Shown piece after piece: positions 1 through 64,000 of a DNA stretch of 64,000 nucleotides (positions within the stretch are counted from its first letter, which is position 1; each line of letters starts with the position of its first letter). Location: assembly GCA_017550285.1 (NCBI GenBank), contig JAFZPP010000001.1, positions 1 through 64,000 on the forward strand, in the 5' to 3' direction. The translations under genes and the position numbers were made by a program. The notes under the pieces are model-generated. The model was given only the letters and a program-made list of their open reading frames with translations. It did no database searches and was not told the DNA's origin. The stretch is from Oscillospiraceae bacterium (GTDB taxonomy: Bacteria > Bacillota > Clostridia > Oscillospirales > Ruminococcaceae).

Positions 1-136
1 CTCGCTCCGGATCGTCCCATCGTGCCAAAGCCTCGGCACCAAAGACCTTGCCGGAGATGGTACGGGTCAACGGTTGGAAGAATGCCTTAATATACCCGTT
101 GTTCAGGGCTTCTTCAAATCTGTTTACAAAATCCAT
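1..136 (-). CDS. EAL-domain protein, N-terminal fragment cut by window edge
   Basis: Only the first 45 codons are visible. The start is the ATG at 136-134, with AGGTGATA just upstream as ribosome binding site. The protein starts MDFVNRFEEALNNGYIKAFF and continues with QPL and GAEALARW, the opening of an EAL domain (FxQP...xxEALxRW), the cyclic-di-GMP phosphodiesterase fold. Most of the protein lies beyond the window, so domains after EAL and catalytic completeness cannot be judged. A second EAL protein lies at 11.9-13.5 kb. Confidence 0.75.
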   Translation of the reverse strand, partial: MDFVNRFEEALNNGYIKAFFQPLTRTISGKVFGAEALARWDDPER

Positions 137-163
137 TCTATATCACCTCTAGTCGAGTTATCA

Positions 164-697
164 TCATGTAAGTCTGTATGTCCTGATAAAATCCTTTTCA
201 TTTGCGCCGTCAGCAATGTATCTGAGCAGTATCTCTGCACAGGCTCTACTATCGCTGTCTGCCTTGTGGTGATCCAGAGGGATCCCGTAGTAATCGCATA
301 AGATATTCAGGTTGTGCTTCATCCCCGGCAGGAGCTTGCGCCCGGCTTGGACGGTACAGAGATAGCGCACTGACTTCTTCCATGTGATATTGTAGGCGGT
401 TAAGCATGCTTTCAAAACAGAAAGGTCGAATACCGCATTGTGAGCAACAAGAACGCCGGACTCCATCCATGGTTTTATAGTTTCCCACAGTTCAGAAAAT
501 GTCGGAGCATCTGCCACAGTGAAGTCATCTATTCCTGTCAGCTCTATATTAAAGCTATCGAACGGCACTTCTGGGTTTACATAGGAAAAGAGACTATCCG
601 TAATTACACCGTCAGATATTTTTGTAATTCCTATTGCGCTCATGCGATTGTTATAGCGGTTGGGTGTTTCTACATCAAATACTATGTAGGTGTGCAT
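164..697 (-). CDS. DEDDh 3'-5' exonuclease (DnaQ/epsilon-like)
   Basis: A 177-residue protein of the DnaQ-like exonuclease superfamily, which removes nucleotides from DNA or RNA 3' ends. Motifs in order: FDVET near the N-terminus (Exo I Asp/Glu), HNAVFD (Exo II) and HHKADSDS (Exo III, His plus Asp of the DEDDh type). It is a stand-alone exonuclease domain with no polymerase, BRCT or helicase module. The start is the ATG preceded by AAAGGAG at seven bases; an ATG six codons upstream would sit on top of this ribosome binding site. The gene lies between the EAL fragment and about 390 bp of gene-poor DNA. The physiological substrate cannot be read from sequence. Confidence 0.85.
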   Translation of the reverse strand: MHTYIVFDVETPNRYNNRMSAIGITKISDGVITDSLFSYVNPEVPFDSFNIELTGIDDFTVADAPTFSELWETIKPWMESGVLVAHNAVFDLSVLKACLTAYNITWKKSVRYLCTVQAGRKLLPGMKHNLNILCDYYGIPLDHHKADSDSRACAEILLRYIADGANEKDFIRTYRLT

Positions 698-871
698 TGA
701 CGCGTCTCCTTTCATTCCAACAGCAACTCATGAACATAAATCATCGCAGTGTTTACATGCGATATAATCATATGCGGTTTAATAAGGGTAAAGTTTTTTG
801 CAGACATTTGATCTTTATAAATTTATTATACCATGTTTGATTCACTAAGTCAATAATGATAGAGGGAACCT

Positions 872-937
872 ATGAATCGAAATCAACAGAAAATCCTTGC
901 AATCATCGCAATGACGGTAGAGAGATTAACAGAGTAA
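872..937 (+). pseudogene. Possible 21-codon remnant
   Basis: A 21-residue frame (MNRNQQKILAIIAMTVERLT...) follows AGAGGGA at a good distance from its ATG and then stops. The opening resembles TraX-type membrane proteins, which commonly start MxxNQxKxIAxxxM, so this could be the start of a lost gene. Otherwise 698-1006 holds no convincing gene. The assignment is a guess from a short stretch. Confidence 0.2.
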
Positions 938-1006
938 AATGTTCCGCGTCTTCCACTCCATAAAAATAGCGTCACGAAATCCCCCGCCTGTCAAGCGGTT
1001 TCTTTC

Positions 1007-1035
1007 TTGACAATTTGTACTGCATGATATATAAT
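1007..1035 (+). promoter_or_regulatory. Consensus sigma-A promoter for the CPBP gene
   Basis: TTGACA (1007-1012), 17-base spacer, TATAAT (1030-1035). Transcription should begin near 1042, downstream of an in-frame ATG at 1015, which supports the later start at 1090. Confidence 0.85.
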
Positions 1036-1089
1036 AAGAAAACAGGCAGCTGTCTCGCCAAACAATCTGAAAATGAAGGAGAAAACGAT

Positions 1090-2154
1090 ATGGAAGCATC
1101 TTCAAAGAAGAAACTATGGATTTTTATTACTGTTGCCTACGGCGTCACCGCGATCATGAATCTGTTCATGATCGTCGGGCTGAAAAAAGGGTATGACCTC
1201 ACCTGCTTTGTCAATGCGCAGATGATGTATCCCGCATGCGGCGTCATCCTGGGCAAGCTCATCTGCCGCAAGCAGAATGAACCGCTTCCGCTCACAGGTT
1301 ATATCACCGTCCTGACAACAACCGCTGTCATGATTGTGATCAACTTCTGCTCGCTGTTCATCCATATGGATCCGCTGGTCGAAGGCGTACCGGGCTCGGA
1401 TGTCTGGTCGATGCTTTCCAGCATTGCGGTCATGATCGGAAGTATTGTTGCATATATCTTCTTCTGGGTATGCGGCAAAGAAAAGCGGGAAAAAGCTGGC
1501 CTTGAGCGGAAAAACATTGTCTGGAGCATCATACTTGTCATCACCTTCATCCTGCTTCTCTCCGCAAAAATCCTGATCAGCGTCGTTACATCAGATGCTG
1601 CTGCCTCCACACATGAAGGCATGGATGAACTCAGAACGGCTCTGACATCCATGAAAACATGGCTCGGCTTTATGATCCTTCCGATCAACTTCTTCTTTGT
1701 GTGGATCGCCTTTTTCGGCGAGGAATACGGCTGGCGTTATTATTTGCAGCCGATCATGCAGAAGAAATGGGGTAAGCGCGGCGGCGTGCTGCTGCTCGGT
1801 CTGGTATGGGCCGTCTGGCATATCGGTGCTGACTTTATGTATTATACCACCGAATACGGCTTGCAGGCATTTGTCACCCAGATCATTACCTGCGTGGGTA
1901 TCGCCATTTTCTTCGGATATGCATATTTGAAAACGCAGAATATCTGGGTTCCGGTTATCATGCATTATATCAATAACAATATGGCAGCCCTGCTGAACGG
2001 CGGCGAAGCGGATGCACTCCAGAATCAGGTGATTCCGTGGTCTGCGATCCCGTTCGCGGCGCTTTCGAGCATCGTGTTCCTGCTGTTCATTCTGATGCCG
2101 ATTTATAATCAGTCGGTGAAAGACCCCGTAACCGAAAACAGCACAACAGAATAA
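1090..2154 (+). CDS. CPBP-family intramembrane metalloprotease
   Basis: A 354-residue multi-pass membrane protein of the CPBP (CAAX protease/bacteriocin-processing, Rce1-like) family. The family motifs are in the C-terminal half: EEYGWRYYLQP (EExxxR), VWAVWHIGADF (second metal-site His) and MHYINNN (HxxxN). Hydrophobic segments are spread through the protein, several before the catalytic region. Such proteases are linked to peptide maturation and bacteriocin self-immunity; nothing nearby names the substrate. The start is the ATG behind GAAGGAG. Its own consensus promoter and a following terminator make it a single-gene unit. Confidence 0.9.
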   Translation: MEASSKKKLWIFITVAYGVTAIMNLFMIVGLKKGYDLTCFVNAQMMYPACGVILGKLICRKQNEPLPLTGYITVLTTTAVMIVINFCSLFIHMDPLVEGVPGSDVWSMLSSIAVMIGSIVAYIFFWVCGKEKREKAGLERKNIVWSIILVITFILLLSAKILISVVTSDAAASTHEGMDELRTALTSMKTWLGFMILPINFFFVWIAFFGEEYGWRYYLQPIMQKKWGKRGGVLLLGLVWAVWHIGADFMYYTTEYGLQAFVTQIITCVGIAIFFGYAYLKTQNIWVPVIMHYINNNMAALLNGGEADALQNQVIPWSAIPFAALSSIVFLLFILMPIYNQSVKDPVTENSTTE

Positions 2155-2159
2155 ATATG

Positions 2160-2200
2160 AAAAGAGGGATTCACCACAGCGGCGAATTCCTCTTTTCTTA
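2160..2200 (+). terminator. Rho-independent terminator of the CPBP gene
   Basis: AAAAGAGGGATTC pairs with GAATTCCTCTTTT (one G-U) and is followed by more T residues, just past the CPBP stop codon. Confidence 0.8.
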
Positions 2201-2594
2201 TCATCATCATAAATCAAGCCGCTCCGTCTAAGTATGCGTTAAATAGTAATCGTATGAGTGCGGAAACAGCAGACTGCTTTTCTGACGCTGTCCTTGCTAT
2301 ACTCTTCAACAGTTTCCGCGCATCAACACTTTCAACAAAGCACTGCTTTCAACTTTGGCTGTTTTGCCCATTGATTTTTCTTAGCAGGTTTTAGTGTGTC
2401 TATTCTATGGGGATTATATAATTTCACAGGCACAGCTTTTTTCTTTGGCAGGAGCCATCAGAATAAAACATATTTCAGCTTGTATATCAGCTGCCTGATA
2501 TCAGCAAGAAGCCGCTCATTTCAGCGTAGCAGCCTGAATTGAGCGGCTTATCATTTTGACAATCGATAAACGGGATCTGGGGATTATATCCCCA
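2201..2594. other. Intergenic stretch with one hairpin
   Basis: No coding region is supported. A hairpin (AGCCGCTCA at 2510-2518 with TGAGCGGCT at 2540-2548) lies just past the stop of the minus-strand zinc-ribbon gene and may end its transcript, although the T-rich tract is on the plus side. Nothing else stands out. Confidence 0.5.
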
Positions 2595-4739
2595 TTAGGA
2601 CGAAGAGGTATACTTTAAGTACGCTTGCGGCAGCAAGCCGGTGCCGAACAGCGCATCGGCAGTGCCGATCTTTTTCTGCGCACCGGGGGAACAGAGCCGC
2701 AGCGTTCTGTCGGCACTGATTGTAAACAGCGTATCCTCAGAGAGCGGTGAGATCGGCCGCCACGCAGTTTCGTTCAGTAGCTCGTTGCTCAGCTTCTGCA
2801 TATCCGCATCCCGGAAAATGGATACACTGCTGTCCTGCGCGGAATAGCAGAACAGGACGCCGTTTGAACGGCTGATACGGGTGATCGGACCGGTTGTTGT
2901 TTGCAGCAGCTGCATTGTACCGCTCTTCTGATCCAGGCGAAATAGCGACGACGCCAGACAGAAGATATCGGGCGCAGATGCATTCTTCGGCTGGTTTGCA
3001 AACCATGTTCCGTTTTCCGGTGCATCCTCCAGCTTTTGGAACGAGATCATCTGCTTTTCGTTCGGGATCGCATAATATATATTCGGATATGTCATATCTG
3101 TGTCGGTTTTAGATCCCATATCCTCCAGTGCTCTTTGCAGTCCTTGAGATAATTCATTTTCTGTTTCTGCTGCATACAGGATCGGAAACTGCGTATCGAA
3201 CTGCAGCTTCAGATCGCCTGTCACTGTGACGGCATCGTCGAAGGACATGATCACCGCCTGACCGGAGTAATAAAGATATGGCTTGGAAGCTTCATTATTG
3301 CAAAACGTCAGATATGGCGCGGTGCGGCAGATATCCAGCTGCTCAAACAGATCTTCATGATTCAGTGTCTGCAGGGAAATGCAGTTTTGCTGTTCCGCAT
3401 CATAATAGCAGACAGTGGAAAGCCGTGACGAGGACAGCCATGCGTTTGAATGCCACACATAATAGAAGCTTCCGTCCGGATAAGCACAGAGAAGCTCCAG
3501 TGTTTTCAACAGATCTTCCGAGTTTGTAACGGCGTAGTTGATAAGTCGCTGTTCTCCTTCTATCAGGTCAGTCTGTTTCAGAATAATCGCGCTTTCACTC
3601 ACAATTGACCAGGAATAGAGATACCGGTCGCTGTCTAAATAGGGAACAGCCCATACAGAGATCGGATCCTTTGAAATAAGCTCCGGCGTCTCCCCGTCCC
3701 CGGCGCAGTAATACAAATTGCAGAACGGTTCCATTGTTTCCCAGACGCTCCAGGGCGTCTGGTTTGTTTCGACAGCAGCGGGTAAACGCATTCCGTGAAA
3801 ATCATATGCATCTTTGTGCAGTGCGGTCAGAAAAAAGATCCCTTCCATGCCGGTGACCTTCCAGTAACGGACAACACTGTCGCTCAGCACTTCCTCTTCG
3901 CCGTCCGGCTGTTTCCGGCAGAGTGCATCATCATTGTTGATGTAATAGATCGTGTTACCGTCCAGGATATAGGGCGGGAGCATATCCGTGAACTGAAACG
4001 CTTCTGTTTCGTTCAGACGTCCGATCTCCTTGACAGCCGCAGTGACTTCCGGGTACATGAGGATATCTGCTAGATCCTGCGATGTCTTCGGCGAATCCAG
4101 ATCGCGGTAAGCGATCGTGCAGGTATCCTCGGTAAAATTCTTTGGATAATAGATGCGACTGCCATCCGGGCTGATCTGTGTCAGCTTTTGCAGATAGGCG
4201 TCTGAGAGTTCGGACTTCGGTATGCCGTTCGGTGTCAGCCGGATCGTTTTGCCGGTATCATCCCGGTAAAAATACAGCGTATTGTCACGCCGGTAAAAGG
4301 CAAAGCTTTCGGTCTGCAGCGCATCGGACCGGAAACCGTCGCGCAGACTGAAGAAGGCGACTCCGCCCAGGGCGATGATCCCGACAGCGGCAAGCAGGAT
4401 CGCTGCTTTGCTGTTCTTTTTCTGCTTGTCATCTGCTTCGGTGCGCTGTGCGGGTGATGTCTGCTCCTGCTGCTTTTCTGCCGAATCTTCTTCGGCTTCT
4501 TCAGTGGGCGCTTTCGCTTCCAGCTGAGGCTGCTGTACGGCCTTTTCACGGCGGAGCGTCAGATAGACCTCGCGCTGCTCCTCCTGCTGTTTGCGGGATT
4601 GCTGTTCCTGCAGAAGTGCAGCTGTAAACGGATCCGGTATGCTGTTTTCCGGCGTAAAATGTGTGCCGCACTGCGCACAGATATCGGGCTGGATCGTATA
4701 TTTCGCGCCGCATTTTGGACATTTTGTCAAACTATCCAC
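2595..4739 (-). CDS. Zinc-ribbon single-pass membrane protein with large external domain
   Basis: A 714-residue protein. The N-terminus has two CxxC pairs (CPKCGAKY and CAQCGTHF, residues 8-25), a zinc ribbon. A Gln/Glu-rich stretch follows, then one membrane segment (AAILLAAVGIIALGGVAFF, about residues 113-131), then about 580 residues predicted outside the cell, rich in Tyr and Asp with repeated short strands such as LYFYRDD and IYYINNDD. That pattern suits a beta-propeller-like sensor (DUF5050-type), but no catalytic motif is seen. Many Clostridia encode such zinc-ribbon/TM/propeller proteins of unknown role. It follows a small gene 44 bases upstream on the same strand. Confidence 0.65.
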   Translation of the reverse strand: MDSLTKCPKCGAKYTIQPDICAQCGTHFTPENSIPDPFTAALLQEQQSRKQQEEQREVYLTLRREKAVQQPQLEAKAPTEEAEEDSAEKQQEQTSPAQRTEADDKQKKNSKAAILLAAVGIIALGGVAFFSLRDGFRSDALQTESFAFYRRDNTLYFYRDDTGKTIRLTPNGIPKSELSDAYLQKLTQISPDGSRIYYPKNFTEDTCTIAYRDLDSPKTSQDLADILMYPEVTAAVKEIGRLNETEAFQFTDMLPPYILDGNTIYYINNDDALCRKQPDGEEEVLSDSVVRYWKVTGMEGIFFLTALHKDAYDFHGMRLPAAVETNQTPWSVWETMEPFCNLYYCAGDGETPELISKDPISVWAVPYLDSDRYLYSWSIVSESAIILKQTDLIEGEQRLINYAVTNSEDLLKTLELLCAYPDGSFYYVWHSNAWLSSSRLSTVCYYDAEQQNCISLQTLNHEDLFEQLDICRTAPYLTFCNNEASKPYLYYSGQAVIMSFDDAVTVTGDLKLQFDTQFPILYAAETENELSQGLQRALEDMGSKTDTDMTYPNIYYAIPNEKQMISFQKLEDAPENGTWFANQPKNASAPDIFCLASSLFRLDQKSGTMQLLQTTTGPITRISRSNGVLFCYSAQDSSVSIFRDADMQKLSNELLNETAWRPISPLSEDTLFTISADRTLRLCSPGAQKKIGTADALFGTGLLPQAYLKYTSSS

Positions 4740-4783
4740 ACCTCTTTTTCAGGTTCTGTATCTCCGAATGCAGTATCGGATGT

Positions 4784-5053
4784 CTATTCCTCTGCGATTG
4801 CATAGCGATCTTCACGACGTAAATTATGCTTAATCAGAAATTTCAGCTGCGGATCATGCCAATGCAGAAGCAGCATGTTTTCAAGCGCCTCATTGCCGGA
4901 ATCCGTGCGAAACAGCAGCGGCTTTTCCGTCATCTGCTCTGCTGCTGTGATGGTTTCAGCGGGAAACTCCGGCGTGCCGCTCTGGCAATGCTGCTTGTCT
5001 TCACTCGGTGTAATCAGTCTTTCATCGCTTACAACATACTCAATTTTCCGCAT
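4784..5053 (-). CDS. Hypothetical protein of about 89 residues
   Basis: A soluble, charged 89-residue protein with no recognised motif; its C-terminal half contains MLLLHWHDPQLKFLI. The ATG at 5053 follows GGAGAG with about a dozen bases between; a GTG four codons earlier is possible but abuts the ribosome binding site. It lies 44 bases before the zinc-ribbon gene on the same strand, so the two probably share a transcript. Confidence 0.5.
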   Translation of the reverse strand: MRKIEYVVSDERLITPSEDKQHCQSGTPEFPAETITAAEQMTEKPLLFRTDSGNEALENMLLLHWHDPQLKFLIKHNLRREDRYAIAEE

Positions 5054-5167
5054 TTTCGATTTCACTCTCCGGGTGCTGTTTCCGCAGCGTTTCTTGTATC
5101 TCTATTTTACCATATTTACGCTGCTTTGTATAGTACTTGGCGGGTTTAGTTTTTCGAAATCAGGAAA

Positions 5168-5760
5168 TAGCCAATACGAAGGGACTCCTCTCTTTGTAGG
5201 CCTGTGCAATGCGGAGAATTTCAGAGACCCCTTAAAAAAGCCACCATTTATGCCGTTTTCGGCGGCTATATAATAGAGAGCTAATATTTTTTGCTGCAAA
5301 GGGGCTGTGAAAATGCCTTGCTTGTTCCATCTAAGTGGAAGGTCAAAATAGAATTCCATTAAATATCAAACCTATCATAAAGTGTTCGTGATTACAAACA
5401 ATCAGCAGCAAACCCTCTATTCAATATGTTGTGTAATACGGAGAAATATGCAAGAAGGGGGGATACGAAACGACGTTCCCATTCCATATATGTGATGGGG
5501 CATTATTATACTTGGAAAAAAGGGAATCCAAATTGCCAATCTCTGTACTATATTATGGAGATCGTTCTAACGTTATCTGAAATCAAAGCCTCAAACCCGC
5601 TTCCTGAAAGCACCAGCAGTATTTACAATGGGCATTACACCCGCTGTTCCGTCAGTTATATAAAAAGCAGAATTTTGTTTGCGAGAAGAAAATAATCGAA
5701 AAAAGTTGAAAAAAGGGGGCGAAAAAACGGCTACTTCTGTCCATATATATGGAAGGGCAT
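5168..5760 (+). repeat. Left part of a non-coding repeat array (three or more units)
   Basis: Degenerate units that recur to the right of the Fic gene. Unit 1 is about 5168-5280, unit 2 about 5397-5511, and a poorer unit lies at about 5583-5760. A unit opens with CAATCAGCAGCAAACCCTCT or a variant, continues with a GTTGTG.ATA block and ends either with TTCGGCGGCTATATAATAGA or with a CCATATATATGGAAGGGCAT type of end. Each end holds a -10-like TATAAT or TATATA. Between units lie about 120-130 bp of unrelated sequence. Unit starts are about 230 bp apart. No reading frame is conserved. Orientation is assigned from the -10-like ends. Confidence 0.6.
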
Positions 5761-5847
5761 ATTAAAAGCTGATACTACGGCATAAACAGGAAAAGGCTCT
5801 TCAGAGTCGAATTATCACTCGGAAAAGCCTTGGATTACTATTATTGG

Positions 5848-6933
5848 TTAGATTTCAATGAGAATTTCCCATTGCCCGTTCCGCTTACCGTTTTTACGGC
5901 GAAGGATACCTCTGTCCTGTAAATCCACTGTTCTCCGCTTGATTGTTCGTTCAGACATACCCGTAGAAACAGCAAGCTCTTTTTGCGTAACAGTAGGATT
6001 CTGAGCGATCGTACGCAAAAGCGCCAGTTCCTCCAAAGTGCAATTATGGCACTTTGAAACATCAGACTTGGCACTTTGAATGGCACTTTGGTCTGTCCTA
6101 GCATAGTCAATATGCATATATCTGTTCTTGAGGTTATGATTTGCGCCTGTAAGCAAGTTCTCCATAAACTGCTCCAGAAAGGCAGTCGTAGCATGAACAT
6201 CTTTTTGCAGATCATTATAGTTCGCTCTGACCAGCGCATTTCGGAAATACCATGAATTGTCAGCGAAAACCTGATTGCTCACATGGAATCCGAATGTTTG
6301 CAGATACTTAATCATGAACACTGCAGTCGTGCGGGTATTGCCTTCACAGAAAGGATGAATCTGCCAGATACCGGAAATAAACTTGGCGATGTGCTTGATT
6401 GACTGTGCTGCATCCAGATCCGCAAAGGAAAATGCTTTTTCCTGGCTGAAATCATAGTCGAGCGTATCACGGATGCTGTCATATGCAGCATAGAAGACCG
6501 ATGCTCCGTTCAGCACCCATTCTTTCTTGGAAATGTTATAGGTTCTATATTCTCCCGCTGACATGAAAACGCCTGTGAACAGTCTGCGGTGAATGGACTG
6601 CAACTCTGCCGGTGATAACTGAAACGTTTTCTCAGCTAACAGCTCGGCAATGCGTGAAGCGACAATATCAGCCTCTTTTGTATCCTGTTCAGCCGTCATA
6701 CGTACATCGCGCTGTTCGTAGTAGCTGTAAATCCGCTTCTGCGCGGTCGCAATGTCGATTTTTCCTTCAATATGCTCCTTTGCGGTTTCAAGCAAATAAT
6801 CAGAGGTTTGCAGGCCGTCAACATCCTGCAAACCAATTGCAGTCTGCCACGCAGCACTTTTCTCAGAACGGTCAGGCTCACCCTGACGAATATATTCCTC
6901 TAAATCATATTGCCAATCATGTTCATGAGCCAT
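5848..6933 (-). CDS. Fic-family protein with C-terminal winged helix
   Basis: A 361-residue Fic/DOC protein, the family that transfers AMP or other phosphate-containing groups to protein hydroxyls. The active-site loop IHPFCEGNTRTT matches HxFx(D/E)GN(G/K)R and is intact. An N-terminal helical region precedes the core and the C-terminus is a winged helix-turn-helix (QKELAVSTGMSERTIKRR), as in the common Fic-HTH architecture. The linker holds three copies of a CAAAGTGCCA-type repeat. The start is the ATG with AAAGG upstream, 34 bases after the predicted transcription start. No separate antitoxin is apparent next to it. Its target cannot be inferred. Repeat units flank it on both sides. Confidence 0.88.
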   Translation of the reverse strand: MAHEHDWQYDLEEYIRQGEPDRSEKSAAWQTAIGLQDVDGLQTSDYLLETAKEHIEGKIDIATAQKRIYSYYEQRDVRMTAEQDTKEADIVASRIAELLAEKTFQLSPAELQSIHRRLFTGVFMSAGEYRTYNISKKEWVLNGASVFYAAYDSIRDTLDYDFSQEKAFSFADLDAAQSIKHIAKFISGIWQIHPFCEGNTRTTAVFMIKYLQTFGFHVSNQVFADNSWYFRNALVRANYNDLQKDVHATTAFLEQFMENLLTGANHNLKNRYMHIDYARTDQSAIQSAKSDVSKCHNCTLEELALLRTIAQNPTVTQKELAVSTGMSERTIKRRTVDLQDRGILRRKNGKRNGQWEILIEI

Positions 6934-6973
6934 ACCTTTCTTCGCCTCCTCATAGTGCTCTGTCCATAACACT

Positions 6974-7002
6974 AGTATACCACAATACCGACGAAAACGC
7001 AA
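6974..7002 (-). promoter_or_regulatory. Promoter of the Fic gene
   Basis: Reading the minus strand: TTGCGT (7002-6997), 17 bases, TATACT (6979-6974). The resulting start point fits the ATG at 6933. Confidence 0.7.
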
Positions 7003-7047
7003 GTAGGAGGATGCCTTGTTGATATTCAGAGAATGCTGTCAACTTTA

Positions 7048-7869
7048 CCAAACTGCGACATTCCCTCTCTTTTGAAAGTTGTACATAAAACAGATTCTCA
7101 CCAAAATGGGCTTACAATACCGCTTTTTCTGTGGTGTATAGTGAAGGGCATATCCAGAAATCAAATATTTTTGGAAAAAGTCGCAATAGGGGGCTGAAAA
7201 AGTGCTTCTAAACACCATAATAAGTGAGGGGATAAATCAGGCATTCAGCGACCTTGAAACGGCTTCTGAGCGCATAGAAAAACACCCGTGATAATAACCA
7301 ATCAGCAGAAAGCCCTCTCTCCAAGGCACTGTGTATTTTAGAAGAATATTATTACAGTTTGGTAAAACATGCCCCATTTTGACCGTTCTCGCCGGCTATA
7401 TTATAGAGAGACATGCAAAATACAAACGAAATCATGAGATGTGAATCGCAGAAAAATGCCTCTCAAAGTGGCATCCAAAGTGATATCCGAACTAGTATCA
7501 TGCCTCACATAAGTACATCTGTCAACCACTGTAATTTTAACCAATCAGCAGCATACCCTCTCTTCGATGCGTTGTGCATAAAAAAGATTTTTCGTGAATT
7601 GATTGTAAAACAGAGGTTCTCGGCGGCTGTATTATAGAGGGGAAAAAGAATGCAGTCATGTAAATGAAATTACAGACCTTCGCACCGGCTAATGTGTTGT
7701 ATTCACAAGCGATAAGATTGAAATTATATTGCGGTTGCGTTTATAGCATGAAACTCGTAATAATCACTAAAGAGCCGAACCCTGTCTTCACGAAGTGTTG
7801 TATAGATAAGAGATTTTTACTGAGTGATGCATAAAACAGGGGGTTCTCGGCGGCTCGTATATAGAGGGG
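7048..7869 (+). repeat. Right part of the non-coding repeat array (four units)
   Basis: Units at about 7048-7150, 7298-7410, 7541-7641 and 7762-7869, starting 250, 243 and 221 bp apart. The best pair shares ACCAATCAGCAG...CCCTCTCT, GTTGTGCATA..., ...AAAACAG.GGTTCTC and GGCGGCTGTATTATAGAGGG. The first unit ends GTGTATAGTGAAGGGCAT, like the alternative ends left of the Fic gene. The intervening sequences do not resemble each other. Frames that cross units are not conserved, so I treat this as non-coding. Promoter-like ends suggest each unit could drive the spacer that follows, but -35 elements are poor. Confidence 0.65.
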
Positions 7870-7914
7870 CAAGAAAAAAGTCCCGGTACCTTGACAATTA
7901 AATAGCAATATACA

Positions 7915-8135
7915 GGCTACGTTTAACCTGCGGCTGGGCTAAACCTGGCAGCCACGGAATCTATACGCGATGACCATGCATATGGCATGAGAGCGATCAA
8001 TATGACGATTCGAGACCGGAGCAGCGTCCGGAGGCGATGAAACGCAGGTGATCATGATACTTCCGCCGAAAGGCGGCCCCGCCCGATCAGCGGTTTGGAG
8101 CTTAGTGCTATGCGGCTGATACGCTGTCAGTCGGC
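7915..8135 (+). ncRNA. Candidate structured RNA or long leader upstream of the antirepressor gene
   Basis: Several stems fall in a row: GGCT/AGCC with GTTTA/TAAAC inside (7915-7953), CATGC/GCATG (7975-7989), CCGGA/TCCGG (8016-8031), CCGCC-GAAA-GGCGG (8063-8076, a GNRA tetraloop) and ATCAGC/GCTGAT (8086-8120). The block ends about 50 bases before the BRO-type start codon, so it is either a leader or a separate RNA. TTGACA occurs at 7891 but no well-spaced -10 follows. I do not recognise the family. Confidence 0.4.
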
Positions 8136-8183
8136 CTGTGTATAAGAACACTCCGTATATTATTGGAAATGGGAGGAATGTAA

Positions 8184-8648
8184 ATGAGCAATGAGATGAT
8201 GATTTTCCGGAATGATGCGTTCAGCGATGTACGAACGGTGATGATCGACGGCGAGCCGTGGTTTGCGGCGACAGACGTCACAAGAATCCTCGGCTACAAG
8301 AATTGCAGCAAGGCAATCGCCGATCATGTGGACGAGGAGGACAAGGGTATAACGAAATGTTCCACTGCCGGCGGAATGCAAAATCTGACCGTTATCAACG
8401 AATCCGGTGTATTCAGTCTGATTATGCAGAGTAAGATGCCTGATGCAAGGCGATTCAAGCGCTGGGTAACGTCTGAGATTCTGCCGACGATCCGGAAAAA
8501 CGGCGGTTATGTATTTGATGAGGAAGCCTATGCACGGCGGCTGCTTTCATCACAGAGCGAGGAAGTCATTATGAGTTTCACAGCGGCGCTCAAAGCGCTC
8601 AGCCGGGAAAGCGAAGAGAATAATACAGTTGAGTATATCATCCGGTGA
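8184..8648 (+). CDS. BRO-N domain antirepressor-like protein
   Basis: A 154-residue protein that is almost entirely a BRO-N domain (residues about 5-110), the DNA-binding module of phage and mobile-element antirepressors. Signature stretches are GEPWFAATDVTRILGYKN, ESGVFSLIMQSKMPDARRF and RWVTSEILPTIRKNGGYV. The usual C-terminal KilAC or ANT domain is missing, leaving about 45 helical residues, so it may be a short form or a remnant. GGGAGG lies seven bases before the ATG. It sits inside the integrated element and follows the possible structured RNA. Confidence 0.85.
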   Translation: MSNEMMIFRNDAFSDVRTVMIDGEPWFAATDVTRILGYKNCSKAIADHVDEEDKGITKCSTAGGMQNLTVINESGVFSLIMQSKMPDARRFKRWVTSEILPTIRKNGGYVFDEEAYARRLLSSQSEEVIMSFTAALKALSRESEENNTVEYIIR

Positions 8649-8745
8649 AATATGGGACTACATACAAAGCAAAGATAATTGCCTGATGATAATAAAAAAT
8701 GCCAAAGAGGACAAGTCCTCCATGGCAGATTAAACAGATACATTT

Positions 8746-9180
8746 TTACAGAACCTTTCCGGCAAGATAACACTCTTTGATATAATCCCGCGGCTGATAG
8801 TAAAAATCGGTATTGTAATTAGAAATTGCATCGCTGATCCACGATGAATAGATGGCTAGGATGTTTTCAGCCGTGATTTCATCGCATACATCCTCAATCA
8901 GTCTTGCATAGACAGCACCGATTGTCCAGTAATCGGGAATATTGTACTTGCAGGCGGCGACATTATCAAAGGTGCCTTCAGGAATCGAACGCATCTCAAT
9001 AAACCGATCAGCTACGGAATCAATCACTTCACAATGAAAGACATCCGCATTCCGATAAATACGGGAAACGGTTTCCGCACCGAGCTTATCGGCAAGTTCA
9101 CCGCGCTTCTGACGGCATTTTCTGCCGATAAATTCAATCAGGCTGCAAGTATAGAACAGCGCAGAGTCGTTTTTAGTCAT
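8746..9180 (-). CDS. DUF3791-like protein, partner of the DUF3990 gene
   Basis: A 144-residue protein whose first 60-70 residues (FYTCSLIEFIGRKCRQKRGE...) resemble DUF3791, helical proteins often encoded beside DUF3990. A further 75 residues, ending near DFYYQPRDYIKECYLAGK, form a second part. The gene overlaps the end of the DUF3990 gene by eight bases, so translation is probably coupled. An ATG three codons upstream is also possible. The family call is from recalled sequence character, and the role as partner or antitoxin is inference. Confidence 0.6.
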   Translation of the reverse strand: MTKNDSALFYTCSLIEFIGRKCRQKRGELADKLGAETVSRIYRNADVFHCEVIDSVADRFIEMRSIPEGTFDNVAACKYNIPDYWTIGAVYARLIEDVCDEITAENILAIYSSWISDAISNYNTDFYYQPRDYIKECYLAGKVL

Positions 9181-9640
9181 GCACCTCATATCCTTTCAGA
9201 AATTTCAGAGTTGTGAGTGCTCTTACGGTATGAAAGCTGATTTGATGTGTAGGCTTTTTAAATTTAGCAAGCTCCCAGAAGGCAGCTCTTGAAATTTTGC
9301 CGTCAACAAAGTCCTGAACGAAATTGAATATCGTATCATTCGCCATCGGTCCTTCGACTATGTCAAAATCATGCGGCTTTCCCAAACGACAGGCGGCAAT
9401 AAAGTCGAGCCATTCCTCGGTCATTTCGGAAAAGCGAAGAACTTTCAGACTATTATCCGGTTGATAGATGTATTCATTCAGAATCCCTGTTCCGGAAAAA
9501 CGTGTTGCCCACCGAATTGCCTGTTCCGGAAGCAGCGTACAGTAAAAGCCAAAATAGAAGTCTTTATGATATTTTGCTGTTCGTATTTCAGGGAACTCAA
9601 CAATTTGAGTGCTGCCGTGATACAGAATCATCTGTTCCAT
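9173..9640 (-). CDS. DUF3990 protein (possible ADP-ribosyltransferase fold)
   Basis: A 155-residue protein beginning MEQMILYHGSTQIVEFPEI, followed by KDFYFGFYCTLLPEQAIRWA. The LYHGS and later GFYxT..xxQAxxWA elements are typical of DUF3990, a family with a proposed ADP-ribosyltransferase-like fold. The start follows GGAGATTATT. A TTGCTT-N17-TATACT promoter stands just upstream and the DUF3791-like gene follows with overlap. The two-gene layout inside a mobile element resembles a toxin-antitoxin or defence pair; enzymatic activity is not shown by sequence alone. Confidence 0.7.
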   Translation of the reverse strand: MEQMILYHGSTQIVEFPEIRTAKYHKDFYFGFYCTLLPEQAIRWATRFSGTGILNEYIYQPDNSLKVLRFSEMTEEWLDFIAACRLGKPHDFDIVEGPMANDTIFNFVQDFVDGKISRAAFWELAKFKKPTHQISFHTVRALTTLKFLKGYEVHD

Positions 9641-9678
9641 AATAATCTCCAATCAGCCTTGTGAATCCTATTTAATAC

Positions 9679-9707
9679 AGTATAGCATATTTAGTTCAAA
9701 AAAGCAA
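9679..9707 (-). promoter_or_regulatory. Promoter of the DUF3990/DUF3791-like pair
   Basis: On the minus strand TTGCTT (9707-9702), 17 bases, TATACT (9684-9679), about 40 bases before the ATG. Confidence 0.65.
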
Positions 9708-9797
9708 GTCTAAAGAGAGGAGGATGCAGCTTTATGAAGGATGGAGTGAGTCTGACTCACTTCAAAAACGGATTGGAAGCGGAAGGAGAGGTTGCTT

Positions 9798-10022
9798 ATG
9801 AAGAGAATGCCGAGAATTACCCTTTACAAGAAAGTCTGGTGCAAGATTCGATACTGGCAGAATCTGCGTGATATCACCGACTCTGAACTTGCTGCAGCCA
9901 TGCAGGTCGGTGAGAGAACGCTGCATGAGTATGACAAGTGTGCCAAACATATCACGTTGGAAAAGGTAGACAACTTTCTGGAAGTAAACCATATGGAGCT
10001 GGATGAATTGCTTTCAATGTGA
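9798..10022 (+). CDS. Small helix-turn-helix regulator
   Basis: A 74-residue basic protein with a Cro/C1-like helix-turn-helix: IRYWQNLRDITDSELAAAMQ then VGERTLHEYDK, followed by a helix that would complete the fold. The ATG follows AAGGAG at good distance; a TTG two codons upstream is less likely. It directly precedes the integrase promoter, as regulators and excisionase-like proteins of integrated elements often do. Whether it represses the integrase or acts as a directionality factor cannot be decided. Confidence 0.7.
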   Translation: MKRMPRITLYKKVWCKIRYWQNLRDITDSELAAAMQVGERTLHEYDKCAKHITLEKVDNFLEVNHMELDELLSM

Positions 10023-10042
10023 GCTCAATCACATCAGCCCTC

Positions 10043-10071
10043 TTTACAAAGTAAGCGGAATGTGGTATAAT
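10043..10071 (+). promoter_or_regulatory. Promoter of the integrase gene
   Basis: TTTACA, 17 bases, TATAAT. It overlaps nothing coding and lies 46 bases before the integrase ATG. Confidence 0.75.
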
Positions 10072-10116
10072 CTAATCAGGATGCTACTACATTTCGTTCT
10101 CGGAAAGGAACGAAAT

Positions 10117-11172
10117 ATGAGAAATCTGAAAGCAAAACAGCTCCCGTCCGGAAACTACCGGACACAGGTCATTGTTGGCTACGACGAAAATGGCAAACGC
10201 ATCGTCCGCTCCTTCACAGCAGACACCGAACAGGAAGCACTCCGTCTCGCACTGGACTTCAAAACGGACAAGGCAATCGGCATTCTTCCAAAGTGTATGA
10301 CCGTTGAACAGGCATTCACGCAATACATTGATGCGCGTGATCACATCCTCTCGCCCTCGACAATCCGAGGCTATGAGATCATCCGCGATACTCGTCTGCA
10401 AAGCATTATGCACACGAACATCATGCAGCTGACAATCAACGATATTCAGCGTGCAATCAACCTGGATGCAAAGCGTCTATCGCACAAGTCTCTGAAAGGT
10501 TCGCTCTCCCTGCTGAAGAGCGTTCTGGGTGTGCAGGGCATTGAGATCAATACAAAGCGAATCTCTTTGCCTCCGAAGCGGAAGAAGCAGGTTGTCCTGC
10601 CGGATGCCGCAGAAGTTTTGGGGCTGATTATCGGCACTGACATCGAGCTGCCCTGCCTGCTGGCGATGTGGATGAGCCTGCGTATCAGTGAGGTACGCGG
10701 TTTGCAGTTCCGCGATATTGCGAAAGACGGCAGTTCGCTTCAGGTATGCCGTGCGAAGATGTATTTCGACGGACACGATGTGGTGCGCGATGTCAACAAG
10801 ACCTATGACAGTACCCGCAACAACTCCCTTCCGCCCTATCTGCTGGATATGATTCAGGCAGTGCCGCATGATCGTGACGACGAGTTTATCGTGAAGCAGT
10901 CCTATCCTTACATCTGGAAGCATTTTAAGAAGCTGATGACTGAACATGGATACGATATGACTTTCCATAAGCTGCGTCACGAATTTGCGACCACGCTGAA
11001 CGATCTTGGTATTCCCTCTGATTACATCCAGAAGCTCGGCGGCTGGGCAACCGACAATGTGATGAAATCGGTTTACACGCATACGACCTCTGCAAAGGAA
11101 GTGGAATACCAGCGGAAGATCGACGACTTCTTCATGTCGCTGATCGAAAAAACGCGGGCAAAAAATCCGTAA
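10117..11172 (+). CDS. Tyrosine recombinase, integrase of the resident mobile element
   Basis: A 351-residue phage-type integrase. The N-terminus (LPSGNYRTQVIVGYDENGKR) is an AP2-like arm-binding domain, followed by a core-binding SAM-like helical domain and a catalytic domain from about residue 165. Catalytic signatures are SLRISEVRGLQF (Arg), FHKLRHEFATTL (His-x-x-Arg), LGGWATDN and VYTHTT (nucleophile Tyr). The ATG follows GGAAAGG. The gene ends against a set of short direct repeats and a tRNA 3'-end fragment, so it is the integrase that acts at this site. Its length is normal for the family and it appears intact. Confidence 0.93.
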   Translation: MRNLKAKQLPSGNYRTQVIVGYDENGKRIVRSFTADTEQEALRLALDFKTDKAIGILPKCMTVEQAFTQYIDARDHILSPSTIRGYEIIRDTRLQSIMHTNIMQLTINDIQRAINLDAKRLSHKSLKGSLSLLKSVLGVQGIEINTKRISLPPKRKKQVVLPDAAEVLGLIIGTDIELPCLLAMWMSLRISEVRGLQFRDIAKDGSSLQVCRAKMYFDGHDVVRDVNKTYDSTRNNSLPPYLLDMIQAVPHDRDDEFIVKQSYPYIWKHFKKLMTEHGYDMTFHKLRHEFATTLNDLGIPSDYIQKLGGWATDNVMKSVYTHTTSAKEVEYQRKIDDFFMSLIEKTRAKNP

Positions 11173-11233
11173 GTCACACGAAGTCACACGGAAATCACAC
11201 GAAATAGGGCGTAAGTCACACAAAAGTCACACG
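11171..11233 (+). repeat. Five short direct repeats, probable integrase arm-type sites
   Basis: AAGTCACACG occurs at 11171, 11181 and 11224, with near copies at 11193 (AATCACACG) and 11213 (AAGTCACACA). They start directly at the integrase stop codon and end about 50 bases before the tRNA fragment, the usual place for arm-binding repeats. Confidence 0.65.
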
Positions 11234-11283
11234 CCGGAAAATTTTGATAGTAGATACGTGCTTTTTAGGAGAAAATCTAGTTC

Positions 11284-11306
11284 TTCAAATCCCTCTTTCT
11301 CCGCCA
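11284..11306 (+). other. Attachment site: 3' fragment of a tRNA-Ser gene
   Basis: The 23 bases beginning TTCAAATCCC and ending CTCCGCCA match the T-loop to CCA end of a tRNA-Ser. The T-stem 5' strand and the rest of the tRNA are absent to the left, so this is the duplicated core left at the far end of an element that entered a tRNA-Ser gene. A terminator follows at once, as expected for the original tRNA transcript. The intact tRNA copy should mark the other end of the element and was not found in this window. Confidence 0.7.
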
Positions 11307-11314
11307 TTGTGAAA

Positions 11315-11354
11315 CGTCCTAAACGCTTGATTTTAACGCATTTAGGACGTTTTT
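11315..11354 (+). terminator. Terminator, probably of the original tRNA transcript
   Basis: CGTCCTAAA pairs with TTTAGGACG and is followed by TTTTT, immediately after the tRNA 3' fragment. The next 200 bases hold no recognisable feature. Confidence 0.75.
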
Positions 11355-11555
11355 CGTTGCTTTCAACCGGAAAAGATTTTCTGAAATCAGAACCAAAAAT
11401 CTGCATTTTGAACCCATTTTCAGGCAAAGCAGTCGGTACAAAAAAGCATCAATTTGCAGTCACACACCAATCAGGCGGGTTCATCCGGCATTTAACGAAC
11501 AGAACCCTTGTGATACCAGTTCTGTCACCGTGAAGCAAACCGCTTTCTGACATAA

Positions 11556-11597
11556 ACGCCGCAGTTACGGAAAACCTCTGTAACTGCGGCGTTTTTG
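11556..11597. terminator. Strong hairpin terminator after the HPt gene
   Basis: AACGCCGCAGTTAC pairs perfectly with GTAACTGCGGCGTT, with a T run on the plus side. It follows the stop of the minus-strand HPt gene by 14 bases and may act in both directions. Confidence 0.75.
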
Positions 11598-11611
11598 CTC
11601 TGTTTTATTGA

Positions 11612-11947
11612 TTATAATGCAGCAAGCGCATTTGTCTGGCGGATAATCTCGGCGTAAAGCGCCTTATAATCTCCCGGCGTTTGATTCCGAAGCAATTCCG
11701 TCAGCTCGCATAAAGGCACGGCGATCGGCGTGAGCGACAGATTGTTCACGCCGCCTTTCAGTTTGTGCGCGATATAGTACGCTTTCTCCAGATCGCCCGC
11801 TTCCAGCGCTTCACCGAGCGCACCGGAGGAAAGCTCCTGCACGGTGATACCCACGAGACGAAGATACAAAGCTTCGTTATCAGCGCAGCGCGACAGCCCC
11901 TGCTTTGCATCCGCACCGAATTTCTCAAGTTTTTCAACAGTCAGCAT
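11612..11947 (-). CDS. Histidine phosphotransfer (HPt) domain protein
   Basis: A 111-residue stand-alone HPt domain. The phosphoacceptor His lies in YYIAHKLKGGVNNL, the family AHxLKG motif, within a four-helix arrangement. HPt proteins pass phosphate from hybrid kinases to receivers. The gene overlaps the end of the upstream receiver-GGDEF-EAL gene by seven bases, so it is the last gene of that operon; a hybrid kinase is not visible here. Confidence 0.85.
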   Translation of the reverse strand: MLTVEKLEKFGADAKQGLSRCADNEALYLRLVGITVQELSSGALGEALEAGDLEKAYYIAHKLKGGVNNLSLTPIAVPLCELTELLRNQTPGDYKALYAEIIRQTNALAAL

Positions 11948-13539
11948 TGCTTTTCCTCCTTTTCCTTTGTCTGTATGATCAGCTTTTCAAACTCATCTGC
12001 GGGGAGCGGGCATGAGAAATAATAGCCCTGAATAATATTGCAGCCCATCGCTTTCAGCTCTGCATACTGCTCGGCAGTCTCCACGCCCTCGGCAATGGTC
12101 GGCACTTCAAAGGATTTTGCAAGCCCGATCATCGCTTCGAGGAGTCTGGTATCCTTCTGTTCCTTGAAGGCGCTGCGTATGAACTGGATATCCAGCTTCA
12201 GCGCGTCGATCGGCATATCAATCAGCATACTCAAAGAAGAATAACCGCATCCGAAATCATCCATTTCGATGTAAAAACCGAGCTTACGCAGATTCTTCAC
12301 CGTTGTTATGATCTGATCGGTTTTCTCCGTATACGCCGATTCGGTTATCTCAAGCAACAGGTTTTCGGCTGGGATTCCGTTGTTTTTCGTGATGTTCAGA
12401 AGCTTGTCCGCTAGCTCCGAATCGTACAGATTGATGCGGGATACGTTTACCGAGACAGGCAGAGAAATGTTCAGGCGTTCCTTCCAGTCTTTGATCTGTG
12501 ATGCAGTCTGCGACCAGACATAGTGATCGAGCTCCTGAATCAACCCGTTTTTCTCAAACAGCGGGATAAACACACCGGGGCTTACAAGTCCAAGCGTCGG
12601 ATGCTTCCAGCGTACCAGTGCCTCAGCGCTGCTTAAAACCGGAACGTCCGCTCTGACGTCATATTTCGGCTGAAAGAAGACAACGAACTGCTTTTCGCGG
12701 AGCGCTGCCTGAAAGCCGTCTATCAGCTGTTCTTCCAGAATCTCCGCTTCCCGCATCGAATGATCGAAGAAGCCGATTGGAGCAGTCAGATGCGTCCTGG
12801 CGGTATCCGCCGCCATTTTCGCGCGGTCAAATCTGCGTTCTATATCAACGGTTTTATCGGCATTGACATAAACGCCCATTCTGAGGCGGACACGGTTTCC
12901 GCCGATGCTGTCATCTTCCAGACAGGCAGACAGCCGTGCGAGCAGTGCTTTGTAATCGTCAATGTGAATGCAGTACAGCACAAAGGTATCTGCACTGCTG
13001 CGGCAAACGATTCCGCCGGCTTCGTTCACATAAGCCATCGCGTTGTCTGCGATGCGCTTCAGAATCTCATCACCGCGGGCTTTTCCGTAGCGGTCGTTGT
13101 AAGTGTGAAAATGATTGACGTCAAATACAATCGCATCCGTCGGCGTGTCCTTGTGATACAGATCGAGCTGTGCGACATAGTGGTAGAAAAATTCCTTGTT
13201 ATAGAGTCCTGTTAGCTGATCCCGCTCTGTCAGGCGGAGTGTCTCCCGATCTTCGGACAGTTCAATCGTGCGCAGGATACGGGCGAGGATCACTTTGGAA
13301 GCAGGGTACGGCTTCGGAATAAAGTCCATTGCGCCAAGCGTGAGGCATTCCACCTCTGCCTCATTATCTGATGTCATCACGATGACAGGAAGACGGGAAT
13401 ATTCAGGGGCATTTTTAATCCTGCTGAGTACGTCGATTCCCTTAATACCGGGAAGAATAAGATCGAGCAGAACGATACTGAGCGTTTCATGCTGCGCGTG
13501 AATGATTTCCAGCGCTTCCTCTCCTGTCTCCGCAATCAC
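11941..13539 (-). CDS. Receiver-GGDEF-EAL protein, receiver truncated, GGDEF degenerate
   Basis: A c-di-GMP turnover protein of at least 532 residues. A receiver domain (IVLLDLILPG with the phosphoacceptor Asp) is followed by a GGDEF-like domain whose signature reads RSSADTF instead of RxGGDEF, so cyclase activity is unlikely. The C-terminal EAL domain keeps SSAEALVRWKHP, EMDDFGCGYSSL and other conserved elements and is probably an active phosphodiesterase. The first ~25 receiver residues, including the acidic pair, are missing. Receiver-like sequence continues upstream (ADTLLGDIYEIV) without a start codon and runs into the polymerase fragment. A translation start for the whole frame is not apparent, so expression is uncertain. 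Confidence 0.75.
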   Translation of the reverse strand: MIAETGEEALEIIHAQHETLSIVLLDLILPGIKGIDVLSRIKNAPEYSRLPVIVMTSDNEAEVECLTLGAMDFIPKPYPASKVILARILRTIELSEDRETLRLTERDQLTGLYNKEFFYHYVAQLDLYHKDTPTDAIVFDVNHFHTYNDRYGKARGDEILKRIADNAMAYVNEAGGIVCRSSADTFVLYCIHIDDYKALLARLSACLEDDSIGGNRVRLRMGVYVNADKTVDIERRFDRAKMAADTARTHLTAPIGFFDHSMREAEILEEQLIDGFQAALREKQFVVFFQPKYDVRADVPVLSSAEALVRWKHPTLGLVSPGVFIPLFEKNGLIQELDHYVWSQTASQIKDWKERLNISLPVSVNVSRINLYDSELADKLLNITKNNGIPAENLLLEITESAYTEKTDQIITTVKNLRKLGFYIEMDDFGCGYSSLSMLIDMPIDALKLDIQFIRSAFKEQKDTRLLEAMIGLAKSFEVPTIAEGVETAEQYAELKAMGCNIIQGYYFSCPLPADEFEKLIIQTKEKEEKQC

Positions 13540-13552
13540 AATTTCATAGATA

Positions 13553-14416
13553 TCACCGAGCAGTGTATCTGCCGAGATTGGCCGAGCCGTGTGCCGGTTT
13601 GGGTGCTTTTTTCCCGTGGTAATTCAGAACCAGTTTGCCGGAATAGTCCTCCGGAATGCCGGTATGGTCGTAGCCGATATTCAGCACGATCTGATCGGCA
13701 ACAACGCGCTTCCGCACCATATCCAATACAAGCTGATCGGTCATTTCACGTACGATCAGCTTTGCTTTTTCAGCAGAGTAAGGCTTTGACAGTACTTGTC
13801 CCTGCGACAAGCTATGGTTCTCCGGACGGTACGCCTTGATCGCTGCAATCGTGCAAGGCTCCCAGCCCCATGCATGGTCGATAATCAGCTCCGCCTTTAC
13901 ACCGAATGTCTTATAGAGGATATCTTCGTTATATTCCGAGCATAGAGCAAGCTGCCCCATGTTCGTGATATGCAGCGCTTCCAGCCTTCGTGCAATGCCG
14001 CTGCCGATCTGCCAGAAATCAGTGATTGACTCATGTCCCCATAGCTTTTCACGGAAGCGCATCTCATCCAGTTCCGCGATACGCACGCCGTCCTTGTCGG
14101 GCGGCATTTTCTTTGCCACAATGTCCATTGCAACCTTTGCGAGAAACAGGTTTGTTCCGATGCCTGCGGTCGCTGTGATTCCGGTATTATTCAATACATC
14201 GCGGACCATGCGCATCACCAGATCATGTGCGGTGCATTGGTAGGTTTCCAGATAATTCGTAATGTCGATGAACACTTCATCGATCGAATAAACATGAATA
14301 TCTTCCGGCGCGACATATTTCAGATATATCTTGTAGATGTTCGCGCTGACCTCCATATATCGACGCATCTGCGGCGAGGCGATTACATAGGTCAGCTTCT
14401 TAGGGCAACACCGCAT
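13553..14416 (-). pseudogene. Y-family DNA polymerase (UmuC/DinB-like) internal fragment
   Basis: About 287 residues from the middle of a UmuC-type translesion polymerase. It starts at KKLTYVIASPQM and keeps the catalytic YSIDEVFIDITNYL, then GIGTNLFLAKVAMD and palm/thumb sequence. The first ~100 residues, with the first catalytic Asp, and about 200 C-terminal residues are missing; full family members are about 420-480 residues. The 3' end stops at HGSANLGRYTAR, exactly where the truncated receiver frame begins. I take it as a deletion remnant, not a working polymerase. Confidence 0.8.
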
Positions 14417-14635
14417 AACAGCGGAATGAAGAAAGCATCTCCGGAAGAAGATGCAACTATCAAGATTTATCGCTCAATTCTGTTCGCAAGGCGCACTGAA
14501 TCAAGCCTCAACAGAAAATCTGTCGGCCAGATACAGATTCGCCAATGCGAACATGATATTCAGTTGTCCCTTAAGCAGAAGTTTGAGGGCAGAGCCCTCA
14601 ATTTGAATCTGCCGGAGGCACTTTATCTACAGTCT
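14417..14635. other. Remnant sequence between polymerase fragment and GH16 gene
   Basis: No intact gene. The minus strand has a short open tail reading ...QLNIMFALANLYLADRF and then a stop, which looks like the C-terminal end of a lost gene or a repeated element. A small hairpin (TTGAGGGC/GCCCTCAA, 14583-14601) lies inside it. Identity not recognised. Confidence 0.35.
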
Positions 14636-14664
14636 GGAACCGGCGGAAATCCGCCGGTTCCTTT
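14636..14664. terminator. GC-rich hairpin after the GH16 gene
   Basis: GGAACCGGCGG-AAAT-CCGCCGGTTCC followed by TTTT on the plus side. It lies 26 bases past the stop of the minus-strand GH16 gene, though the T run faces the other strand. Confidence 0.55.
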
Positions 14665-14689
14665 TGTGAATCGAAGGGAAAGCTGCAAT

Positions 14690-16585
14690 TTACAGCAGCC
14701 GTTTCAGCAAGGTCAGGTCGGTTGCATCCAGAACGCCGTCTTTGTTCAGATCACCGGACGGCGGAGACGGCAAAACCGTCTCCGGAATGCAGAGCAGCCA
14801 TTTCTGCAGCAGGACGGCATCCGCTTTGCTACAGCAGCCATCCGAGTTGAGATCACCGCGTACTACCGCGAAAAAACACGCACCGAGCTCATTCTGCACG
14901 GTGTTCAGTTCTGTCAGCGGCAGGAACTGTGCGCCATCATAATAGTACAGATCATAGCTGCCGTTCCGCGTACTGCTGCAGATCATGCCGCCCGGAAGCG
15001 GACAGGCATCCGAACTGTCATACGCCGCCGAATCAAACGGCATCGCAGTCACTTCCGTGCCGTCATACTGCATGAGCTGGTCGCAGCGTTTCTCCGCGCT
15101 GTACCATTTTGTGAAATACAGCGTATCGCCGGAAGTGATCGGATAATACGCAGTTACGCCGGTTTCACTGTATACCGTTTCGGATCTGCGCGTCTGCATC
15201 TCCATACGGCATATCCTGCCGGTGCCGCCTTGGTATTCTGCATAGTACAGATATCTGCCGTCTGGGGAAAAGCACGGCATGGCCTGCTCCTCGGGATCGT
15301 CGGTCAGCATCGTGACGGTGCCGCTTTCCGGGTCAAGCAGCGCAAGATCATACACAAAATCGTCCGCGGCGCCGTCCCAGCGGCCGCGCTTGAACACGAT
15401 CCCGCTGCCGTCCGGCGAAAAGCGCGGATCCTCGTTTCGGAAGCCGCTGTTCTGCGTCAGGTTCGTGATCCTGCCGCAGTCATACCGGTAAATATCCCAT
15501 TCATCCACCGCTTCGTCGATTGCCATAAAAACGATCTGCTCCGGCGTTCTGCCGAAACTGCCGCTCATCGCGTGGACAAAACCGCCGCTGATCTCCTTCC
15601 TTTCACCGTCAGGAGACCGCAGAAACAGACGGCTGTCCCGCGCCGCATAATCGCTGTAACTGTGCCACAAAAGCCAGCCCGCCGGAAGCTCTGCAGCAGG
15701 CTGCGCCCAGCCGCTTCCGGAATATGTTTCATGCTGCGGCGTATCGCCCGGCTCATGGAACGGCGTGATCGTCACCCGGTCGATTTCGAACACGGCCGTA
15801 TCAAAATCCGGCGTGCCAGCCCAGTCCTTCGGGAACCATAGCCCGAGCCAGAACCGTCCTGCATTCGTTGGGATAAATGTTTCGGCGGTGTGCAACAGTA
15901 CGCCGTCAAAATAAAAGTCAACGCACGGTTTTTCGGTATCGCTGCCCGTGTGCCAGTCAAAGCGGTAGGTATGGAACTGCCCGTCTGCCTGCACACCGCA
16001 ATCAACAGATCCGGTTTTGTAATCCTGCACGGTCTGCCATGTCGTGCAGAGCGCATGACGGAGGCTGAACATATCGTTTTCGTCACGCCCCGGAAACTCA
16101 ATGTCGATCTCGTGATTCGTGACGGTCAGCGCATCCCCCTCATAATGCTCCTCATATTCAAATGTCCACATCGCGGAACAGCAGCCGAGCTCCGGCGCGA
16201 TCTTTGCGCGGATCTCATAGCTGCCGGAACCGAAATATTCCTTCGTCGCGATCGCCGCGCCGCAGCGCCTGCCATCCGTGCGGCGGGTGCCGTCCCTTTT
16301 GATGCCGCGCACTGGGCCGTCATAGCGGTTGCCGTGACCGGTCAGGATCAGTTTGCCGTCTGCGACAGAAACATTCTCCGCGACAACGCCGCCGTTGTAA
16401 TCTGCAGTTATGTCGTTTTCGGTGACTGTCCCGCCCCAGTTTTTCTCCGCGATCAGCCACTTGTCCGGATCAAGCCGCGTGCCGCTGAAATCGTCTAAAA
16501 AAACAGCAACGGGCTCCGCTGAGACCGGCACCGGCATCGCAGTGAGGCAGAGCACCGCTGCCGCAAGTGCTGCCAAAAGCTTCAT
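14690..16585 (-). CDS. Secreted GH16 glycoside hydrolase with beta-propeller and dockerin
   Basis: A 631-residue secreted enzyme. Residues 1-23 are a signal peptide. A GH16 jelly-roll domain (about 28-265) carries the catalytic motif HEIDIEF with E159, D161 and E163, the ExDxE pattern of endo-beta-glucanases, xyloglucanases and related enzymes; the exact substrate is open. Residues about 300-560 contain repeated FSPDG motifs (GSGIVFKRG, GRYLYYAEY), a TolB/PD40-type propeller. The C-terminus is a type I dockerin with two DxNxDG loops (GDLNSDGCC and GDLNKDGVL), meant to bind a scaffoldin cohesin. It overlaps the preceding acetyltransferase remnant by four bases. Confidence 0.9.
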   Translation of the reverse strand: MKLLAALAAAVLCLTAMPVPVSAEPVAVFLDDFSGTRLDPDKWLIAEKNWGGTVTENDITADYNGGVVAENVSVADGKLILTGHGNRYDGPVRGIKRDGTRRTDGRRCGAAIATKEYFGSGSYEIRAKIAPELGCCSAMWTFEYEEHYEGDALTVTNHEIDIEFPGRDENDMFSLRHALCTTWQTVQDYKTGSVDCGVQADGQFHTYRFDWHTGSDTEKPCVDFYFDGVLLHTAETFIPTNAGRFWLGLWFPKDWAGTPDFDTAVFEIDRVTITPFHEPGDTPQHETYSGSGWAQPAAELPAGWLLWHSYSDYAARDSRLFLRSPDGERKEISGGFVHAMSGSFGRTPEQIVFMAIDEAVDEWDIYRYDCGRITNLTQNSGFRNEDPRFSPDGSGIVFKRGRWDGAADDFVYDLALLDPESGTVTMLTDDPEEQAMPCFSPDGRYLYYAEYQGGTGRICRMEMQTRRSETVYSETGVTAYYPITSGDTLYFTKWYSAEKRCDQLMQYDGTEVTAMPFDSAAYDSSDACPLPGGMICSSTRNGSYDLYYYDGAQFLPLTELNTVQNELGACFFAVVRGDLNSDGCCSKADAVLLQKWLLCIPETVLPSPPSGDLNKDGVLDATDLTLLKRLL

Positions 16586-16842
16586 GTGTCCTCCTGTTCG
16601 CGGAAGATCATCGGCGTGAACCGGATGCCGTCGATATGCTGCGGCGGATGCAGGCAGATTGTTCCGACGAGCATTTCGCCGTAAAAGGTCAGTTGGCGGA
16701 TCTTTTCCTTGTCGTCCAGATAGCTGCGGAAGCTGCGCACGCCCTGCGCGGTATAATCCGGTGCTTCATACACCTTCCAGATCATATCAAGCGCAGTCTG
16801 TATTTCATCCACCCGCATACGGCGGATCGGGTGTTTGTCCAT
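16582..16842 (-). pseudogene. Truncated GNAT acetyltransferase (N-terminal part)
   Basis: 86 residues beginning MDKHPIRRMRVDEIQTALDM, typical of the first half of a GNAT acetyltransferase (beta-1, alpha-1, alpha-2). The middle motif (MLVGTICL) is reached, but the acetyl-CoA-binding signature (QxxGxG/A) and the last strands are absent; the family is usually about 150 residues. The ATG follows AAAGGAG. The frame ends across the GH16 start codon, so translation here could still couple to the hydrolase. Confidence 0.6.
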
Positions 16843-16884
16843 AAAAATGCTCCTTTCGCAGATACGCAAGTATTTGACTATTTT

Positions 16885-16913
16885 ATTATAGCATATCATT
16901 CGGAAAAATTCAA
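16885..16913 (-). promoter_or_regulatory. Promoter for the GNAT remnant and GH16 gene
   Basis: Minus strand TTGAAT (16913-16908), 17 bases, TATAAT (16890-16885), 43 bases before the first ATG of the transcript. Confidence 0.7.
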
Positions 16914-16994
16914 TGAAAGAAATGCATTTGTATTTGCAGCGGCAAAACGCGATCCATGATAACAGGTATAGATATGGCCGCTGTTCTTACTTAC

Positions 16995-17023
16995 TTGACG
17001 CGGAAGGTGCGGTGTGGTATAAT
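16995..17023 (+). promoter_or_regulatory. Promoter of the first ECF sigma operon
   Basis: TTGACG, 17 bases, TATAAT. The second sigma operon at 58.4 kb has the same TTGACG -35 with a TATGAT -10 at the same spacing. Confidence 0.75.
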
Positions 17024-17137
17024 GGCATGGAAACGAAAAAAATGCCTAAAAAAATTTTTTCGGAATAAAGTGTAATGCGCCGGGTGCGGTTGGTGTCTGT
17101 CTGTATGAAGCCGCTTCAAACCCAAACCGAAAGGATG

Positions 17138-17704
17138 ATGAACACTGTGGACGATAAAGAGCTGATCAAGCTGTACTTTGACCGAAATGAACTTGCAGTC
17201 ACCGAAACACAGCGCAAATTCGGCGGATATCTCTATACGATTGCGCATAACATTCTCGGCAGCGTGCAGGACGCAGAGGAATGCGTCAATGATGTGCTGA
17301 TGCGTCTGTGGGATCACATCCCGCCGGCCAACCCGGAGAATGTCTACGCGTATTTCGCATCGGTCACGCGATCCGTTGCGCGCAAACGCTATCAGAAAAA
17401 TCACGCGCTCAAGAGAGGTGGCAATGAAACAGAACTCGTCCTGGACGAGCTCAGAGACTGCTGCACAGATCCTGACACTGTGGAACAGCAGATCGACGAC
17501 CGCTCGCTCCGCGACGCGATCACCGAATTTCTTGAAACGCTGAAACCTGAACAGCAGACGATCTTCGTCCAGCGTTACTGGTACGTCTGCCCGATTGAAG
17601 ATATTGCAGCCGACCTCGGCATCTCGAAATCGAAGGTCTCGGTCACGCTGATGCGTACACGCCAGAAGCTCCGGAAACATCTCGAACAGGAGGGATTCTT
17701 ATGA
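17138..17704 (+). CDS. ECF-type RNA polymerase sigma factor
   Basis: A 188-residue sigma-70 family protein with region 2 (GGYLYTIAHNILGSVQDAEE, ...NDVLMRLWDHIPP) and region 4 (LKPEQQTIFVQRYWYVCPIE plus the helix-turn-helix IAADLGISKSKVSVTLMRTR), with no region 1 or 3. The start is the ATG at 17138 or the GTG at 17147; AAAGGATG precedes both. The stop overlaps the next start codon (ATGA), coupling it to the large membrane protein. By family rule such a partner may act as anti-sigma factor, although no zinc-binding anti-sigma domain is present. Confidence 0.9.
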   Translation: MNTVDDKELIKLYFDRNELAVTETQRKFGGYLYTIAHNILGSVQDAEECVNDVLMRLWDHIPPANPENVYAYFASVTRSVARKRYQKNHALKRGGNETELVLDELRDCCTDPDTVEQQIDDRSLRDAITEFLETLKPEQQTIFVQRYWYVCPIEDIAADLGISKSKVSVTLMRTRQKLRKHLEQEGFL

Positions 17705-20700
17705 AGCCGACCGATCTTTTCAACGCGATTGAAAATATCCCGGATAAATATATCGCTGCCGCAAAACCGTCGTCTGTCAAACGGCACGGAGAGTCCCGCT
17801 CTGTTGTACAAAAGAGCGTCCGTGACGCAGAGGCGGTCCGCAGTAAGCAAAGCAGCCTTTCTGACGCACGGGATACGCACAGCAGAAAGGACAATATCCG
17901 TATGAATACCAAACAATCGGTTTTGCAGCGTATTGCAACTGCATTTGCAGCAACGGCGGCCTGTGCCGTTTTTGCAGGCGGCGGCCTGATCATTGTACAG
18001 CAGGTCAGACAGAATCAGCAGGCCAGACAGAATCAGCAGGATTCCGATAACTACTGCGTTGAGACTGCACGGAACTTCCTCGGCGGCAGCGGCGACATCC
18101 GCACGACCGATGATATGTTCCTGATGTATGACGATCAGAAGTTCTATTTCCAGTATGCAGAGTATGCGGCGATGCGCTCCGGCAGCGAGATCGACACACT
18201 GCAGATGCGGGAGTATCTCGGCGATATCCTCTATGACGGCGAGCAGTTCTTCCGCAAAGAGGGCGCAGAGGGCACAGAGCTTTACCGCATTGATATGCAG
18301 GGAAAGCATATCGACGAAAAGCCGTTCTATACGATTGACACGGACGCGGTCTCCGCACAGCTCGGCAGCGCGGTCTCCGCACCGATGTATCATACTGTCA
18401 GAAAGCTGGCAGACGGTTACTATTATATCAGCTACTCGGTCGTGCTCAACAATGATGAGACCGCGTACTTGAATTCCAAGGATTACAACATCATCTACCA
18501 GCCCGCAACCGGACAGCAGGACGAGGTTCCGAACGGCACTGTGACAAACGCACAGATGAACGAAAACAACATCATTTTCAATATGCCGACGCCGCGGATG
18601 GTCACGGACGGCAAGGATATCATCTTTGCGGAGTTCGACGGCTCCATGTACCGCGTCACGCTCGACCCTGTAAAGATCGAGCGGTATGAACCGGTGCCGA
18701 AGGCCGGCAGCTATACGCATGACTGGATGATCGCTGACGGCAGCCTGTACTTTATGACCGGAACCGGCGATTCTGAAGGCATTGACGAGGACGATGCGCC
18801 GTACAGCTACGGCAAGATCGACCTTGCTTCGCACACCTACACCGAGATCCTGCACGAAGCAGATTTTAACCGGTTCTATCCCTGTGACGGCAAGATCTTC
18901 GCACTGACCGATGACAATACGAAACTCGTCTGCGCAGATCCCGACTGGAAGAATGTTGAAACTGTCTGCGATTTCCGCAGTGGTATGACAGATGCATTCA
19001 CAAAGGCGCTGAACGAAACCTGCGGCGGCGATCTGACCAACGCGTATATCACCGCGGCTGACGAAAACTATATTCTGGTCTGCTTTGTGTTCGGCGATCC
19101 CGGCAAGACCTGCGCCGTCATTGACCGCAAGAACGGTTCCGTCCGCTTCTTCCGCTCGCCGGAAACCGGTGACGATACCACCGAGATCACCGTGGAGCAG
19201 AATCTCCTCGGCGGCACAGGCACGCTGCACACCGCAGGCAATAACTGGCTGATCTATGACGACAGCTATGTGTACCTGCCGTATTACACTGCACGCGGTT
19301 TGCGAAACCCCGGAGAGCAGATCTCCTATCTTGACCCGAACTGGGAATCGGCATATCCCGGCATGGAAAATCTCAATCTGATCAGCGACGGCAGGAGCAT
19401 TTACAGAGTGGATACCTTCTGCGTGTATACCCTTGACGTCCTCCGCTGGCCGGAAGCCGTCCCGTTCTTCACCGTTCCCGAAAAGGAGATCGCGGCTTTC
19501 AAACAGGAACACGGCAATGCCTATGTGCAGAACATCTCGATCGACAGACTGACGGATCAGTATTATCATATCTTCGTGACACTGGAAGACAATCCTGTCT
19601 CGGAGGCAGCAGATGCGTTCCGGACTTACGGTTATCTCTACAACGCGGATACAACAGAATGCAAAGAGATTCCGGACCTCGGCAATGGGATTACATGGTT
19701 CCGCTCCTACCCGTACAGCGACGGTTTCTGCTGCGCACCGAACGGCACGGATTCACTTTACCGCTTTGATCTTGATTCGTATACGTTTGAACAGCTGCCG
19801 GCACCCGATCCCTATATCGTCTGGAATGAGTGCATCCTCGTACAGAACGATACGATCTACTACCTGACACCCGGCGAAAACGGCGGCTTCTCCGAACCGT
19901 ATTACTGCAAATATGACCTGAAAACAAAGAAATCCGAAATCATCAGCAAAACGCCCGACTTCAAGCATTTCGTCCCGTTTGACGGCATGATCTATGCTTC
20001 CGACCTTGCGGGTACGCAGATCGTGTGTTACGACGCTGAGCTGAAAAACAAGACCGTCCTCGCGGATTTTGAACGCGATGTTCCGGCAGCACTGAATGAA
20101 TCCGCACAGAATGCCGTCAGACAAAGCGACGGACCGATCGTCCCGATTGCTAGAGTTGACTGCGCGGATGAAAACTATGTCTGCGCACATCTCGCCGACG
20201 GCACGGACTTCCTGCTGAACTGTCAGACCGGTAAACTCACGTTCTATCCGTATACGGATTCCGTTCAGAACGATCCGCAGACTGCACAGAATACCGACGC
20301 AGAACAGAATCCGGGCGCAGAACCCGCAAACAGCGCTGATGAAAACGTGCTCGGCGGCTGGGGCAGACTGCATCCCGTGGACTGGGATGTCCGCGGCTCC
20401 GTTGCACTTCTCCGCGATGACATCAACTACTACTTCTTCAACAGTGACGGCAAATGGTACAGCTGCCCGCTCGCAGGCGGACAGAAAACACAGCTTCCCG
20501 CACGCATCGGCGGCGCACAGGCACCGCAGAATCCGTTCCTCTCTGACGGTGAACGTGTCTACACGAAGGACATGATCGTTGTCTCCGAGGGCACTGCCGT
20601 CAATTCGTTTGATACGGCAGCGATCCGGGCGTACCTCGATGAACTGAACGATGATGCGACCGACAACGGCTATTACTACGGCTGCGACAATATCTGGCAT

Positions 20701-21333
20701 ATCCGTAACCGGTATTTCCTTCACATCATCGGTGAAAAGCCGGGAAGCAATGATATCAGCATCGAACTCTGGACGGACGACAACGGCAAGATCATTTCCC
20801 ACGAAACAGCACAGACCGGCACTTCCCGTTACTTCTGCAACGGATACCAGACAGAAATGTGCGCGATCCGTGACGGCATCCTTGATATCATCGACTGCCC
20901 CGGTGATGAGCCGGGCGACAAACCCGATCCGCTGGCTTACGGCAAAATCCTTGACCTGTACTATGATATGGACGGCTCGTACTTTCTGTCCGAGAACTGC
21001 GACCTCTATACCTTCGACAGTCAAGGTCAAAAGGCACTCATCACAAATGTGCCGTTCAATAATCCGCTTCTCATGACCGCGCCGGACGGCCGATTCTTCT
21101 ATGTCAACATGGAACGGCTCAACTTCTCTCTGCGCGAGTGGAACGAGAACGGAACGGATGAGGAGATCTATGCGCCGGAAAACAGCCGCAGCCAGGAGCT
21201 CTGGATCTGCGGATATGAGCAGACCGGTAACAACAGCTACAATATCGTTCTGAAGCACACCTACAATGAGGGCGAAACAGGATTCGTCTTTGTGGATCCA
21301 ACAACCGGCCAGATCGTGAAAGAGATCAAATGA
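17701..21333 (+). CDS. Large membrane-anchored sensor-like protein, probable partner of the ECF sigma
   Basis: A 1210-residue protein not seen in standard families. The first 18 residues (MKPTDLFNAIENIPDKYI) match the start of the partner protein at 59.0 kb. A charged stretch leads to one membrane segment (about residues 76-100), so residues 1-75 face the cytoplasm and about 1100 residues lie outside. The outside part has three repeats that each open with N(F/L/V)LGG.G and a run of aromatic strands (residues about 124, 500 and 882), each roughly 370 residues and rich in DG turns, probably propeller-like. No catalytic motif is seen. The likely job is to sense an external signal and control the sigma factor. 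Confidence 0.7.
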   Translation: MKPTDLFNAIENIPDKYIAAAKPSSVKRHGESRSVVQKSVRDAEAVRSKQSSLSDARDTHSRKDNIRMNTKQSVLQRIATAFAATAACAVFAGGGLIIVQQVRQNQQARQNQQDSDNYCVETARNFLGGSGDIRTTDDMFLMYDDQKFYFQYAEYAAMRSGSEIDTLQMREYLGDILYDGEQFFRKEGAEGTELYRIDMQGKHIDEKPFYTIDTDAVSAQLGSAVSAPMYHTVRKLADGYYYISYSVVLNNDETAYLNSKDYNIIYQPATGQQDEVPNGTVTNAQMNENNIIFNMPTPRMVTDGKDIIFAEFDGSMYRVTLDPVKIERYEPVPKAGSYTHDWMIADGSLYFMTGTGDSEGIDEDDAPYSYGKIDLASHTYTEILHEADFNRFYPCDGKIFALTDDNTKLVCADPDWKNVETVCDFRSGMTDAFTKALNETCGGDLTNAYITAADENYILVCFVFGDPGKTCAVIDRKNGSVRFFRSPETGDDTTEITVEQNLLGGTGTLHTAGNNWLIYDDSYVYLPYYTARGLRNPGEQISYLDPNWESAYPGMENLNLISDGRSIYRVDTFCVYTLDVLRWPEAVPFFTVPEKEIAAFKQEHGNAYVQNISIDRLTDQYYHIFVTLEDNPVSEAADAFRTYGYLYNADTTECKEIPDLGNGITWFRSYPYSDGFCCAPNGTDSLYRFDLDSYTFEQLPAPDPYIVWNECILVQNDTIYYLTPGENGGFSEPYYCKYDLKTKKSEIISKTPDFKHFVPFDGMIYASDLAGTQIVCYDAELKNKTVLADFERDVPAALNESAQNAVRQSDGPIVPIARVDCADENYVCAHLADGTDFLLNCQTGKLTFYPYTDSVQNDPQTAQNTDAEQNPGAEPANSADENVLGGWGRLHPVDWDVRGSVALLRDDINYYFFNSDGKWYSCPLAGGQKTQLPARIGGAQAPQNPFLSDGERVYTKDMIVVSEGTAVNSFDTAAIRAYLDELNDDATDNGYYYGCDNIWHIRNRYFLHIIGEKPGSNDISIELWTDDNGKIISHETAQTGTSRYFCNGYQTEMCAIRDGILDIIDCPGDEPGDKPDPLAYGKILDLYYDMDGSYFLSENCDLYTFDSQGQKALITNVPFNNPLLMTAPDGRFFYVNMERLNFSLREWNENGTDEEIYAPENSRSQELWICGYEQTGNNSYNIVLKHTYNEGETGFVFVDPTTGQIVKEIK

Positions 21334-21384
21334 TCTGAGCGATCCGAACGCCGCGATATGGATCGAGAAGATGACAACAGATGA

Positions 21385-21417
21385 GGAACGCTCCCGCTTT
21401 TTCAGCGGGAGCGTTCC
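21385..21417 (+). terminator. Terminator of the sigma/sensor operon
   Basis: GGAACGCTCCCGCT pairs perfectly with AGCGGGAGCGTTCC around a short T-rich loop. The tail is not a long T run. Confidence 0.7.
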
Positions 21418-21516
21418 GATGTGTTCTGATTGGATTTTTCTGCTTTCTGTGCTACAATTCAAATGAAGAAATAGAATAATTTTTTGCCCATTACGAATTC
21501 AGGAGCGAATCATACT

Positions 21517-21755
21517 ATGATAAAGATGATACTAACCGATTTAGATCACACACTGCTTCGTGAGAACGGCAGTATTTCTAACACTTAGTATTCTCTCAAA
21601 ATGCAGAGAACGTGGCATATTGTTTGCAATTACGACAGCAAGATACTGGATTGGTGGAGAACGATATATTGAACAGTAAAACCTGACTATGAAATAACAA
21701 CAGACGGTACACTTATTCAAAAGACGAGTGCTTTTAGGGTATTGAGATCAATACA
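21517..21755 (+). pseudogene. HAD-superfamily hydrolase (Cof-type) remnant
   Basis: AGGAG and ATG introduce MIKMILTDLDHTLLRENGSI, the motif I of a Cof-type HAD phosphatase (DxDxT/V). The frame then stops, and similarity continues in a second frame (SILSKCRERGILFAITTARY, ...GGERYIEQ) and a third (PDYEITTDGTLIQK). At least two frameshifts and loss of about three quarters of the gene make it a clear pseudogene. Confidence 0.8.
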
Positions 21756-21830
21756 AAGCGAAAGTATCCCGCATGCAGCGAGAAACAGCGCCGTTGCGAT
21801 TGCAGTCCAGAACAGAATGCTTTTTGTCAT
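21717..21830 (-). CDS. 37-residue membrane peptide
   Basis: An ATG with AAGGAGG upstream opens a 37-codon frame (MTKSILFWTAIATALFLAAC then GILSLCIDLNTL...). It is one hydrophobic helix with a Cys near residue 20 and could be a small membrane protein or a lipoprotein-like leader. It overlaps the end of the HAD remnant on the other strand. The ribosome binding site is strong; function unknown. Confidence 0.45.
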   Translation of the reverse strand: MTKSILFWTAIATALFLAACGILSLCIDLNTLKALVF

Positions 21831-21977
21831 AATATGCTGCCTCCTTATTGCAGATTGAGAACAAGAGCCGGATGAACGCAGTTTCTGCGGCCATTATATC
21901 ATACCCACATACAAAAATCAAGCCAGATCATGAGAGAAACAGAATGCTCGTTTTTCAGTCCGGACGCAGCAATTTAC

Positions 21978-22006
21978 TTGCATTATATGTAGAAATGTGA
22001 TATAAT
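21978..22006 (+). promoter_or_regulatory. Promoter of the GH25 gene
   Basis: TTGCAT, 17 bases, TATAAT, 58 bases before the start codon. The stretch 21831-21977 holds nothing else recognisable. Confidence 0.7.
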
Positions 22007-22063
22007 AAGTCATGAAAACAGCAATATCGTCCTGTTTTACCCAATTCTCATGGAAGTGAACGC

Positions 22064-23395
22064 ATGAAAATCAAAATTTTATTTGCTAATATATTCGCAG
22101 CCTTCTTCGCCGCCTTTCTGCTGACAGAAAGTGCAGATAAGCCGGCTGAACGCAGCGATACAGAAATCCTGCTTGAAGCAGTCACCACGGCTGCTTCCGC
22201 GGCTTCTGCGACAACCTCACGAACCACCGCAGCAACAACTGTCGTCACGACAACCACCGTCACGACAACGAAAAAAATAGATCCGCCTGCCAATCTCGTG
22301 ATGAATTGCATGGATTCCGTCGAAGCGGGTGCGAATATTACACTCGAAGACTTCATTACCGACCGGAATGTTGAACTGAAAGACGGGTCCGCCCTGCTCG
22401 ACACCTCTGAGCTCGGTGATTTTGAGACGGAAGTCCCGTATATTTACGAGGGAACAGAATTCCGTCAGACGCTCAGCTATCATGTCGCCGATACTACGGA
22501 ACCGCTTATCATCAATCCCGGCTGGAATTCCAGCCACAAGGTCGAAACGGATTTTGATCTCAATGATTATATCGGATTTGCTGACAATTTCGACGATCAT
22601 CCGGTGCTCACCTGTGAGGGCGAGGTCGATCCGGATACCGTCGGCGCATACCCGCTGGTCGCAACAGTCACCGACAGCTCCGGCAATTCCGTTTCGTGGG
22701 ATATAACGATCAACGTGGTCGAGGAAGTACCGAAGTCCGTTGACACGATCCCGCGTGTGGATTACAGCGATTTTATTAGCCGTTACAATAGTGATGATGT
22801 GCAGTTCGGCATAGATGTATCCGCATGGCAGGCTGACGTTGACTACAATGCCGTGCGCGATGCCGGATGCAGCTTCGTGATCATTCGTGCAGGGTATTAT
22901 TACAGCCAGATCACGCCGGACAGCTACTTCCGCCAGAACCTCAGAAATGCAAAGGCTGCCGGTCTGGATGCGGGCATATACTTCTACACAACCGACCGCA
23001 CCGAGGATGGTGTACGGGAACATGTGCGCTGGCTCACTGAACAGCTGGAAGGTCAGAAGCTCGACCTGCCGATCGCCTTTGACTGGGAGGAATTCGCCCA
23101 CTTCCAGAAGTACGGCATCAGCATCCGTCATCTGAACGATGTCTATGCCGCATTTGCGGATGAAGTGATCAAACAAGGCTACCAGCCGATGCTCTACAGC
23201 AGCAAGATTTTTCTGGAAACAATCTGGAGCGAAAGAATGAAGCAAACTGCACCGGTATGGCTGGCGCACTATGTCAATGAAACAAACTACGAGGGTGAAT
23301 ACGCGATCTGGCAGGCAAGCGCATACGGCCGTATTCCCGGCATCAACGGTGATGTGGATATGGATATCCGCTATCTGAATCAAAAGATCGAATAA
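22064..23395 (+). CDS. Exported GH25 lysozyme-like muramidase with Ig-like domain
   Basis: A 443-residue exported protein: N-terminal hydrophobic segment (residues 1-22), a Thr-rich linker (about 45-70, TTTTVTTTK), an Ig-like/DUF5011-type domain (about 75-225) and a C-terminal GH25 domain. The GH25 core shows FGIDVSAWQADVDYNAV (catalytic Asp), FVIIRAGYY, AGIYFYTTD, DLPIAFDWEEF and VDMDIRYL, all standard positions. GH25 enzymes cleave beta-1,4 bonds in peptidoglycan, so it likely acts on a cell wall, its own or a competitor's. The start ATG follows GGAAGTG. It is a single-gene unit. Confidence 0.9.
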   Translation: MKIKILFANIFAAFFAAFLLTESADKPAERSDTEILLEAVTTAASAASATTSRTTAATTVVTTTTVTTTKKIDPPANLVMNCMDSVEAGANITLEDFITDRNVELKDGSALLDTSELGDFETEVPYIYEGTEFRQTLSYHVADTTEPLIINPGWNSSHKVETDFDLNDYIGFADNFDDHPVLTCEGEVDPDTVGAYPLVATVTDSSGNSVSWDITINVVEEVPKSVDTIPRVDYSDFISRYNSDDVQFGIDVSAWQADVDYNAVRDAGCSFVIIRAGYYYSQITPDSYFRQNLRNAKAAGLDAGIYFYTTDRTEDGVREHVRWLTEQLEGQKLDLPIAFDWEEFAHFQKYGISIRHLNDVYAAFADEVIKQGYQPMLYSSKIFLETIWSERMKQTAPVWLAHYVNETNYEGEYAIWQASAYGRIPGINGDVDMDIRYLNQKIE

Positions 23396-23443
23396 GCCTG
23401 CATGCTTCTATCAAACAGCCTTGCAATAACGACGGCAGATTTC

Positions 23444-23472
23444 TTGACAAACGCTTCATCCTGTGCTATACT
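23444..23472 (+). promoter_or_regulatory. Promoter of the GntR-ABC operon
   Basis: TTGACA, 17 bases, TATACT. Confidence 0.8.
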
Positions 23473-23476
23473 ATAA

Positions 23477-23499
23477 CTGTACTATTACATATAATACAG
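23477..23499 (+). promoter_or_regulatory. Probable GntR (YtrA-type) operator
   Basis: CTGTA-CTATTACATATAA-TACAG, an imperfect dyad starting four bases after the -10 element. YtrA-type regulators bind such AT-rich dyads in front of their own operons, so autoregulation is likely. Confidence 0.55.
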
Positions 23500-23569
23500 C
23501 TATAAGATGATAATATAAAGGTACAGGAGCTGATTTTGAAGTTGAATTGCAACAGAAAGGAGATGTTCT

Positions 23570-23956
23570 ATGTTTGACATTGACCTGATGAGCCGCACAC
23601 CCATTTATGAGCAGCTTTACCGCAAAGTGACGCAGCTCATCCACAAGGGCATACTCAAGGAAAAGGACAAGCTGCCATCTGTACGCAGCCTCGCAGGAGA
23701 CCTCGGCGTGAATCCCAATACCGTCGCAAAAGCGTACACGCTGCTTGAACGGGACGGGATTATCTATTCCCTCGCCGGACGCGGCAGCTTCGTAGCAAAG
23801 TCGGATACCCCGCTTGCGCAGGAACATCTCCTCGGCGACTTCGATACTGCTGCAAGGCATGCACTTGACACCGGCATTGACAGCGCACAGCTATGCGACA
23901 GAATCATGGAAATCGAAAAACAGATACAACACGATAAGGGGGCTGCATCCACATGA
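23570..23956 (+). CDS. GntR-family (YtrA subfamily) repressor
   Basis: A 128-residue regulator with the GntR winged helix: PIYEQLYRKVTQLIHKGIL, LPSVRSLAGDLGVNPNTVAK and GIIYSLAGRGSFV. The effector part is short (about 50 residues), as in the YtrA subfamily, which controls adjacent ABC transporter genes. The ATG follows AAAGGAG. The gene overlaps the ATPase gene by four bases (ATGA). The ligand or stress signal is unknown; cell-wall antibiotics act on the Bacillus system. Confidence 0.9.
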   Translation: MFDIDLMSRTPIYEQLYRKVTQLIHKGILKEKDKLPSVRSLAGDLGVNPNTVAKAYTLLERDGIIYSLAGRGSFVAKSDTPLAQEHLLGDFDTAARHALDTGIDSAQLCDRIMEIEKQIQHDKGAAST

Positions 23957-24861
23957 TGACACTGAAAGATACAGTCAAGCGATTTGACGATTTTACGGCG
24001 CTGGACGGCGTCAATCTGGAGATTCCGAAGGGAACGGCATTCGGTCTGCTTGGCTCCAACGGCGCAGGAAAATCGACCATTCTCCGTTTGTTCAGCGGCA
24101 TCTATGCGCCGGAAAGCGGACAGGTGCTCATTAACGGGGAATCGGTTTACGACAATGTTTCCGCAAAACAGAAGGTCTTTTTCATCAATGACGAGACCAT
24201 TCAGTTTTCATCCTTCAATCTGACGGAGTTAAAAAATTTCTATAAGCAGTTCTACCCGAACTTCTCCGAGGAGCTCTTTGAACGTCTGGAAAATGCCATT
24301 CAGCTTCCGCGCAAAAAGAAGCTCTCTGCCTTCTCCAAAGGCATGAAGCGGCAAGCGATCGTCATCATCGGTATTGCCTGCTGCACACCGTATCTGCTCC
24401 TTGACGAGGCGTTTGACGGACTCGATCCGACCATGCGCATCATTGTCAAGCGCATGCTGGTAGATGCCATGTGCGAACGCGAACTGACCGTTGTCATTTC
24501 CTCCCATAATCTCAAAGAGATCAACGAAATGTGTGACACTGCGGCACTCCTGCATCAAGGCAAGATTATCTTCAACCGCCAGCTCGATTCCCTCAAGGGC
24601 ACCGTCCATAAAATTCAGGCTGCCTTTGCCGATACGCAGCGGGAATTCACTAAGGAGGATTTCAAAGAGATTCCGGAGATCCTGCATTTTTCCAGAACGC
24701 AAAGCATCTATCATATTATCGCAAAGGGCGAAGAAGCTGACATCCGTGCAGCACTGGAACCGTTCCATCCCATCGTTGCAGACATGATTCCGCTGACACT
24801 CGAAGAAATATTCATCTATGAACTGGAGGTGCTTGGATATGACAGTCAGGTTTTTGCATAA
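23953..24861 (+). CDS. ABC transporter ATP-binding protein (YtrB-like)
   Basis: A 302-residue ATPase with Walker A GSNGAGKST, a degenerate signature FSKGMKRQ in place of LSGGQ, Walker B LLLDEAFDGLDP and an H-loop (ISSH). About 70 residues follow the ATPase core. The altered signature and the gene order GntR-ATPase-permease match YtrB-type systems. Substrate unknown. It overlaps both neighbours, so the three genes form one translationally coupled operon. Confidence 0.9.
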   Translation: MMTLKDTVKRFDDFTALDGVNLEIPKGTAFGLLGSNGAGKSTILRLFSGIYAPESGQVLINGESVYDNVSAKQKVFFINDETIQFSSFNLTELKNFYKQFYPNFSEELFERLENAIQLPRKKKLSAFSKGMKRQAIVIIGIACCTPYLLLDEAFDGLDPTMRIIVKRMLVDAMCERELTVVISSHNLKEINEMCDTAALLHQGKIIFNRQLDSLKGTVHKIQAAFADTQREFTKEDFKEIPEILHFSRTQSIYHIIAKGEEADIRAALEPFHPIVADMIPLTLEEIFIYELEVLGYDSQVFA

Positions 24862-27256
24862 TTTTCCTGCCCGCAATATGCTGCGTGTGGTCTGGCAGAA
24901 TCGGAAAATGGCACTTGTCATGAGCATTCTGATGATTCTCAGCGGTCCGCTTATTATCGGTGCGAGGATGAACGAGCTTCTATACAGGAACTCCATCAAC
25001 TACAATGATGCCAGCGAATTGTACCTGCTCATCGGTGCCGTCTGCCTGGTCGCAGCCGTCTTAATGGGCATGTTCTGTGCCATTTGCTCCTTTACGGAAA
25101 CGCATAAAAAAGCGCGTGTGGATATGCTCTATTCCCTGCCGCTGACCGGCACACAACGATTCTTCACCGATTATCTCGGCGGCGCATTCATGTATATCCT
25201 CCCCTATCTCATCACCGTGATTCTCGGCTGGATCATCATCGGCATCGGATGCCCGTTCATAAATCCGATCAGAGATGAAACGCTCTGGTCCGTCGTCGGA
25301 GAAACTGTCCGGTTCTATGCAATGGGTTCCGTCGGTTTGTTTGTGCTGATGCTGTTCTATTATACGCTCTCCGTACTCATCACTGTATGCTGCGGAACGC
25401 TGTTTGAAAGCATCTGTACCAATATTCTGCTCAACGGTCTGATTCCCGGCACAGCAGCAGCCTTCCTGTTCCTGATCGACAATCATACGGATATGTCATT
25501 TGACTATCTGTGGCATATCCTCGGATTTTTTTCTCCGGTCGGCGGTCTGATCTACTGTGCCTATCTGATCGTTGAAAACAATGCAGTAGTCCCCGCCTAT
25601 CTCCGCGACAGCTATTGGGATACACTCCGTGGTCAGGAGATACAAAGCCATAACCTCATGCCGAACTATTTTCGCTGGATCCTTGTGACTGTCCTCCTGA
25701 CAATCATCCTTCTGACGGCTGCCTGGCGGCTCTATATCCGCAGAAAAGCAGAGCATGTCGGCAAGCCCTTTGTCTATGTCGGTGTTTACTATCTGACGAT
25801 TACACTGCTGATCATGCTCCTGCTCTGCCTGCTCGAATTGGAAATCATCGGACCGGTACTGCTGATTACTTCCATCGTGTACTTCGTCTGCGAAGTCATC
25901 CGTAAGCGCGGCTTCAAACGCTTCTGGCTCTCAGTCGTCTCGTATGTTGTAACAGTAGTCATGACCGTGGGCTTCTTCTGGTTCACAGGCATAACCGGCT
26001 GCTTCGGACGTATAAGCTACGTTCCGGCTGCGGCAAACATCAAATCTGTCAAGGTGGAGTTTCTCCAAAAGCCAAGAATGCACCTAGAATTCAATGATCC
26101 TGCTGTCATTTCAAAGCTCGTAGAATTTCATAAGACTATTATCAGTCGTGCGAAAACAGACTCCGACGGTTGCAGAGTCCTTAATCAGAAGCTCCACGAT
26201 GACTTCCCGTATGAAGTGCATTATAATGCCAATACCTATGACACGGAAAATCCCTATTACGCATTTCCAGTACATGTCGGTTCCGCTCCCGATTCCAGTC
26301 AGACAGCATACCATTCAGATTACAACTATTTTACCGCCCCATTCCAATTCCGGTTGACCTACTATACCAAGACAGGCACCGTAATTTACCGTGAACCGAG
26401 GTGCAATGCTGACGAGATGTGCGAGCTGGAGAACATTCTGCGGAGCAGCGATCTCTTCCGCCAAACCGTTGTATCAAATCTCAATCATCTCATGAAGCTT
26501 GAACTGAACAACGAATTCAACACCCAGTACAATACCCTTGTGAAAAGTAATTCAAGCAAAACGAAATCAAATACCCTCCAATTCACAATCCATAACGGAA
26601 CTGCCGTACAGACGCGCACGATTTCCGCAAAGGACGATAATATCGAAAAGCTCTGCAATGCCTATGCGCACGATCTGGAGCGCATGTCTGAAGAGGAACG
26701 CATGACAGCACCGCTGTACTGCTCCTTTGAAACGACTGACTCTTTATACAAGGTCTATGAAAGCTATACCGAAACAATCAGCCTGCTTGAAACCTGGGGC
26801 TTTCACCGGTTTTCTGTTCCGGAACGCTATTCGTTCATCGACGCAAAAAATCCGAATAATGCAGTGGCAGAGAACAACAACCTGCTGGCAATCCGGATCT
26901 ATGCACCGGAACAGTGGTCAACCGATTCGCTGAAATATCCGAATTCCTCTTTATCGCAATACAATAACACCTACGTCAAGGGCGATACCCAATCCTTGCA
27001 TTATGCCTATGAAGATCAGATTCCACTGTTTGAATACAACCCGCTCTCGCTGAAGGCTTACTATCCGGAGCTGTATGCACTGCTGGATGCGGCACAGAAG
27101 GAATATATCTCTGAGGCGCCCTGCTACTGCATCTTTGTCAACGGTGTGCGCTATATCGTCCCGCCGGCGCACAACGACCTTGTCACGGCTGTGGTCAGCA
27201 AGCATAATTTCTACGGTGCAAATCATTTGAATGAATACTTTGAAGCCGAATATTAA
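24839..27256 (+). CDS. ABC transporter permease with large extracellular part
   Basis: An 805-residue permease. The first ~380 residues hold six or more membrane segments in the ABC-2/YtrC-type pattern, with paired helices later (IVTVLLTIILLTAAWRLYI; two more by residue 380). The last ~420 residues are soluble, probably outside, and match no family I know. The start is the ATG behind GGAGGTG, inside the ATPase gene. The long soluble tail is unusual for such permeases and may bind the substrate. Confidence 0.75.
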   Translation: MTVRFLHNFPARNMLRVVWQNRKMALVMSILMILSGPLIIGARMNELLYRNSINYNDASELYLLIGAVCLVAAVLMGMFCAICSFTETHKKARVDMLYSLPLTGTQRFFTDYLGGAFMYILPYLITVILGWIIIGIGCPFINPIRDETLWSVVGETVRFYAMGSVGLFVLMLFYYTLSVLITVCCGTLFESICTNILLNGLIPGTAAAFLFLIDNHTDMSFDYLWHILGFFSPVGGLIYCAYLIVENNAVVPAYLRDSYWDTLRGQEIQSHNLMPNYFRWILVTVLLTIILLTAAWRLYIRRKAEHVGKPFVYVGVYYLTITLLIMLLLCLLELEIIGPVLLITSIVYFVCEVIRKRGFKRFWLSVVSYVVTVVMTVGFFWFTGITGCFGRISYVPAAANIKSVKVEFLQKPRMHLEFNDPAVISKLVEFHKTIISRAKTDSDGCRVLNQKLHDDFPYEVHYNANTYDTENPYYAFPVHVGSAPDSSQTAYHSDYNYFTAPFQFRLTYYTKTGTVIYREPRCNADEMCELENILRSSDLFRQTVVSNLNHLMKLELNNEFNTQYNTLVKSNSSKTKSNTLQFTIHNGTAVQTRTISAKDDNIEKLCNAYAHDLERMSEEERMTAPLYCSFETTDSLYKVYESYTETISLLETWGFHRFSVPERYSFIDAKNPNNAVAENNNLLAIRIYAPEQWSTDSLKYPNSSLSQYNNTYVKGDTQSLHYAYEDQIPLFEYNPLSLKAYYPELYALLDAAQKEYISEAPCYCIFVNGVRYIVPPAHNDLVTAVVSKHNFYGANHLNEYFEAEY

Positions 27257-27436
27257 CATTGCACCGTCACCGACACAGTATGCATCAAAAATCCTGCCAT
27301 AAGCAATCGGATCGGTCTCACTGTCCTGACGGTATCTGCGGATTGAACGCTTTCCGTGTTACGTTTTGTCGCTTTCCTGACAGTGAAATAATCAGTCTAT
27401 TAAGCGGCCGACGGACAGTGGTTCCAGAATGTCCGG

Positions 27437-27646
27437 ATGAGCAATCAGCTGCTCATAAAGATTGAAAAGATCGAAGCGGATAACGTGACGGTTTACTTTA
27501 ACAGTGAGCGTGACGGTGCCAGCGGCGAAGAAACGCTGAGCATCGGAAAATCCTACACGGTCCCGTCTCATTATGGTGTTTTTGACGGCATCAACTATTT
27601 TTACAAAATATGCTTTGACCGCATCCAGCCGGATGATGCGGGATAA
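27437..27646 (+). CDS. Small hypothetical protein (69 residues)
   Basis: A 69-residue frame with protein-like composition (IKIEKIEADNVTVYF, ...GKSYTVPSHYGVFDGINYF) and probable beta structure. No clear ribosome binding site precedes the ATG, so it may be the end of a damaged gene. A terminator follows. Upstream, 27257-27436 holds no convincing gene. Confidence 0.4.
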   Translation: MSNQLLIKIEKIEADNVTVYFNSERDGASGEETLSIGKSYTVPSHYGVFDGINYFYKICFDRIQPDDAG

Positions 27647-27661
27647 TGCCAAGGATTCAAT

Positions 27662-27690
27662 AAGGGGCAGCCATGTGCTGCCCCTTCATT
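27662..27690 (+). terminator. Hairpin terminator after the 69-codon gene
   Basis: AAGGGGCAGC-CATGT-GCTGCCCCTT, 15 bases after the stop codon. Confidence 0.65.
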
Positions 27691-27823
27691 CTGTTCTACG
27701 ATTTGCCCTCCGCTGTCAACAGTGTCTGTTGTCGGGCTGATCGCCATACAGCAGCAGAGTATCGTGTATTGCCGGCAAACATACAGTGAGATACTGTAGA
27801 CGTTACATATCTTGCAGATGATA

Positions 27824-27964
27824 CTACATAAACCGATCACTGTGCGTGAATCCGCACGCCTCATAGAGCTTCACGCCCTGTTCCGATGCAGTAATATGGA
27901 TCGTTCCGATTCCGTTTCGTTTTGCCCAGCGCAGGACATATCCCAGCAATGCTGATAGTATCTT
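27824..27964 (-). pseudogene. GNAT acetyltransferase C-terminal remnant
   Basis: About 46 codons without a start, reading LLGYVLRWAKRNGIGTIHI and EQGVKLYEACGFT before a stop. The LYEACGF element is the classic GNAT end (xxLYxxxGF). The rest of the gene is gone. It is not necessarily the other half of the N-terminal GNAT piece at 16.6 kb, since no shared part exists to test. Confidence 0.7.
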
Positions 27965-28157
27965 TCATATTACAAAGAAAAGAAGAAGTCTCATTGCAAG
28001 GCTTCCTCTGTAGTTATACGAATCGCTCAATAATCTGAATATTAAGCAATATTGAAATAATAAATCATAAAAATCGACTGCTGCGCTATCAGCATATTAC
28101 GTAATACTTGGTATAATAACCGCAAGCCCGAATCAGTTTTTGAAAGGAGTGCTTATC

Positions 28158-28283
28158 ATGCGCACAGGAAACAATCAGAATCTGCGGCAGATTCCGGATT
28201 CGGATTGGCATACGGAGCTGACGGAGTATTTTGTCATTCACTGTCCGGATGAACAATCAGAGCAGACCGGTATGAACCGTTGA
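28158..28283 (+). CDS. 41-residue peptide of unknown function
   Basis: An ATG with GAAAGGAG at good spacing opens a 41-codon frame (MRTGNNQNLRQIPDSDWHTE, then ...YFVIHCPDEQSEQ). A TATAAT lies 40 bases upstream without a clear -35. Its CCGGATGAACAATCAG segment recurs almost exactly near 27434. It could be a small secreted signal, a leader or a remnant. Confidence 0.4.
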   Translation: MRTGNNQNLRQIPDSDWHTELTEYFVIHCPDEQSEQTGMNR

Positions 28284-28311
28284 CTTGTATTTATGAAATT
28301 TTAGAATTCTC

Positions 28312-28340
28312 TTGACAACTTGTATGTATTATGATAATAT
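28312..28340 (+). promoter_or_regulatory. Promoter of the dockerin gene at 28.4 kb
   Basis: TTGACA, 17 bases, TAATAT. Confidence 0.7.
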
Positions 28341-28418
28341 GGAATTATAGAAACATGCGCGGAAAATGTTTCTATGTACCGATTTTAATACTATTTTTCA
28401 AGACAGGAGGGGGTCACA

Positions 28419-30221
28419 ATGTTCAATCTGAAACGCATCCTTACACTGGCTGTCACGGCAGCATCAGCGGGTACGCTGATCGTCACATCGTCCGTCTCTG
28501 CCTATGCTGAGGAAAATGACGAGCTGCTGTCAGAAGAGGAGCTGATCCGGCAGAAAGAGGATGAACGCTGGGCAGACATTGAGGCACACGAGAATGACTT
28601 TACAGAATTACCCGTGTACGACTACACCCAGCTTGATCCGGAGTTTGCAAAGATAGCAACGCTTTTCGGTGATGTCAATTCCGACCGGCTTGTCGGCATT
28701 GCCGATGCCGTTCAGCTGCAGCGCTATCTGCTCGGTGAGATTGATGAGCTCGGCAACTGGTTCAATGCTGATCTCAATCAGGACGGTGTCATCAATGCTG
28801 CTGACTTTACGATTCTGAAGCAGCAGATCTGCGGTGGGGTGACGAAGAAGGGCGGTTCCGCTGTTATCAATCTGGTTGACATGATGACCGGCGATCCGAT
28901 TGACGGCGGTTATATGCAAATGTACTGCATCTATGACAATTCATGGTCATACGAAATTGCCAAATGGAAAAACAAAGCGGGCGAAGCTGCTTATTTCTCC
29001 GGTCTTCCGAACGATCCGAAGTACGTCTATTATATTGAGGCATACAATCTGCCAAGGTACTCCGGATATGATAACACATACGGCATCAGCGGTCAGCAGT
29101 TTTACTTCTCCTTCGGCGAGGGTGAAACCAGCAAGGCGGTCAGTGTAAGACTCGCTTCTGACGAAGATGAGAAGAATCCGAATGTCGTTCTCAGTCAGTA
29201 TGACTGGGCAATGGAAATGGATATCCTGAATACAAGTTACAACTACGGCTGGATCACCATTTATGACAAGGACGGCAACATGTATTACCCGCGTCTGGAT
29301 GAAAAAGGCTGTTCACTTCCGGACGGTGAATACCGTGCCGAGCTGCATCCGTATTCTGAAATCTGGGATGATTACAGTGTCATTCCGGTCGATCCGGAGA
29401 GCGACTTTGCAAAGCACATTCGGGAACTGCATCCGGAAGCCGAACTCAGCGATAAGTCCGAAGGAATCGAATTCACGGTTCAGAACGGCAAGGCAGATAA
29501 GGTTGTCTCCTTTGACTTCGGTCCGAGACCGGACATCAGCGATTCCATCAAAATCAACTGTTTCAACGGATCAAACGGGAAACCGCTCGAAGGCTTTGTA
29601 TTTTCGCTGATTGAAGCTCCGGACACATCCGCAAGAAAAATTGAAACATGGGTTTCCGATGCAACCGGCACACACACCTTTGAAAATCTGCTCCGCTCCG
29701 GCTACGGTCCGGACAATCACGCATATAAGGTTTGTGTGGAAAGCGTACCCACCGGCTTTGAAGGCAGCTTCGACCAGTATTTCGGATCTATGCATATATC
29801 GGGCGCCACAATGGAATACACCTTTGATTTCTACGAAATCGACGGTCCGAAGCTCGTATCCGCAGACATCGTCAAGTACGGCGACAACACCGTGCTGAAC
29901 GACGCAGCAGCATTTACGGTTTACCGCTTCAATCCGAACAACGCTGCTGATCTTACCAAAATTTATCACAATGTGCAGGCAGGCGAAGCGTTTGCACTCC
30001 GCGACGGAAAATATGCAGCTTGCCTGGACTTCGCAGCACTGAAAAATCAAGGCTACGAAGGCATTGATCTGTTTGATGCAGCCAATGCGGACATTCTTGC
30101 AGTATTAGATGAGAATGCTTTCTACGGAAACACGGCATTTATTCAGTTCACCGTCAAAGACGGCGCACCTGACAGAGAGCTGAAATTCTATGTCAGGGAT
30201 TATGTTCCCGCTGAAACGTGA
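28419..30221 (+). CDS. Secreted dockerin protein with prealbumin-like (SpaA/Cna B-type) repeats
   Basis: A 600-residue secreted protein. Signal peptide about residues 1-30; a type I dockerin unusually close to the N-terminus (83-138) with GDVNSDR and ADLNQDGV calcium loops; then several beta-rich modules resembling Cna B/SpaA domains (GKPLEGFVFSLIEAP, ...TGTHTFENLL). No enzyme motif is recognised, so it may be a structural or adhesive cellulosome component. It has the same order and sequence type as the protein at 56.3-58.1 kb, a clear paralogue. The ribosome binding site is AGGAGGGGG. A terminator follows. Confidence 0.85.
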   Translation: MFNLKRILTLAVTAASAGTLIVTSSVSAYAEENDELLSEEELIRQKEDERWADIEAHENDFTELPVYDYTQLDPEFAKIATLFGDVNSDRLVGIADAVQLQRYLLGEIDELGNWFNADLNQDGVINAADFTILKQQICGGVTKKGGSAVINLVDMMTGDPIDGGYMQMYCIYDNSWSYEIAKWKNKAGEAAYFSGLPNDPKYVYYIEAYNLPRYSGYDNTYGISGQQFYFSFGEGETSKAVSVRLASDEDEKNPNVVLSQYDWAMEMDILNTSYNYGWITIYDKDGNMYYPRLDEKGCSLPDGEYRAELHPYSEIWDDYSVIPVDPESDFAKHIRELHPEAELSDKSEGIEFTVQNGKADKVVSFDFGPRPDISDSIKINCFNGSNGKPLEGFVFSLIEAPDTSARKIETWVSDATGTHTFENLLRSGYGPDNHAYKVCVESVPTGFEGSFDQYFGSMHISGATMEYTFDFYEIDGPKLVSADIVKYGDNTVLNDAAAFTVYRFNPNNAADLTKIYHNVQAGEAFALRDGKYAACLDFAALKNQGYEGIDLFDAANADILAVLDENAFYGNTAFIQFTVKDGAPDRELKFYVRDYVPAET

Positions 30222-30244
30222 TCCTTTTCAGAAAAATGCATCAG

Positions 30245-30279
30245 AAAAGCAGCTCCCCGACTGAGGAGCTGCTTTTTTT
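30245..30279 (+). terminator. Terminator of the dockerin gene
   Basis: AAGCAGCTCC pairs with GGAGCTGCTT, then TTTTT. Confidence 0.85.
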
Positions 30280-30323
30280 GCAGATATCTTTACTTTTTCA
30301 TGATTGCAGGCAGAACTGATTCT

Positions 30324-30470
30324 TTATTCCTTGTGCGGAACCACATAATAGGTAATATCAGATTTTCCGTCCCAGTCACTGTTAACCAGTTTGGTGCATT
30401 CAGAATCTATGAACACATCCGCTTCCGGAATATCCTGTGCGTAGTATGTTACAATGCTGTATGGCGGCAC
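30324..30470 (-). CDS. Possible 48-residue product, or gene remnant with live promoter
   Basis: A GTG-initiated frame (VPPYSIVTYYAQDIPEADVF, ...YYVVPHKE) with protein-like composition starts 13 bases past the expected transcription start of a consensus promoter. No ribosome binding site is seen. It may be the tail of a deleted gene now joined to a promoter, or a leaderless small protein. The remaining DNA between 30222 and 30645 is terminators. Confidence 0.3.
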   Translation of the reverse strand: MPPYSIVTYYAQDIPEADVFIDSECTKLVNSDWDGKSDITYYVVPHKE

Positions 30471-30490
30471 CGCAACGGTCGCTGTGATTT

Positions 30491-30519
30491 ATTATAATAC
30501 AGATCGGCGCAGCCGTCAA
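30491..30519 (-). promoter_or_regulatory. Minus-strand promoter with no clear full gene
   Basis: TTGACG (30519-30514), 17 bases, TATAAT (30496-30491). Confidence 0.65.
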
Positions 30520-30592
30520 GACAAATGCTCAAAAAAGAAAAGGATAAAACTGCTTTGCCGGAATTCATCATGTCCTGCAAAGAACCAAATAA

Positions 30593-30632
30593 ACAACACC
30601 GGTTCGGAATCTTTGTTCCTTACCGGTGTTGT
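30593..30632 (-). terminator. Terminator of the dockerin/SH3 gene
   Basis: ACAACACCGGT pairs with ACCGGTGTTGT, followed on the minus strand by TTTATTT. Confidence 0.65.
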
Positions 30633-30645
30633 AATATATATGCGG

Positions 30646-32907
30646 TTATGGTCTGATTGCGGCAGACAGTTCGGTGCCGCCCCATTCCACAACTGCAAAA
30701 CCCGTCCGTTCAAAGGTGCTGAGCTGCTGCGGCTCGATCTCGACCGCATGCTCAAGCGGCAGATACGCCATGAAAATCCGGCAGATGCTGTCCGGCTCCG
30801 GCGTGATGTGCAGCTTGGCAGAGTCGGTATAAGCCTCGCCCTGGAAGGCAACGAGATTGTACGGATTATGCTCCATTCTCGGCAGCCAGTATACAATAAA
30901 CTCATTCATCTCCGATTCCGTCAGTCCCATTTCTGTCAGTGTGCGCCGGAGGAAGTTCTCAGTATCACTGCCTGCAACACAATATCCCTGCGAGAGATCG
31001 AAAACATTGTTCGCGTTCACGCTGTCCCAGAACAGATATCTGTGATGCGTGCCGTCTGCCTTGTTCAGCAGTGTGCCGTCCGGAGAAGCGGTCACATCCC
31101 AGCCGTTCTGATATTTCGGATAGGTTGTCGAAAGCTCAGAAGTCGTCAGCTCCAGCTCAATATGCACATCTGTCTCCTGCTCGGGATAAAGATAAATGAC
31201 CGGTTTATCAAACATCAGATCAGTAAACAGAATATTCGGCGCATCGCTGTTGTCGCATTTTGTTTTGATCCAGCCAGCTCCGACATATACCCAGTCGTCA
31301 TTGCCCTTGTTGTAGCCTTTTTCAAAGAAGAACGAGTCCTGCTTGAATGTATCAATCACCATATACTCGGTGCCGGGACCTGCGTAGAGGTTCAGATTAT
31401 CGCCGATGACATGGAAGGAGTTGTAGTCGTCGCTCAGCGTATCCGGCTCCACGATTTTCGTATGCTTCAGGATATAAGCGCGCTTCATCAGGGAAAGATC
31501 AGCTGCATTGAGAATGTTATCGCGGCAGAAATCAGCAGCATTCCAATCCTTGATTGTGACTTCCATTCCGGAAAGCAATTTTGTCAGCAGGACAATATCT
31601 GCAATAGTAAACTCATCCTTACCGTTCAGATCACCGTTCGGATGCCATTTCATTTTACATGTTATGCAGGTTTGGTATGCATCAAACGCTGTAGTCTCAA
31701 ATTCCGTTTTAGTGTAATAGCCGGAATTCGACTTCGGATAGAAGAAGTAGTCATCCGTCCGGACATAGAAGCGGTTGGAATCAAATGTGAAGGGATTTGA
31801 TGTGATTTTGCATGTTTCAGTAACAATCGGATCCCTCGGATCACCGCTCCCCGATTGTCTCATCAGCACATCCCCGCCCGTCGAAGTATCCATCATCGCA
31901 CCGGTATCCTGATCAACGAATTTCATGACAATGCTTTGCTGCTTATGCTCCGATTCATCGTAGAGAAGCGCACAGTTCTCTTTTACCACATATTTTCCGT
32001 CAGTCTTTTGGGATGCTTTCTCTGTGCCGACCGTCCAGTTGACATAGACAGTACCGTCTTTAATCGGCTGATACAGAATCACAGAAGAAACACCTCTGCC
32101 GTCCTCATCACACAGCCGGAATGCGGTGCAGTCAGATTCGAGCACCTGTTTGATCTCGCAGCCGTCATCGCTTTCCTGCGTCATCTTGAGTGTTTCGCCG
32201 ATGCTGCCGTTCACATCTGCGCAATAGACAATGTAATTATCATAAACAGATGCTCTGCCGTAATGATTGAGATATGCTTTGTATTCCGCTTCGCAGTCCG
32301 GCACCCATCCCCAGAGGTCACTTTCATACATGTTGCCGTCTGCATTGCCGAAGCGGAACTTCTCTGTTGTCTTATATTCCTCGCCCTCTTTTTCCTGCCA
32401 TGCAACCGTCAGCTCCAAACCGTCCAGCACGCGGAACAGCTCTACCTCCAATGCAGTCTGCGTCATGCAGCTCGCATAGTTTTCAAATACGCTGTAGTCA
32501 TGCGTATAGTTTCCGACGCTGTCGCAGAAATCCTCATAGGCTTTGACCGCTTCTGCATCTTCCGGATCCGGCTTTTCGGGAATTTCCAGTTCATAGATTT
32601 TCGGCTGACTGCTTGCAGGCGTATTGACCGTTGTCATGCTGCCGTCAAGCACAAACCGATAATCTTCCGTTCTGAAATGCGCCATCGGACGCACAAGACA
32701 GATGATGCCGTCTGATACATAGGATTTTCCGTGTGTATTCAGGAACTGCATCGCTGATACAAAATCCTGCGGCACCCAGTCCGGCAGTGTTCCGAACAGC
32801 GGATCGGACGCCCCGCCGTCTGCATCGGCAGCCTGTGCCGGCAGCATCGGAACTGCCGATGTCAGCAGCAACCATGCACTCAGACATGCAAACATTTTCG
32901 CTTTCAT
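30646..32907 (-). CDS. Secreted dockerin protein with SH3-like and KPVIYLYP domains
   Basis: A 753-residue secreted protein: signal peptide (1-26), an unassigned region to about 420, a dockerin in the middle (GDLNGKDEFTIADIVLL and DNILNAADLSLMKRAYI), an SH3b-like segment (NLNLYAGPGTEYMVIDTF) and a C-terminal ~190-residue domain opening KPVIYLYPEQETDVHIEL. That domain occurs in many bacterial surface proteins and has no established activity. The middle position of the dockerin is uncommon. The gene faces the other dockerin gene tail to tail across the terminators. Confidence 0.8.
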   Translation of the reverse strand: MKAKMFACLSAWLLLTSAVPMLPAQAADADGGASDPLFGTLPDWVPQDFVSAMQFLNTHGKSYVSDGIICLVRPMAHFRTEDYRFVLDGSMTTVNTPASSQPKIYELEIPEKPDPEDAEAVKAYEDFCDSVGNYTHDYSVFENYASCMTQTALEVELFRVLDGLELTVAWQEKEGEEYKTTEKFRFGNADGNMYESDLWGWVPDCEAEYKAYLNHYGRASVYDNYIVYCADVNGSIGETLKMTQESDDGCEIKQVLESDCTAFRLCDEDGRGVSSVILYQPIKDGTVYVNWTVGTEKASQKTDGKYVVKENCALLYDESEHKQQSIVMKFVDQDTGAMMDTSTGGDVLMRQSGSGDPRDPIVTETCKITSNPFTFDSNRFYVRTDDYFFYPKSNSGYYTKTEFETTAFDAYQTCITCKMKWHPNGDLNGKDEFTIADIVLLTKLLSGMEVTIKDWNAADFCRDNILNAADLSLMKRAYILKHTKIVEPDTLSDDYNSFHVIGDNLNLYAGPGTEYMVIDTFKQDSFFFEKGYNKGNDDWVYVGAGWIKTKCDNSDAPNILFTDLMFDKPVIYLYPEQETDVHIELELTTSELSTTYPKYQNGWDVTASPDGTLLNKADGTHHRYLFWDSVNANNVFDLSQGYCVAGSDTENFLRRTLTEMGLTESEMNEFIVYWLPRMEHNPYNLVAFQGEAYTDSAKLHITPEPDSICRIFMAYLPLEHAVEIEPQQLSTFERTGFAVVEWGGTELSAAIRP

Positions 32908-32972
32908 AGTATTCCTCCGTTCTGTCAGAAATAGGTTGTGTGATATGATCTTGCGTATTTATGCTGTGATGC

Positions 32973-33419
32973 CTATACAGTTTCCTTTTGTGACTGCTCC
33001 GCCTGAAGATACCGTTTTTTAAGCTGCTGATTCATCAGCATGGTATGTTTTTTATCAATCAGATAGTGAACAAAACAGGTAAAGAGATAAATGAACACGA
33101 CTGCAAAGAATGTCAGCAGTGCAGAAAGCGGCGTGATGCAGCACCAGCCGAACATATGGAGCATCAGCAGCGTGATTCCGTAGATCACAATAAAATGTAT
33201 TATCCAGAGAACCCGCGAGCGTCGGACGCTTTTGGTATCCAGACAGATCAATACAGCCGAAGGCAGCGCGGTTATCAGTCCGCTCAGAAGAATCTGCCAC
33301 AGAATCGCACTGTCGATCTGTCTTCCGGATACTGTCAGATAAATCGCTGCTGCAATCAGCACAGCGGTCGTGATATCAACAAAATAATGCAGCAGTGAGA
33401 TCAGAAATTCCTTGATCAC
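32973..33419 (-). CDS. DUF3021 membrane protein
   Basis: A 148-residue protein with four predicted membrane helices and a basic C-terminal tail (NQQLKKRYLQAEQSQ). The pattern and its place directly behind a LytTR regulator, with a four-base overlap, identify it as DUF3021. In known pairs this protein modulates its LytTR partner. Confidence 0.8.
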   Translation of the reverse strand: MIKEFLISLLHYFVDITTAVLIAAAIYLTVSGRQIDSAILWQILLSGLITALPSAVLICLDTKSVRRSRVLWIIHFIVIYGITLLMLHMFGWCCITPLSALLTFFAVVFIYLFTCFVHYLIDKKHTMLMNQQLKKRYLQAEQSQKETV

Positions 33420-33868
33420 GGTTCTACCTCCTCAATTCCGAGTCTAACCTTCAGATGATGCACATACTGCCGCGAAATAATAATCTTTTCACCGTTTTTC
33501 AGATGCGCTTCCAGCCTGCCGCTGAACAGCGGCGACAGATATTCGATTTTCTCCATGTTGACAATCATGGATTTGGAACATCGAACAAAATCCAGCTGAC
33601 CGAACATCTCCTCCAGCTCATAGAGCTTGTATTTGACTTCATAGACTTCGGAATGACAATAGGCAAACACGCGGCTTTCATTCGCTTCAAAATAGTATAC
33701 ATTCTGATAGTTCAGCCGTACGATTTTATCCTCCAGATAGCCGGTGAGCTCTGTATTGGCTGCCTGAAAGGAAAGAAGCATGGAAATCAGACGCTGATCC
33801 GGCGAAGCACACCGTACAATCACCACGTCCTCATCGCCCGGCTGCGGAGCTTCAATGATTATTTTCAT
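33416..33868 (-). CDS. LytTR-family DNA-binding regulator
   Basis: A 150-residue regulator with a C-terminal LytTR domain (IVRLNYQNVYYFEANESRV, DFVRCSKSMIVNMEKIEYL, KIIISRQYVHHLK) and no receiver domain, the usual form that pairs with DUF3021. The start overlaps the end of the metallo-hydrolase gene by four bases, so all three are one operon. Confidence 0.9.
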   Translation of the reverse strand: MKIIIEAPQPGDEDVVIVRCASPDQRLISMLLSFQAANTELTGYLEDKIVRLNYQNVYYFEANESRVFAYCHSEVYEVKYKLYELEEMFGQLDFVRCSKSMIVNMEKIEYLSPLFSGRLEAHLKNGEKIIISRQYVHHLKVRLGIEEVEP

Positions 33869-34698
33869 GACCGGCCTCCGTTTTTTGCAGTTTCAGATTC
33901 AACGCGGCATTTTCCGTCAGATTCGAGGATCAGCGTGCCGCCGTGCCGCAGCTGACATACTGCTGTATGTTGTTTCATAGAAGCCGTAAATTCAGCGGTA
34001 TCAACCTCTGTGCTGAACGGCGGGAAAGTATCGTCAAAATGTGTCAGCAAAATCGCGGCGGGTCTGAGCTGCCGGCAGATACCCGATGCGATTTGACAGA
34101 GCGAACCAAACCCCTGATACGGAAACAGCGCAAGATCGACACCTTCCGGATACGCCGTATCGGCTGCGAGCGCAAGGCTGCCGAGAATCAGAATCCGTCT
34201 GCCGTATACATCTATCAGATAGCACAATGATTCATGCTTTTCACGGCAGGATGCAATAGTCCTAATTTTCCTGATCAGTCCGTTCCGGTTTCGCAGCACA
34301 CGTTCACTGCAAAGCGTTTTCAGGATATCGACGGTACCGAGCTTGCTGTGGTTTCCTTTGATCGCTGTGATCCGGAAATCACCTGACAGAAACGTATCAC
34401 CGGCTGCGATGCGGTGCAGATGCGATTCCGCAACGCCCATTCTGCACAGACTGCGGTACGGCGCATTCGTGCAGGAGATCAGCGTATCGGGATGTACAAG
34501 GAAAGGAATACTGCCGATATGATCGAAATGTCCGTGTGAAACGAGAATCCGGCTGCATCCTGCAAAAGCATCCGCATCCACTTTGACGCGGCTTTCCGGA
34601 AATGGAAAAAAAGGATCAATCAAAAGCTGCGACTCCCCTGCCGTGATCCGAACCGAAGCGGTACCGTACCATGTGATTCTGATTCTGTTTTCCTGCAT
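33865..34698 (-). CDS. Metallo-beta-lactamase-fold hydrolase
   Basis: A 277-residue MBL-fold protein. The metal motif VSHGHFDHIGS (HxHxDH) is intact and a second half continues the fold. It resembles the UlaG/lactonase-like branch; the substrate cannot be named. It is the first gene of an operon with LytTR and DUF3021 genes, an odd partner for that pair and possibly part of its output. Confidence 0.8.
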   Translation of the reverse strand: MQENRIRITWYGTASVRITAGESQLLIDPFFPFPESRVKVDADAFAGCSRILVSHGHFDHIGSIPFLVHPDTLISCTNAPYRSLCRMGVAESHLHRIAAGDTFLSGDFRITAIKGNHSKLGTVDILKTLCSERVLRNRNGLIRKIRTIASCREKHESLCYLIDVYGRRILILGSLALAADTAYPEGVDLALFPYQGFGSLCQIASGICRQLRPAAILLTHFDDTFPPFSTEVDTAEFTASMKQHTAVCQLRHGGTLILESDGKCRVESETAKNGGRS

Positions 34699-34731
34699 AC
34701 GCGATCAACTCTTTCCAATGATATTTTCTCT

Positions 34732-34761
34732 ATTATACCACAGAATCGCCTTGTGAATCAA
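34732..34761 (-). promoter_or_regulatory. Promoter of the MBL-LytTR-DUF3021 operon
   Basis: Minus strand TTGATT, 18 bases, TATAAT, with the -10 about 35 bases before the ATG. Confidence 0.6.
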
Positions 34762-34932
34762 CCGACAGTTTGCTTTTCAGATTTTGCAAGAATGCTCTGC
34801 TTCTGTATTATATGATACCATAAACCGTAATTCGCTGTCAATGCAACTTACCCTCAAAAAAATACAACTTACTGCATCAAATGCGCAATTCAGCGGATGT
34901 CAGTGCGGCTCAACGAATACGAAATGTGTCCG

Positions 34933-35112
34933 TTAATGCTGTTCTGCTTCGTTTTTTGCATGAAGATTCACAAATTCAGCATTGTAAAACAAATAACAGG
35001 CGCAGCATGTAATGCACTGCGCCTGCTTAGCAGGAATATGTCCCCAGAGAACGCACGCGGCGTCCCAGCTCTGCTTCTCAAAACAAATGTTTGCGGTATT
35101 CTTTTCTGCCAT
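34933..35112 (-). CDS. 59-residue Cys-rich small protein
   Basis: The frame reads MAEKNTANICFEKQSWDAAC and ends with a CITCCACYLFYN cluster; six Cys in 59 residues suggest metal binding or a redox role. A GCGGGG-type ribosome binding site precedes the ATG. It is divergent from the gene at 35.2 kb; between the starts is a palindrome (TATGCC-N6-GGCATA, near 35132) that could serve as operator. A hairpin (CAGGCGCAG/CTGCGCCTG) lies inside its coding region. Not a recognised family. Confidence 0.45.
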   Translation of the reverse strand: MAEKNTANICFEKQSWDAACVLWGHIPAKQAQCITCCACYLFYNAEFVNLHAKNEAEQH

Positions 35113-35167
35113 GGTGATTTCCCCGCTTCTTTATGCCTTATTTCGGCATATACTATATCCTCAATAC

Positions 35168-35196
35168 TTGACAACTGAAAGCATTCATAATATAAT
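35168..35196 (+). promoter_or_regulatory. Consensus promoter at 35.2 kb
   Basis: TTGACA, 17 bases, TATAAT; no mismatch to the sigma-A consensus. Confidence 0.85.
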
Positions 35197-35226
35197 AGAT
35201 GTATCTTATGAATAGAGGTTTTACCT

Positions 35227-35612
35227 ATGCTACAGAAAAAGGAAACCGAAGCTGCGCCTGTTGCCGAAAACGAGGTTGAGGTGATAACTGAGCCGGTTGC
35301 GGAAGCAGTTGCAGAAGCTCCTGCTGAGACAAGCGTGCAAAATACAAACGAAACAATGAATGCAAACGTCAATTTACAAATTGTTTGCGGAGCTTTCATT
35401 GCAAACCGCGACGCGCTGAGAAAAGTCGTCAAGCTCGAAAACATGAAGATGCACATTCTGGCAGCCGATATCCTGACATCAGCCGGCGTGATTGCAGATA
35501 TGGAGACCCCAGCCTCACGGCAGTAAACATCATGGCGGCAATCGTCGCGCTTGCAGCGGAGCAGGAGGCGGATGATGCCAGCACCGCAGCAATCATTGCA
35601 GCAGGCTGCTGA
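35227..35612 (+). pseudogene. Frameshifted acidic, Ala-rich small protein
   Basis: A 99-codon frame (MLQKKETEAAPVAENEVEVI, ...VCGAFIANRDALRKVVKLEN) stops at 35526, while a neighbouring frame continues DPSLTAVNIMAAIVALAAEQ to 35612 with the same composition. Adding one base near 35502 would join them into about 128 residues. This is either a point frameshift or programmed recoding; the former is simpler. Strong promoter and terminator suggest the gene was recently intact. Function unknown. Confidence 0.55.
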
Positions 35613-35641
35613 TATAAATTAAAAAACACAGTGCCAAACAG

Positions 35642-35670
35642 AAAACCGATACGATCAACGTATCGGTTTT
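35642..35670. terminator. Bidirectional terminator
   Basis: AAAACCGATACG pairs with CGTATCGGTTTT, placed between convergent genes. Confidence 0.8.
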
Positions 35671-35678
35671 CAGCGTAA

Positions 35679-35981
35679 TTACTTTTTCTTGGACTTCTTA
35701 GCAGGTTTGGTGTTGACCTTCTCTTTCAGCGCTGCGCCGGCCTTGAATTTGACGAGCGTAGAAGCCGCAATCTTGATGGATTCACCGTTTGCCGGATTGC
35801 GGCCGGTTCTTGCCGCTCTCTCCGAGGTCTCGAAGGTGCCGAAGCCGATGAGCTGCACCTTGTCCTTCTTTTGCAGCGTTTCGGACACGACAGTCACAAA
35901 AGACTTGAGTACAGCATCAACATCCTTCTTGGACATGCCGGTTTCGTTTGTGATCGCTTCGATCAGTTCAGCCTTGTTCAT
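35679..35981 (-). CDS. hup: HU-family DNA-binding protein
   Basis: A 100-residue HU protein: MNKAELIEAITNETGMSKKD, the QLIGFGTFETSERAARTGRN beta-arm and the PANGESIKI motif are all present, with a Lys-rich tail (PAKKSKKK). HU binds and bends DNA and compacts the nucleoid. The start follows GGAGG. Its own consensus promoter precedes it. Confidence 0.95.
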   Translation of the reverse strand: MNKAELIEAITNETGMSKKDVDAVLKSFVTVVSETLQKKDKVQLIGFGTFETSERAARTGRNPANGESIKIAASTLVKFKAGAALKEKVNTKPAKKSKKK

Positions 35982-36033
35982 AATACTTCCTCCAAAAACA
36001 GTAGTTTCACGGGGATGTGCCCGTGTCCTCTCA

Positions 36034-36062
36034 ATTATAGTACATTGCGGACAATTTGTCAA
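36034..36062 (-). promoter_or_regulatory. Promoter of the HU gene
   Basis: Minus strand TTGACA (36062-36057), 17 bases, TATAAT (36039-36034). Confidence 0.85.
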
Positions 36063-36213
36063 GAGTATAATCATAATAATTGCATCGGATCGGTTCTGTG
36101 CATCAGGGAAAAGCTGACCTTTCGGCATGCTTTGAATACGACAGACATTTCATGCGAAGCGGGATTGAGCTCTCTCCGTTCAAAATGCCGCTTCCGAAAT
36201 TGGCAAAGTAGAA

Positions 36214-36252
36214 AAGCAGACTGCGTAATGAGTACGCAGCCTGCTTCATTTT
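36214..36252. terminator. Terminator after the methyltransferase gene
   Basis: GCAG-A-CTGCGTA pairs with TACGCAG-C-CTGC; T-rich on both sides. Confidence 0.65.
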
Positions 36253-36254
36253 TA

Positions 36255-36854
36255 TTATGATTTTTGTATCACCGCGATCACGCAGGGCATTCTCCCCTCT
36301 ACTACGCTGAATTCTGCATCCGTAAAACCTGCATTCGCAAAGAACTGCCTGTATGACGCAAAATCAAACTGCCGCTTGAAGCTCGCGCCCAGTTTTTCCA
36401 ATAGTTTCACTGTTATTTTTTGTCCTGCCCGCTCATTGTTGATATAAGTCGGGATAATGACCATGCCGTCCGGCTTGCAGACGCGCAGAAGCTCTCTGAT
36501 TGCCGCTTCCGGATCATCGAGCAAATGAATGACATTGCCCGCAACAACCTTGTCAAAGCGGTTATCTTTGCATTTTAAGTGTGTCAGATCGGCACGGCGC
36601 ACTTTGACATTGCCGTATTTGCGGCATTTTTTATATGTCTGCCGCAGCATTCCGTCGGACATATCCGTCGCAATCAGCAGTCTGCACTTCTGCGCAATCG
36701 GCTCACTGATTGCACCCGTTCCGCAGGCGCATTCGAGAACGATGTCGTCCTCAGAAATGTATGCGGCGACACACTTTCCCGTATTAGTATAGACACGGCG
36801 GTTATAAACCGTTTCAAAGAAATCATACAGCGGTGAAACCTTATCCCAGAACAT
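36255..36854 (-). CDS. Class I SAM-dependent methyltransferase
   Basis: A 199-residue methyltransferase. The SAM-binding motif I is LECACGTGAISEPIA, followed by ATDMSDGMLRQ (motif II) and VVAGNVIHLLDDPEAAIREL (motif IV/V), the UbiE-like arrangement. The substrate is unknown. GGAGAATTGTG precedes the ATG. The gene starts 13 bases past the stop of the ABC permease gene on the same strand, so it may be the last gene of that operon. Confidence 0.85.
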   Translation of the reverse strand: MFWDKVSPLYDFFETVYNRRVYTNTGKCVAAYISEDDIVLECACGTGAISEPIAQKCRLLIATDMSDGMLRQTYKKCRKYGNVKVRRADLTHLKCKDNRFDKVVAGNVIHLLDDPEAAIRELLRVCKPDGMVIIPTYINNERAGQKITVKLLEKLGASFKRQFDFASYRQFFANAGFTDAEFSVVEGRMPCVIAVIQKS

Positions 36855-36867
36855 CACAATTCTCCTC

Positions 36868-39570
36868 TCACTCTCTGTTTTTCAAGATCTCTGCCGGTGA
36901 AATCCGGGTGATCTTACCGATCAGCAGACGGTTAATGACAAAATACACAAGAATAACCGCAGCAAAAATGAGCACATACAAATGCCACGGAAATGCAAGT
37001 TTCATCGAGCAGGCAACATTGCAGATAAAGCTCGGATAGATCGCATCCATGACTGCTTTTGCAAGCGGCACGGCAAGCAGTGCACCGACTGCGACAATCA
37101 GCAGATTGCCGTTCAGATACAGCGCCCTGATCTCTTTGGGACGGTAACCGAAAATTTTAATCAGCGAGATGCCCGATGCGGCGCGGTCAATCATGACGCC
37201 CATCATCAGATACATGACCACGCAGAAAATCACCGTACCTGCTGCAATCAGCGTTATGACCAGCGGGAACATCAGCTCAACAAACACACTGGAGCCTCGC
37301 GTGATGTCCTCTTTTGTAGTCACCGAATACACTCTGCCCTCTTCAATATTCAGCATTCTATCGGAATAGACTGCGTTGAAATAATCCTCATCCTGCCCGA
37401 ACAGCTCGCGCATACTGTCAATATCCATAAAGATCGTAAATCCGACGGAATAATTGCTGATGCCGGTCACGGTAAAGCTGTAATCCGTATCGGCGGCGTA
37501 ATCCGAGAAAATCACGTGGTCGCCTGTTTTGTAGCCAAACCGTTCCACCAAAGACGAGTTGATGACCGCTTTGTTCCGCCCCTTTTCCGGTTTCGCATCG
37601 AAAAATCTGTTGTCGCTGTCGATGCCGATGACCGTCACATCCAGCGTATAGCCCATGCAGTCGGTGCTGAGGGTTTCGATATAGGCAGCCTCTCCGCCCT
37701 GCGGCGGCGTTTTCTCCGGATATTTATAGAGATACTGATATTCGTATTTCGTATCGCTGACCGTATCCCGCTGCACCGCTTCGCACATGACATAGCAGTC
37801 CAGTCCCATGATGACAACCATAATTGACACGAACATACCGAGCATCATCGCAATGGCGGAGCGTGATTCGCGGACAAGCTGCCGGATTGCAAACAGCAGC
37901 GGAAAGCGCTTGGTTTTCAGCGAAAACTGCCGGTTGCTGCCTGCTGACTGCTCATTTTTCATCAGGGAAAGTGCCGTCCGCGAGAGCTTTTTGTTGATGA
38001 CAACTGCATTGACAACAGCCGAAATCAGCGGCGGCAGAACCAGTGCGTAGATCACGAGATACGGCGGATAGATCACATCGAAAACCGGCAGTGAGAAATA
38101 CGCATACGAATCCTGCGCCTGAGCGCTGACACCAAATGCAAAGCCAAGTACCGTGCCGATCAATGCGGCGAGAAATGCCACAAGCGTCGGCATGGTGATG
38201 TAGTGCAGCATGAGGTTCTTTTTCTTAACGCCGAGCGCATACAGCGCACCGATCACGCTCTGCTCCTGCTCAATCTGATGCACGACAAACACCGAAATCA
38301 CATACGCAAACAGCGCCAGAACGATGATGCCCGCAACCAGACCTGCGTTTTTGTCCATGATGACATCGCCCGCCGCTGCGGCAATGCGGATATTGTCCTC
38401 CGCCTTCACAAACGAGGTCAGGTTTTCAATTTCGATCTCGAAGACTTCATCCAGCAGTTCATCGGTGTTGTCCTGCAATTCGGTCACGCCGTCTGCAAGC
38501 TCTGCCGAACCGTCAGCCGCCTCCGCTGTTCCGTCTGTATAATCATAGATGCCCTGCCGGAATTCAGCAAGTTCATCCAGACTGCTTTTCAGCTCTGCAA
38601 GCTCTGCGGAATGTGTTGCAGCAATGAGCGTTTCCAGCGCATCTGCATAAGTTTCCTCTGTCAGTTCGATATGCTGCTTGGCAAGATTTTGATTCGCCTG
38701 TGCAAGATACTGTGCAAACAGCGCATCCGCAGCGTCACGCAGTTTTTTGTTATTGCCGGTCAGTTTATCAAGCCCGTCAGAAAGTTCCTCTGCGCCGCCT
38801 TTCAGATCACGGATGCCGTTTTCAATATCACGGCGTTCCTGCAAAATGTCGTCAACCGTTTCGCGGACATATTTGTTTTCAACCTGTTCCGGTTCAATTT
38901 TGATTGCCTTGATTTTCTCTTTCAGCGCGTCGTCCGTTGTATTGCCGAGACGGTAGGCATAGGTATATTCCTCGGCATTCTGCGCGCCGTTCTCTTTGAT
39001 TGCATCATACTGTTCTGCCGTCACAAACAGCAGACCGAATGTGCTCCGTTCCACTGCCGTATCGCTGAATTTCGCAATACACATATCGTAATCCGGCACA
39101 GAACCGATGCCCGTAATCCTGAAATCCGTGCCGCCCGCCGTAAGCATATCCCCGATATGAATACAATGCGCATCGGCATAACCCTTTTCAACCACTGCTT
39201 CGCCGTTTTTCGCTGCAAGTGTTCCCTCGTCAAGCTGAATCAGGTCAATTTTGTTCCGATTCGCAAACAGCCGCAGTGTCGCATGTTCGTCGGTTTTCAA
39301 ATCCAATGAAAACATCGGCTCAATAATTGTACCCTCATCTGTCAATCCTGCAATGTCATCATCACTGAGCGGCAGAAAAACAGAAAACTGTCCGTCCTCG
39401 ACCATGTTTTTCGCTTTCTGATGTTCCGTTCCCTGAATAATCATTTCCGAGGAACCGACAATCGAAACGACCAGATACAGCCCCATGACAAACAGCAGAA
39501 ACAGCGCCAGATACCGCCCGAAATTCGCCCGCAGATCGCGCAGCAGCCGCTTTCTGAGTACCTTGTTCAT
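36868..39570 (-). CDS. FtsX-type ABC transporter permease
   Basis: A 900-residue permease with an N-terminal membrane helix (LALFLLFVMGLYLVVSIVG), a large outside region with a helical segment (about 230-380) and two FtsX-like membrane blocks: three helices near residues 405-540 and three at the C-terminus (about 780-890). This is the MacB/BceB-like export or lipid-handling class. Translation couples to the ATPase gene by an ATGA overlap. The helical segment may reach across the cell wall, but that is inference. Confidence 0.85.
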   Translation of the reverse strand: MNKVLRKRLLRDLRANFGRYLALFLLFVMGLYLVVSIVGSSEMIIQGTEHQKAKNMVEDGQFSVFLPLSDDDIAGLTDEGTIIEPMFSLDLKTDEHATLRLFANRNKIDLIQLDEGTLAAKNGEAVVEKGYADAHCIHIGDMLTAGGTDFRITGIGSVPDYDMCIAKFSDTAVERSTFGLLFVTAEQYDAIKENGAQNAEEYTYAYRLGNTTDDALKEKIKAIKIEPEQVENKYVRETVDDILQERRDIENGIRDLKGGAEELSDGLDKLTGNNKKLRDAADALFAQYLAQANQNLAKQHIELTEETYADALETLIAATHSAELAELKSSLDELAEFRQGIYDYTDGTAEAADGSAELADGVTELQDNTDELLDEVFEIEIENLTSFVKAEDNIRIAAAAGDVIMDKNAGLVAGIIVLALFAYVISVFVVHQIEQEQSVIGALYALGVKKKNLMLHYITMPTLVAFLAALIGTVLGFAFGVSAQAQDSYAYFSLPVFDVIYPPYLVIYALVLPPLISAVVNAVVINKKLSRTALSLMKNEQSAGSNRQFSLKTKRFPLLFAIRQLVRESRSAIAMMLGMFVSIMVVIMGLDCYVMCEAVQRDTVSDTKYEYQYLYKYPEKTPPQGGEAAYIETLSTDCMGYTLDVTVIGIDSDNRFFDAKPEKGRNKAVINSSLVERFGYKTGDHVIFSDYAADTDYSFTVTGISNYSVGFTIFMDIDSMRELFGQDEDYFNAVYSDRMLNIEEGRVYSVTTKEDITRGSSVFVELMFPLVITLIAAGTVIFCVVMYLMMGVMIDRAASGISLIKIFGYRPKEIRALYLNGNLLIVAVGALLAVPLAKAVMDAIYPSFICNVACSMKLAFPWHLYVLIFAAVILVYFVINRLLIGKITRISPAEILKNRE

Positions 39571-40271
39571 CACAAATCCTCCAATTCGGCGGCGGGAATT
39601 CTGGTTTCATTCATATATTCCTTTTTCACCAGTCCGTCCTTAATGAGAATGACCTTATGCACCATGTTTTTGATTGAATTGTTATGCGTGACGATCAGCA
39701 TGGTTGTGCCGTATTTTGCATTGATTTCTTCGAGCAGTACCAGAATATCGCGGCTTGTTTTGGAGTCCAGTGCGCCGGTCGGTTCATCGCAGAGCAGCAG
39801 CTTCGGATTCTTGATGAGTGCTCTTGCGATTGCCGTCCGCTGCTGCTGACCGCCTGAGAGCTGAGCCGGAAATTTATTCTGATGCTCCGTCAGTCCGAGT
39901 GTTTCAAGCAGTTCGTCCATGTCAAGCGGATGCTCCGCAATATGCTGACAAATCTGGATATTCTCGCGCACGGTCAGATTCGGCACGAGGTTGTAAAACT
40001 GAAAAATAAAACCGAGGTTGTCGCGGCGATAGTCCGACAGCGCAGCGGGCTTCAGCCCAAAAATCTCCTTTCCGTCCACGGTGATCGAGCCGGAATCCAT
40101 CGTGTCCAGACCCCCGATGCAGTTGAGCAGCGTCGATTTTCCCGAACCGCTCGTCCCCTGAATCACGCACATCTGTCCGCGTTCCAGCCCTGTGCTGATG
40201 CCTTTGAGCACCTGCACATAACTCGTGTCTTTGCCGTAGCTTTTTTTCACATCTTTCACCTGTAAATACAT
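39570..40271 (-). CDS. ABC transporter ATP-binding protein (MacB/LolD-like)
   Basis: A 233-residue ATPase with Walker A GTSGSGKST, signature LSGGQQQRTAIARAL and Walker B LLLCDEPTGALDS, the MacB/LolD/BceA class that works with FtsX-type permeases. AAGGAGG precedes two consecutive ATG codons; the second has the better spacing. The upstream gene is the TetR regulator on the same strand. Confidence 0.93.
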   Translation of the reverse strand: MYLQVKDVKKSYGKDTSYVQVLKGISTGLERGQMCVIQGTSGSGKSTLLNCIGGLDTMDSGSITVDGKEIFGLKPAALSDYRRDNLGFIFQFYNLVPNLTVRENIQICQHIAEHPLDMDELLETLGLTEHQNKFPAQLSGGQQQRTAIARALIKNPKLLLCDEPTGALDSKTSRDILVLLEEINAKYGTTMLIVTHNNSIKNMVHKVILIKDGLVKKEYMNETRIPAAELEDL

Positions 40272-40285
40272 CATTGCCCTCCTTG

Positions 40286-40334
40286 TTAGTCGCGCCTAAC
40301 TAACGTGTATAAGGGAATGCAGATTCCCTTATAC
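40286..40334 (-). promoter_or_regulatory. Hairpin and TTAGT/ACTAA palindrome before the ABC genes
   Basis: GTATAAGGGAAT pairs with ATTCCCTTATAC right at the tetR stop codon; next comes TTAGT-N8-ACTAA (40286-40303), then AAGGAGG. The palindrome could be a second regulator site or an RNA element; the hairpin may partly terminate tetR transcripts. Confidence 0.5.
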
Positions 40335-40946
40335 ATCGTCCTCTAACATATGCGCCGTCCAGCCCTCGATCAGCATATCCATGACCGGCTTGATCTCTTT
40401 CCGTGCGCGTTCCCTGCTGTCCTCATGCGTCACCAGATGCACAAAGGCATTGATTGAAACATGAGAAAACCAGTGCAGGAAATACTGATTGATGCGCTTG
40501 CCCGGAAAGAGCACAGCATATTTCTGTGCAAGTGCAAGATTGTGCTGCTCGATCATCTCCACAAAGCGGTCGATGATGTTCACATAGCACGAGCCTGCGG
40601 ACTTTTCAAGCAGAATCAGCAGTGCATCGCGGTCGGCATACAGCAGCGAAATCATCATATCTGCAAAGTCGTCATGGTCGCCGGTTTCATGCTGAAACGC
40701 AACGGGGTCAGCGTGCAGATCAGAAGAAAAATGCTGCGCAATCGCCTGTAAAATTCTTTGCAGCGGTTCATCGACAACCGCGCCGAACAGCCCGTTTTTA
40801 TCCTTGCAGAAGAAATAGACCGCGCCGGTCGTCATGCCTGCCGCGGCACTGATCGACCGCAGAGATGCCTTTGCAAAGCCTTTCTCAAGAAACTCTTTTT
40901 TTGCACATTCAATCAGCCGCCCGCGGGCTTCATTTTCCTGTTCCAT
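40329..40946 (-). CDS. TetR/AcrR-family repressor
   Basis: A 205-residue regulator. The N-terminal helix-turn-helix is ARGRLIECAKKEFLEKGFAK then ASLRSISAAAGMTTGAVYFF; the C-terminal ~150 residues form the ligand domain. The start behind AGAGGTG is preferred over an upstream ATG that lies before the promoter. It stands first in the operon with the ABC exporter and has an operator at its own promoter, so it is probably the exporter's repressor. Ligand unknown. Confidence 0.9.
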   Translation of the reverse strand: MEQENEARGRLIECAKKEFLEKGFAKASLRSISAAAGMTTGAVYFFCKDKNGLFGAVVDEPLQRILQAIAQHFSSDLHADPVAFQHETGDHDDFADMMISLLYADRDALLILLEKSAGSCYVNIIDRFVEMIEQHNLALAQKYAVLFPGKRINQYFLHWFSHVSINAFVHLVTHEDSRERARKEIKPVMDMLIEGWTAHMLEDDV

Positions 40947-40964
40947 TGTATCACCTCTGTTCAT

Positions 40965-40986
40965 AACAGTGTTACCTAACACCGTT
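40965..40986 (-). promoter_or_regulatory. TetR operator
   Basis: AACGGTGTTA-GG-TAACACTGTT, a near-perfect 22-base palindrome next to the -10 element, placed to block transcription. Confidence 0.7.
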
Positions 40987-41015
40987 ATCATACCAAATGC
41001 AGAACCGATTGTCAA
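40987..41015 (-). promoter_or_regulatory. Promoter of the tetR-ABC operon
   Basis: Minus strand TTGACA (41015-41010), 17 bases, TATGAT (40992-40987), adjoining the palindrome. Confidence 0.75.
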
Positions 41016-41122
41016 TATATCTCTGCGATAATCGTCGTTTTATCCACATTTCCAGAAATTGTGTTCGATACATTCTACAGGCAGATCGCTCAGAAAATAA
41101 CGGTTAGTCTTTCCTTATCATC

Positions 41123-41174
41123 TTGACAAAACAATCCGGCGTATGTTATAATATCGCCGTTAGCATCTGCTAAC
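41123..41174 (+). promoter_or_regulatory. Enolase promoter with GTTAGCAT box
   Basis: TTGACA, 18 bases, TATAAT (41147-41152), followed by GTTAGCATCTGCTAAC at 41159-41174, a palindrome at the transcription start. The same box recurs at 42.73, 43.34 and 43.40 kb. Confidence 0.75.
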
Positions 41175-41188
41175 GAGAATAAATCATT

Positions 41189-42620
<1,432 letters not shown>

Positions 42621-42672
42621 CCACTCGTAACTGATATAAGCAAATCACCGGAATTCAGCACATAAATCACCG

Positions 42673-42705
42673 AAAAAAGCCGTTCAGGATTGGACGGCTT
42701 TTTTC
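42673..42705 (+). terminator. Terminator of eno
   Basis: AAAAAAGCCGTTC pairs with GGACGGCTTTTTT. Confidence 0.9.
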
Positions 42706-42716
42706 GCACAAATATC

Positions 42717-42763
42717 TTGCAATTTGAGTTAGCATATGCTATAATATAGTTGCAGTATGCTAA
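42717..42763 (+). promoter_or_regulatory. Promoter with two GTTAGCAT-type half sites
   Basis: TTGCAA, 17 bases, TATAAT (42740-42745). GTTAGCATATGCTA (42728-42741) covers the spacer and the -10, and TATGCTAAC (42755-42763) lies at the start point, so a bound regulator would block the promoter. Confidence 0.7.
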
Positions 42764-42792
42764 CCGATAATATAATAGGAGGACATTCTGTC

Positions 42793-43287
42793 ATGGAACT
42801 GAAACTCGGAGATGTTCAGACGACCGCACTGATTCCGCTTGCAGTCAAAGCGAATGAGACGCTGCGGAAAAATGCACGTATCAAGGACAAAAAAGCTGTT
42901 GAGATCATCAAGGCTCTGCAAATTGATACAGCACAGTACGATAAATTCATGTCTCATGAGGGCGTGATTGCAAGAACAATCATGCTTGACCGTCAGCTCA
43001 GGGACATCATCAAAAAGCATGTGCAGGAATTTTTCAACAGCGTATACCGTGTGCTTCGTCCGAACGGCAGACTGATTCTGCGGGATATGACGATGAAATC
43101 ACCCGTAAAGCGCTGGTTCTGCAATCATATTGAGATGCCGCTGGCGCATCTGTTCGGCAAAGGCGATGTTCGGATTTACGGCAGAGAGGATGTGCAGCAG
43201 CTATGCAGCAATGCAGGACTGCACATGGAACTCTTTGAAGTCAGACCTGTTTTTCGGCTGCATTGTGTTGCGAGAAAGCCAAAATAA
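42793..43287 (+). CDS. Chimeric methyltransferase made by internal deletion
   Basis: A 164-residue frame joining two unrelated methyltransferase parts. Residues 1-70 (MELKLGDVQTTALIPLAVKA...) are the start of a leucine-carboxyl/Tcmp-type O-methyltransferase; residues about 80-164 (VYRVLRPNGRLILRDMTMKS...) are the end of a UbiE-like class I methyltransferase. The SAM-binding motifs of both parents are missing, so activity is doubtful. The in-frame join looks like a deletion that fused neighbouring genes. The promoter with its operator boxes is intact, so a product is likely still made. Confidence 0.7.
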   Translation: MELKLGDVQTTALIPLAVKANETLRKNARIKDKKAVEIIKALQIDTAQYDKFMSHEGVIARTIMLDRQLRDIIKKHVQEFFNSVYRVLRPNGRLILRDMTMKSPVKRWFCNHIEMPLAHLFGKGDVRIYGREDVQQLCSNAGLHMELFEVRPVFRLHCVARKPK

Positions 43288-43301
43288 TCTGCGCAAAACC
43301 C

Positions 43302-43416
43302 TTGACAAATACACAAACAAGTGCTATAATAAAGCCACAGTTAGCATCGGCTAATTACCAGCAGATCGAAATCAGTTGCTGCTGTATCGTTTGGCCACAA
43401 GTTAGCATAGACTAAT
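43302..43416 (+). promoter_or_regulatory. Feo operon promoter with two GTTAGCAT boxes
   Basis: TTGACA (43302), 17 bases, TATAAT (43325-43330); boxes GTTAGCATCGGCTAAT at 43340-43355 and GTTAGCATAGACTAAT at 43401-43416. The context is iron uptake, so a Fur- or DtxR-type metalloregulator is the likely reader. Confidence 0.75.
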
Positions 43417-43443
43417 GCATTTCAAAACAGAAAAGAGGTCCGT

Positions 43444-43743
43444 ATGAGCGTCGTAATCGTAGGCGGCAATGACCGCATGGCAACAAGGTATCAGGACATC
43501 TGCAAGCAGTATAAATGGAAATCCAAGGTTTTCACGCAGCTTCCGGCAGATTTTGAGAATAAAATCGGCGAGCCCGATCTGCTGGTCGTTTTCACAAGCA
43601 CATGTTCGCATAAAATGCTTGCCGGTGTAAAGAATAGATCTGAAAAGCGCGGCATTCCCGTGAAGCATGTTCACAGCGCGAGTGTCCGTGCTTTGAAAAA
43701 GCTGCTTGAATGCTACGAGATGAAACAGGATGTCGGAACATGA
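43444..43743 (+). CDS. DUF2325 protein of the Feo operon
   Basis: A 99-residue protein with the DUF2325 layout: MSVVIVGGNDRMATRYQDIC and a second element LLVVFTSTCSHKMLAGVKN, a Rossmann-like small domain. DUF2325 proteins often sit in metal-related operons of Firmicutes; the role is not settled. AAAAGAGG precedes the ATG. It is the first gene after the promoter with the metal-type boxes. Confidence 0.8.
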   Translation: MSVVIVGGNDRMATRYQDICKQYKWKSKVFTQLPADFENKIGEPDLLVVFTSTCSHKMLAGVKNRSEKRGIPVKHVHSASVRALKKLLECYEMKQDVGT

Positions 43744-44302
43744 ACGACAGAGCTTTGAGCACACCCTTGCAGTCCATTCCGCGCCGACACTGCTCGGCAT
43801 CAAATGTGCTAATTTGATTTCCGCTGCAATCAAGAAAAAAGGATTTCTTTCGTATCAGCGTGAATTTGAGAGTAACAGCGGAATAAAATTGCGCGTTCTT
43901 TGTAAATGCCGAGAACGTCAGCTTTTGTATGTCTATCATGAAACACTGCTTGCAATGCAGCTTGGTCAGCCGGATATCCGTGCATTTCTATCACAGTTCG
44001 GATATACAGATAATATGGATTTGCAGCAGATGCTCATGCAGCTTGCAAAGAGGATGCAGTGCGGGAATTTCCCGCATGAGATCGGCATTTTCCTCGGTTA
44101 TCCGCTGGCGGATGTAAAAGGATTCATTGCAAATCACGGCAAAAACTGTCTGCTGTGCGGCTGTTGGAAGGTCTACAGCGATCCGGAATCTGCGCAGCGG
44201 ACATTTGCAAATTATGATCGGTGCAGAGACATTCTGTGTGATAAATTACAGCAGGGCTGCGATTTTTTCCGCGCTCTGGAACTATCTAAGGAGGAACTTT
44301 GA
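43730..44302 (+). CDS. DUF3793 family protein
   Basis: A 190-residue protein with DUF3793 landmarks: HSAPTLLGIKCANLISA, FPHEIGIFLGYPLADVKGFI, GKNCLLCGCWKVYSD. The family is common in Clostridia beside feo and flavodoxin genes, but its activity is unknown. The CLLCGC motif could bind metal. It overlaps its upstream neighbour by 14 bases and the flavodoxin start by one. Confidence 0.85.
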   Translation: MSEHERQSFEHTLAVHSAPTLLGIKCANLISAAIKKKGFLSYQREFESNSGIKLRVLCKCRERQLLYVYHETLLAMQLGQPDIRAFLSQFGYTDNMDLQQMLMQLAKRMQCGNFPHEIGIFLGYPLADVKGFIANHGKNCLLCGCWKVYSDPESAQRTFANYDRCRDILCDKLQQGCDFFRALELSKEEL

Positions 44303-44706
44303 TGAAAACAGCGGTGATTTATTGGAGCGGCACGGGCAATACCGAGGCAATGGCAAATGCGGTCGCGGAGGGCGCCGGCGTCGATGCCGTGAGCGTATCG
44401 GATTTTTCCGGAAATATTGAGGATTTTGATGCGCTTGCATTTGGCTGCCCTGCAATGGGTGCAGAGGTGCTGGAGGAAGACGAATTTGAGCCGTTCTTCA
44501 CCGGAATTGAGGGCAAACTCAGCGGCAAAAAGATTTTTCTGTTCGGTTCTTACGGCTGGGGTGACGGAGAATGGATGCGGAACTGGCAGGAGCGTGTGAA
44601 GGCGGCAGGCGCTGAGCTGGTCGGCGATGAGGGCTATACCGTCAATGAAGCGCCGTCCGATGAGGACCTTGCAAAGCTGAAAGCAATCGGTACGGAACTG
44701 GTGTAA
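44302..44706 (+). CDS. Flavodoxin
   Basis: A 134-residue short-chain flavodoxin. The FMN phosphate loop is WSGTGNTEAMA, then FGCPAMGAEVLEEDEFEPF and LFGSYGWGDGEWM. Flavodoxins replace ferredoxin when iron is scarce, which fits the iron operon. The start follows AAGGAGG. Confidence 0.93.
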   Translation: MKTAVIYWSGTGNTEAMANAVAEGAGVDAVSVSDFSGNIEDFDALAFGCPAMGAEVLEEDEFEPFFTGIEGKLSGKKIFLFGSYGWGDGEWMRNWQERVKAAGAELVGDEGYTVNEAPSDEDLAKLKAIGTELV

Positions 44707-44712
44707 GAAACA

Positions 44713-44740
44713 AGCGGCTGTATCTGAGTGCAGCCGCTTT
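44713..44740 (+). terminator. Hairpin between flavodoxin and the HMA gene
   Basis: AGCGGCTG-N10-CAGCCGCT followed by TT. The weak T tract suggests partial termination or RNA processing inside the operon. Confidence 0.45.
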
Positions 44741-44751
44741 GGTATGAGAAT

Positions 44752-45132
44752 ATGGTAATTTTATATTTTGCTGCGCTGGCAGCAATTATCGCGCTGATCG
44801 TTCTCTATATGGTGCATCATCTGCGCACCGGCGGCGGATGCTGCGGATCACATGAAGCACCTGCAAAACGTATCCGTGCAGCAGACCGGAATCCGTCGCA
44901 TTATCCGTATCATTATACCGCACAAATTGAGGGTATGGTCTGCGGAAATTGTGCGCGTCGCGTGGAAAATCTGTTCAATGAATCCGGAGACTGCTTTGCG
45001 TCTGTAAACCTCAAAGAAAGATGCGCGGAAATCTATACAAATCGAAAGACTGAACGCACGGAATGTGCGAAAAAGCTGGAAAATATCGGCTATACGCTGA
45101 TTGAATGGGAGGAACATCATGAGTCTGAATGA
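44752..45132 (+). CDS. FeoB-associated Cys-rich membrane protein with heavy-metal-associated domain
   Basis: A 126-residue protein with an N-terminal membrane helix (VILYFAALAAIIALIVLYMV), a GGGCCGSH segment like the Cys-rich FeoB-associated proteins, and a C-terminal HMA-like domain (IEGMVCGNCARRVENLF, CxxC). Such proteins are thought to help deliver iron or other metals. The ATG has a poor ribosome binding site and probably depends on coupling. The end overlaps feoA by 14 bases. Confidence 0.75.
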   Translation: MVILYFAALAAIIALIVLYMVHHLRTGGGCCGSHEAPAKRIRAADRNPSHYPYHYTAQIEGMVCGNCARRVENLFNESGDCFASVNLKERCAEIYTNRKTERTECAKKLENIGYTLIEWEEHHESE

Positions 45133-45346
45133 AGTTCGTGAAAATACGGATGCAATCATCAATGAACTGAAAGGCGATGCACGGTTTATCAGCCGCATCA
45201 CCTCAATCGGACTGACGCCGGGATGCCGTGTCAGCATCATCAAAAACGATAAAAACCGTCCGGTACTGCTTTATTCGCGCGATACAATGATCGCGGTCAA
45301 CCGCAAGGAATGTGCGGGAATACTTGTATCGGAGGTGAAAGCATGA
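45119..45346 (+). CDS. feoA: FeoA
   Basis: A 75-residue SH3-like FeoA protein: GDARFISRITSIGLTPGCRV, then LLYSRDTMIAVNRKECAGIL. FeoA is the small cytoplasmic partner of the FeoB ferrous iron transporter. GGGAGG precedes the ATG. It overlaps the feoB start by four bases. Confidence 0.9.
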   Translation: MSLNEVRENTDAIINELKGDARFISRITSIGLTPGCRVSIIKNDKNRPVLLYSRDTMIAVNRKECAGILVSEVKA

Positions 45347-46356
45347 GCGCCGCAACAATCGCACTGCTCGGACAGCCGAATTCCGGCAAATCCACGCTGT
45401 TCAATGCGCTGACCGGTCTGCGTCAGCATGTCGGCAACTGGCCCGGAAAGACCGTTGAAAAAAAAGAAGGCTCGTTTTCCTATCAGGGCAAGGAATATGA
45501 TGTAGCCGATCTGCCCGGCTCCTACAGTATGTCCGCAAACTCCGACGAGGAGGTTATCACGCGGGATTTCATTGCATCCGGCAAAGCAGATGTCGTCTGT
45601 ATTCTCGCGGACAGCTCGCAGCTTGAACGCTCACTGTTCATGCTCGCGGATTATGCCGGCATTTCCGTTCCCTGTTTTCTGATTCTGAATATGGCGGATG
45701 TCGCAAAGGATCAGGGCAAGAAAATCGACGCACCTGCGATTGAATAGAAGCTCGGCATTCCGGTCATGCTTTTTTCCGCGACGGATAAAAACGCATACGA
45801 TCAGTTTTACAAAACAATGGAGCGGGCAATCAAAGAAAAATCTATGCTCAATGTGTCGGCATTGGAGCAGTAATTTTTCCGCGTTGTCAAGGTTGTCCTG
45901 CTCGTCAGTATCATTTTCTGGCTGCTCAGCTATTCGGCAACCGGTACGGAAAACAGCATTCTCTATAAAGTCGGCATAGCAATCGAGCCGTTCACGAAAG
46001 TCTTTGGTCTGCCGTGGCAGCTGTTTGTCGCGCTTATCGCTTCCTCGTTTGGCAAGGAGGGCGCAGTCGGCGTCATCGGTGCGCTGTTCACCGGCGGCGG
46101 TTCGATTTATCAAATCACCACAAGCAGCGCAGTTGCAGAAAACATCAATCAGATTCTGCTTGCAAATGTTTCCCGTCCGGAAGCACTGGCATTTATCTTT
46201 GCCATTACATTCAACCTGCCGTGCATCGTGGCACTTGCGGCAACCTATCAGGAGATTCATTCTGTGAAATGGACCTTCAGAATTGCTGCTTATTATACTG
46301 TCACAGCGCTTCTGCTGTCCTGCATTGCATACCATGTCGGTTTGCTGATCTGGTGA
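45343..46356 (+). pseudogene. feoB: Decayed feoB, two in-frame stops and internal deletion
   Basis: The start encodes an intact G domain (GQPNSGKST, DLPGSYS, NMAD). In the same frame come TAG (45745-45747) and TAA (45871-45873), and then FFRVVKVVLLVSIIFWLLSY through FGKEGAVGVIGALFTGGG to the normal FeoB end. About 300-350 residues with the first half of the membrane pore are missing. Stops and deletion leave only 134 residues of G domain translatable. The rest of the operon is intact, so loss of iron transport through this copy may be recent or compensated elsewhere. Confidence 0.9.
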
Positions 46357-46361
46357 GCATT

Positions 46362-46619
46362 ATGGACGAATTACTGCGATTATTGAAGGACGGAAACACC
46401 CGCACAATCGAACAGCTTGCGGCTGAATTGCATACATCTGATGCGGATATCCGGCGGCAGCTCGAATTTCTGGAGCATATCGGCGCAATCCGAAGACTCA
46501 CCGCACAGGAATCCGGATGCGGTCATTGCGGCGGCTGTTCCGGCGGTGCGTGCAAGGGTTGTATGCCGCAAAATGCCAAACAGAATATGGGTGAGATGTG
46601 GGAGGTCGTTTCTGTGTAG
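46362..46619 (+). CDS. feoC: FeoC-like winged-helix protein
   Basis: An 85-residue protein. The first 55 residues are a winged helix (MDELLRLLKDGNTRTIEQLA, DIRRQLEFLEHIGAIRRL); then CGHCGGCSGGACKGC, a five-Cys cluster like the Fe-S site of FeoC. FeoC protects or regulates FeoB. It follows the decayed feoB by five bases. Confidence 0.8.
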   Translation: MDELLRLLKDGNTRTIEQLAAELHTSDADIRRQLEFLEHIGAIRRLTAQESGCGHCGGCSGGACKGCMPQNAKQNMGEMWEVVSV

Positions 46620-46650
46620 TCCCCTTCCCTAAAAAGAATATTGATGAAAC

Positions 46651-46689
46651 AACGGGCATGATTCCATTGCAAAGAATCATGCCCGTTTT
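46651..46689 (+). terminator. Terminator of the Feo operon
   Basis: AACGGGCATGATTC pairs with GAATCATGCCCGTT, then TT. Confidence 0.85.
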
Positions 46690-46808
46690 CTGCATAATGC
46701 AAATGCTCTGCTGTGAATACATTGATCAAGCTATACTGAAAGAGAAGGATTCGTACTACGGCGAAAATGTGACAAAGAACAAAAGGTATCACAAAACAGA
46801 ACTGTCCC

Positions 46809-46837
46809 TTGCAATTCCGGACAAAACATGGTATACT
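46809..46837 (+). promoter_or_regulatory. Promoter for the membrane protein/amidase pair
   Basis: TTGCAA, 17 bases, TATACT. A four-codon mini-frame (ATG ATG AGG CGG TAA) behind AAAGGAG follows before the first gene. Confidence 0.65.
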
Positions 46838-46884
46838 GAGAATAATCTCAGGAAAGGAGCTTCATGATGAGGCGGTAATATACT

Positions 46885-47337
46885 ATGCTAACAAGTATTC
46901 TGTTCTGGACAGTCGTCATATGTGCAGTATTTCTCACTGTTCGCCGGATTCTCTCAAAACATGGTCTTCGGTTCCGAACATGGATTCGTGAGCCTGTCAC
47001 ACTGCTGATCGCGGCGGGCGCTGCGGCAGGTCTTCTCCAGTTGATTCTGTGCATTTCAGTCAAGCCGTTGAAAATTGCTTTAATTGTGCTGTGGGCGGCG
47101 GCTCTGACCGCATTCTGTTATTTTGGCTTCTGGATGTTTGCGCTGTCCCACCGATCTGAGATTTCAGGCAATACCGATTTTAACGGCACACGCTGCATCG
47201 TTGAGCATGAGCCCGTCATGTGGGAAAGCCGCAGACGGTATTATGCCTATCGCGGATGGTTTGTCCGCGGCAAGAAACTGCTGCACAAGGAAGGATATGC
47301 GTGCGGCACAGGCGAGCCGGGAGATGATGAAGAATGA
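46885..47337 (+). CDS. Membrane protein of unknown family
   Basis: A 150-residue protein with three predicted membrane helices in its first 100 residues and a soluble basic tail (WESRRRYYAYRGWFVRGKKL) probably facing the cytoplasm. GAGGCGG lies nine bases before the ATG. It overlaps the amidase gene by four bases, so they are co-translated. Not recognised. Confidence 0.6.
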   Translation: MLTSILFWTVVICAVFLTVRRILSKHGLRFRTWIREPVTLLIAAGAAAGLLQLILCISVKPLKIALIVLWAAALTAFCYFGFWMFALSHRSEISGNTDFNGTRCIVEHEPVMWESRRRYYAYRGWFVRGKKLLHKEGYACGTGEPGDDEE

Positions 47338-48107
47338 AAACAGCATTATGTCAGTTTCAAATCGAATTTGAAGAAAAAGAAAAGAATCTGCAACGTGCAG
47401 CACACTTGATTGCATCGGCGTCAGCAGCGCATGCGCAGATCATATTCTTTCCCGAAATGTCATTCACCGGTTTTTCGATGAATGTGTCAGCAACCGGAGA
47501 ATTGGGCGGCGAGACGATTCGTGTCATGCAGGAATATGCACGAAAATATCAGATTGCGATCGGTTTCGGATGGGTGAAAAAGAATCGTGAGAAAGGTGAG
47601 AATCATTATACCGTTCTGGACAAAACCGGCACAGTCCTCGCGGACTATATCAAGATTCATCCGTTTTCCTACAGCGGCGAGAACAGTTTTTTTGATGCCG
47701 GCAGTCAGACAGCTGTTTTCAGCTTTGCAGGGTTCCGATTCGGCTTATTCATCTGCTATGACCTGCGCTTTCCGGAAATCTTCCGCGCAGTTGCAGCAGA
47801 TGCGGATATCATGGTCATTGCCGCAAACTGGCCGGAAAAGCGAGTCACACACTGGAATAAGCTGCTCGAAGCCCGCGCACTCGAAAATCAATGCTGGGTG
47901 CTCGGCATCAACTGTGTCGGCAATCAGGAGAATCTGCACTATAACGGCAGCAGCAGAGCCGTGAATCCGGAGGGTGAAACCGTCGAATGCCTGCTTGACC
48001 GCGAAGGCATCATCTTCTGCGAGATTCAGGATGAAGCTGCAATCTTCCGGAACATCTTTCCGGCATTGCAGGATCGCAGAACAGCGCTGTATAAAAAACT
48101 GATGTGA
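47334..48107 (+). CDS. Carbon-nitrogen hydrolase (nitrilase superfamily, omega-amidase-like)
   Basis: A 257-residue member of the nitrilase superfamily with the Glu-Lys-Cys triad at E41 (FFPEMSF), K107 (YIKIHPF) and C141 (LFICYDLRFPE). The pattern around Cys and the length suit omega-amidases such as YafV/Nit2, which hydrolyse alpha-ketoglutaramate to recycle glutamine skeletons. The exact substrate is inferred only. Confidence 0.88.
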   Translation: MKTALCQFQIEFEEKEKNLQRAAHLIASASAAHAQIIFFPEMSFTGFSMNVSATGELGGETIRVMQEYARKYQIAIGFGWVKKNREKGENHYTVLDKTGTVLADYIKIHPFSYSGENSFFDAGSQTAVFSFAGFRFGLFICYDLRFPEIFRAVAADADIMVIAANWPEKRVTHWNKLLEARALENQCWVLGINCVGNQENLHYNGSSRAVNPEGETVECLLDREGIIFCEIQDEAAIFRNIFPALQDRRTALYKKLM

Positions 48108-48134
48108 AATTTGGAGGAACCCCCAATAAACCGG

Positions 48135-48254
48135 ATGACAGAATTTCTTTCACGCTTTTGGGACGAAACTTATACAGTAAAAACAGTTCTGATTCTCAGA
48201 TATGCTGTCTATCCGATCCAGCCCTGTGAATTGACTGTTTTGTTTCAAAAATGA
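48135..48254 (+). CDS. Possible 39-residue peptide
   Basis: The frame reads MTEFLSRFWDETYTVKTVLI and stops at 48254. GGAGG lies about 18 bases upstream, too far for strong initiation. A terminator follows at 48262. It may be a remnant. Confidence 0.25.
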   Translation: MTEFLSRFWDETYTVKTVLILRYAVYPIQPCELTVLFQK

Positions 48255-48261
48255 TGCAATA

Positions 48262-48292
48262 GAAAGAGGGCGCACCCGACGTCCTCTTTTTC
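48262..48292 (+). terminator. Terminator after the amidase unit
   Basis: AAAGAGG pairs with CCTCTTT, with extra pairs inside, then TT. Confidence 0.6.
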
Positions 48293-48365
48293 ATATGATG
48301 TCAACGAGCAGAATCGAAATTCGATGCAGGATAGAGAAAGCATGCACAAGGATTAACAAACATAC

Positions 48366-48394
48366 TGGACATTTTGCCCAGTATATGCTATAAT
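48366..48394 (+). promoter_or_regulatory. Promoter upstream of the DHH remnant and MBL gene
   Basis: TGGACA, 17 bases, TATAAT. Confidence 0.65.
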
Positions 48395-48446
48395 AAAGTA
48401 CGGCGTAATCATACGTTCAATCTAACGCCGGCAAGCGAGGAAACAA

Positions 48447-48506
48447 ATGAAAAGACTTGTAACCAGAAGTGATTTTGACGTTCTTGTCTGTGCGATTGTA
48501 TCATGA
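48447..48506 (+). pseudogene. DHH-family phosphoesterase start, truncated
   Basis: AGGA and ATG introduce 19 residues, MKRLVTRSDFDVLVCAIVS, then a stop. The line matches the usual opening MKRLVTRSDFDGLxCAxL of DHH exopolyphosphatase-like proteins, with a Val where the conserved Gly is expected. The rest has been deleted and the next gene begins 16 bases on, so the old promoter and start now feed the MBL gene. Confidence 0.65.
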
Positions 48507-48522
48507 AAAGGAGAATCCTGCT

Positions 48523-49155
48523 ATGAATCCGGTTATCACAATCAATACGCAAAGCAGCATCCGCATCGAATCCGCTGAGGCGGTGATCCGGTTTGATCCG
48601 TTCAAAATCACGGACGAACCGCATGACGCAGATTTGATTCTGATTACACATGACCACTATGATCATTTTTCGCCGGAGGATATCCGGAAGGTCAGCAAAC
48701 CCACCGCACTGCTGATTGCACCGAAATGCATGGAAAGAGCCCTTGCAAAACACGGATTCTCAAATCATATGCTGATGTCACCCGCTGAGGAAGAAACGGT
48801 ACTCGGAATCCGAGTCGAGGCTGTCGCTTCGTATAACATTCTGAAACCGTTTCATCCGAAATCAAACGGGAATCTCGGCTATGTGATTACTGCCGGCGGA
48901 AAGCGGATTTACGTCGCCGGTGATACGGATGCGGTCAAGGAAGCAAAGGCTGTCCGGAGCGATATCGCGCTTGTCCCGATTGGCGGTACATACACCATGA
49001 ACGCAAAGGATGCAGCCGCGCTGATCAATACTATCAAGCCGCAGATTGCAATTCCGACGCACTACGGCTCGATTGTCGGCAGACTGAGCGACGGCGAAAT
49101 GTTCCGCAGTCTGGTCAATGATGAAATCGAAACAAGGCTGCTTCTGACAGAATAA
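48523..49155 (+). CDS. MBL-fold metal-dependent hydrolase (UPF0173/UlaG-like)
   Basis: A 210-residue metallo-beta-lactamase-fold protein: ILITHDHYDHFSPEDI (HxHxDH), VAGDTD (metal Asp) and IPTHYGSIVG (C-terminal His). Short members like this are annotated as putative Zn-dependent hydrolases; the substrate is unknown. AAAGGAG precedes the ATG. Confidence 0.85.
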   Translation: MNPVITINTQSSIRIESAEAVIRFDPFKITDEPHDADLILITHDHYDHFSPEDIRKVSKPTALLIAPKCMERALAKHGFSNHMLMSPAEEETVLGIRVEAVASYNILKPFHPKSNGNLGYVITAGGKRIYVAGDTDAVKEAKAVRSDIALVPIGGTYTMNAKDAAALINTIKPQIAIPTHYGSIVGRLSDGEMFRSLVNDEIETRLLLTE

Positions 49156-49190
49156 CTGCCTGTCTCGTCAACAGCATCAATAAACACAAA

Positions 49191-49222
49191 ATGAGGGAGC
49201 CGTTTGACTCCCTCATTCTTTT
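49191..49222. terminator. Terminator between the convergent MBL and pectate lyase genes
   Basis: ATGAGGGAG pairs with CTCCCTCAT, then TTCTTTTC. Confidence 0.75.
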
Positions 49223-49235
49223 CATATAAAAGCGA

Positions 49236-51983
49236 TTATTGCACAGCTTCCAGCAGAATTCTCTTTGCAATCGTGAAATCCGCTGCATTGTTCACGCCGT
49301 CGCCGTTGAAATCCGCACGGTCCGGCGCATAAATCGCCTTGGAATAGATACCGAACAGCATTTCATGCATCAGATAAATATCTGTTTTATCGAATACACC
49401 GTCGTTATTGACATCACCGCGCGGGTCCTTCTTTTCCTGCGCAAATACGGCATATTCCACCGCACCGGTCTGTCCGCCGTTTGTACCAAGTTTGACGGTC
49501 TGACCCGAAATGCAGGACAATTCGTAGAGATCAAAGATTACCTCATTGGATGAGGCGGCTGTCAGACCGGTCTTCTTCCAGCTCCGCTCATTGATCCATG
49601 CGGGTACATCGACACGCTGATCCAGTGCGATATAGAGCGTCACATCGCCGAAAACAGTCAGGACTGCATTGTCATCCGGATAAGTCTTGGAATCACATGC
49701 CGTAACAATGCGTTCGGCACCCTTGAGCTGATCCGGCAGCTCCGTATAGGTAAAGTCACGGTCACCGAAGATCGTATCTCCGACCTTTGCATCATAGGCA
49801 ATACTCCATGCACTGCGATGCTCGGAATCGAGAACCGAGAGACTTTCAATCAGCTTGCCCTTGACCGGAATCGCAGCAGGCTCCAGCGTCCAGAGCTGGG
49901 ATTTTGCATCGCGCAGCTCCCATTCCTGAATATTGCCGAAGCTGCTTGTGCTGCTTTCTGCGACTTCAACCGCGGATTTGCATTCAGAAACCTTCGTGCA
50001 GATCTGATAATTTCCGTCGCCGGTTTCAAGGAACATAAATTTCTGATTGTCGCCGCCGTTATTCTGATACAGGTCAATGTTTGTACCGTTGTCAGCCTTT
50101 TTGCCTGCAACATCAAGAACAAAATTCTCATCTGCCGCCGATGCAACATAATAATACCCGTCGCCCGCATCCTTCAGCATCCAGATCGCCGCAAGGTTCG
50201 TTTCATTGATGCCCTGCTGATAGATATTCGCGCCGTTTTCCGCCTTGCCGTCCGCAATCTGCATATAGAGATCGGAATTGACATTCTTGATGCGGAAGAC
50301 TGCACCGTCCTCAAAAGATGCAGAGACCGGACCGGACGGACCGCTCGGTGCTTCGGTAAAGCCCGCGCTCGGAATGCCCTTATTCTTCATGCGCAGATAC
50401 ATATAGTTGCCGCCGGAATTCTGGCAGCCGGTATAGCTCATGCAGTAATTCTTTGCATCACCGGCGCTCAGCGAGACATAGCTGTAATTGGTATTCGGTC
50501 TCCATGAACAGCCGGTTGCAGTGCTGTTGGTGTCGCCGCCCTGCTTTGTACGCTTGCAGTTGGAGAAAACAGAGCCGCTTTCTGCATACTGACCGACAAT
50601 CGGGACGCTGTCCCAGTCGCAGATGACGTTGCCGCCGTTCTCATAAGTGCAGTTCTCCGCGAAGATATGGCAGTCGGAGATTACGGTATATGCCATATTA
50701 AACTGATTGACATAGTTATTCAGCGAGTGAAAATAGCCCCAGCGCATCAGTCCCGGACCGCGCGTATTCGTATCGTTAAAACGGTTAGAGATCAGTGACA
50801 TGCGCGGAAAACCGCCGTATTTGCTGAGATTGCCTGCATTGTCGTCCGGATAGCCGAGGATCAGACCGTATTTGTGCGCGCCGAAGGAACAGTCGGAAAT
50901 CGTGCAGTAATCTGCATCATAGCAGCAGGCAAGGAACTTGTCCTCATCGACCTGACCGGTCTGCGGCGCCTTGCCGTAGCCGTTATGCCCCGTAAAGGTC
51001 ACATGATCGACCCAGATATTCTGACCGGAACCGAAATAGCAGACGATTGAGTCATTGTGATTGGACTCCGCATCATGCTGCATATCAAAATTCTTGATGA
51101 TAATATTATTGCCGACGCCGGAATTGGTGCTCGTGCAGAACTGTACATTATACAATGTATGTGCGCCGTAGCTGCCGATGATTGTCTTATTGTTGTGGAC
51201 ATAAATTCTGCCGGCGGTGCACATATATCTGGCACCGTTCATATTCAGCTGGTTGACGCTGATGTTTTTCGTCACGATGATCGTATACGGCACATCGGCT
51301 GTCGCGTATTTTTTCAGCTGATCGAAGGAAGTCGCTTCGACAACCTCACCGAACAGTCCGCCGAGATCGGCAGCCTTGTTTTTGCCGGTATTATCATTCG
51401 CGCAATAGCCTGCAAAGCCCTGCAAGCCGTCGCTGTCCAGCAGGAAGGTCTGGTTTTCCGCGCCCGAGAAATTCGACAGCGTCATGCCGTTCTCCCCCTG
51501 CGTCAGCGCCAGCGAAGTGTTCTCATAATTGACAATCTTATAGTAGAGATTGTTGCCGAGACGGTCCTTGCCGGTCGGAACCACATACCAGTGCTGCGAT
51601 TTCGCAGATTCGCTGCCGAATACCACAACATTCGCATTCTGATTTACCTTGTAATTCTGCGGCGTCAGCATTCTGCCGGACTGCGCATTGCAGATTTTGA
51701 AGAAGGAACCGTTTGCATCATTACCGACATAATCAAAACGCCATGAGCCGGACAAATCTCCGCCGAGCGCCTTCATTGTAACTGCGGAACCGTCAGCCGT
51801 ACCGGATTCAGTCAGCACGGCGCTGTGATTCTTTGCCGCAATGTTGATTAGCTGCGGCGGATAATCTGCGGAAACGGCGGAAACGATGCGCGAGAAACAG
51901 CTTCCGAATTGCGGCACAATACAACAAAGTGTCATGACCGCAGCAATCAATACAGATTGCAGGATACGAGAGCCTTGTTTCAT
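49236..51983 (-). CDS. Secreted pectate lyase (PL1) with two ricin-type domains and dockerin
   Basis: A 915-residue secreted enzyme. After a signal peptide there is a ricin-like/CBM13-type domain, then a PL1 pectate lyase parallel beta-helix (IIVTKNISVNQLNMNG, NIIIKNFDMQHD, IWVDHVTFTG, KYGLILGYPDD, RGPGLMRWGYFHSLNNYV). The WVDHV element and the following Arg-rich strand are typical of PL1 active sites. A second ricin-like domain, a linker and a C-terminal dockerin (GDVNNDGVFD, DFNGDGVNNAADF) complete it. It should cut polygalacturonan by Ca-dependent beta-elimination, in the cellulosome. The start with AAAGGGG is chosen over upstream ATGs. Confidence 0.9.
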   Translation of the reverse strand: MKQGSRILQSVLIAAVMTLCCIVPQFGSCFSRIVSAVSADYPPQLINIAAKNHSAVLTESGTADGSAVTMKALGGDLSGSWRFDYVGNDANGSFFKICNAQSGRMLTPQNYKVNQNANVVVFGSESAKSQHWYVVPTGKDRLGNNLYYKIVNYENTSLALTQGENGMTLSNFSGAENQTFLLDSDGLQGFAGYCANDNTGKNKAADLGGLFGEVVEATSFDQLKKYATADVPYTIIVTKNISVNQLNMNGARYMCTAGRIYVHNNKTIIGSYGAHTLYNVQFCTSTNSGVGNNIIIKNFDMQHDAESNHNDSIVCYFGSGQNIWVDHVTFTGHNGYGKAPQTGQVDEDKFLACCYDADYCTISDCSFGAHKYGLILGYPDDNAGNLSKYGGFPRMSLISNRFNDTNTRGPGLMRWGYFHSLNNYVNQFNMAYTVISDCHIFAENCTYENGGNVICDWDSVPIVGQYAESGSVFSNCKRTKQGGDTNSTATGCSWRPNTNYSYVSLSAGDAKNYCMSYTGCQNSGGNYMYLRMKNKGIPSAGFTEAPSGPSGPVSASFEDGAVFRIKNVNSDLYMQIADGKAENGANIYQQGINETNLAAIWMLKDAGDGYYYVASAADENFVLDVAGKKADNGTNIDLYQNNGGDNQKFMFLETGDGNYQICTKVSECKSAVEVAESSTSSFGNIQEWELRDAKSQLWTLEPAAIPVKGKLIESLSVLDSEHRSAWSIAYDAKVGDTIFGDRDFTYTELPDQLKGAERIVTACDSKTYPDDNAVLTVFGDVTLYIALDQRVDVPAWINERSWKKTGLTAASSNEVIFDLYELSCISGQTVKLGTNGGQTGAVEYAVFAQEKKDPRGDVNNDGVFDKTDIYLMHEMLFGIYSKAIYAPDRADFNGDGVNNAADFTIAKRILLEAVQ

Positions 51984-52052
51984 ATGGATACCCCTTTCGA
52001 CCGGTGAACCGGCATGTCTTGTCTTTTGGCAAAACAATTTATTTTTATCTGT

Positions 52053-52081
52053 ATTATAGCATGATTTCACACACAGGTCAA
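52053..52081 (-). promoter_or_regulatory. Promoter of the pectate lyase gene
   Basis: Minus strand TTGACC (52081-52076), 17 bases, TATAAT (52058-52053). Confidence 0.75.
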
Positions 52082-52140
52082 TAATGTATCGTAGCTTGGA
52101 TGTGCAGATTTGCATACTGTTATTCTGCATAAAAACGCAG

Positions 52141-52172
52141 TCAGGCTCACCGGACAAGCGGTGAGCCTGAAA
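52141..52172 (-). terminator. Terminator of the ADP-ribosylglycohydrolase gene
   Basis: TCAGGCTCACCG pairs with CGGTGAGCCTGA. Confidence 0.65.
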
Positions 52173-52181
52173 ATTGAAAAA

Positions 52182-52982
52182 TCATTGTTTCAGCGCACTT
52201 TCAAAACGCGAAAGAACAGCGAGTATATCTTCCGGCAGACGGTTTCTGCCCTCTGCTGCAAGCGCCTCCGGTACGCCGTAATACGCTTCTGCAATGCTGC
52301 CGGTAATGCAGGCAATCGTATCCGTATCACCGCCGAGCGAGACCGCATTCCGGATTGCGTCCTCATAATCCGTGCTCTCCAAAAATGCCGCAAATACAAG
52401 CGGCATTGTCACCTGACAGGTTTCGTCGTGACGGTTCTTGTATCTGAGTGATGCACAGGTCTGCGACAGATCATATCCGAATTCGCGCGCAATATATGCT
52501 TTGATCTCCTCCGTACTGCTGCCGGTTCTTGCAAGATAAATTGCCGCTGCGGTCGATTCCGCACCCTTGATTCCCTCGGGATGATTGTGCGAGACAGCCG
52601 CCGTCAGCGCTGCGATGTGCCGTGTTGTATCGAGATCATCAAACAGCCAGCCTGCCGCAGATACACGCATCGCAGAGCCGTTTCCGTAGCTGCCGTAGGG
52701 CTTCGGGTTCTCTGTCAGCAGCAGCCAGCGGATGAACATGCCGCCGTAGCCTGCGTTCGGATAGCGCCTGCCCCACTTCTGCATCGAACGGACTAACGTC
52801 TCCCTGATCTCCTCAGCGGATTTGCCGCGCGCATCCAGAAGCGCCTCCGCAACCGCGACGGTCATCACGGAATCATCCGTAAACCGCGATTCCCTGCCAA
52901 ACAGCGGGAAATCCTTTGTTTTTCCGCCCCTGTCAAACTCATAGGGCGCGCCGATCATATCGCCTAAAATTGCTCCGATCAT
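52182..52982 (-). CDS. ADP-ribosylglycohydrolase (DraG-like)
   Basis: A 266-residue member of the ADP-ribosylglycohydrolase family, which removes ADP-ribose from proteins or small molecules. Metal-binding motifs are RFTDDSVMTVAVAEALL near residue 35 and GGDTDTIACITGSIAEAYYG near residue 225, both intact. AGGAGG precedes the ATG. A macrodomain gene lies two genes upstream on the same strand, which gives a small ADP-ribose-processing cluster. Confidence 0.9.
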   Translation of the reverse strand: MIGAILGDMIGAPYEFDRGGKTKDFPLFGRESRFTDDSVMTVAVAEALLDARGKSAEEIRETLVRSMQKWGRRYPNAGYGGMFIRWLLLTENPKPYGSYGNGSAMRVSAAGWLFDDLDTTRHIAALTAAVSHNHPEGIKGAESTAAAIYLARTGSSTEEIKAYIAREFGYDLSQTCASLRYKNRHDETCQVTMPLVFAAFLESTDYEDAIRNAVSLGGDTDTIACITGSIAEAYYGVPEALAAEGRNRLPEDILAVLSRFESALKQ

Positions 52983-53071
52983 ATCGGATCCCTCCTTTTC
53001 TTTGATGATTCCAGTATATCACAAATTCAAAGAAAAGTGGTCGCCTGTCAGGCGACAAATGACCGCTATAA

Positions 53072-55078
53072 TCAATGACTGCCTGCGTACCGTTTCCGGA
53101 AGAATACAACACATGCGGCAACCGGAACAGCAAGCAGAATCCAGTATACACGGTCACCGGTTTTCGGTGCATCCGCTTTCTGCGCAGACACCGCTGCAGA
53201 TGTCGTTGTCAGTCGCGCTGCCGTTCCGGATGAAACAGTAGTTTCCGGTACAGCAGGCGCTTCATACGGATGCTTTGCCCTGATCTCAGTATGGCGGACA
53301 CTGTCGTCTGCGGTATTCAGCAGATCAAAGCAGAATTTGCTGCCGTCGCGGTAAATAAACGAGAAATTGAAATCCGCGCAGCCGATGACTGAGGAAAGAT
53401 AACCTGCATGTGCATAGGTGAAATGCAGCGTCTGCGAGGCGGTGCTCTTGTCAGCATAATGCTTCGTGCTGACCAGCGTATCATTGTCTGTCAGGATCAT
53501 TTCGGCTTCGTTTCTCGAGTGATCGTGCCCGAAAATATACATGATATCCATGTTATACTGCTCGGCATAGCGGTTGATTGTCTCCGCGAGCTCATAGGAC
53601 ATATCGACATTGTACTGATTCTCGCCGACCCATGCATAAATCGGCATCTGTATCGGGTTGAGCGATTCCGGCTGCATGCCGAGCGTATGCAGACCCGAAT
53701 GCGCCGAAATGATAATCAGCTCACCGTGATACTGCGCCGCTGCGGATTGCAGGAAGCTGTCAACCTCGCCGATGATATCGGAATAGGAATACTGCACAAT
53801 ATCACCGGTTTTCTTTGTTGCCGCATCAAAATTGATGCCGTATACGATGATGCTTTCTGCTTTGCGGCTGCTCCTGCCGTTCTGCGCAACAGCCAGTGAT
53901 TCGCCGTCAAAGATCAAGCCGCCCTGAAAAGGGAGATCCTTTGCAGCACCGAGCCCTGCGGCTGCCGACATCACCGAAGCGGCTTCCGAGGAATCGTGAT
54001 TTCCGGCAACATAAACCGCGTCAATTCCGCCGAGCTGAGAAACAATCTGCGGAAAATACCGGCTGAGCTCCGTATCCTTCGCCGCGGTCGGACCGTAAAC
54101 AAAATCGCCGGTGCAGACAATCAGTGCCGGAATATATCCGCCTGTTTTCTGCATGACCTTCGCAATCGCTTCTCCGATCTGCCCGTATTCCTCATGAATA
54201 TCGGAAAACGTCATGATCGAATCCGGCTTGACACCCTTTGCGATTACAAATGTCGCCTCGGCGGATGTTTCACGGTAATGCATGCCGGTTTCATCATGCG
54301 CTTCGACCAGACAGCTGACCCGATGCACACCGACCGGCTGATTCGCAAGGATATCCGCAGTATACGTAAGCTCTGTACAGTCCTGTGCTTCACCGTCCGT
54401 AAACCATTTGACACGGTCAACGGTGACATCGGATACACCGACCGTAAATACCGGTGCCGGATAGCCGCTGCCTTCGATGACATGGGATGCAGCGACCGGC
54501 TGCTGCGTAATACACCGCGCCAGAATGTCACCGCAGGTATAGAGCAGTATCTCCGAGGCTTCCGATTTGTTTCGGGTAAACGAAAAATCCACACCGCTGC
54601 CTGCATTGTATTTCAGATAGAAAACCGTTCCTACGCCGTGATAACAGAGCGCGGAATCAGCATATTCCCAATCGCTGTCGCCGCCGGAATAATGCGAATC
54701 ATTGACGGTAAGTCTGCTGTCGGTGAAGGTCAGCGAATACCGTCCGGCGGAAAGCGTGGAGATGCGCGGTGCCGTACTCGTGGTCATATTGCTGCGGTAA
54801 TAGCTCCAGATATACTGCGGCACATCATCGGCAGCGGCAAGCATCAGCTGCTCCCCTGCTGCATGTTTCACAGTCATGATATAGCTTTGATTATCCTCGA
54901 AACGGTTGACACGGTACCATTTCTGACCGTTATCCAGTGTCAGCACGCCGTCCTTCGCAGTCTGTGCCGCAATCAGTGCAAAGCCTGCCGCAGAAACGGG
55001 TTCTGCCGCAAAATGCAGACAAACGGCACACAGAATAAACAGAGATGACAGCATAATCAGCACTTTTGCTTTATTCAT
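53072..55078 (-). CDS. Surface metallophosphoesterase with sortase-like C-terminal signal
   Basis: A 668-residue exported protein: signal peptide (about 1-30), an N-terminal beta-rich region and a calcineurin-type metallophosphoesterase domain with FSDIHEE (DxH), CTGDFVYG (GD), AGNHDSS (GNHD) and FGHDHSRN (GHDH). The C-terminus has a spacer, PKTGDR, a hydrophobic helix (VYWILLAVPVAACVVFF) and RKR, the layout of an LPXTG-type cell-wall sorting signal. It probably acts on external phosphoesters while bound to the wall. AAAGGAG precedes the chosen ATG. Confidence 0.85.
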   Translation of the reverse strand: MNKAKVLIMLSSLFILCAVCLHFAAEPVSAAGFALIAAQTAKDGVLTLDNGQKWYRVNRFEDNQSYIMTVKHAAGEQLMLAAADDVPQYIWSYYRSNMTTSTAPRISTLSAGRYSLTFTDSRLTVNDSHYSGGDSDWEYADSALCYHGVGTVFYLKYNAGSGVDFSFTRNKSEASEILLYTCGDILARCITQQPVAASHVIEGSGYPAPVFTVGVSDVTVDRVKWFTDGEAQDCTELTYTADILANQPVGVHRVSCLVEAHDETGMHYRETSAEATFVIAKGVKPDSIMTFSDIHEEYGQIGEAIAKVMQKTGGYIPALIVCTGDFVYGPTAAKDTELSRYFPQIVSQLGGIDAVYVAGNHDSSEAASVMSAAAGLGAAKDLPFQGGLIFDGESLAVAQNGRSSRKAESIIVYGINFDAATKKTGDIVQYSYSDIIGEVDSFLQSAAAQYHGELIIISAHSGLHTLGMQPESLNPIQMPIYAWVGENQYNVDMSYELAETINRYAEQYNMDIMYIFGHDHSRNEAEMILTDNDTLVSTKHYADKSTASQTLHFTYAHAGYLSSVIGCADFNFSFIYRDGSKFCFDLLNTADDSVRHTEIRAKHPYEAPAVPETTVSSGTAARLTTTSAAVSAQKADAPKTGDRVYWILLAVPVAACVVFFRKRYAGSH

Positions 55079-55103
55079 GAATATGACTCCTTTACATGCC
55101 GGA

Positions 55104-56129
55104 TCATTCGCCCAGAATCGGCTGCCCGTACTGAAACAGCACCGCATTGATTTCGTAGATGTCATAGATGCCGTTCTGTACACAGTAGGATATAATCAGA
55201 TCAAACTGATCAGACGGTGAGAGTGCTATGCCCGCGCACCGGAGCAGATCAATCATCTCCGGCATCGGCAGGCGCAGCGCAACTGCAAATGCAACCGCCG
55301 TTTTCTTTGTCGGTTTATAATCCGGCTTACAGCGAATGCGCGAAAACAGCTTGCGGTCGATATTCGCCTTTTTATAAACGGTGACATCGTCCATGCCGCT
55401 TGCATCACTCAGCCGGAACAGACGCTGCTGAAATGTATCGCCGGATTCCCTGAGAATCTGATCGAGCGGCTTTTCGCAGCAGTTCAGCGAACCGTGAAAC
55501 GCTGCACTGCTGTTCGGGAACTGCTGCGCGGCTCGGCGTCTGCGGTATTCTGCGAGAATTTTTCCGTCTGCATACTCTGCATGCTCCAGCACAGTGACCT
55601 GATGCTCGTCGAGAAATGCATCAATCGAACCGACCAGCTTTTCTGAAAGCGCAAACGCCTCCCTGCCCAGCACAACAAGAATCACTCGCATTTCATGTGT
55701 CAGCAGGAATTTACCGATCTCCGAAAGCGCAATGTTCAGCGCTTCATCCTTCGGAAAGCCGTATACACCTGTAGCAATCAGCGGAAACGCAATGCTCTCG
55801 GCGTGCAGTTCAGCTGCCAGCGCAAGTGCATTCTCATAGCATGCGCGCAGAATATCCTTCTCGCCGTGCTGCCCGTCCAGCCACGCAGGTCCGACCGTAT
55901 GAATAATATACTTCGCAGGAAGATTGAATGCAGGCGTCACGGCAGCCTTTCCTGCTTCAATCACGCCGATTTTCTGCCGTTCAGCAAGAAGCTGCTCCGT
56001 ACCGGCTGCGGCGTAGACTGCACTGTCCGTGCCGCTGCCGACCGTCGGCTTCGGATTCGCAGTATTGACGATCACATCAGCATGAACCTTTGTGATATCA
56101 TTCCGGATAATCTGAAACGGCATAGGCAC
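55104..56129 (-). CDS. Macrodomain protein with C-terminal helical domain
   Basis: A 341-residue protein. Residues about 1-185 form a macrodomain (VIVNTANPKPTVGSGTDSAV and SIAFPLIATGVYGFP), which binds or hydrolyses ADP-ribose and its O-acetyl ester. The C-terminal ~150 residues (GDTFQQRLFRLSDASGMDD, ...KTAVAFAVALRLPMPEMIDL) form a helical, possibly HTH-like module seen fused to such macrodomains. The gene begins its operon with a TTGCAT-N17-TATACT promoter and is followed closely by the phosphoesterase gene. Confidence 0.85.
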   Translation of the reverse strand: MPMPFQIIRNDITKVHADVIVNTANPKPTVGSGTDSAVYAAAGTEQLLAERQKIGVIEAGKAAVTPAFNLPAKYIIHTVGPAWLDGQHGEKDILRACYENALALAAELHAESIAFPLIATGVYGFPKDEALNIALSEIGKFLLTHEMRVILVVLGREAFALSEKLVGSIDAFLDEHQVTVLEHAEYADGKILAEYRRRRAAQQFPNSSAAFHGSLNCCEKPLDQILRESGDTFQQRLFRLSDASGMDDVTVYKKANIDRKLFSRIRCKPDYKPTKKTAVAFAVALRLPMPEMIDLLRCAGIALSPSDQFDLIISYCVQNGIYDIYEINAVLFQYGQPILGE

Positions 56130-56153
56130 CTCCTGTTATGCATTGATATATAT

Positions 56154-56182
56154 AGTATAGCATATTTGACGACGGGATGCAA
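56154..56182 (-). promoter_or_regulatory. Promoter of the macrodomain gene
   Basis: Minus strand TTGCAT (56182-56177), 17 bases, TATACT (56159-56154). Confidence 0.7.
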
Positions 56183-56230
56183 GCGGGAACATGATTCCGA
56201 TTCATCATTATTTGCGTAAATTATACAGCA

Positions 56231-56279
56231 ATGCCCCCTTCCGACCCTGCATCGGATGCAGGAATCGGAAAGGGGCATC
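56231..56279. terminator. Long stable hairpin after the dockerin gene
   Basis: ATGCCCCCTTCCGA pairs with TCGGAAAGGGGCAT, with CCTGCAT/ATGCAGG inside. It lies past the minus-strand dockerin gene stop. No long T run. Confidence 0.5.
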
Positions 56280-56347
56280 ATCTTTCACCCATTTTACATA
56301 TCTATTTTCAGATGCGGCATTCGATGTCATTGCCGCAGCGTGTAGAA

Positions 56348-58138
56348 TCAGTCTGTGCCTTCACCCCAGAGTGCCTCATACTTTGCAAGCTCCTCGGGCG
56401 TATAGTATTCTTCATCCTCCAGCGGATCAATCTTTTTGACATAGAAGGTCAGTTCCTTGTCCTGTTTTCCGCCCTGAACATTAAATTCCATGATACCTGC
56501 ATCAGCCATATAATCTTCCGCTTTGAAGAACTTTTTAAGCTGCTGCCCTCTGCGCGTCAGGAAGGTGACGCTGATATATCCCTTTTCACCAGCCTCTCTG
56601 TTATGCAGCGCTGCAAAGTATTTGCCGTCTGCAAGATAGACCTTCGTGCCCGGATGTACTGCCGCATAGACCTTATCTGCTTTTGCATCATCATTCGGAT
56701 CGAGGCGCCAGATTTCGTAGGTTGCAACGTCATTAAACTGCGACTTATCCTCAAAATTGATCACGTTTGCGGAAACTGTCTCCGGATACATATCCTCTGC
56801 AAACACATAATTCACTTCCTGATTCTCGCCGCACACATAGCCGAATGAAACATTCTGATCAAAGCCGCCGCGCCAGCCCTCCGGCACTTCCTCGACACAA
56901 ATTCTATAAGCATGATTATCGAGGTCATAGCCGGTATGCACCAGACCATCGAAGACATGCGTACCGGTGGAATCGGATGTCCATTCCGCGACCTTGCGCG
57001 CATACTTCTCCGGCGCCTCAATCAATGCGAGCTTCACACCCTCAACCGGTTCGCCCGTTGTGCCGTCCTTGCAGGTTACGGTAATGGAATTGCTTGTTCC
57101 GGCATGCGGTCCCAGATCAAAGGTCAGATCACGGTCCGGCTTGCCGTCCTTCACTGTAAAGTCAATGCCGTTCCGCTGATCGGTGAATTCGACCTCCGGA
57201 TGATTTTCCTTCACATACTTTGCAAAATCGCTTTCCGGATCAATCAGCACCTCCGGACACGGATGCATCAATGCATCCAGATGATATTCGCCGTCCGGCA
57301 GTGCAAAGGTATTCCACGGCGTAATGCCGTAAACGGGAACACCGTCCTTTGTTTCGACGCGGAGATTGGCATACGGCAGGATGACACCGTTTGCGCTCTC
57401 TTTGTCCATTGCCCAGTCATACATATTGACCTTGATATTGCATTCTTCGTCCTTACGAATCAGACGGACATTGACCGCAGCATCCGTTTTGCCGTTCAAG
57501 GAAAAACGCATCTGTGAATACCAGTTTCTGCTGAGCTCACCGCAGAGATAGTCTTCGGGAAGATTCGTTGCGTCAATGATATACTCGTATTTATCGTCAG
57601 TCGGCAGACCGGAGAAGTACATCACCTGATTCGGTTCGCTCAGCCACTCGCCGAGATCATAGCCGTGTTCCCCATATAAAACCCAGAGATGCACCGTGAC
57701 GCCCGCAACAGATTCACCCGTCATCATATCGACAACGCCGACTGCAAGCGATGCGCCCTGCCGCTTATGACCTGTAATCTGCTGCTTGAGCATCGTAAAG
57801 TCTACAACATCAATCTCGCCGTTTTCGTTGAGATCGGCATTTTTCCAGTTGCCGAGCGTTTCAATCTGACCGAGCAGAAAACGCTGTAGCTGCACGGCAT
57901 CTGCAATACCGACAATCCGATCACTATTGACATCGCCGAACTGTGTACAGATTCCTGCATAAACCGGATCAACAAACTCCGGTTCCTCTTCCCCGTCCGC
58001 CGGAAACATCTCTTCCGTGAACGCAGCATCCTCAGAACCCGCATCCTCAGCCGAAACATTAGATGCCGGTACCGCTGCAAGTGCTGCGGCTGATACGATT
58101 GCTGTCAGCAATGCCGTAAACCGTTTTGAACTGAACAT
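56348..58138 (-). CDS. Secreted dockerin protein with prealbumin-like repeats (paralogue of the 28.4 kb protein)
   Basis: A 596-residue secreted protein. Signal peptide about 1-30; a dockerin at residues 67-122 (FGDVNSDRIVGIADAVQLQR, ADLNENGEIDVVDF) followed by beta-rich modules similar to Cna B/SpaA domains (GTTGEPVEGVKLALIEAPEK, TGTHVFDGLVHTGYDL). Order and sequence parallel the gene at 28.4 kb, including IEAP and TGTH.F..L. No enzyme motif. AGGAGG lies seven bases before the chosen ATG. It stands divergent from the second ECF sigma operon and could be its target. Confidence 0.85.
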   Translation of the reverse strand: MFSSKRFTALLTAIVSAAALAAVPASNVSAEDAGSEDAAFTEEMFPADGEEEPEFVDPVYAGICTQFGDVNSDRIVGIADAVQLQRFLLGQIETLGNWKNADLNENGEIDVVDFTMLKQQITGHKRQGASLAVGVVDMMTGESVAGVTVHLWVLYGEHGYDLGEWLSEPNQVMYFSGLPTDDKYEYIIDATNLPEDYLCGELSRNWYSQMRFSLNGKTDAAVNVRLIRKDEECNIKVNMYDWAMDKESANGVILPYANLRVETKDGVPVYGITPWNTFALPDGEYHLDALMHPCPEVLIDPESDFAKYVKENHPEVEFTDQRNGIDFTVKDGKPDRDLTFDLGPHAGTSNSITVTCKDGTTGEPVEGVKLALIEAPEKYARKVAEWTSDSTGTHVFDGLVHTGYDLDNHAYRICVEEVPEGWRGGFDQNVSFGYVCGENQEVNYVFAEDMYPETVSANVINFEDKSQFNDVATYEIWRLDPNDDAKADKVYAAVHPGTKVYLADGKYFAALHNREAGEKGYISVTFLTRRGQQLKKFFKAEDYMADAGIMEFNVQGGKQDKELTFYVKKIDPLEDEEYYTPEELAKYEALWGEGTD

Positions 58139-58372
58139 CATAAAACCTCCTGACATTTGTAATTTGATTGTGCGAAGCCTGATTCCCCTTTTACATGAAC
58201 ATACTGCCATGTCACTGAACAATGATCACCACCTGTGCTGTCATTTGCGATCGCGTATTCCGGATATTGCACGATATTTGTTATCTGCTATATACTAAGA
58301 CAAGAAAAAGATACGTTTGGTTACATGGTGTTTTGAAAAAATATTCAGCGCTGTTTTTATTCAAAATGATAC

Positions 58373-58401
58373 TTGACGCTGCATATATTATATGGTATGA
58401 T
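58373..58401 (+). promoter_or_regulatory. Promoter of the second ECF sigma operon
   Basis: TTGACG, 17 bases, TATGAT, close to the promoter of the other sigma operon. Confidence 0.7.
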
Positions 58402-58471
58402 AGACACAGAAACAGAACGAAACAATCACAGAAATAGAATGATTACCGGATTGAAACAGGGGATTTTTCTT

Positions 58472-59038
58472 ATGAACCAAGAAAAGGATGATGCTATTGT
58501 CAGGATGCTGCTGGAACGGGATGAAGCGGCATTACAGCAGATTCAGTCAGCTTACGGCAAGCTCTGCTATAAGCTGGCGAATGATATCCTGAATAACCGC
58601 GAGGATTCTGAGGAATGCGTCAACGACATGCTGCTCAAGGTCTGGCGGACCGTTCCGCCGAAGCATCCGGACAGCCTGCTCGCCTATGTCATTACAATTA
58701 TACGAAATGCGGCAGTCAACAAATATCTTGCCATGAAAACGGAAAAGCGCGGCGGAAAACAGTTTGAAGCCGCATGGGAGGAACTCGAAACGACACTGGA
58801 ATCCAAAGAGGACCTGAACGAAACGGTCGATCTGCACGAACTGACGCATGAGATCGAGCGCTTTCTGAATACACTTTCACCGCAGACACGCAATGTGTTT
58901 TTGCGGCGCTATTACATGTCCGAGTCAGTCAGCGAAATCGCAGAGAACTGCAATATGAGCGTCAGTGCAGTTAAAATATCGCTGATGCGAACAAGAGACA
59001 AGCTGGAAAAATATTTGCGGGAGGAGGGTTTGCTGTGA
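58472..59038 (+). CDS. ECF-type RNA polymerase sigma factor
   Basis: A 188-residue sigma-70 family protein with region 2 (LCYKLANDILNNREDSEECV, NDMLLKVWRTVPP) and region 4 (LSPQTRNVFLRRYYMSESVS then EIAENCNMSVSAVKISLMRT). It resembles the sigma factor at 17.1 kb in length and motifs (REDSEECVNDxLxxxW / QDAEECVNDVLMRLW), so the two are related. AGGGGA precedes the ATG. The stop overlaps the next start (GTGA). Confidence 0.9.
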   Translation: MNQEKDDAIVRMLLERDEAALQQIQSAYGKLCYKLANDILNNREDSEECVNDMLLKVWRTVPPKHPDSLLAYVITIIRNAAVNKYLAMKTEKRGGKQFEAAWEELETTLESKEDLNETVDLHELTHEIERFLNTLSPQTRNVFLRRYYMSESVSEIAENCNMSVSAVKISLMRTRDKLEKYLREEGLL

Positions 59039-60447
59039 AAACAAAAGACTTTATGTCTGCGCTCAGTCAGATAGATGAAAAATATGTGCAGGGCATGCTG
59101 ACAGAACAGGATGCCGCAGGCGCTGATGCTGCGGTATCTGCGCAGGACGGATCAGCCGCACAGACGGAATCCGCTGCCGTTCAGAAAAAGACAGCCGTCC
59201 GCTCCTTCAGGAATAATGACTCCGAACAGCTCGGCTCCCGTATGTTCCGTTATCTCGTGCTGCTGGCAAGTGCAGCTGCATGTATCTTCGGTATTTCCCG
59301 CCTGATGCTTCTGGGGCACACAACGCCTGAGAATATTGTCAAAGATACACTGTCCGCCACAACAGCAACCACGCAGACAACCGGACCCGCACAGACCGAA
59401 GCCGCAGTCCATAATACCGTAAAGCAGGTCACTGCCACAACAGCAAAAGCATCCACAGATACCAACATACAGGATACGGCAGATACAACCGCACAGACGG
59501 CTTCCGCAGAAACGGAACAGGCATCCCGCGCTGATACACAGACAGCGGCAAAAACACAGACAAACACAACGACCCTGCCGGTGACCACAACTGCTGCCAA
59601 GCAGACAACCCTTGCACAGTTTGTCTGCGAAACACCGCCCGATTCCTTCTTTGAACAGCATCTCGACGCTTCGCAGAAAGGCACGGTTGTGCGAATGGAT
59701 TACACGGGTACACACGGTCTGGACAAGCTGTTCGTCTATCTCCCGCCCGGATATGATGATGACAATGATACAAAATACAATATTCTGTATATGATTCAGC
59801 CGGGATATGAATATGTCAGCGAGGATACCCAGTTCTGCTTTGATGACAGCGAGGGCAATTTCGATGTTCTGCTCGACAATATGATTGCAAATCAGGAAAT
59901 TGAACCGATGATTGTGGTGTGCATGCGCTATTACAACAACGGAGAAATCAAGGACGAATTCTGGAATGAGCTGCGCTACGCCGCGATTCCGATGGTGGAA
60001 AGCCAGTACATGACATACGCAGAAAAGACGCTTGATCCGACACATCTGGAAGCATCCAGATATCACCGCGCATTCGGCGGATTCTCCGTATGCGGCAAAC
60101 TCGTCTGGAGCAATATGATGCATAATCTGGATATGTTCGCCTATCATCTGTCGATGTCGGGTGAATATGAGGGTACGCCGGAGGAATTCATTTATGCTGT
60201 TGACAGCTTCAATCTGACAAATGATCCGTACTATGTCTTTGCGGCGACCGGAACAGATGACATTGCACAAACAAATATGTCTGCATGGATTGACACGCTG
60301 CGCAGTGACCCGCATTTCAAGGTGACCGATGATTTTGCAAACGGCAACCTGATCTATACAGAATATGAGGGCGGTATGCACTGGTGGAACAGCGCGCGCA
60401 TCTATGCCTACAATGCACTGAAACTGTTTTTCAGGCATGACCCGTAA
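59035..60447 (+). CDS. Membrane-anchored esterase, probable partner of the ECF sigma
   Basis: A 470-residue protein starting with GTG inside the sigma stop. The first 18 residues (MKTKDFMSALSQIDEKYV) match the start of the 17.7 kb protein. One membrane helix (about 77-95, YLVLLASAAACIFGISRLML) is followed by a Thr/Ala-rich linker (to about 200) and an alpha/beta hydrolase of the CE1/esterase-D type (VYLPPGYDDDNDTKYNILYM, FGGFSVCGKLVW with Ser351, HWWNSARIYAYNA). The nucleophile motif reads GFSVC instead of GxSxG. The C-terminal His and other residues seem present. It could act as an acetyl or feruloyl esterase, or only bind such esters as a sensor. Confidence 0.75.
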   Translation: MKTKDFMSALSQIDEKYVQGMLTEQDAAGADAAVSAQDGSAAQTESAAVQKKTAVRSFRNNDSEQLGSRMFRYLVLLASAAACIFGISRLMLLGHTTPENIVKDTLSATTATTQTTGPAQTEAAVHNTVKQVTATTAKASTDTNIQDTADTTAQTASAETEQASRADTQTAAKTQTNTTTLPVTTTAAKQTTLAQFVCETPPDSFFEQHLDASQKGTVVRMDYTGTHGLDKLFVYLPPGYDDDNDTKYNILYMIQPGYEYVSEDTQFCFDDSEGNFDVLLDNMIANQEIEPMIVVCMRYYNNGEIKDEFWNELRYAAIPMVESQYMTYAEKTLDPTHLEASRYHRAFGGFSVCGKLVWSNMMHNLDMFAYHLSMSGEYEGTPEEFIYAVDSFNLTNDPYYVFAATGTDDIAQTNMSAWIDTLRSDPHFKVTDDFANGNLIYTEYEGGMHWWNSARIYAYNALKLFFRHDP

Positions 60448-60457
60448 TCAGAAAATA

Positions 60458-60764
60458 CAAAAACCGGTTCGGAGCAAACGCTCTGAACCGGTTTCGTTTT
60501 CGGTATGCAAGCGATCAAACACTTGCATTGAAAGGGTGATGCAGGCTATCCCGTGACAAACATACTTCGGGCAAACTCATCGAACCGTCTTTCAACGGAA
60601 AAAGGAAGTCACGTACAGCTAGACGCTGCATCCCGAAGCAACGCCTGCATCTTGCAGCAAGCAATCTGACAGCATGCAAAACCTGCACAATGAACGTTCC
60701 CACGGGGAGCGTTTAAAGTCATTAAAAGGAAGCTGCCGTGAGCGTGCAGGCACACGCTTGCTGC
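60458..60764 (-). ncRNA. Tandem structured RNA, left copy (about 305 nt)
   Basis: Bounded by its own promoter and a terminator (ACCGGTTC-AGAGC/GCTCCGAACCGGT then TTTTT on the minus strand). Stems seen: GATGCAGGC/GCCTGCATC (60538-60546 with 60643-60651), CGTGAC/GTCACG (60552-60557 with 60608-60613) and CTTCGGG/CCCGAAG (60565-60571 with 60632-60638); the last two cross, so they form a pseudoknot. Also TGCAGCAAG with CTTGCTGCA (60653-60661, 60757-60765) and a hairpin AACGTTCCC/GGGAGCGTT. The RNA carries two CTTCCTTTT segments. No reading frame of note. I do not recognise the family. Confidence 0.75.
60463..60496. terminator. Bidirectional terminator, esterase gene and left RNA
   Basis: ACCGGTTCGGAGC-AAAC-GCTCTGAACCGGT, with T-rich tracts on both sides. 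Confidence 0.8.
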
Positions 60765-60770
60765 ATCTTC

Positions 60771-60799
60771 AGTATATCACGGAATGACAGCTTTGTCAA
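60771..60799 (-). promoter_or_regulatory. Promoter of the left RNA
   Basis: Minus strand TTGACA (60799-60794), 17 bases, TATACT (60776-60771), predicted start near 60764. Confidence 0.85.
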
Positions 60800-60831
60800 C
60801 CCTCAGAGATCATATTCTTTTCAATAAACAT

Positions 60832-61232
60832 ACAAAAAACCGGTTCGGAGCAAAACTCCGAACCGGTTATATTTTAGGTATGCAAGCAATCGGATGACAG
60901 AATCAGGCATCGGAAGCCGTGTGGGTCATGGTGGATAAAAGGAAGTCATCTCAGCCCCTCCCGGGGCATGTTCCTCCGCCTGAACGCTTGCATATAAGGA
61001 TTGAAGCAGGCTATCCTGTGACAAGCTGATCATCGGGCAGATCATAGTGACAGTATGAGTGTTAAAAGGAAGTCACGTACAGCCTGAGGGCTGTATCCCG
61101 ATGCAACGCCTGCTTCTTGCAGCAAGCAATCTGACAGCATACAAAACCTGCACAATGAACTATCCCCGATCGGGGGTAGTTTAGAATCATTAAAAGGAAG
61201 CTGCCGTGAACGTACAGGCACACGCCTGCTGC
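60832..61232 (-). ncRNA. Tandem structured RNA, right copy (about 400 nt)
   Basis: Homologous to the left copy over about 250 bases, with matching pairs changed together: GAAGCAGGC/GCCTGCTTC (61003-61011, 61108-61116), TGTGAC/GTCACG (61017-61022, 61072-61077) and CATCGGG/CCCGATG (61031-61037, 61097-61103), again a crossing pair. AACTATCCCCG/CGGGGGTAGTT replaces the left copy's AACG hairpin. About 95 extra bases before its 3' end carry a third CTTCCTTTT module. It ends in AACCGGTTCGGAG/CTCCGAACCGGTT and TTTTTT. Confidence 0.75.
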
Positions 61233-61238
61233 ATATTC

Positions 61239-61267
61239 AGTATATCATGAAATGTTCCGCCTGTCAA
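61239..61267 (-). promoter_or_regulatory. Promoter of the right RNA
   Basis: Minus strand TTGACA (61267-61262), 17 bases, TATACT (61244-61239). The -35 overlaps the stop codon of the TerD-like gene. Confidence 0.85.
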
Positions 61268-63270
61268 GCCTCCAGGAAGAAATTATTGTCAATCAGGCTC
61301 TGCTCCTTTTCGGATGCAGGCTTGCCCATGACGAGAACAATATCCGCCTCATCACGCGATGCGGCAAATTCCGTCTCCTGCGATGCAAACAGAATATCGA
61401 GATAATTGCGCAGACTGAACGAATTGCTCCGCGGCGCCTGCTGATAGATACTGCGGTCTATCACCTGTCTGCCGTCAAAAATCAGAACGCGGTTCTGAAT
61501 GTCGATCCAGCCATAGTTCATTGTGCGGTATTTACCGGTCAGATAATGCGTAAAGAAGCAGTTTTTCGGGTCATACAGCTTCACATCCGCTTTCGTATTT
61601 GCAACAGCCATGATACCGACAAAGCACTCGCCGATCTCACCGAAGGTCTCGTATCCTGCGTACAGATTGAGATTCATGCTGACGCTGCGGAGCGAGCTTT
61701 TGGCTTTCTCAAAATCCAGATCAATGTACTCTGCGGCATCGGAATGCGTAATATCGCCGCTGAACACCAGCTCATTCGACTTAAACCGCGCATTCCAGCC
61801 GACACGGATCGGCTCGCCGTCCAGCGAAAATGCGGCACCGTGCAGATCAACGTCCACGCGATTTTCGTCATTCCAATAGACAAAGAACCGGATGCATTTT
61901 ACATTCTCCGGAATCTTATATGCAATACCGGAGCGGATATAGCCGCCCTCAGACGATTTATCCGTGATGCGAAGCGTCGAAAGATCAAGGTCATAATCCG
62001 GCATATCCAGATACACCTTTTTGCCGCGCAGTACAGTCTCATTTGCAGCAAGTCTCGCTTGCAGCAGGTGCTGCACCATGATCTTGAGAAGCAGCGTCTC
62101 CTGATAACGATCCTCCTCAAGCTCATTCGCCTCCGGACGCGAGAAGAATCCTGCAAGGCTCGCAAGCGTCTGCGGACTCATTTCGGCAGCATGCGGCATC
62201 AGTTTGTCGAAGATATCCTTCGCCTGATAGCCGTTCCGGAGCAGGTAGGTCAGGTGGCGGAGCATCATACCCGGACGCTCTGCATAGGCATCCAGCGCCT
62301 CCGGCACTTTGCGGCTGACCATTGCCTTGACCTCTGCCTCCCAGGAATGCAACTTATTCGCGCGCAGATCGGCAACCGCCTTCCGAAACTCCGGATTGCG
62401 CGAGTATGCGTTAAAATCAATGAATTTCAGCATCAGCAGTGTCCGCTCTCGCTTCTTTGCAGAGTGAATCAGATTTGCACGGAAATCCCAGAGCGGATAG
62501 CTTTCAAGCAGCTTCACAATCAGACGCTTCTGCGATGTTTTCAGGTGGAAACGGCATCTCGTCAGCGCATAGTCCATGCATTTCCAGACATCGCCCGTAT
62601 GCTGGCAGAGCGCATGAAGAAAGCTGGATTTCTCCCCGGAAGTCAGCGAAGCATCCGCAAATACCGTATAGAACACGATCAGCAGATTCTGCTTGAATGT
62701 AATGCGGACACCGGTCATTTCCTCTGCGGTCAGATGCTTTGCGCATTCCGCAATCATCGTGCATTCCTTATCGGTCATGCGCTCGGTCTTGCCGAGAATT
62801 TTGCGGAACGGAACAGTATACTGTTCATCACTGCCGATCAATGCAACCGTCTTCGCGGCAAGCAGTTTTTCATCGGATTCGTTTTTTTCCGTTTCCTGCG
62901 ATTCCGGCAGCCAGCCCTTTGTCACGGGAATACCGGAAATCTCCTCGATGCCGTATGTAGATGCATAATGCAGAAGCTGATGAAACCGGAAGACCGCCTC
63001 GTCCATTTCCATAACCTGCGACGGAAAATCCGGATACATCGGCTTTGCCTTGACATCGCCGAGATACGAACGGACGCGCGCGACGAAACTGCTCAGGTCT
63101 GCGGATTTTGCAAGTGTCAGGATATCCTTCGGTGCAAGCGTACAGCCAAGCGACAGCAGCTCTTCATTCGCTGTCATTGCTTTGACAAGATTTTCTTCGG
63201 TCAGCGGCTCCGTATCAGCAGAAACAGCAATCAGACGGAGCTCGAAAAAAAGCAGTTGATCGTAATTCAT
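61264..63270 (-). CDS. Large cytoplasmic protein with TerD-like C-terminal part
   Basis: A 668-residue protein without signal peptide or membrane helix. The first ~400 residues are helical (MNYDQLLFFELRLIAVSADT...), probably repeat-like. From about 440 on, strands such as RVDVDLHGAAFSLDGEP, EYIDLDFEKAKSSLRSVSMN and FGEIGECFVGIM resemble TerD/TerZ tellurium-resistance proteins, and the whole resembles the MXAN_6230/SCO0854 type of TerD-associated proteins. No ter genes are nearby. Role unknown; family assignment is moderate. AAGGAGG precedes the ATG. Confidence 0.6.
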   Translation of the reverse strand: MNYDQLLFFELRLIAVSADTEPLTEENLVKAMTANEELLSLGCTLAPKDILTLAKSADLSSFVARVRSYLGDVKAKPMYPDFPSQVMEMDEAVFRFHQLLHYASTYGIEEISGIPVTKGWLPESQETEKNESDEKLLAAKTVALIGSDEQYTVPFRKILGKTERMTDKECTMIAECAKHLTAEEMTGVRITFKQNLLIVFYTVFADASLTSGEKSSFLHALCQHTGDVWKCMDYALTRCRFHLKTSQKRLIVKLLESYPLWDFRANLIHSAKKRERTLLMLKFIDFNAYSRNPEFRKAVADLRANKLHSWEAEVKAMVSRKVPEALDAYAERPGMMLRHLTYLLRNGYQAKDIFDKLMPHAAEMSPQTLASLAGFFSRPEANELEEDRYQETLLLKIMVQHLLQARLAANETVLRGKKVYLDMPDYDLDLSTLRITDKSSEGGYIRSGIAYKIPENVKCIRFFVYWNDENRVDVDLHGAAFSLDGEPIRVGWNARFKSNELVFSGDITHSDAAEYIDLDFEKAKSSLRSVSMNLNLYAGYETFGEIGECFVGIMAVANTKADVKLYDPKNCFFTHYLTGKYRTMNYGWIDIQNRVLIFDGRQVIDRSIYQQAPRSNSFSLRNYLDILFASQETEFAASRDEADIVLVMGKPASEKEQSLIDNNFFLEA

Positions 63271-63322
63271 AACGCGCCTCCTTATACTTTCGTTTTATGC
63301 GTCATAATCTGGAAAGTATTAT

Positions 63323-63351
63323 ATTATAGCACAGCAATCTGCGTTTGTCAA
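63323..63351 (-). promoter_or_regulatory. Promoter of the TerD-like gene
   Basis: Minus strand TTGACA (63351-63346), 17 bases, TATAAT (63328-63323). Confidence 0.8.
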
Positions 63352-63419
63352 GTAGTTTTGAAAAATTATATATAGAAACAAAATCAGAGCTGTGATTACA
63401 CCTCTGATCAGTTCACGGT

Positions 63420-63917
63420 TCAAAATTCAAATCCTTTGCGCGCCTTTTGTCCGTTCTGATACGGGTGTGCGATGCAGTTGAATTCTGTGATGTAATCCGC
63501 ACACTGCATAAACTGCTCCGAGCGTTTATGACCTGTCACGATAATTTCAGTCTGCGGCAAAGCCAAAACAGCCCTGATCAGTTCCAGATCGGCAGCCTGC
63601 TTTTCAGCGGCATCGCCCAGCTCATCCAGAATCAGCATCTGATAACCGCCGGACAGCACGCGCCGCAGATTCTCATTGTGCGTACCGATGACCGCTTCCC
63701 GTTCTGCCTCAGACATTTTGCTGAAAAAGCGGATGCCTTCAAACGTACATGCAAAGACATCAACGCCAAGCCTGCGCAGCGGTTCGATTTCGCTGCTGGA
63801 ACCGTTTTTCAGAAACTGCACAACAGCACATCGCAGACCGCTTCCGGCAGCACGGACACAAGCGCCGACCGCCGCAGAGGTTTTCCCTTTTCCGCTGCCG
63901 AAATAATAATGAATCAT
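63420..63917 (-). CDS. cobO: Cob(I)alamin adenosyltransferase
   Basis: A 165-residue CobO/BtuR-type enzyme, which adds the adenosyl group to cobalamin. Walker A GSGKGKTSAAVG at the N-terminus, VVQFLKNGSSSE and LILDELGDA (Walker B), then TGHKRSEQFMQCADYITEF. It lacks the longer N-terminal arm of the enterobacterial enzyme, as common in Clostridia. Its promoter is at 63955-63983. Confidence 0.92.
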   Translation of the reverse strand: MIHYYFGSGKGKTSAAVGACVRAAGSGLRCAVVQFLKNGSSSEIEPLRRLGVDVFACTFEGIRFFSKMSEAEREAVIGTHNENLRRVLSGGYQMLILDELGDAAEKQAADLELIRAVLALPQTEIIVTGHKRSEQFMQCADYITEFNCIAHPYQNGQKARKGFEF

Positions 63918-63954
63918 CGTATCACCGCCCGTCCGAATGAAAATCTTGTTTTAT

Positions 63955-63983
63955 ATTATATCACAGGATTGTTCAAAATGCAA
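63955..63983 (-). promoter_or_regulatory. Promoter of cobO
   Basis: Minus strand TTGCAT (63983-63978), 17 bases, TATAAT (63960-63955). Confidence 0.7.
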
Positions 63984-64000
63984 GTTTCACGCGCTTTGTA

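Follow-up and report, generated by a model that had tools for sequence, protein, structure and literature searches.

Two homologous transcription units lie in tandem on the minus strand of a 64,000-nucleotide stretch of DNA from an Oscillospiraceae bacterium (the whole stretch is hereafter called the window), and they raise the question of what kind of RNA they produce and with which partner this RNA works. Unit A extends from 61267 to 60835 and unit B from 60799 to 60458. An earlier note on this DNA had described them as tandem RNAs, each with its own promoter and terminator, and this organization is real: both units possess a near-consensus promoter and a terminator-like hairpin. The promoters (61239..61267 for unit A and 60771..60799 for unit B, minus strand) have the form TTGACA-17-TATACT with 11/12 matches and a TG preceding the second hexamer, and the -35 box of unit A overlaps the stop codon of a protein gene. 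As also noted earlier, both units end with a hairpin followed by a T run. The terminator scan flagged the intrinsic terminator of unit A (60838..60868) on the minus strand and the inverted repeat of unit B (60461..60494) on the plus strand only, because the stem of the latter has one A.C mismatch when read on the minus strand, to which it belongs. The gene next 3′ of the arrays is convergent.

The two units show 81% mean column identity when aligned, so that the likeness on which the earlier note based its RNA of about 250 bases stands, while the single RNA of this size does not: what recurs is a module of about 110 nt, and this is the unit of the family. Unit A consists of three modules (A1, 61119..61232; A2, 61003..61116; A3, 60879..60994) and unit B of two (B1, 60654..60764; B2, 60538..60651) plus a stem remnant, all on the minus strand. 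This remnant is a short hairpin, ATGCAAGTG/CGCTTGCAT, at 60505..60528 which, judging from its sequence and from the alignment with module A3, appears to be the outer helix left over from a third module whose interior was lost. The sequence CTTCCTTTT marks each module and occurs five times in the 64-kb window, always on the minus strand and within the units, against 0.53 occurrences expected by shuffling. A 62-aa open frame at 60515-60703 (minus strand), which overlaps the modules of unit B, appears spurious. A candidate third paralogue in the window genome (L002) was rejected, being merely a similar promoter ahead of a protein gene; this promoter, at 1501-1540 of L002 (G000:C27:143507-143546), is 85% identical to that of unit B and precedes an unrelated secreted-protein-like gene.

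Each module comprises an outer helix (a), two further helices (b and c) and a conserved C-[UA]U[CA]CUUUUA-like strand. In the first half of the bacterial module, the 5′ strands of helices a and b are followed by a variable hairpin, the 5′ strand of helix c (whose last base is C) and the pyrimidine-rich strand; in the second half, a variable part precedes the 3′ strand of helix b, a short spacer, the 3′ strand of helix c (whose first base is G), the sequence GAUN and the 3′ strand of helix a. Since helices b and c cross, each module forms a pseudoknot within the outer helix. The paired base changes that had suggested selection on RNA structure are genuine and can be assigned to module 2 of units B and A: helix a accounts for GATGCAGGC/GCCTGCATC versus GAAGCAGGC/GCCTGCTTC, and the crossing helix b for CTTCGGG/CCCGAAG versus CATCGGG/CCCGATG.

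Covariation, which the earlier note had proposed to look for in homologues, was indeed found. Both sides change in 11/16 pairs of helices a and c in a set of 9 modules, and in 13/16 pairs when 39 distinct modules are considered. In the latter set, whose alignment was fitted to the model, 92.7% of the cells pair as compared to 71.8% after shuffling, and pairing falls to 25-51% when the partners are slid by 1 to 3 columns. Helix b is absent from every model and was tested separately, by comparing the pairing of strands from the same module with that of strands from different modules. Over 80 distinct modules (a set from which the match L062:6058 was left out), the mean best-stem score between the two expected strands is 19.4, as against 13.5 (sd 0.32, highest 14.5) in 200 permutations of the strands between modules, and at least 6 pairs are formed in 77 of the 80. 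This result supports the claim of a pseudoknot.

The suggestion that the RNA belongs to an undescribed family is likewise supported, by the covariation in homologues and by Rfam: the window contains no match at gathering threshold, and relaxing the limit to E 10 brings up nothing relevant. In particular, RNase P, tmRNA, SRP and 6S RNA, already considered improbable from the letters alone, are not matched in the window; no Y RNA model matches there at gathering, and nothing Y-like appears in the window array up to E 10. At gathering threshold, 12 bacterial-type and 18 viral or plasmid loci yielded only tRNA, tmRNA, tRNA-Sec and skipping-rope RNA, and in the open-licence PMC literature we found no description of the module or of the RNA-protein pair presented below. 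Overall, these results support the core reading, that of a structured, pseudoknotted RNA not described before; Rfam and covariation, two of the refuting checks named in the earlier note, did not speak against it, and the module RNA is a family absent from Rfam 15.

The family is sparsely distributed. Model R1 found modules in 10/30 genomes of the genus and model R2 in 14/396 genomes of the family, representing 6 of 126 genera; in a sample of the order, searched with stricter filters, the RNA was present in 1/394 genomes, namely that of the window alone. A pattern scan of GTDB contigs returned 11 stretches, their labels being Ruminococcus, Oscillospiraceae or Clostridiales, and one Lachnospiraceae. 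The DNA search of the family gave a single true homologue outside the window genome, a locus with four modules (L022) in G295, which belongs to the same genus; most other matches (L002, L004-L021, L023) were discarded as short promoter or terminator matches. After removal of L056, whose array is the same as that of L065, 31 bacterial-type loci and 32 arrays could be counted. A promoter with at least 9/12 matches lies 3-12 nt ahead of the first module in 23 of the 32 arrays (2.0% in shuffles), and a terminator is found within 60 nt of 19 of them (0.3% in shuffles). In several genomes a repeated, MITE-like inverted-repeat element, GGCAACACCGCACAA...TTGTGCGGTGTTGCC, occurs near the locus (L125 at about 1500-1320 and 4240-4070; L124 at 1-230; the end of L097; just 5′ of the array in L092).

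The strongest lead to the function of the RNA is the neighbouring protein gene. In the window this open reading frame (61264..63270, minus strand) encodes 668 aa and is located directly 5′ of unit A, on the same strand. The gene stands beside the array in 23 of the 31 distinct bacterial-type loci: it lies on the 5′ side in 20, among them the window and contig L140 (whose copy is 60% identical), and on the 3′ side in three (L059, L098, L125). In the remaining 8 it is out of view, these being the arrays or single modules of L064, L087, L094, L097, L099, L102, L105 and L109; arrays with and without the gene in view coexist in the genomes G249 (L094, L095) and G376 (L099, L106). A search with the protein found it in 15/396 family genomes and 11/30 genus genomes, that is, in 23 of about 419 genomes once overlaps are removed; the family samples of 396 used for the RNA and protein searches carry the same handles where listed and were taken as one draw. 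The RNA is present in 22 of the 23 genomes with the protein and in none of the remainder of the approximately 419 (Fisher p 9e-36, with genomes treated as independent). In the exception, G108, a focused search without filters, run on this genome and not on the protein-negative ones, revealed one module 5′ of the gene (E 2.8e-7).

Such constant proximity could mean that the RNA is a cis-regulatory leader or trailer controlling expression of the protein gene, as might the location of modules 5′ of the gene in G108, L098, L059 and most of the viral loci described below. We consider this very unlikely, since the array is found 3′ of the gene in the window and in 19 further bacterial-type loci, 23/32 arrays have their own promoter and 19/32 a terminator, and the gene is out of view in 8/31 loci.

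Relatives of the protein are also encoded by viruses and plasmids. A protein profile search of IMG/VR identified 64 loci, 11 of which on contigs >200 kb, and the bacterial and viral protein profiles match each other over 637 columns (probability 100, E 1.3e-51). The viral genes are adjoined by tandem modules of a second type, in which helix a is followed by CUAU (55/84), helix c of about 8 bp, UUCCUUCUA and a loop of 21-107 nt, while the 3′ part contains the 3′ strand of helix c, about five bases such as AAUUU, and the 3′ strand of helix a; no helix b was seen in these modules. From 154 regular-expression matches, 84 modules were kept by score, and 45 of these entered alignment A8, where 14/15 pairs change on both sides (240 cells versus 88 shuffled). 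Model R3, with E up to 0.05, gave 183 matches across the 60 loci searched, all on the strand of the gene. Modules were detected in 53/55 viral, plasmid and phage loci, and in 31 of the 33 among these on which the model had not drawn; the 5 bacterial-type loci included in the search had none. Ten of the 66 viral, plasmid and phage loci had been dropped as apparent duplicates (L143, L144, L148, L154, L173, L175, L176, L184, L186, L193). No module was found in L170; in L203, R3 gave no match and detection came from a regular expression.

Among named records containing the protein, XacN1, LpeD, Weasels2, MT835874 and LR745208 have modules at E up to 1, those of Weasels2 being weak (best E 0.012), and two modules lie 3′ of the copy of the gene on the Niallia taxi megaplasmid; of nine distinct named phage records that encode the protein, four (WXIN, SCTP-2, RpAliso, RcXuper) yielded no module. 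A tRNA nucleotidyltransferase gene adjoins the protein gene in two named phages, in neither of which a module was found; genes for this enzyme or for a nucleotidyltransferase lie beside or near the protein gene in L222 (5051-6052, RpAliso), L223 (5274-6263, RcXuper) and L138 (1478-2341, XacN1). In addition, tRNA and tmRNA genes cluster round the viral arrays of L146, L165, L167, L197 and others. Skipping-rope RNA (RF02924) was rejected as the identity of the viral module: it is likewise a phage RNA, and one copy is located about 100 nt from the array in L200 (2421-2491), but its sequence and structure are different, the match overlaps no module, and its alignment describes a different RNA beside the modules. 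It also occurs at G113:C2:3151257-3151336 (L204), in a bacterial genome that has a bacterial-type array elsewhere.

The bacterial and viral module models show no significant cross-detection. Outside L140, R2 gave six weak matches on the viral loci (E 0.7 to 8.7; further duplicates and L198, L202 and L203, among the last in the list, were also left out), five of which overlap modules later found by R3, one of them by 26 nt only. Conversely, R3 run without filters on 12 bacterial loci gave 17 weak matches (E 0.62 to 10), 4 of them on modules, and scanning the viral contigs for the pattern of the bacterial motif gave no match. We regard the two RNA types as homologous because they have in common the partner, the order of the parts and the strand C-UUCCUUyUA.

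The behaviour of this strand also bears on another explanation, namely that the arrays act in trans as regulatory sRNAs, their pyrimidine-rich strand mimicking an anti-SD sequence and pairing with the Shine-Dalgarno regions of mRNAs, with the protein as their chaperone. In the window, CUUCCUUUU lies in a predicted single strand and resembles the anti-SD end of 16S rRNA; moreover, the units are free-standing, with promoter and terminator, and present in several redundant tandem copies, as are some known sRNAs. However, over the 80 modules the strand drifts from the SD complement (CUUCCUUUUA in 36, CAUACUUUUA in 16), the viral copies have UUCCUUCUA, and an sRNA acting by pairing is not expected to need a co-inherited partner gene fixed beside it. 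This idea, the first to be suggested by CUUCCUUUUA, was ranked lower because the strand drifts to AUACUUUUA in other genera, and we now deem it clearly unlikely.

The variable loops offer a further clue. Loops of at least 70 nt are present in 21 of the 84 viral modules, and the T-arm motif GTTCRANTC occurs in 13 of these 21 versus 1 of the 63 shorter ones. ARAGORN recognized a tRNA in 7/21 long loops joined to themselves, in 1/21 unjoined (L188) and in 0/21 shuffled and joined; thus, about six loops resemble circularly permuted tRNAs. In L202 (2660-2800, outside the 84 modules) a permuted tRNA can be seen by eye, with the 3′ half ahead of the 5′ half. Among the bacterial modules, GGTTCRA is found in 7/80, with about 1 expected.

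As to the protein, its homologues are 46-76% identical, and the 668-aa sequence matches no Pfam family at E<=1. An AlphaFold model and its fold matches predict a helical-repeat region, then a TerD-like domain (residues ~450-615) and a short C-terminal part; the TerD fold appears in two AlphaFold models of distantly related proteins. The NCBIfam model NF041916 (MXAN_6230/SCO0854 family RING protein) matches residues 450-595 with E 6.7e-19 and 67.6 bits, below its cut-off of 600; the TerD-like part is common to both, and the similarity is limited to these residues. Unlike the TerD family of tellurium resistance and phage inhibition, TerD is here fused to a long helical-repeat region.

These features weigh on the idea of a toxin-antitoxin-like pair in which the pseudoknot repeats would keep in check the protein encoded next to them, as in the type III systems (ToxIN/CptIN). 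Tandem pseudoknot repeats beside a protein gene are a feature of ToxI and CptI, and the strict co-inheritance of RNA and protein and their occurrence on phages and one megaplasmid would also fit. In type III systems, however, the antitoxin is built of short repeats that scarcely differ from one another, and the toxin is a small ribonuclease, whereas here the modules have diverged and measure about 110 nt, the partner is a 668-aa protein that matches no Pfam family and for which a TerD domain is predicted, and the array usually has its own promoter, 3′ of the gene. No small ribonuclease toxin gene was found 3′ of the repeats in the window, and we judge this explanation highly improbable.

A different comparison comes from the predicted shape. 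Among the matches listed for both models, Ro60 chains alone align over 300 residues, in the same order and covering nearly the whole model, while other helical-repeat proteins align over at most ~195 residues. The Z scores of the Ro60 matches are middling, and Ro60 was not among the matches listed by Foldseek for the viral protein. The TROVE profile PF05731 matched none of 7 partner proteins and was found in 0/13 genomes tested, of the 23 with the partner protein, the control Deinobacterium chartae being detected; hhalign against three TROVE proteins gave a probability of 0.2-0.4 with a thin profile. No vWA domain was found at the C-terminus, where the TerD fold takes its place. A further possibility is a genuine ribonucleoprotein (RNP) whose protein, built of HEAT repeats and TerD, has no relation to Ro60 and came to the same shape by convergence; the middling Z and the lack of sequence relation to TROVE are consistent with this, but Ro60 chains alone, among the matches listed, align over 300 residues in both models, and the tRNA-like inserts of the partner RNA recall YrlA. 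We consider convergence possible, though on balance unlikely.

In our view, the arrays and the adjacent protein probably constitute an RNP that works like Ro60 with its Y RNAs. Bacterial Ro60 (Rsr) is encoded with Y RNAs, Y RNA tethers Rsr to PNPase, YrlA has a tRNA-like domain and has been proposed as a possible decoy for anticodon nucleases, and the RNA genes yrlBA are in tandem in Salmonella (PMC7790460). The likeness thus extends to a noncoding RNA encoded beside its presumed protein partner, to RNA genes in tandem, to a tRNA-like domain (here in many long viral loops) and to a helical-repeat scaffold of Ro60-like predicted shape. In contrast, the protein carries TerD in place of vWA and is unrecognised by PF05731, and the RNA, unlike Y RNAs, consists of an outer helix, crossing helices and a pyrimidine-rich strand, lacks an Rfam match and forms arrays that reach four modules per locus. 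The membership tests place the RNA outside the Y RNAs and the protein outside TROVE, and the resemblance is one of design; the best reading is therefore a Ro60/Y-RNA-like pair by analogy, not a proven family member.

In this Ro60-like RNP, each transcript would be a string of modules, whose outer helix and pseudoknot would present the conserved pyrimidine-rich strand, and each module may bind a single protein copy, with the a/c junction and this strand as the docking site. The variable loops would carry the cargo, plain hairpins in bacteria and a tRNA-like, often circularly permuted, domain in many viral copies, and may determine what is delivered or decoyed. The protein, on the predicted structure, would be a Ro60-shaped helical-repeat scaffold with a C-terminal TerD rather than vWA. 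By analogy with Rsr and Y RNA, the RNA might gate the RNA-binding surface of the protein; alternatively, under stress or when phages attack, it might tether the protein to an enzyme that cleaves or repairs tRNA or other RNA, or shield it from one. TerD, described as a ligand-binding domain in PMC7824862, may sense a ligand or metal.

More tentatively, we propose a third kind of Ro60-like RNP, spread between large phages and bacteria, in which strings of docking modules with interchangeable cargo, including circularly permuted tRNAs, would assemble on a helical-repeat/TerD scaffold. The permuted tRNAs of phages could then engage host anticodon nucleases, as decoys that resist cleavage or as sensors, or could deliver tRNA-repair enzymes, and bacteria would have either domesticated the system or kept an ancestral form of it, for use in stress. 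Natural circularly permuted tRNAs inside a phage noncoding RNA would in themselves be unexpected. Few RNP machines are common to bacteria and animals; Ro60 with its Y RNAs is one of them, and what it does in bacteria is known for few species. A second system of the same apparent design, unrelated in sequence, would allow the purpose of this design to be tested in small genomes and phages, and would give a handle and a name to a family of 670-aa proteins now annotated as hypothetical in phages.
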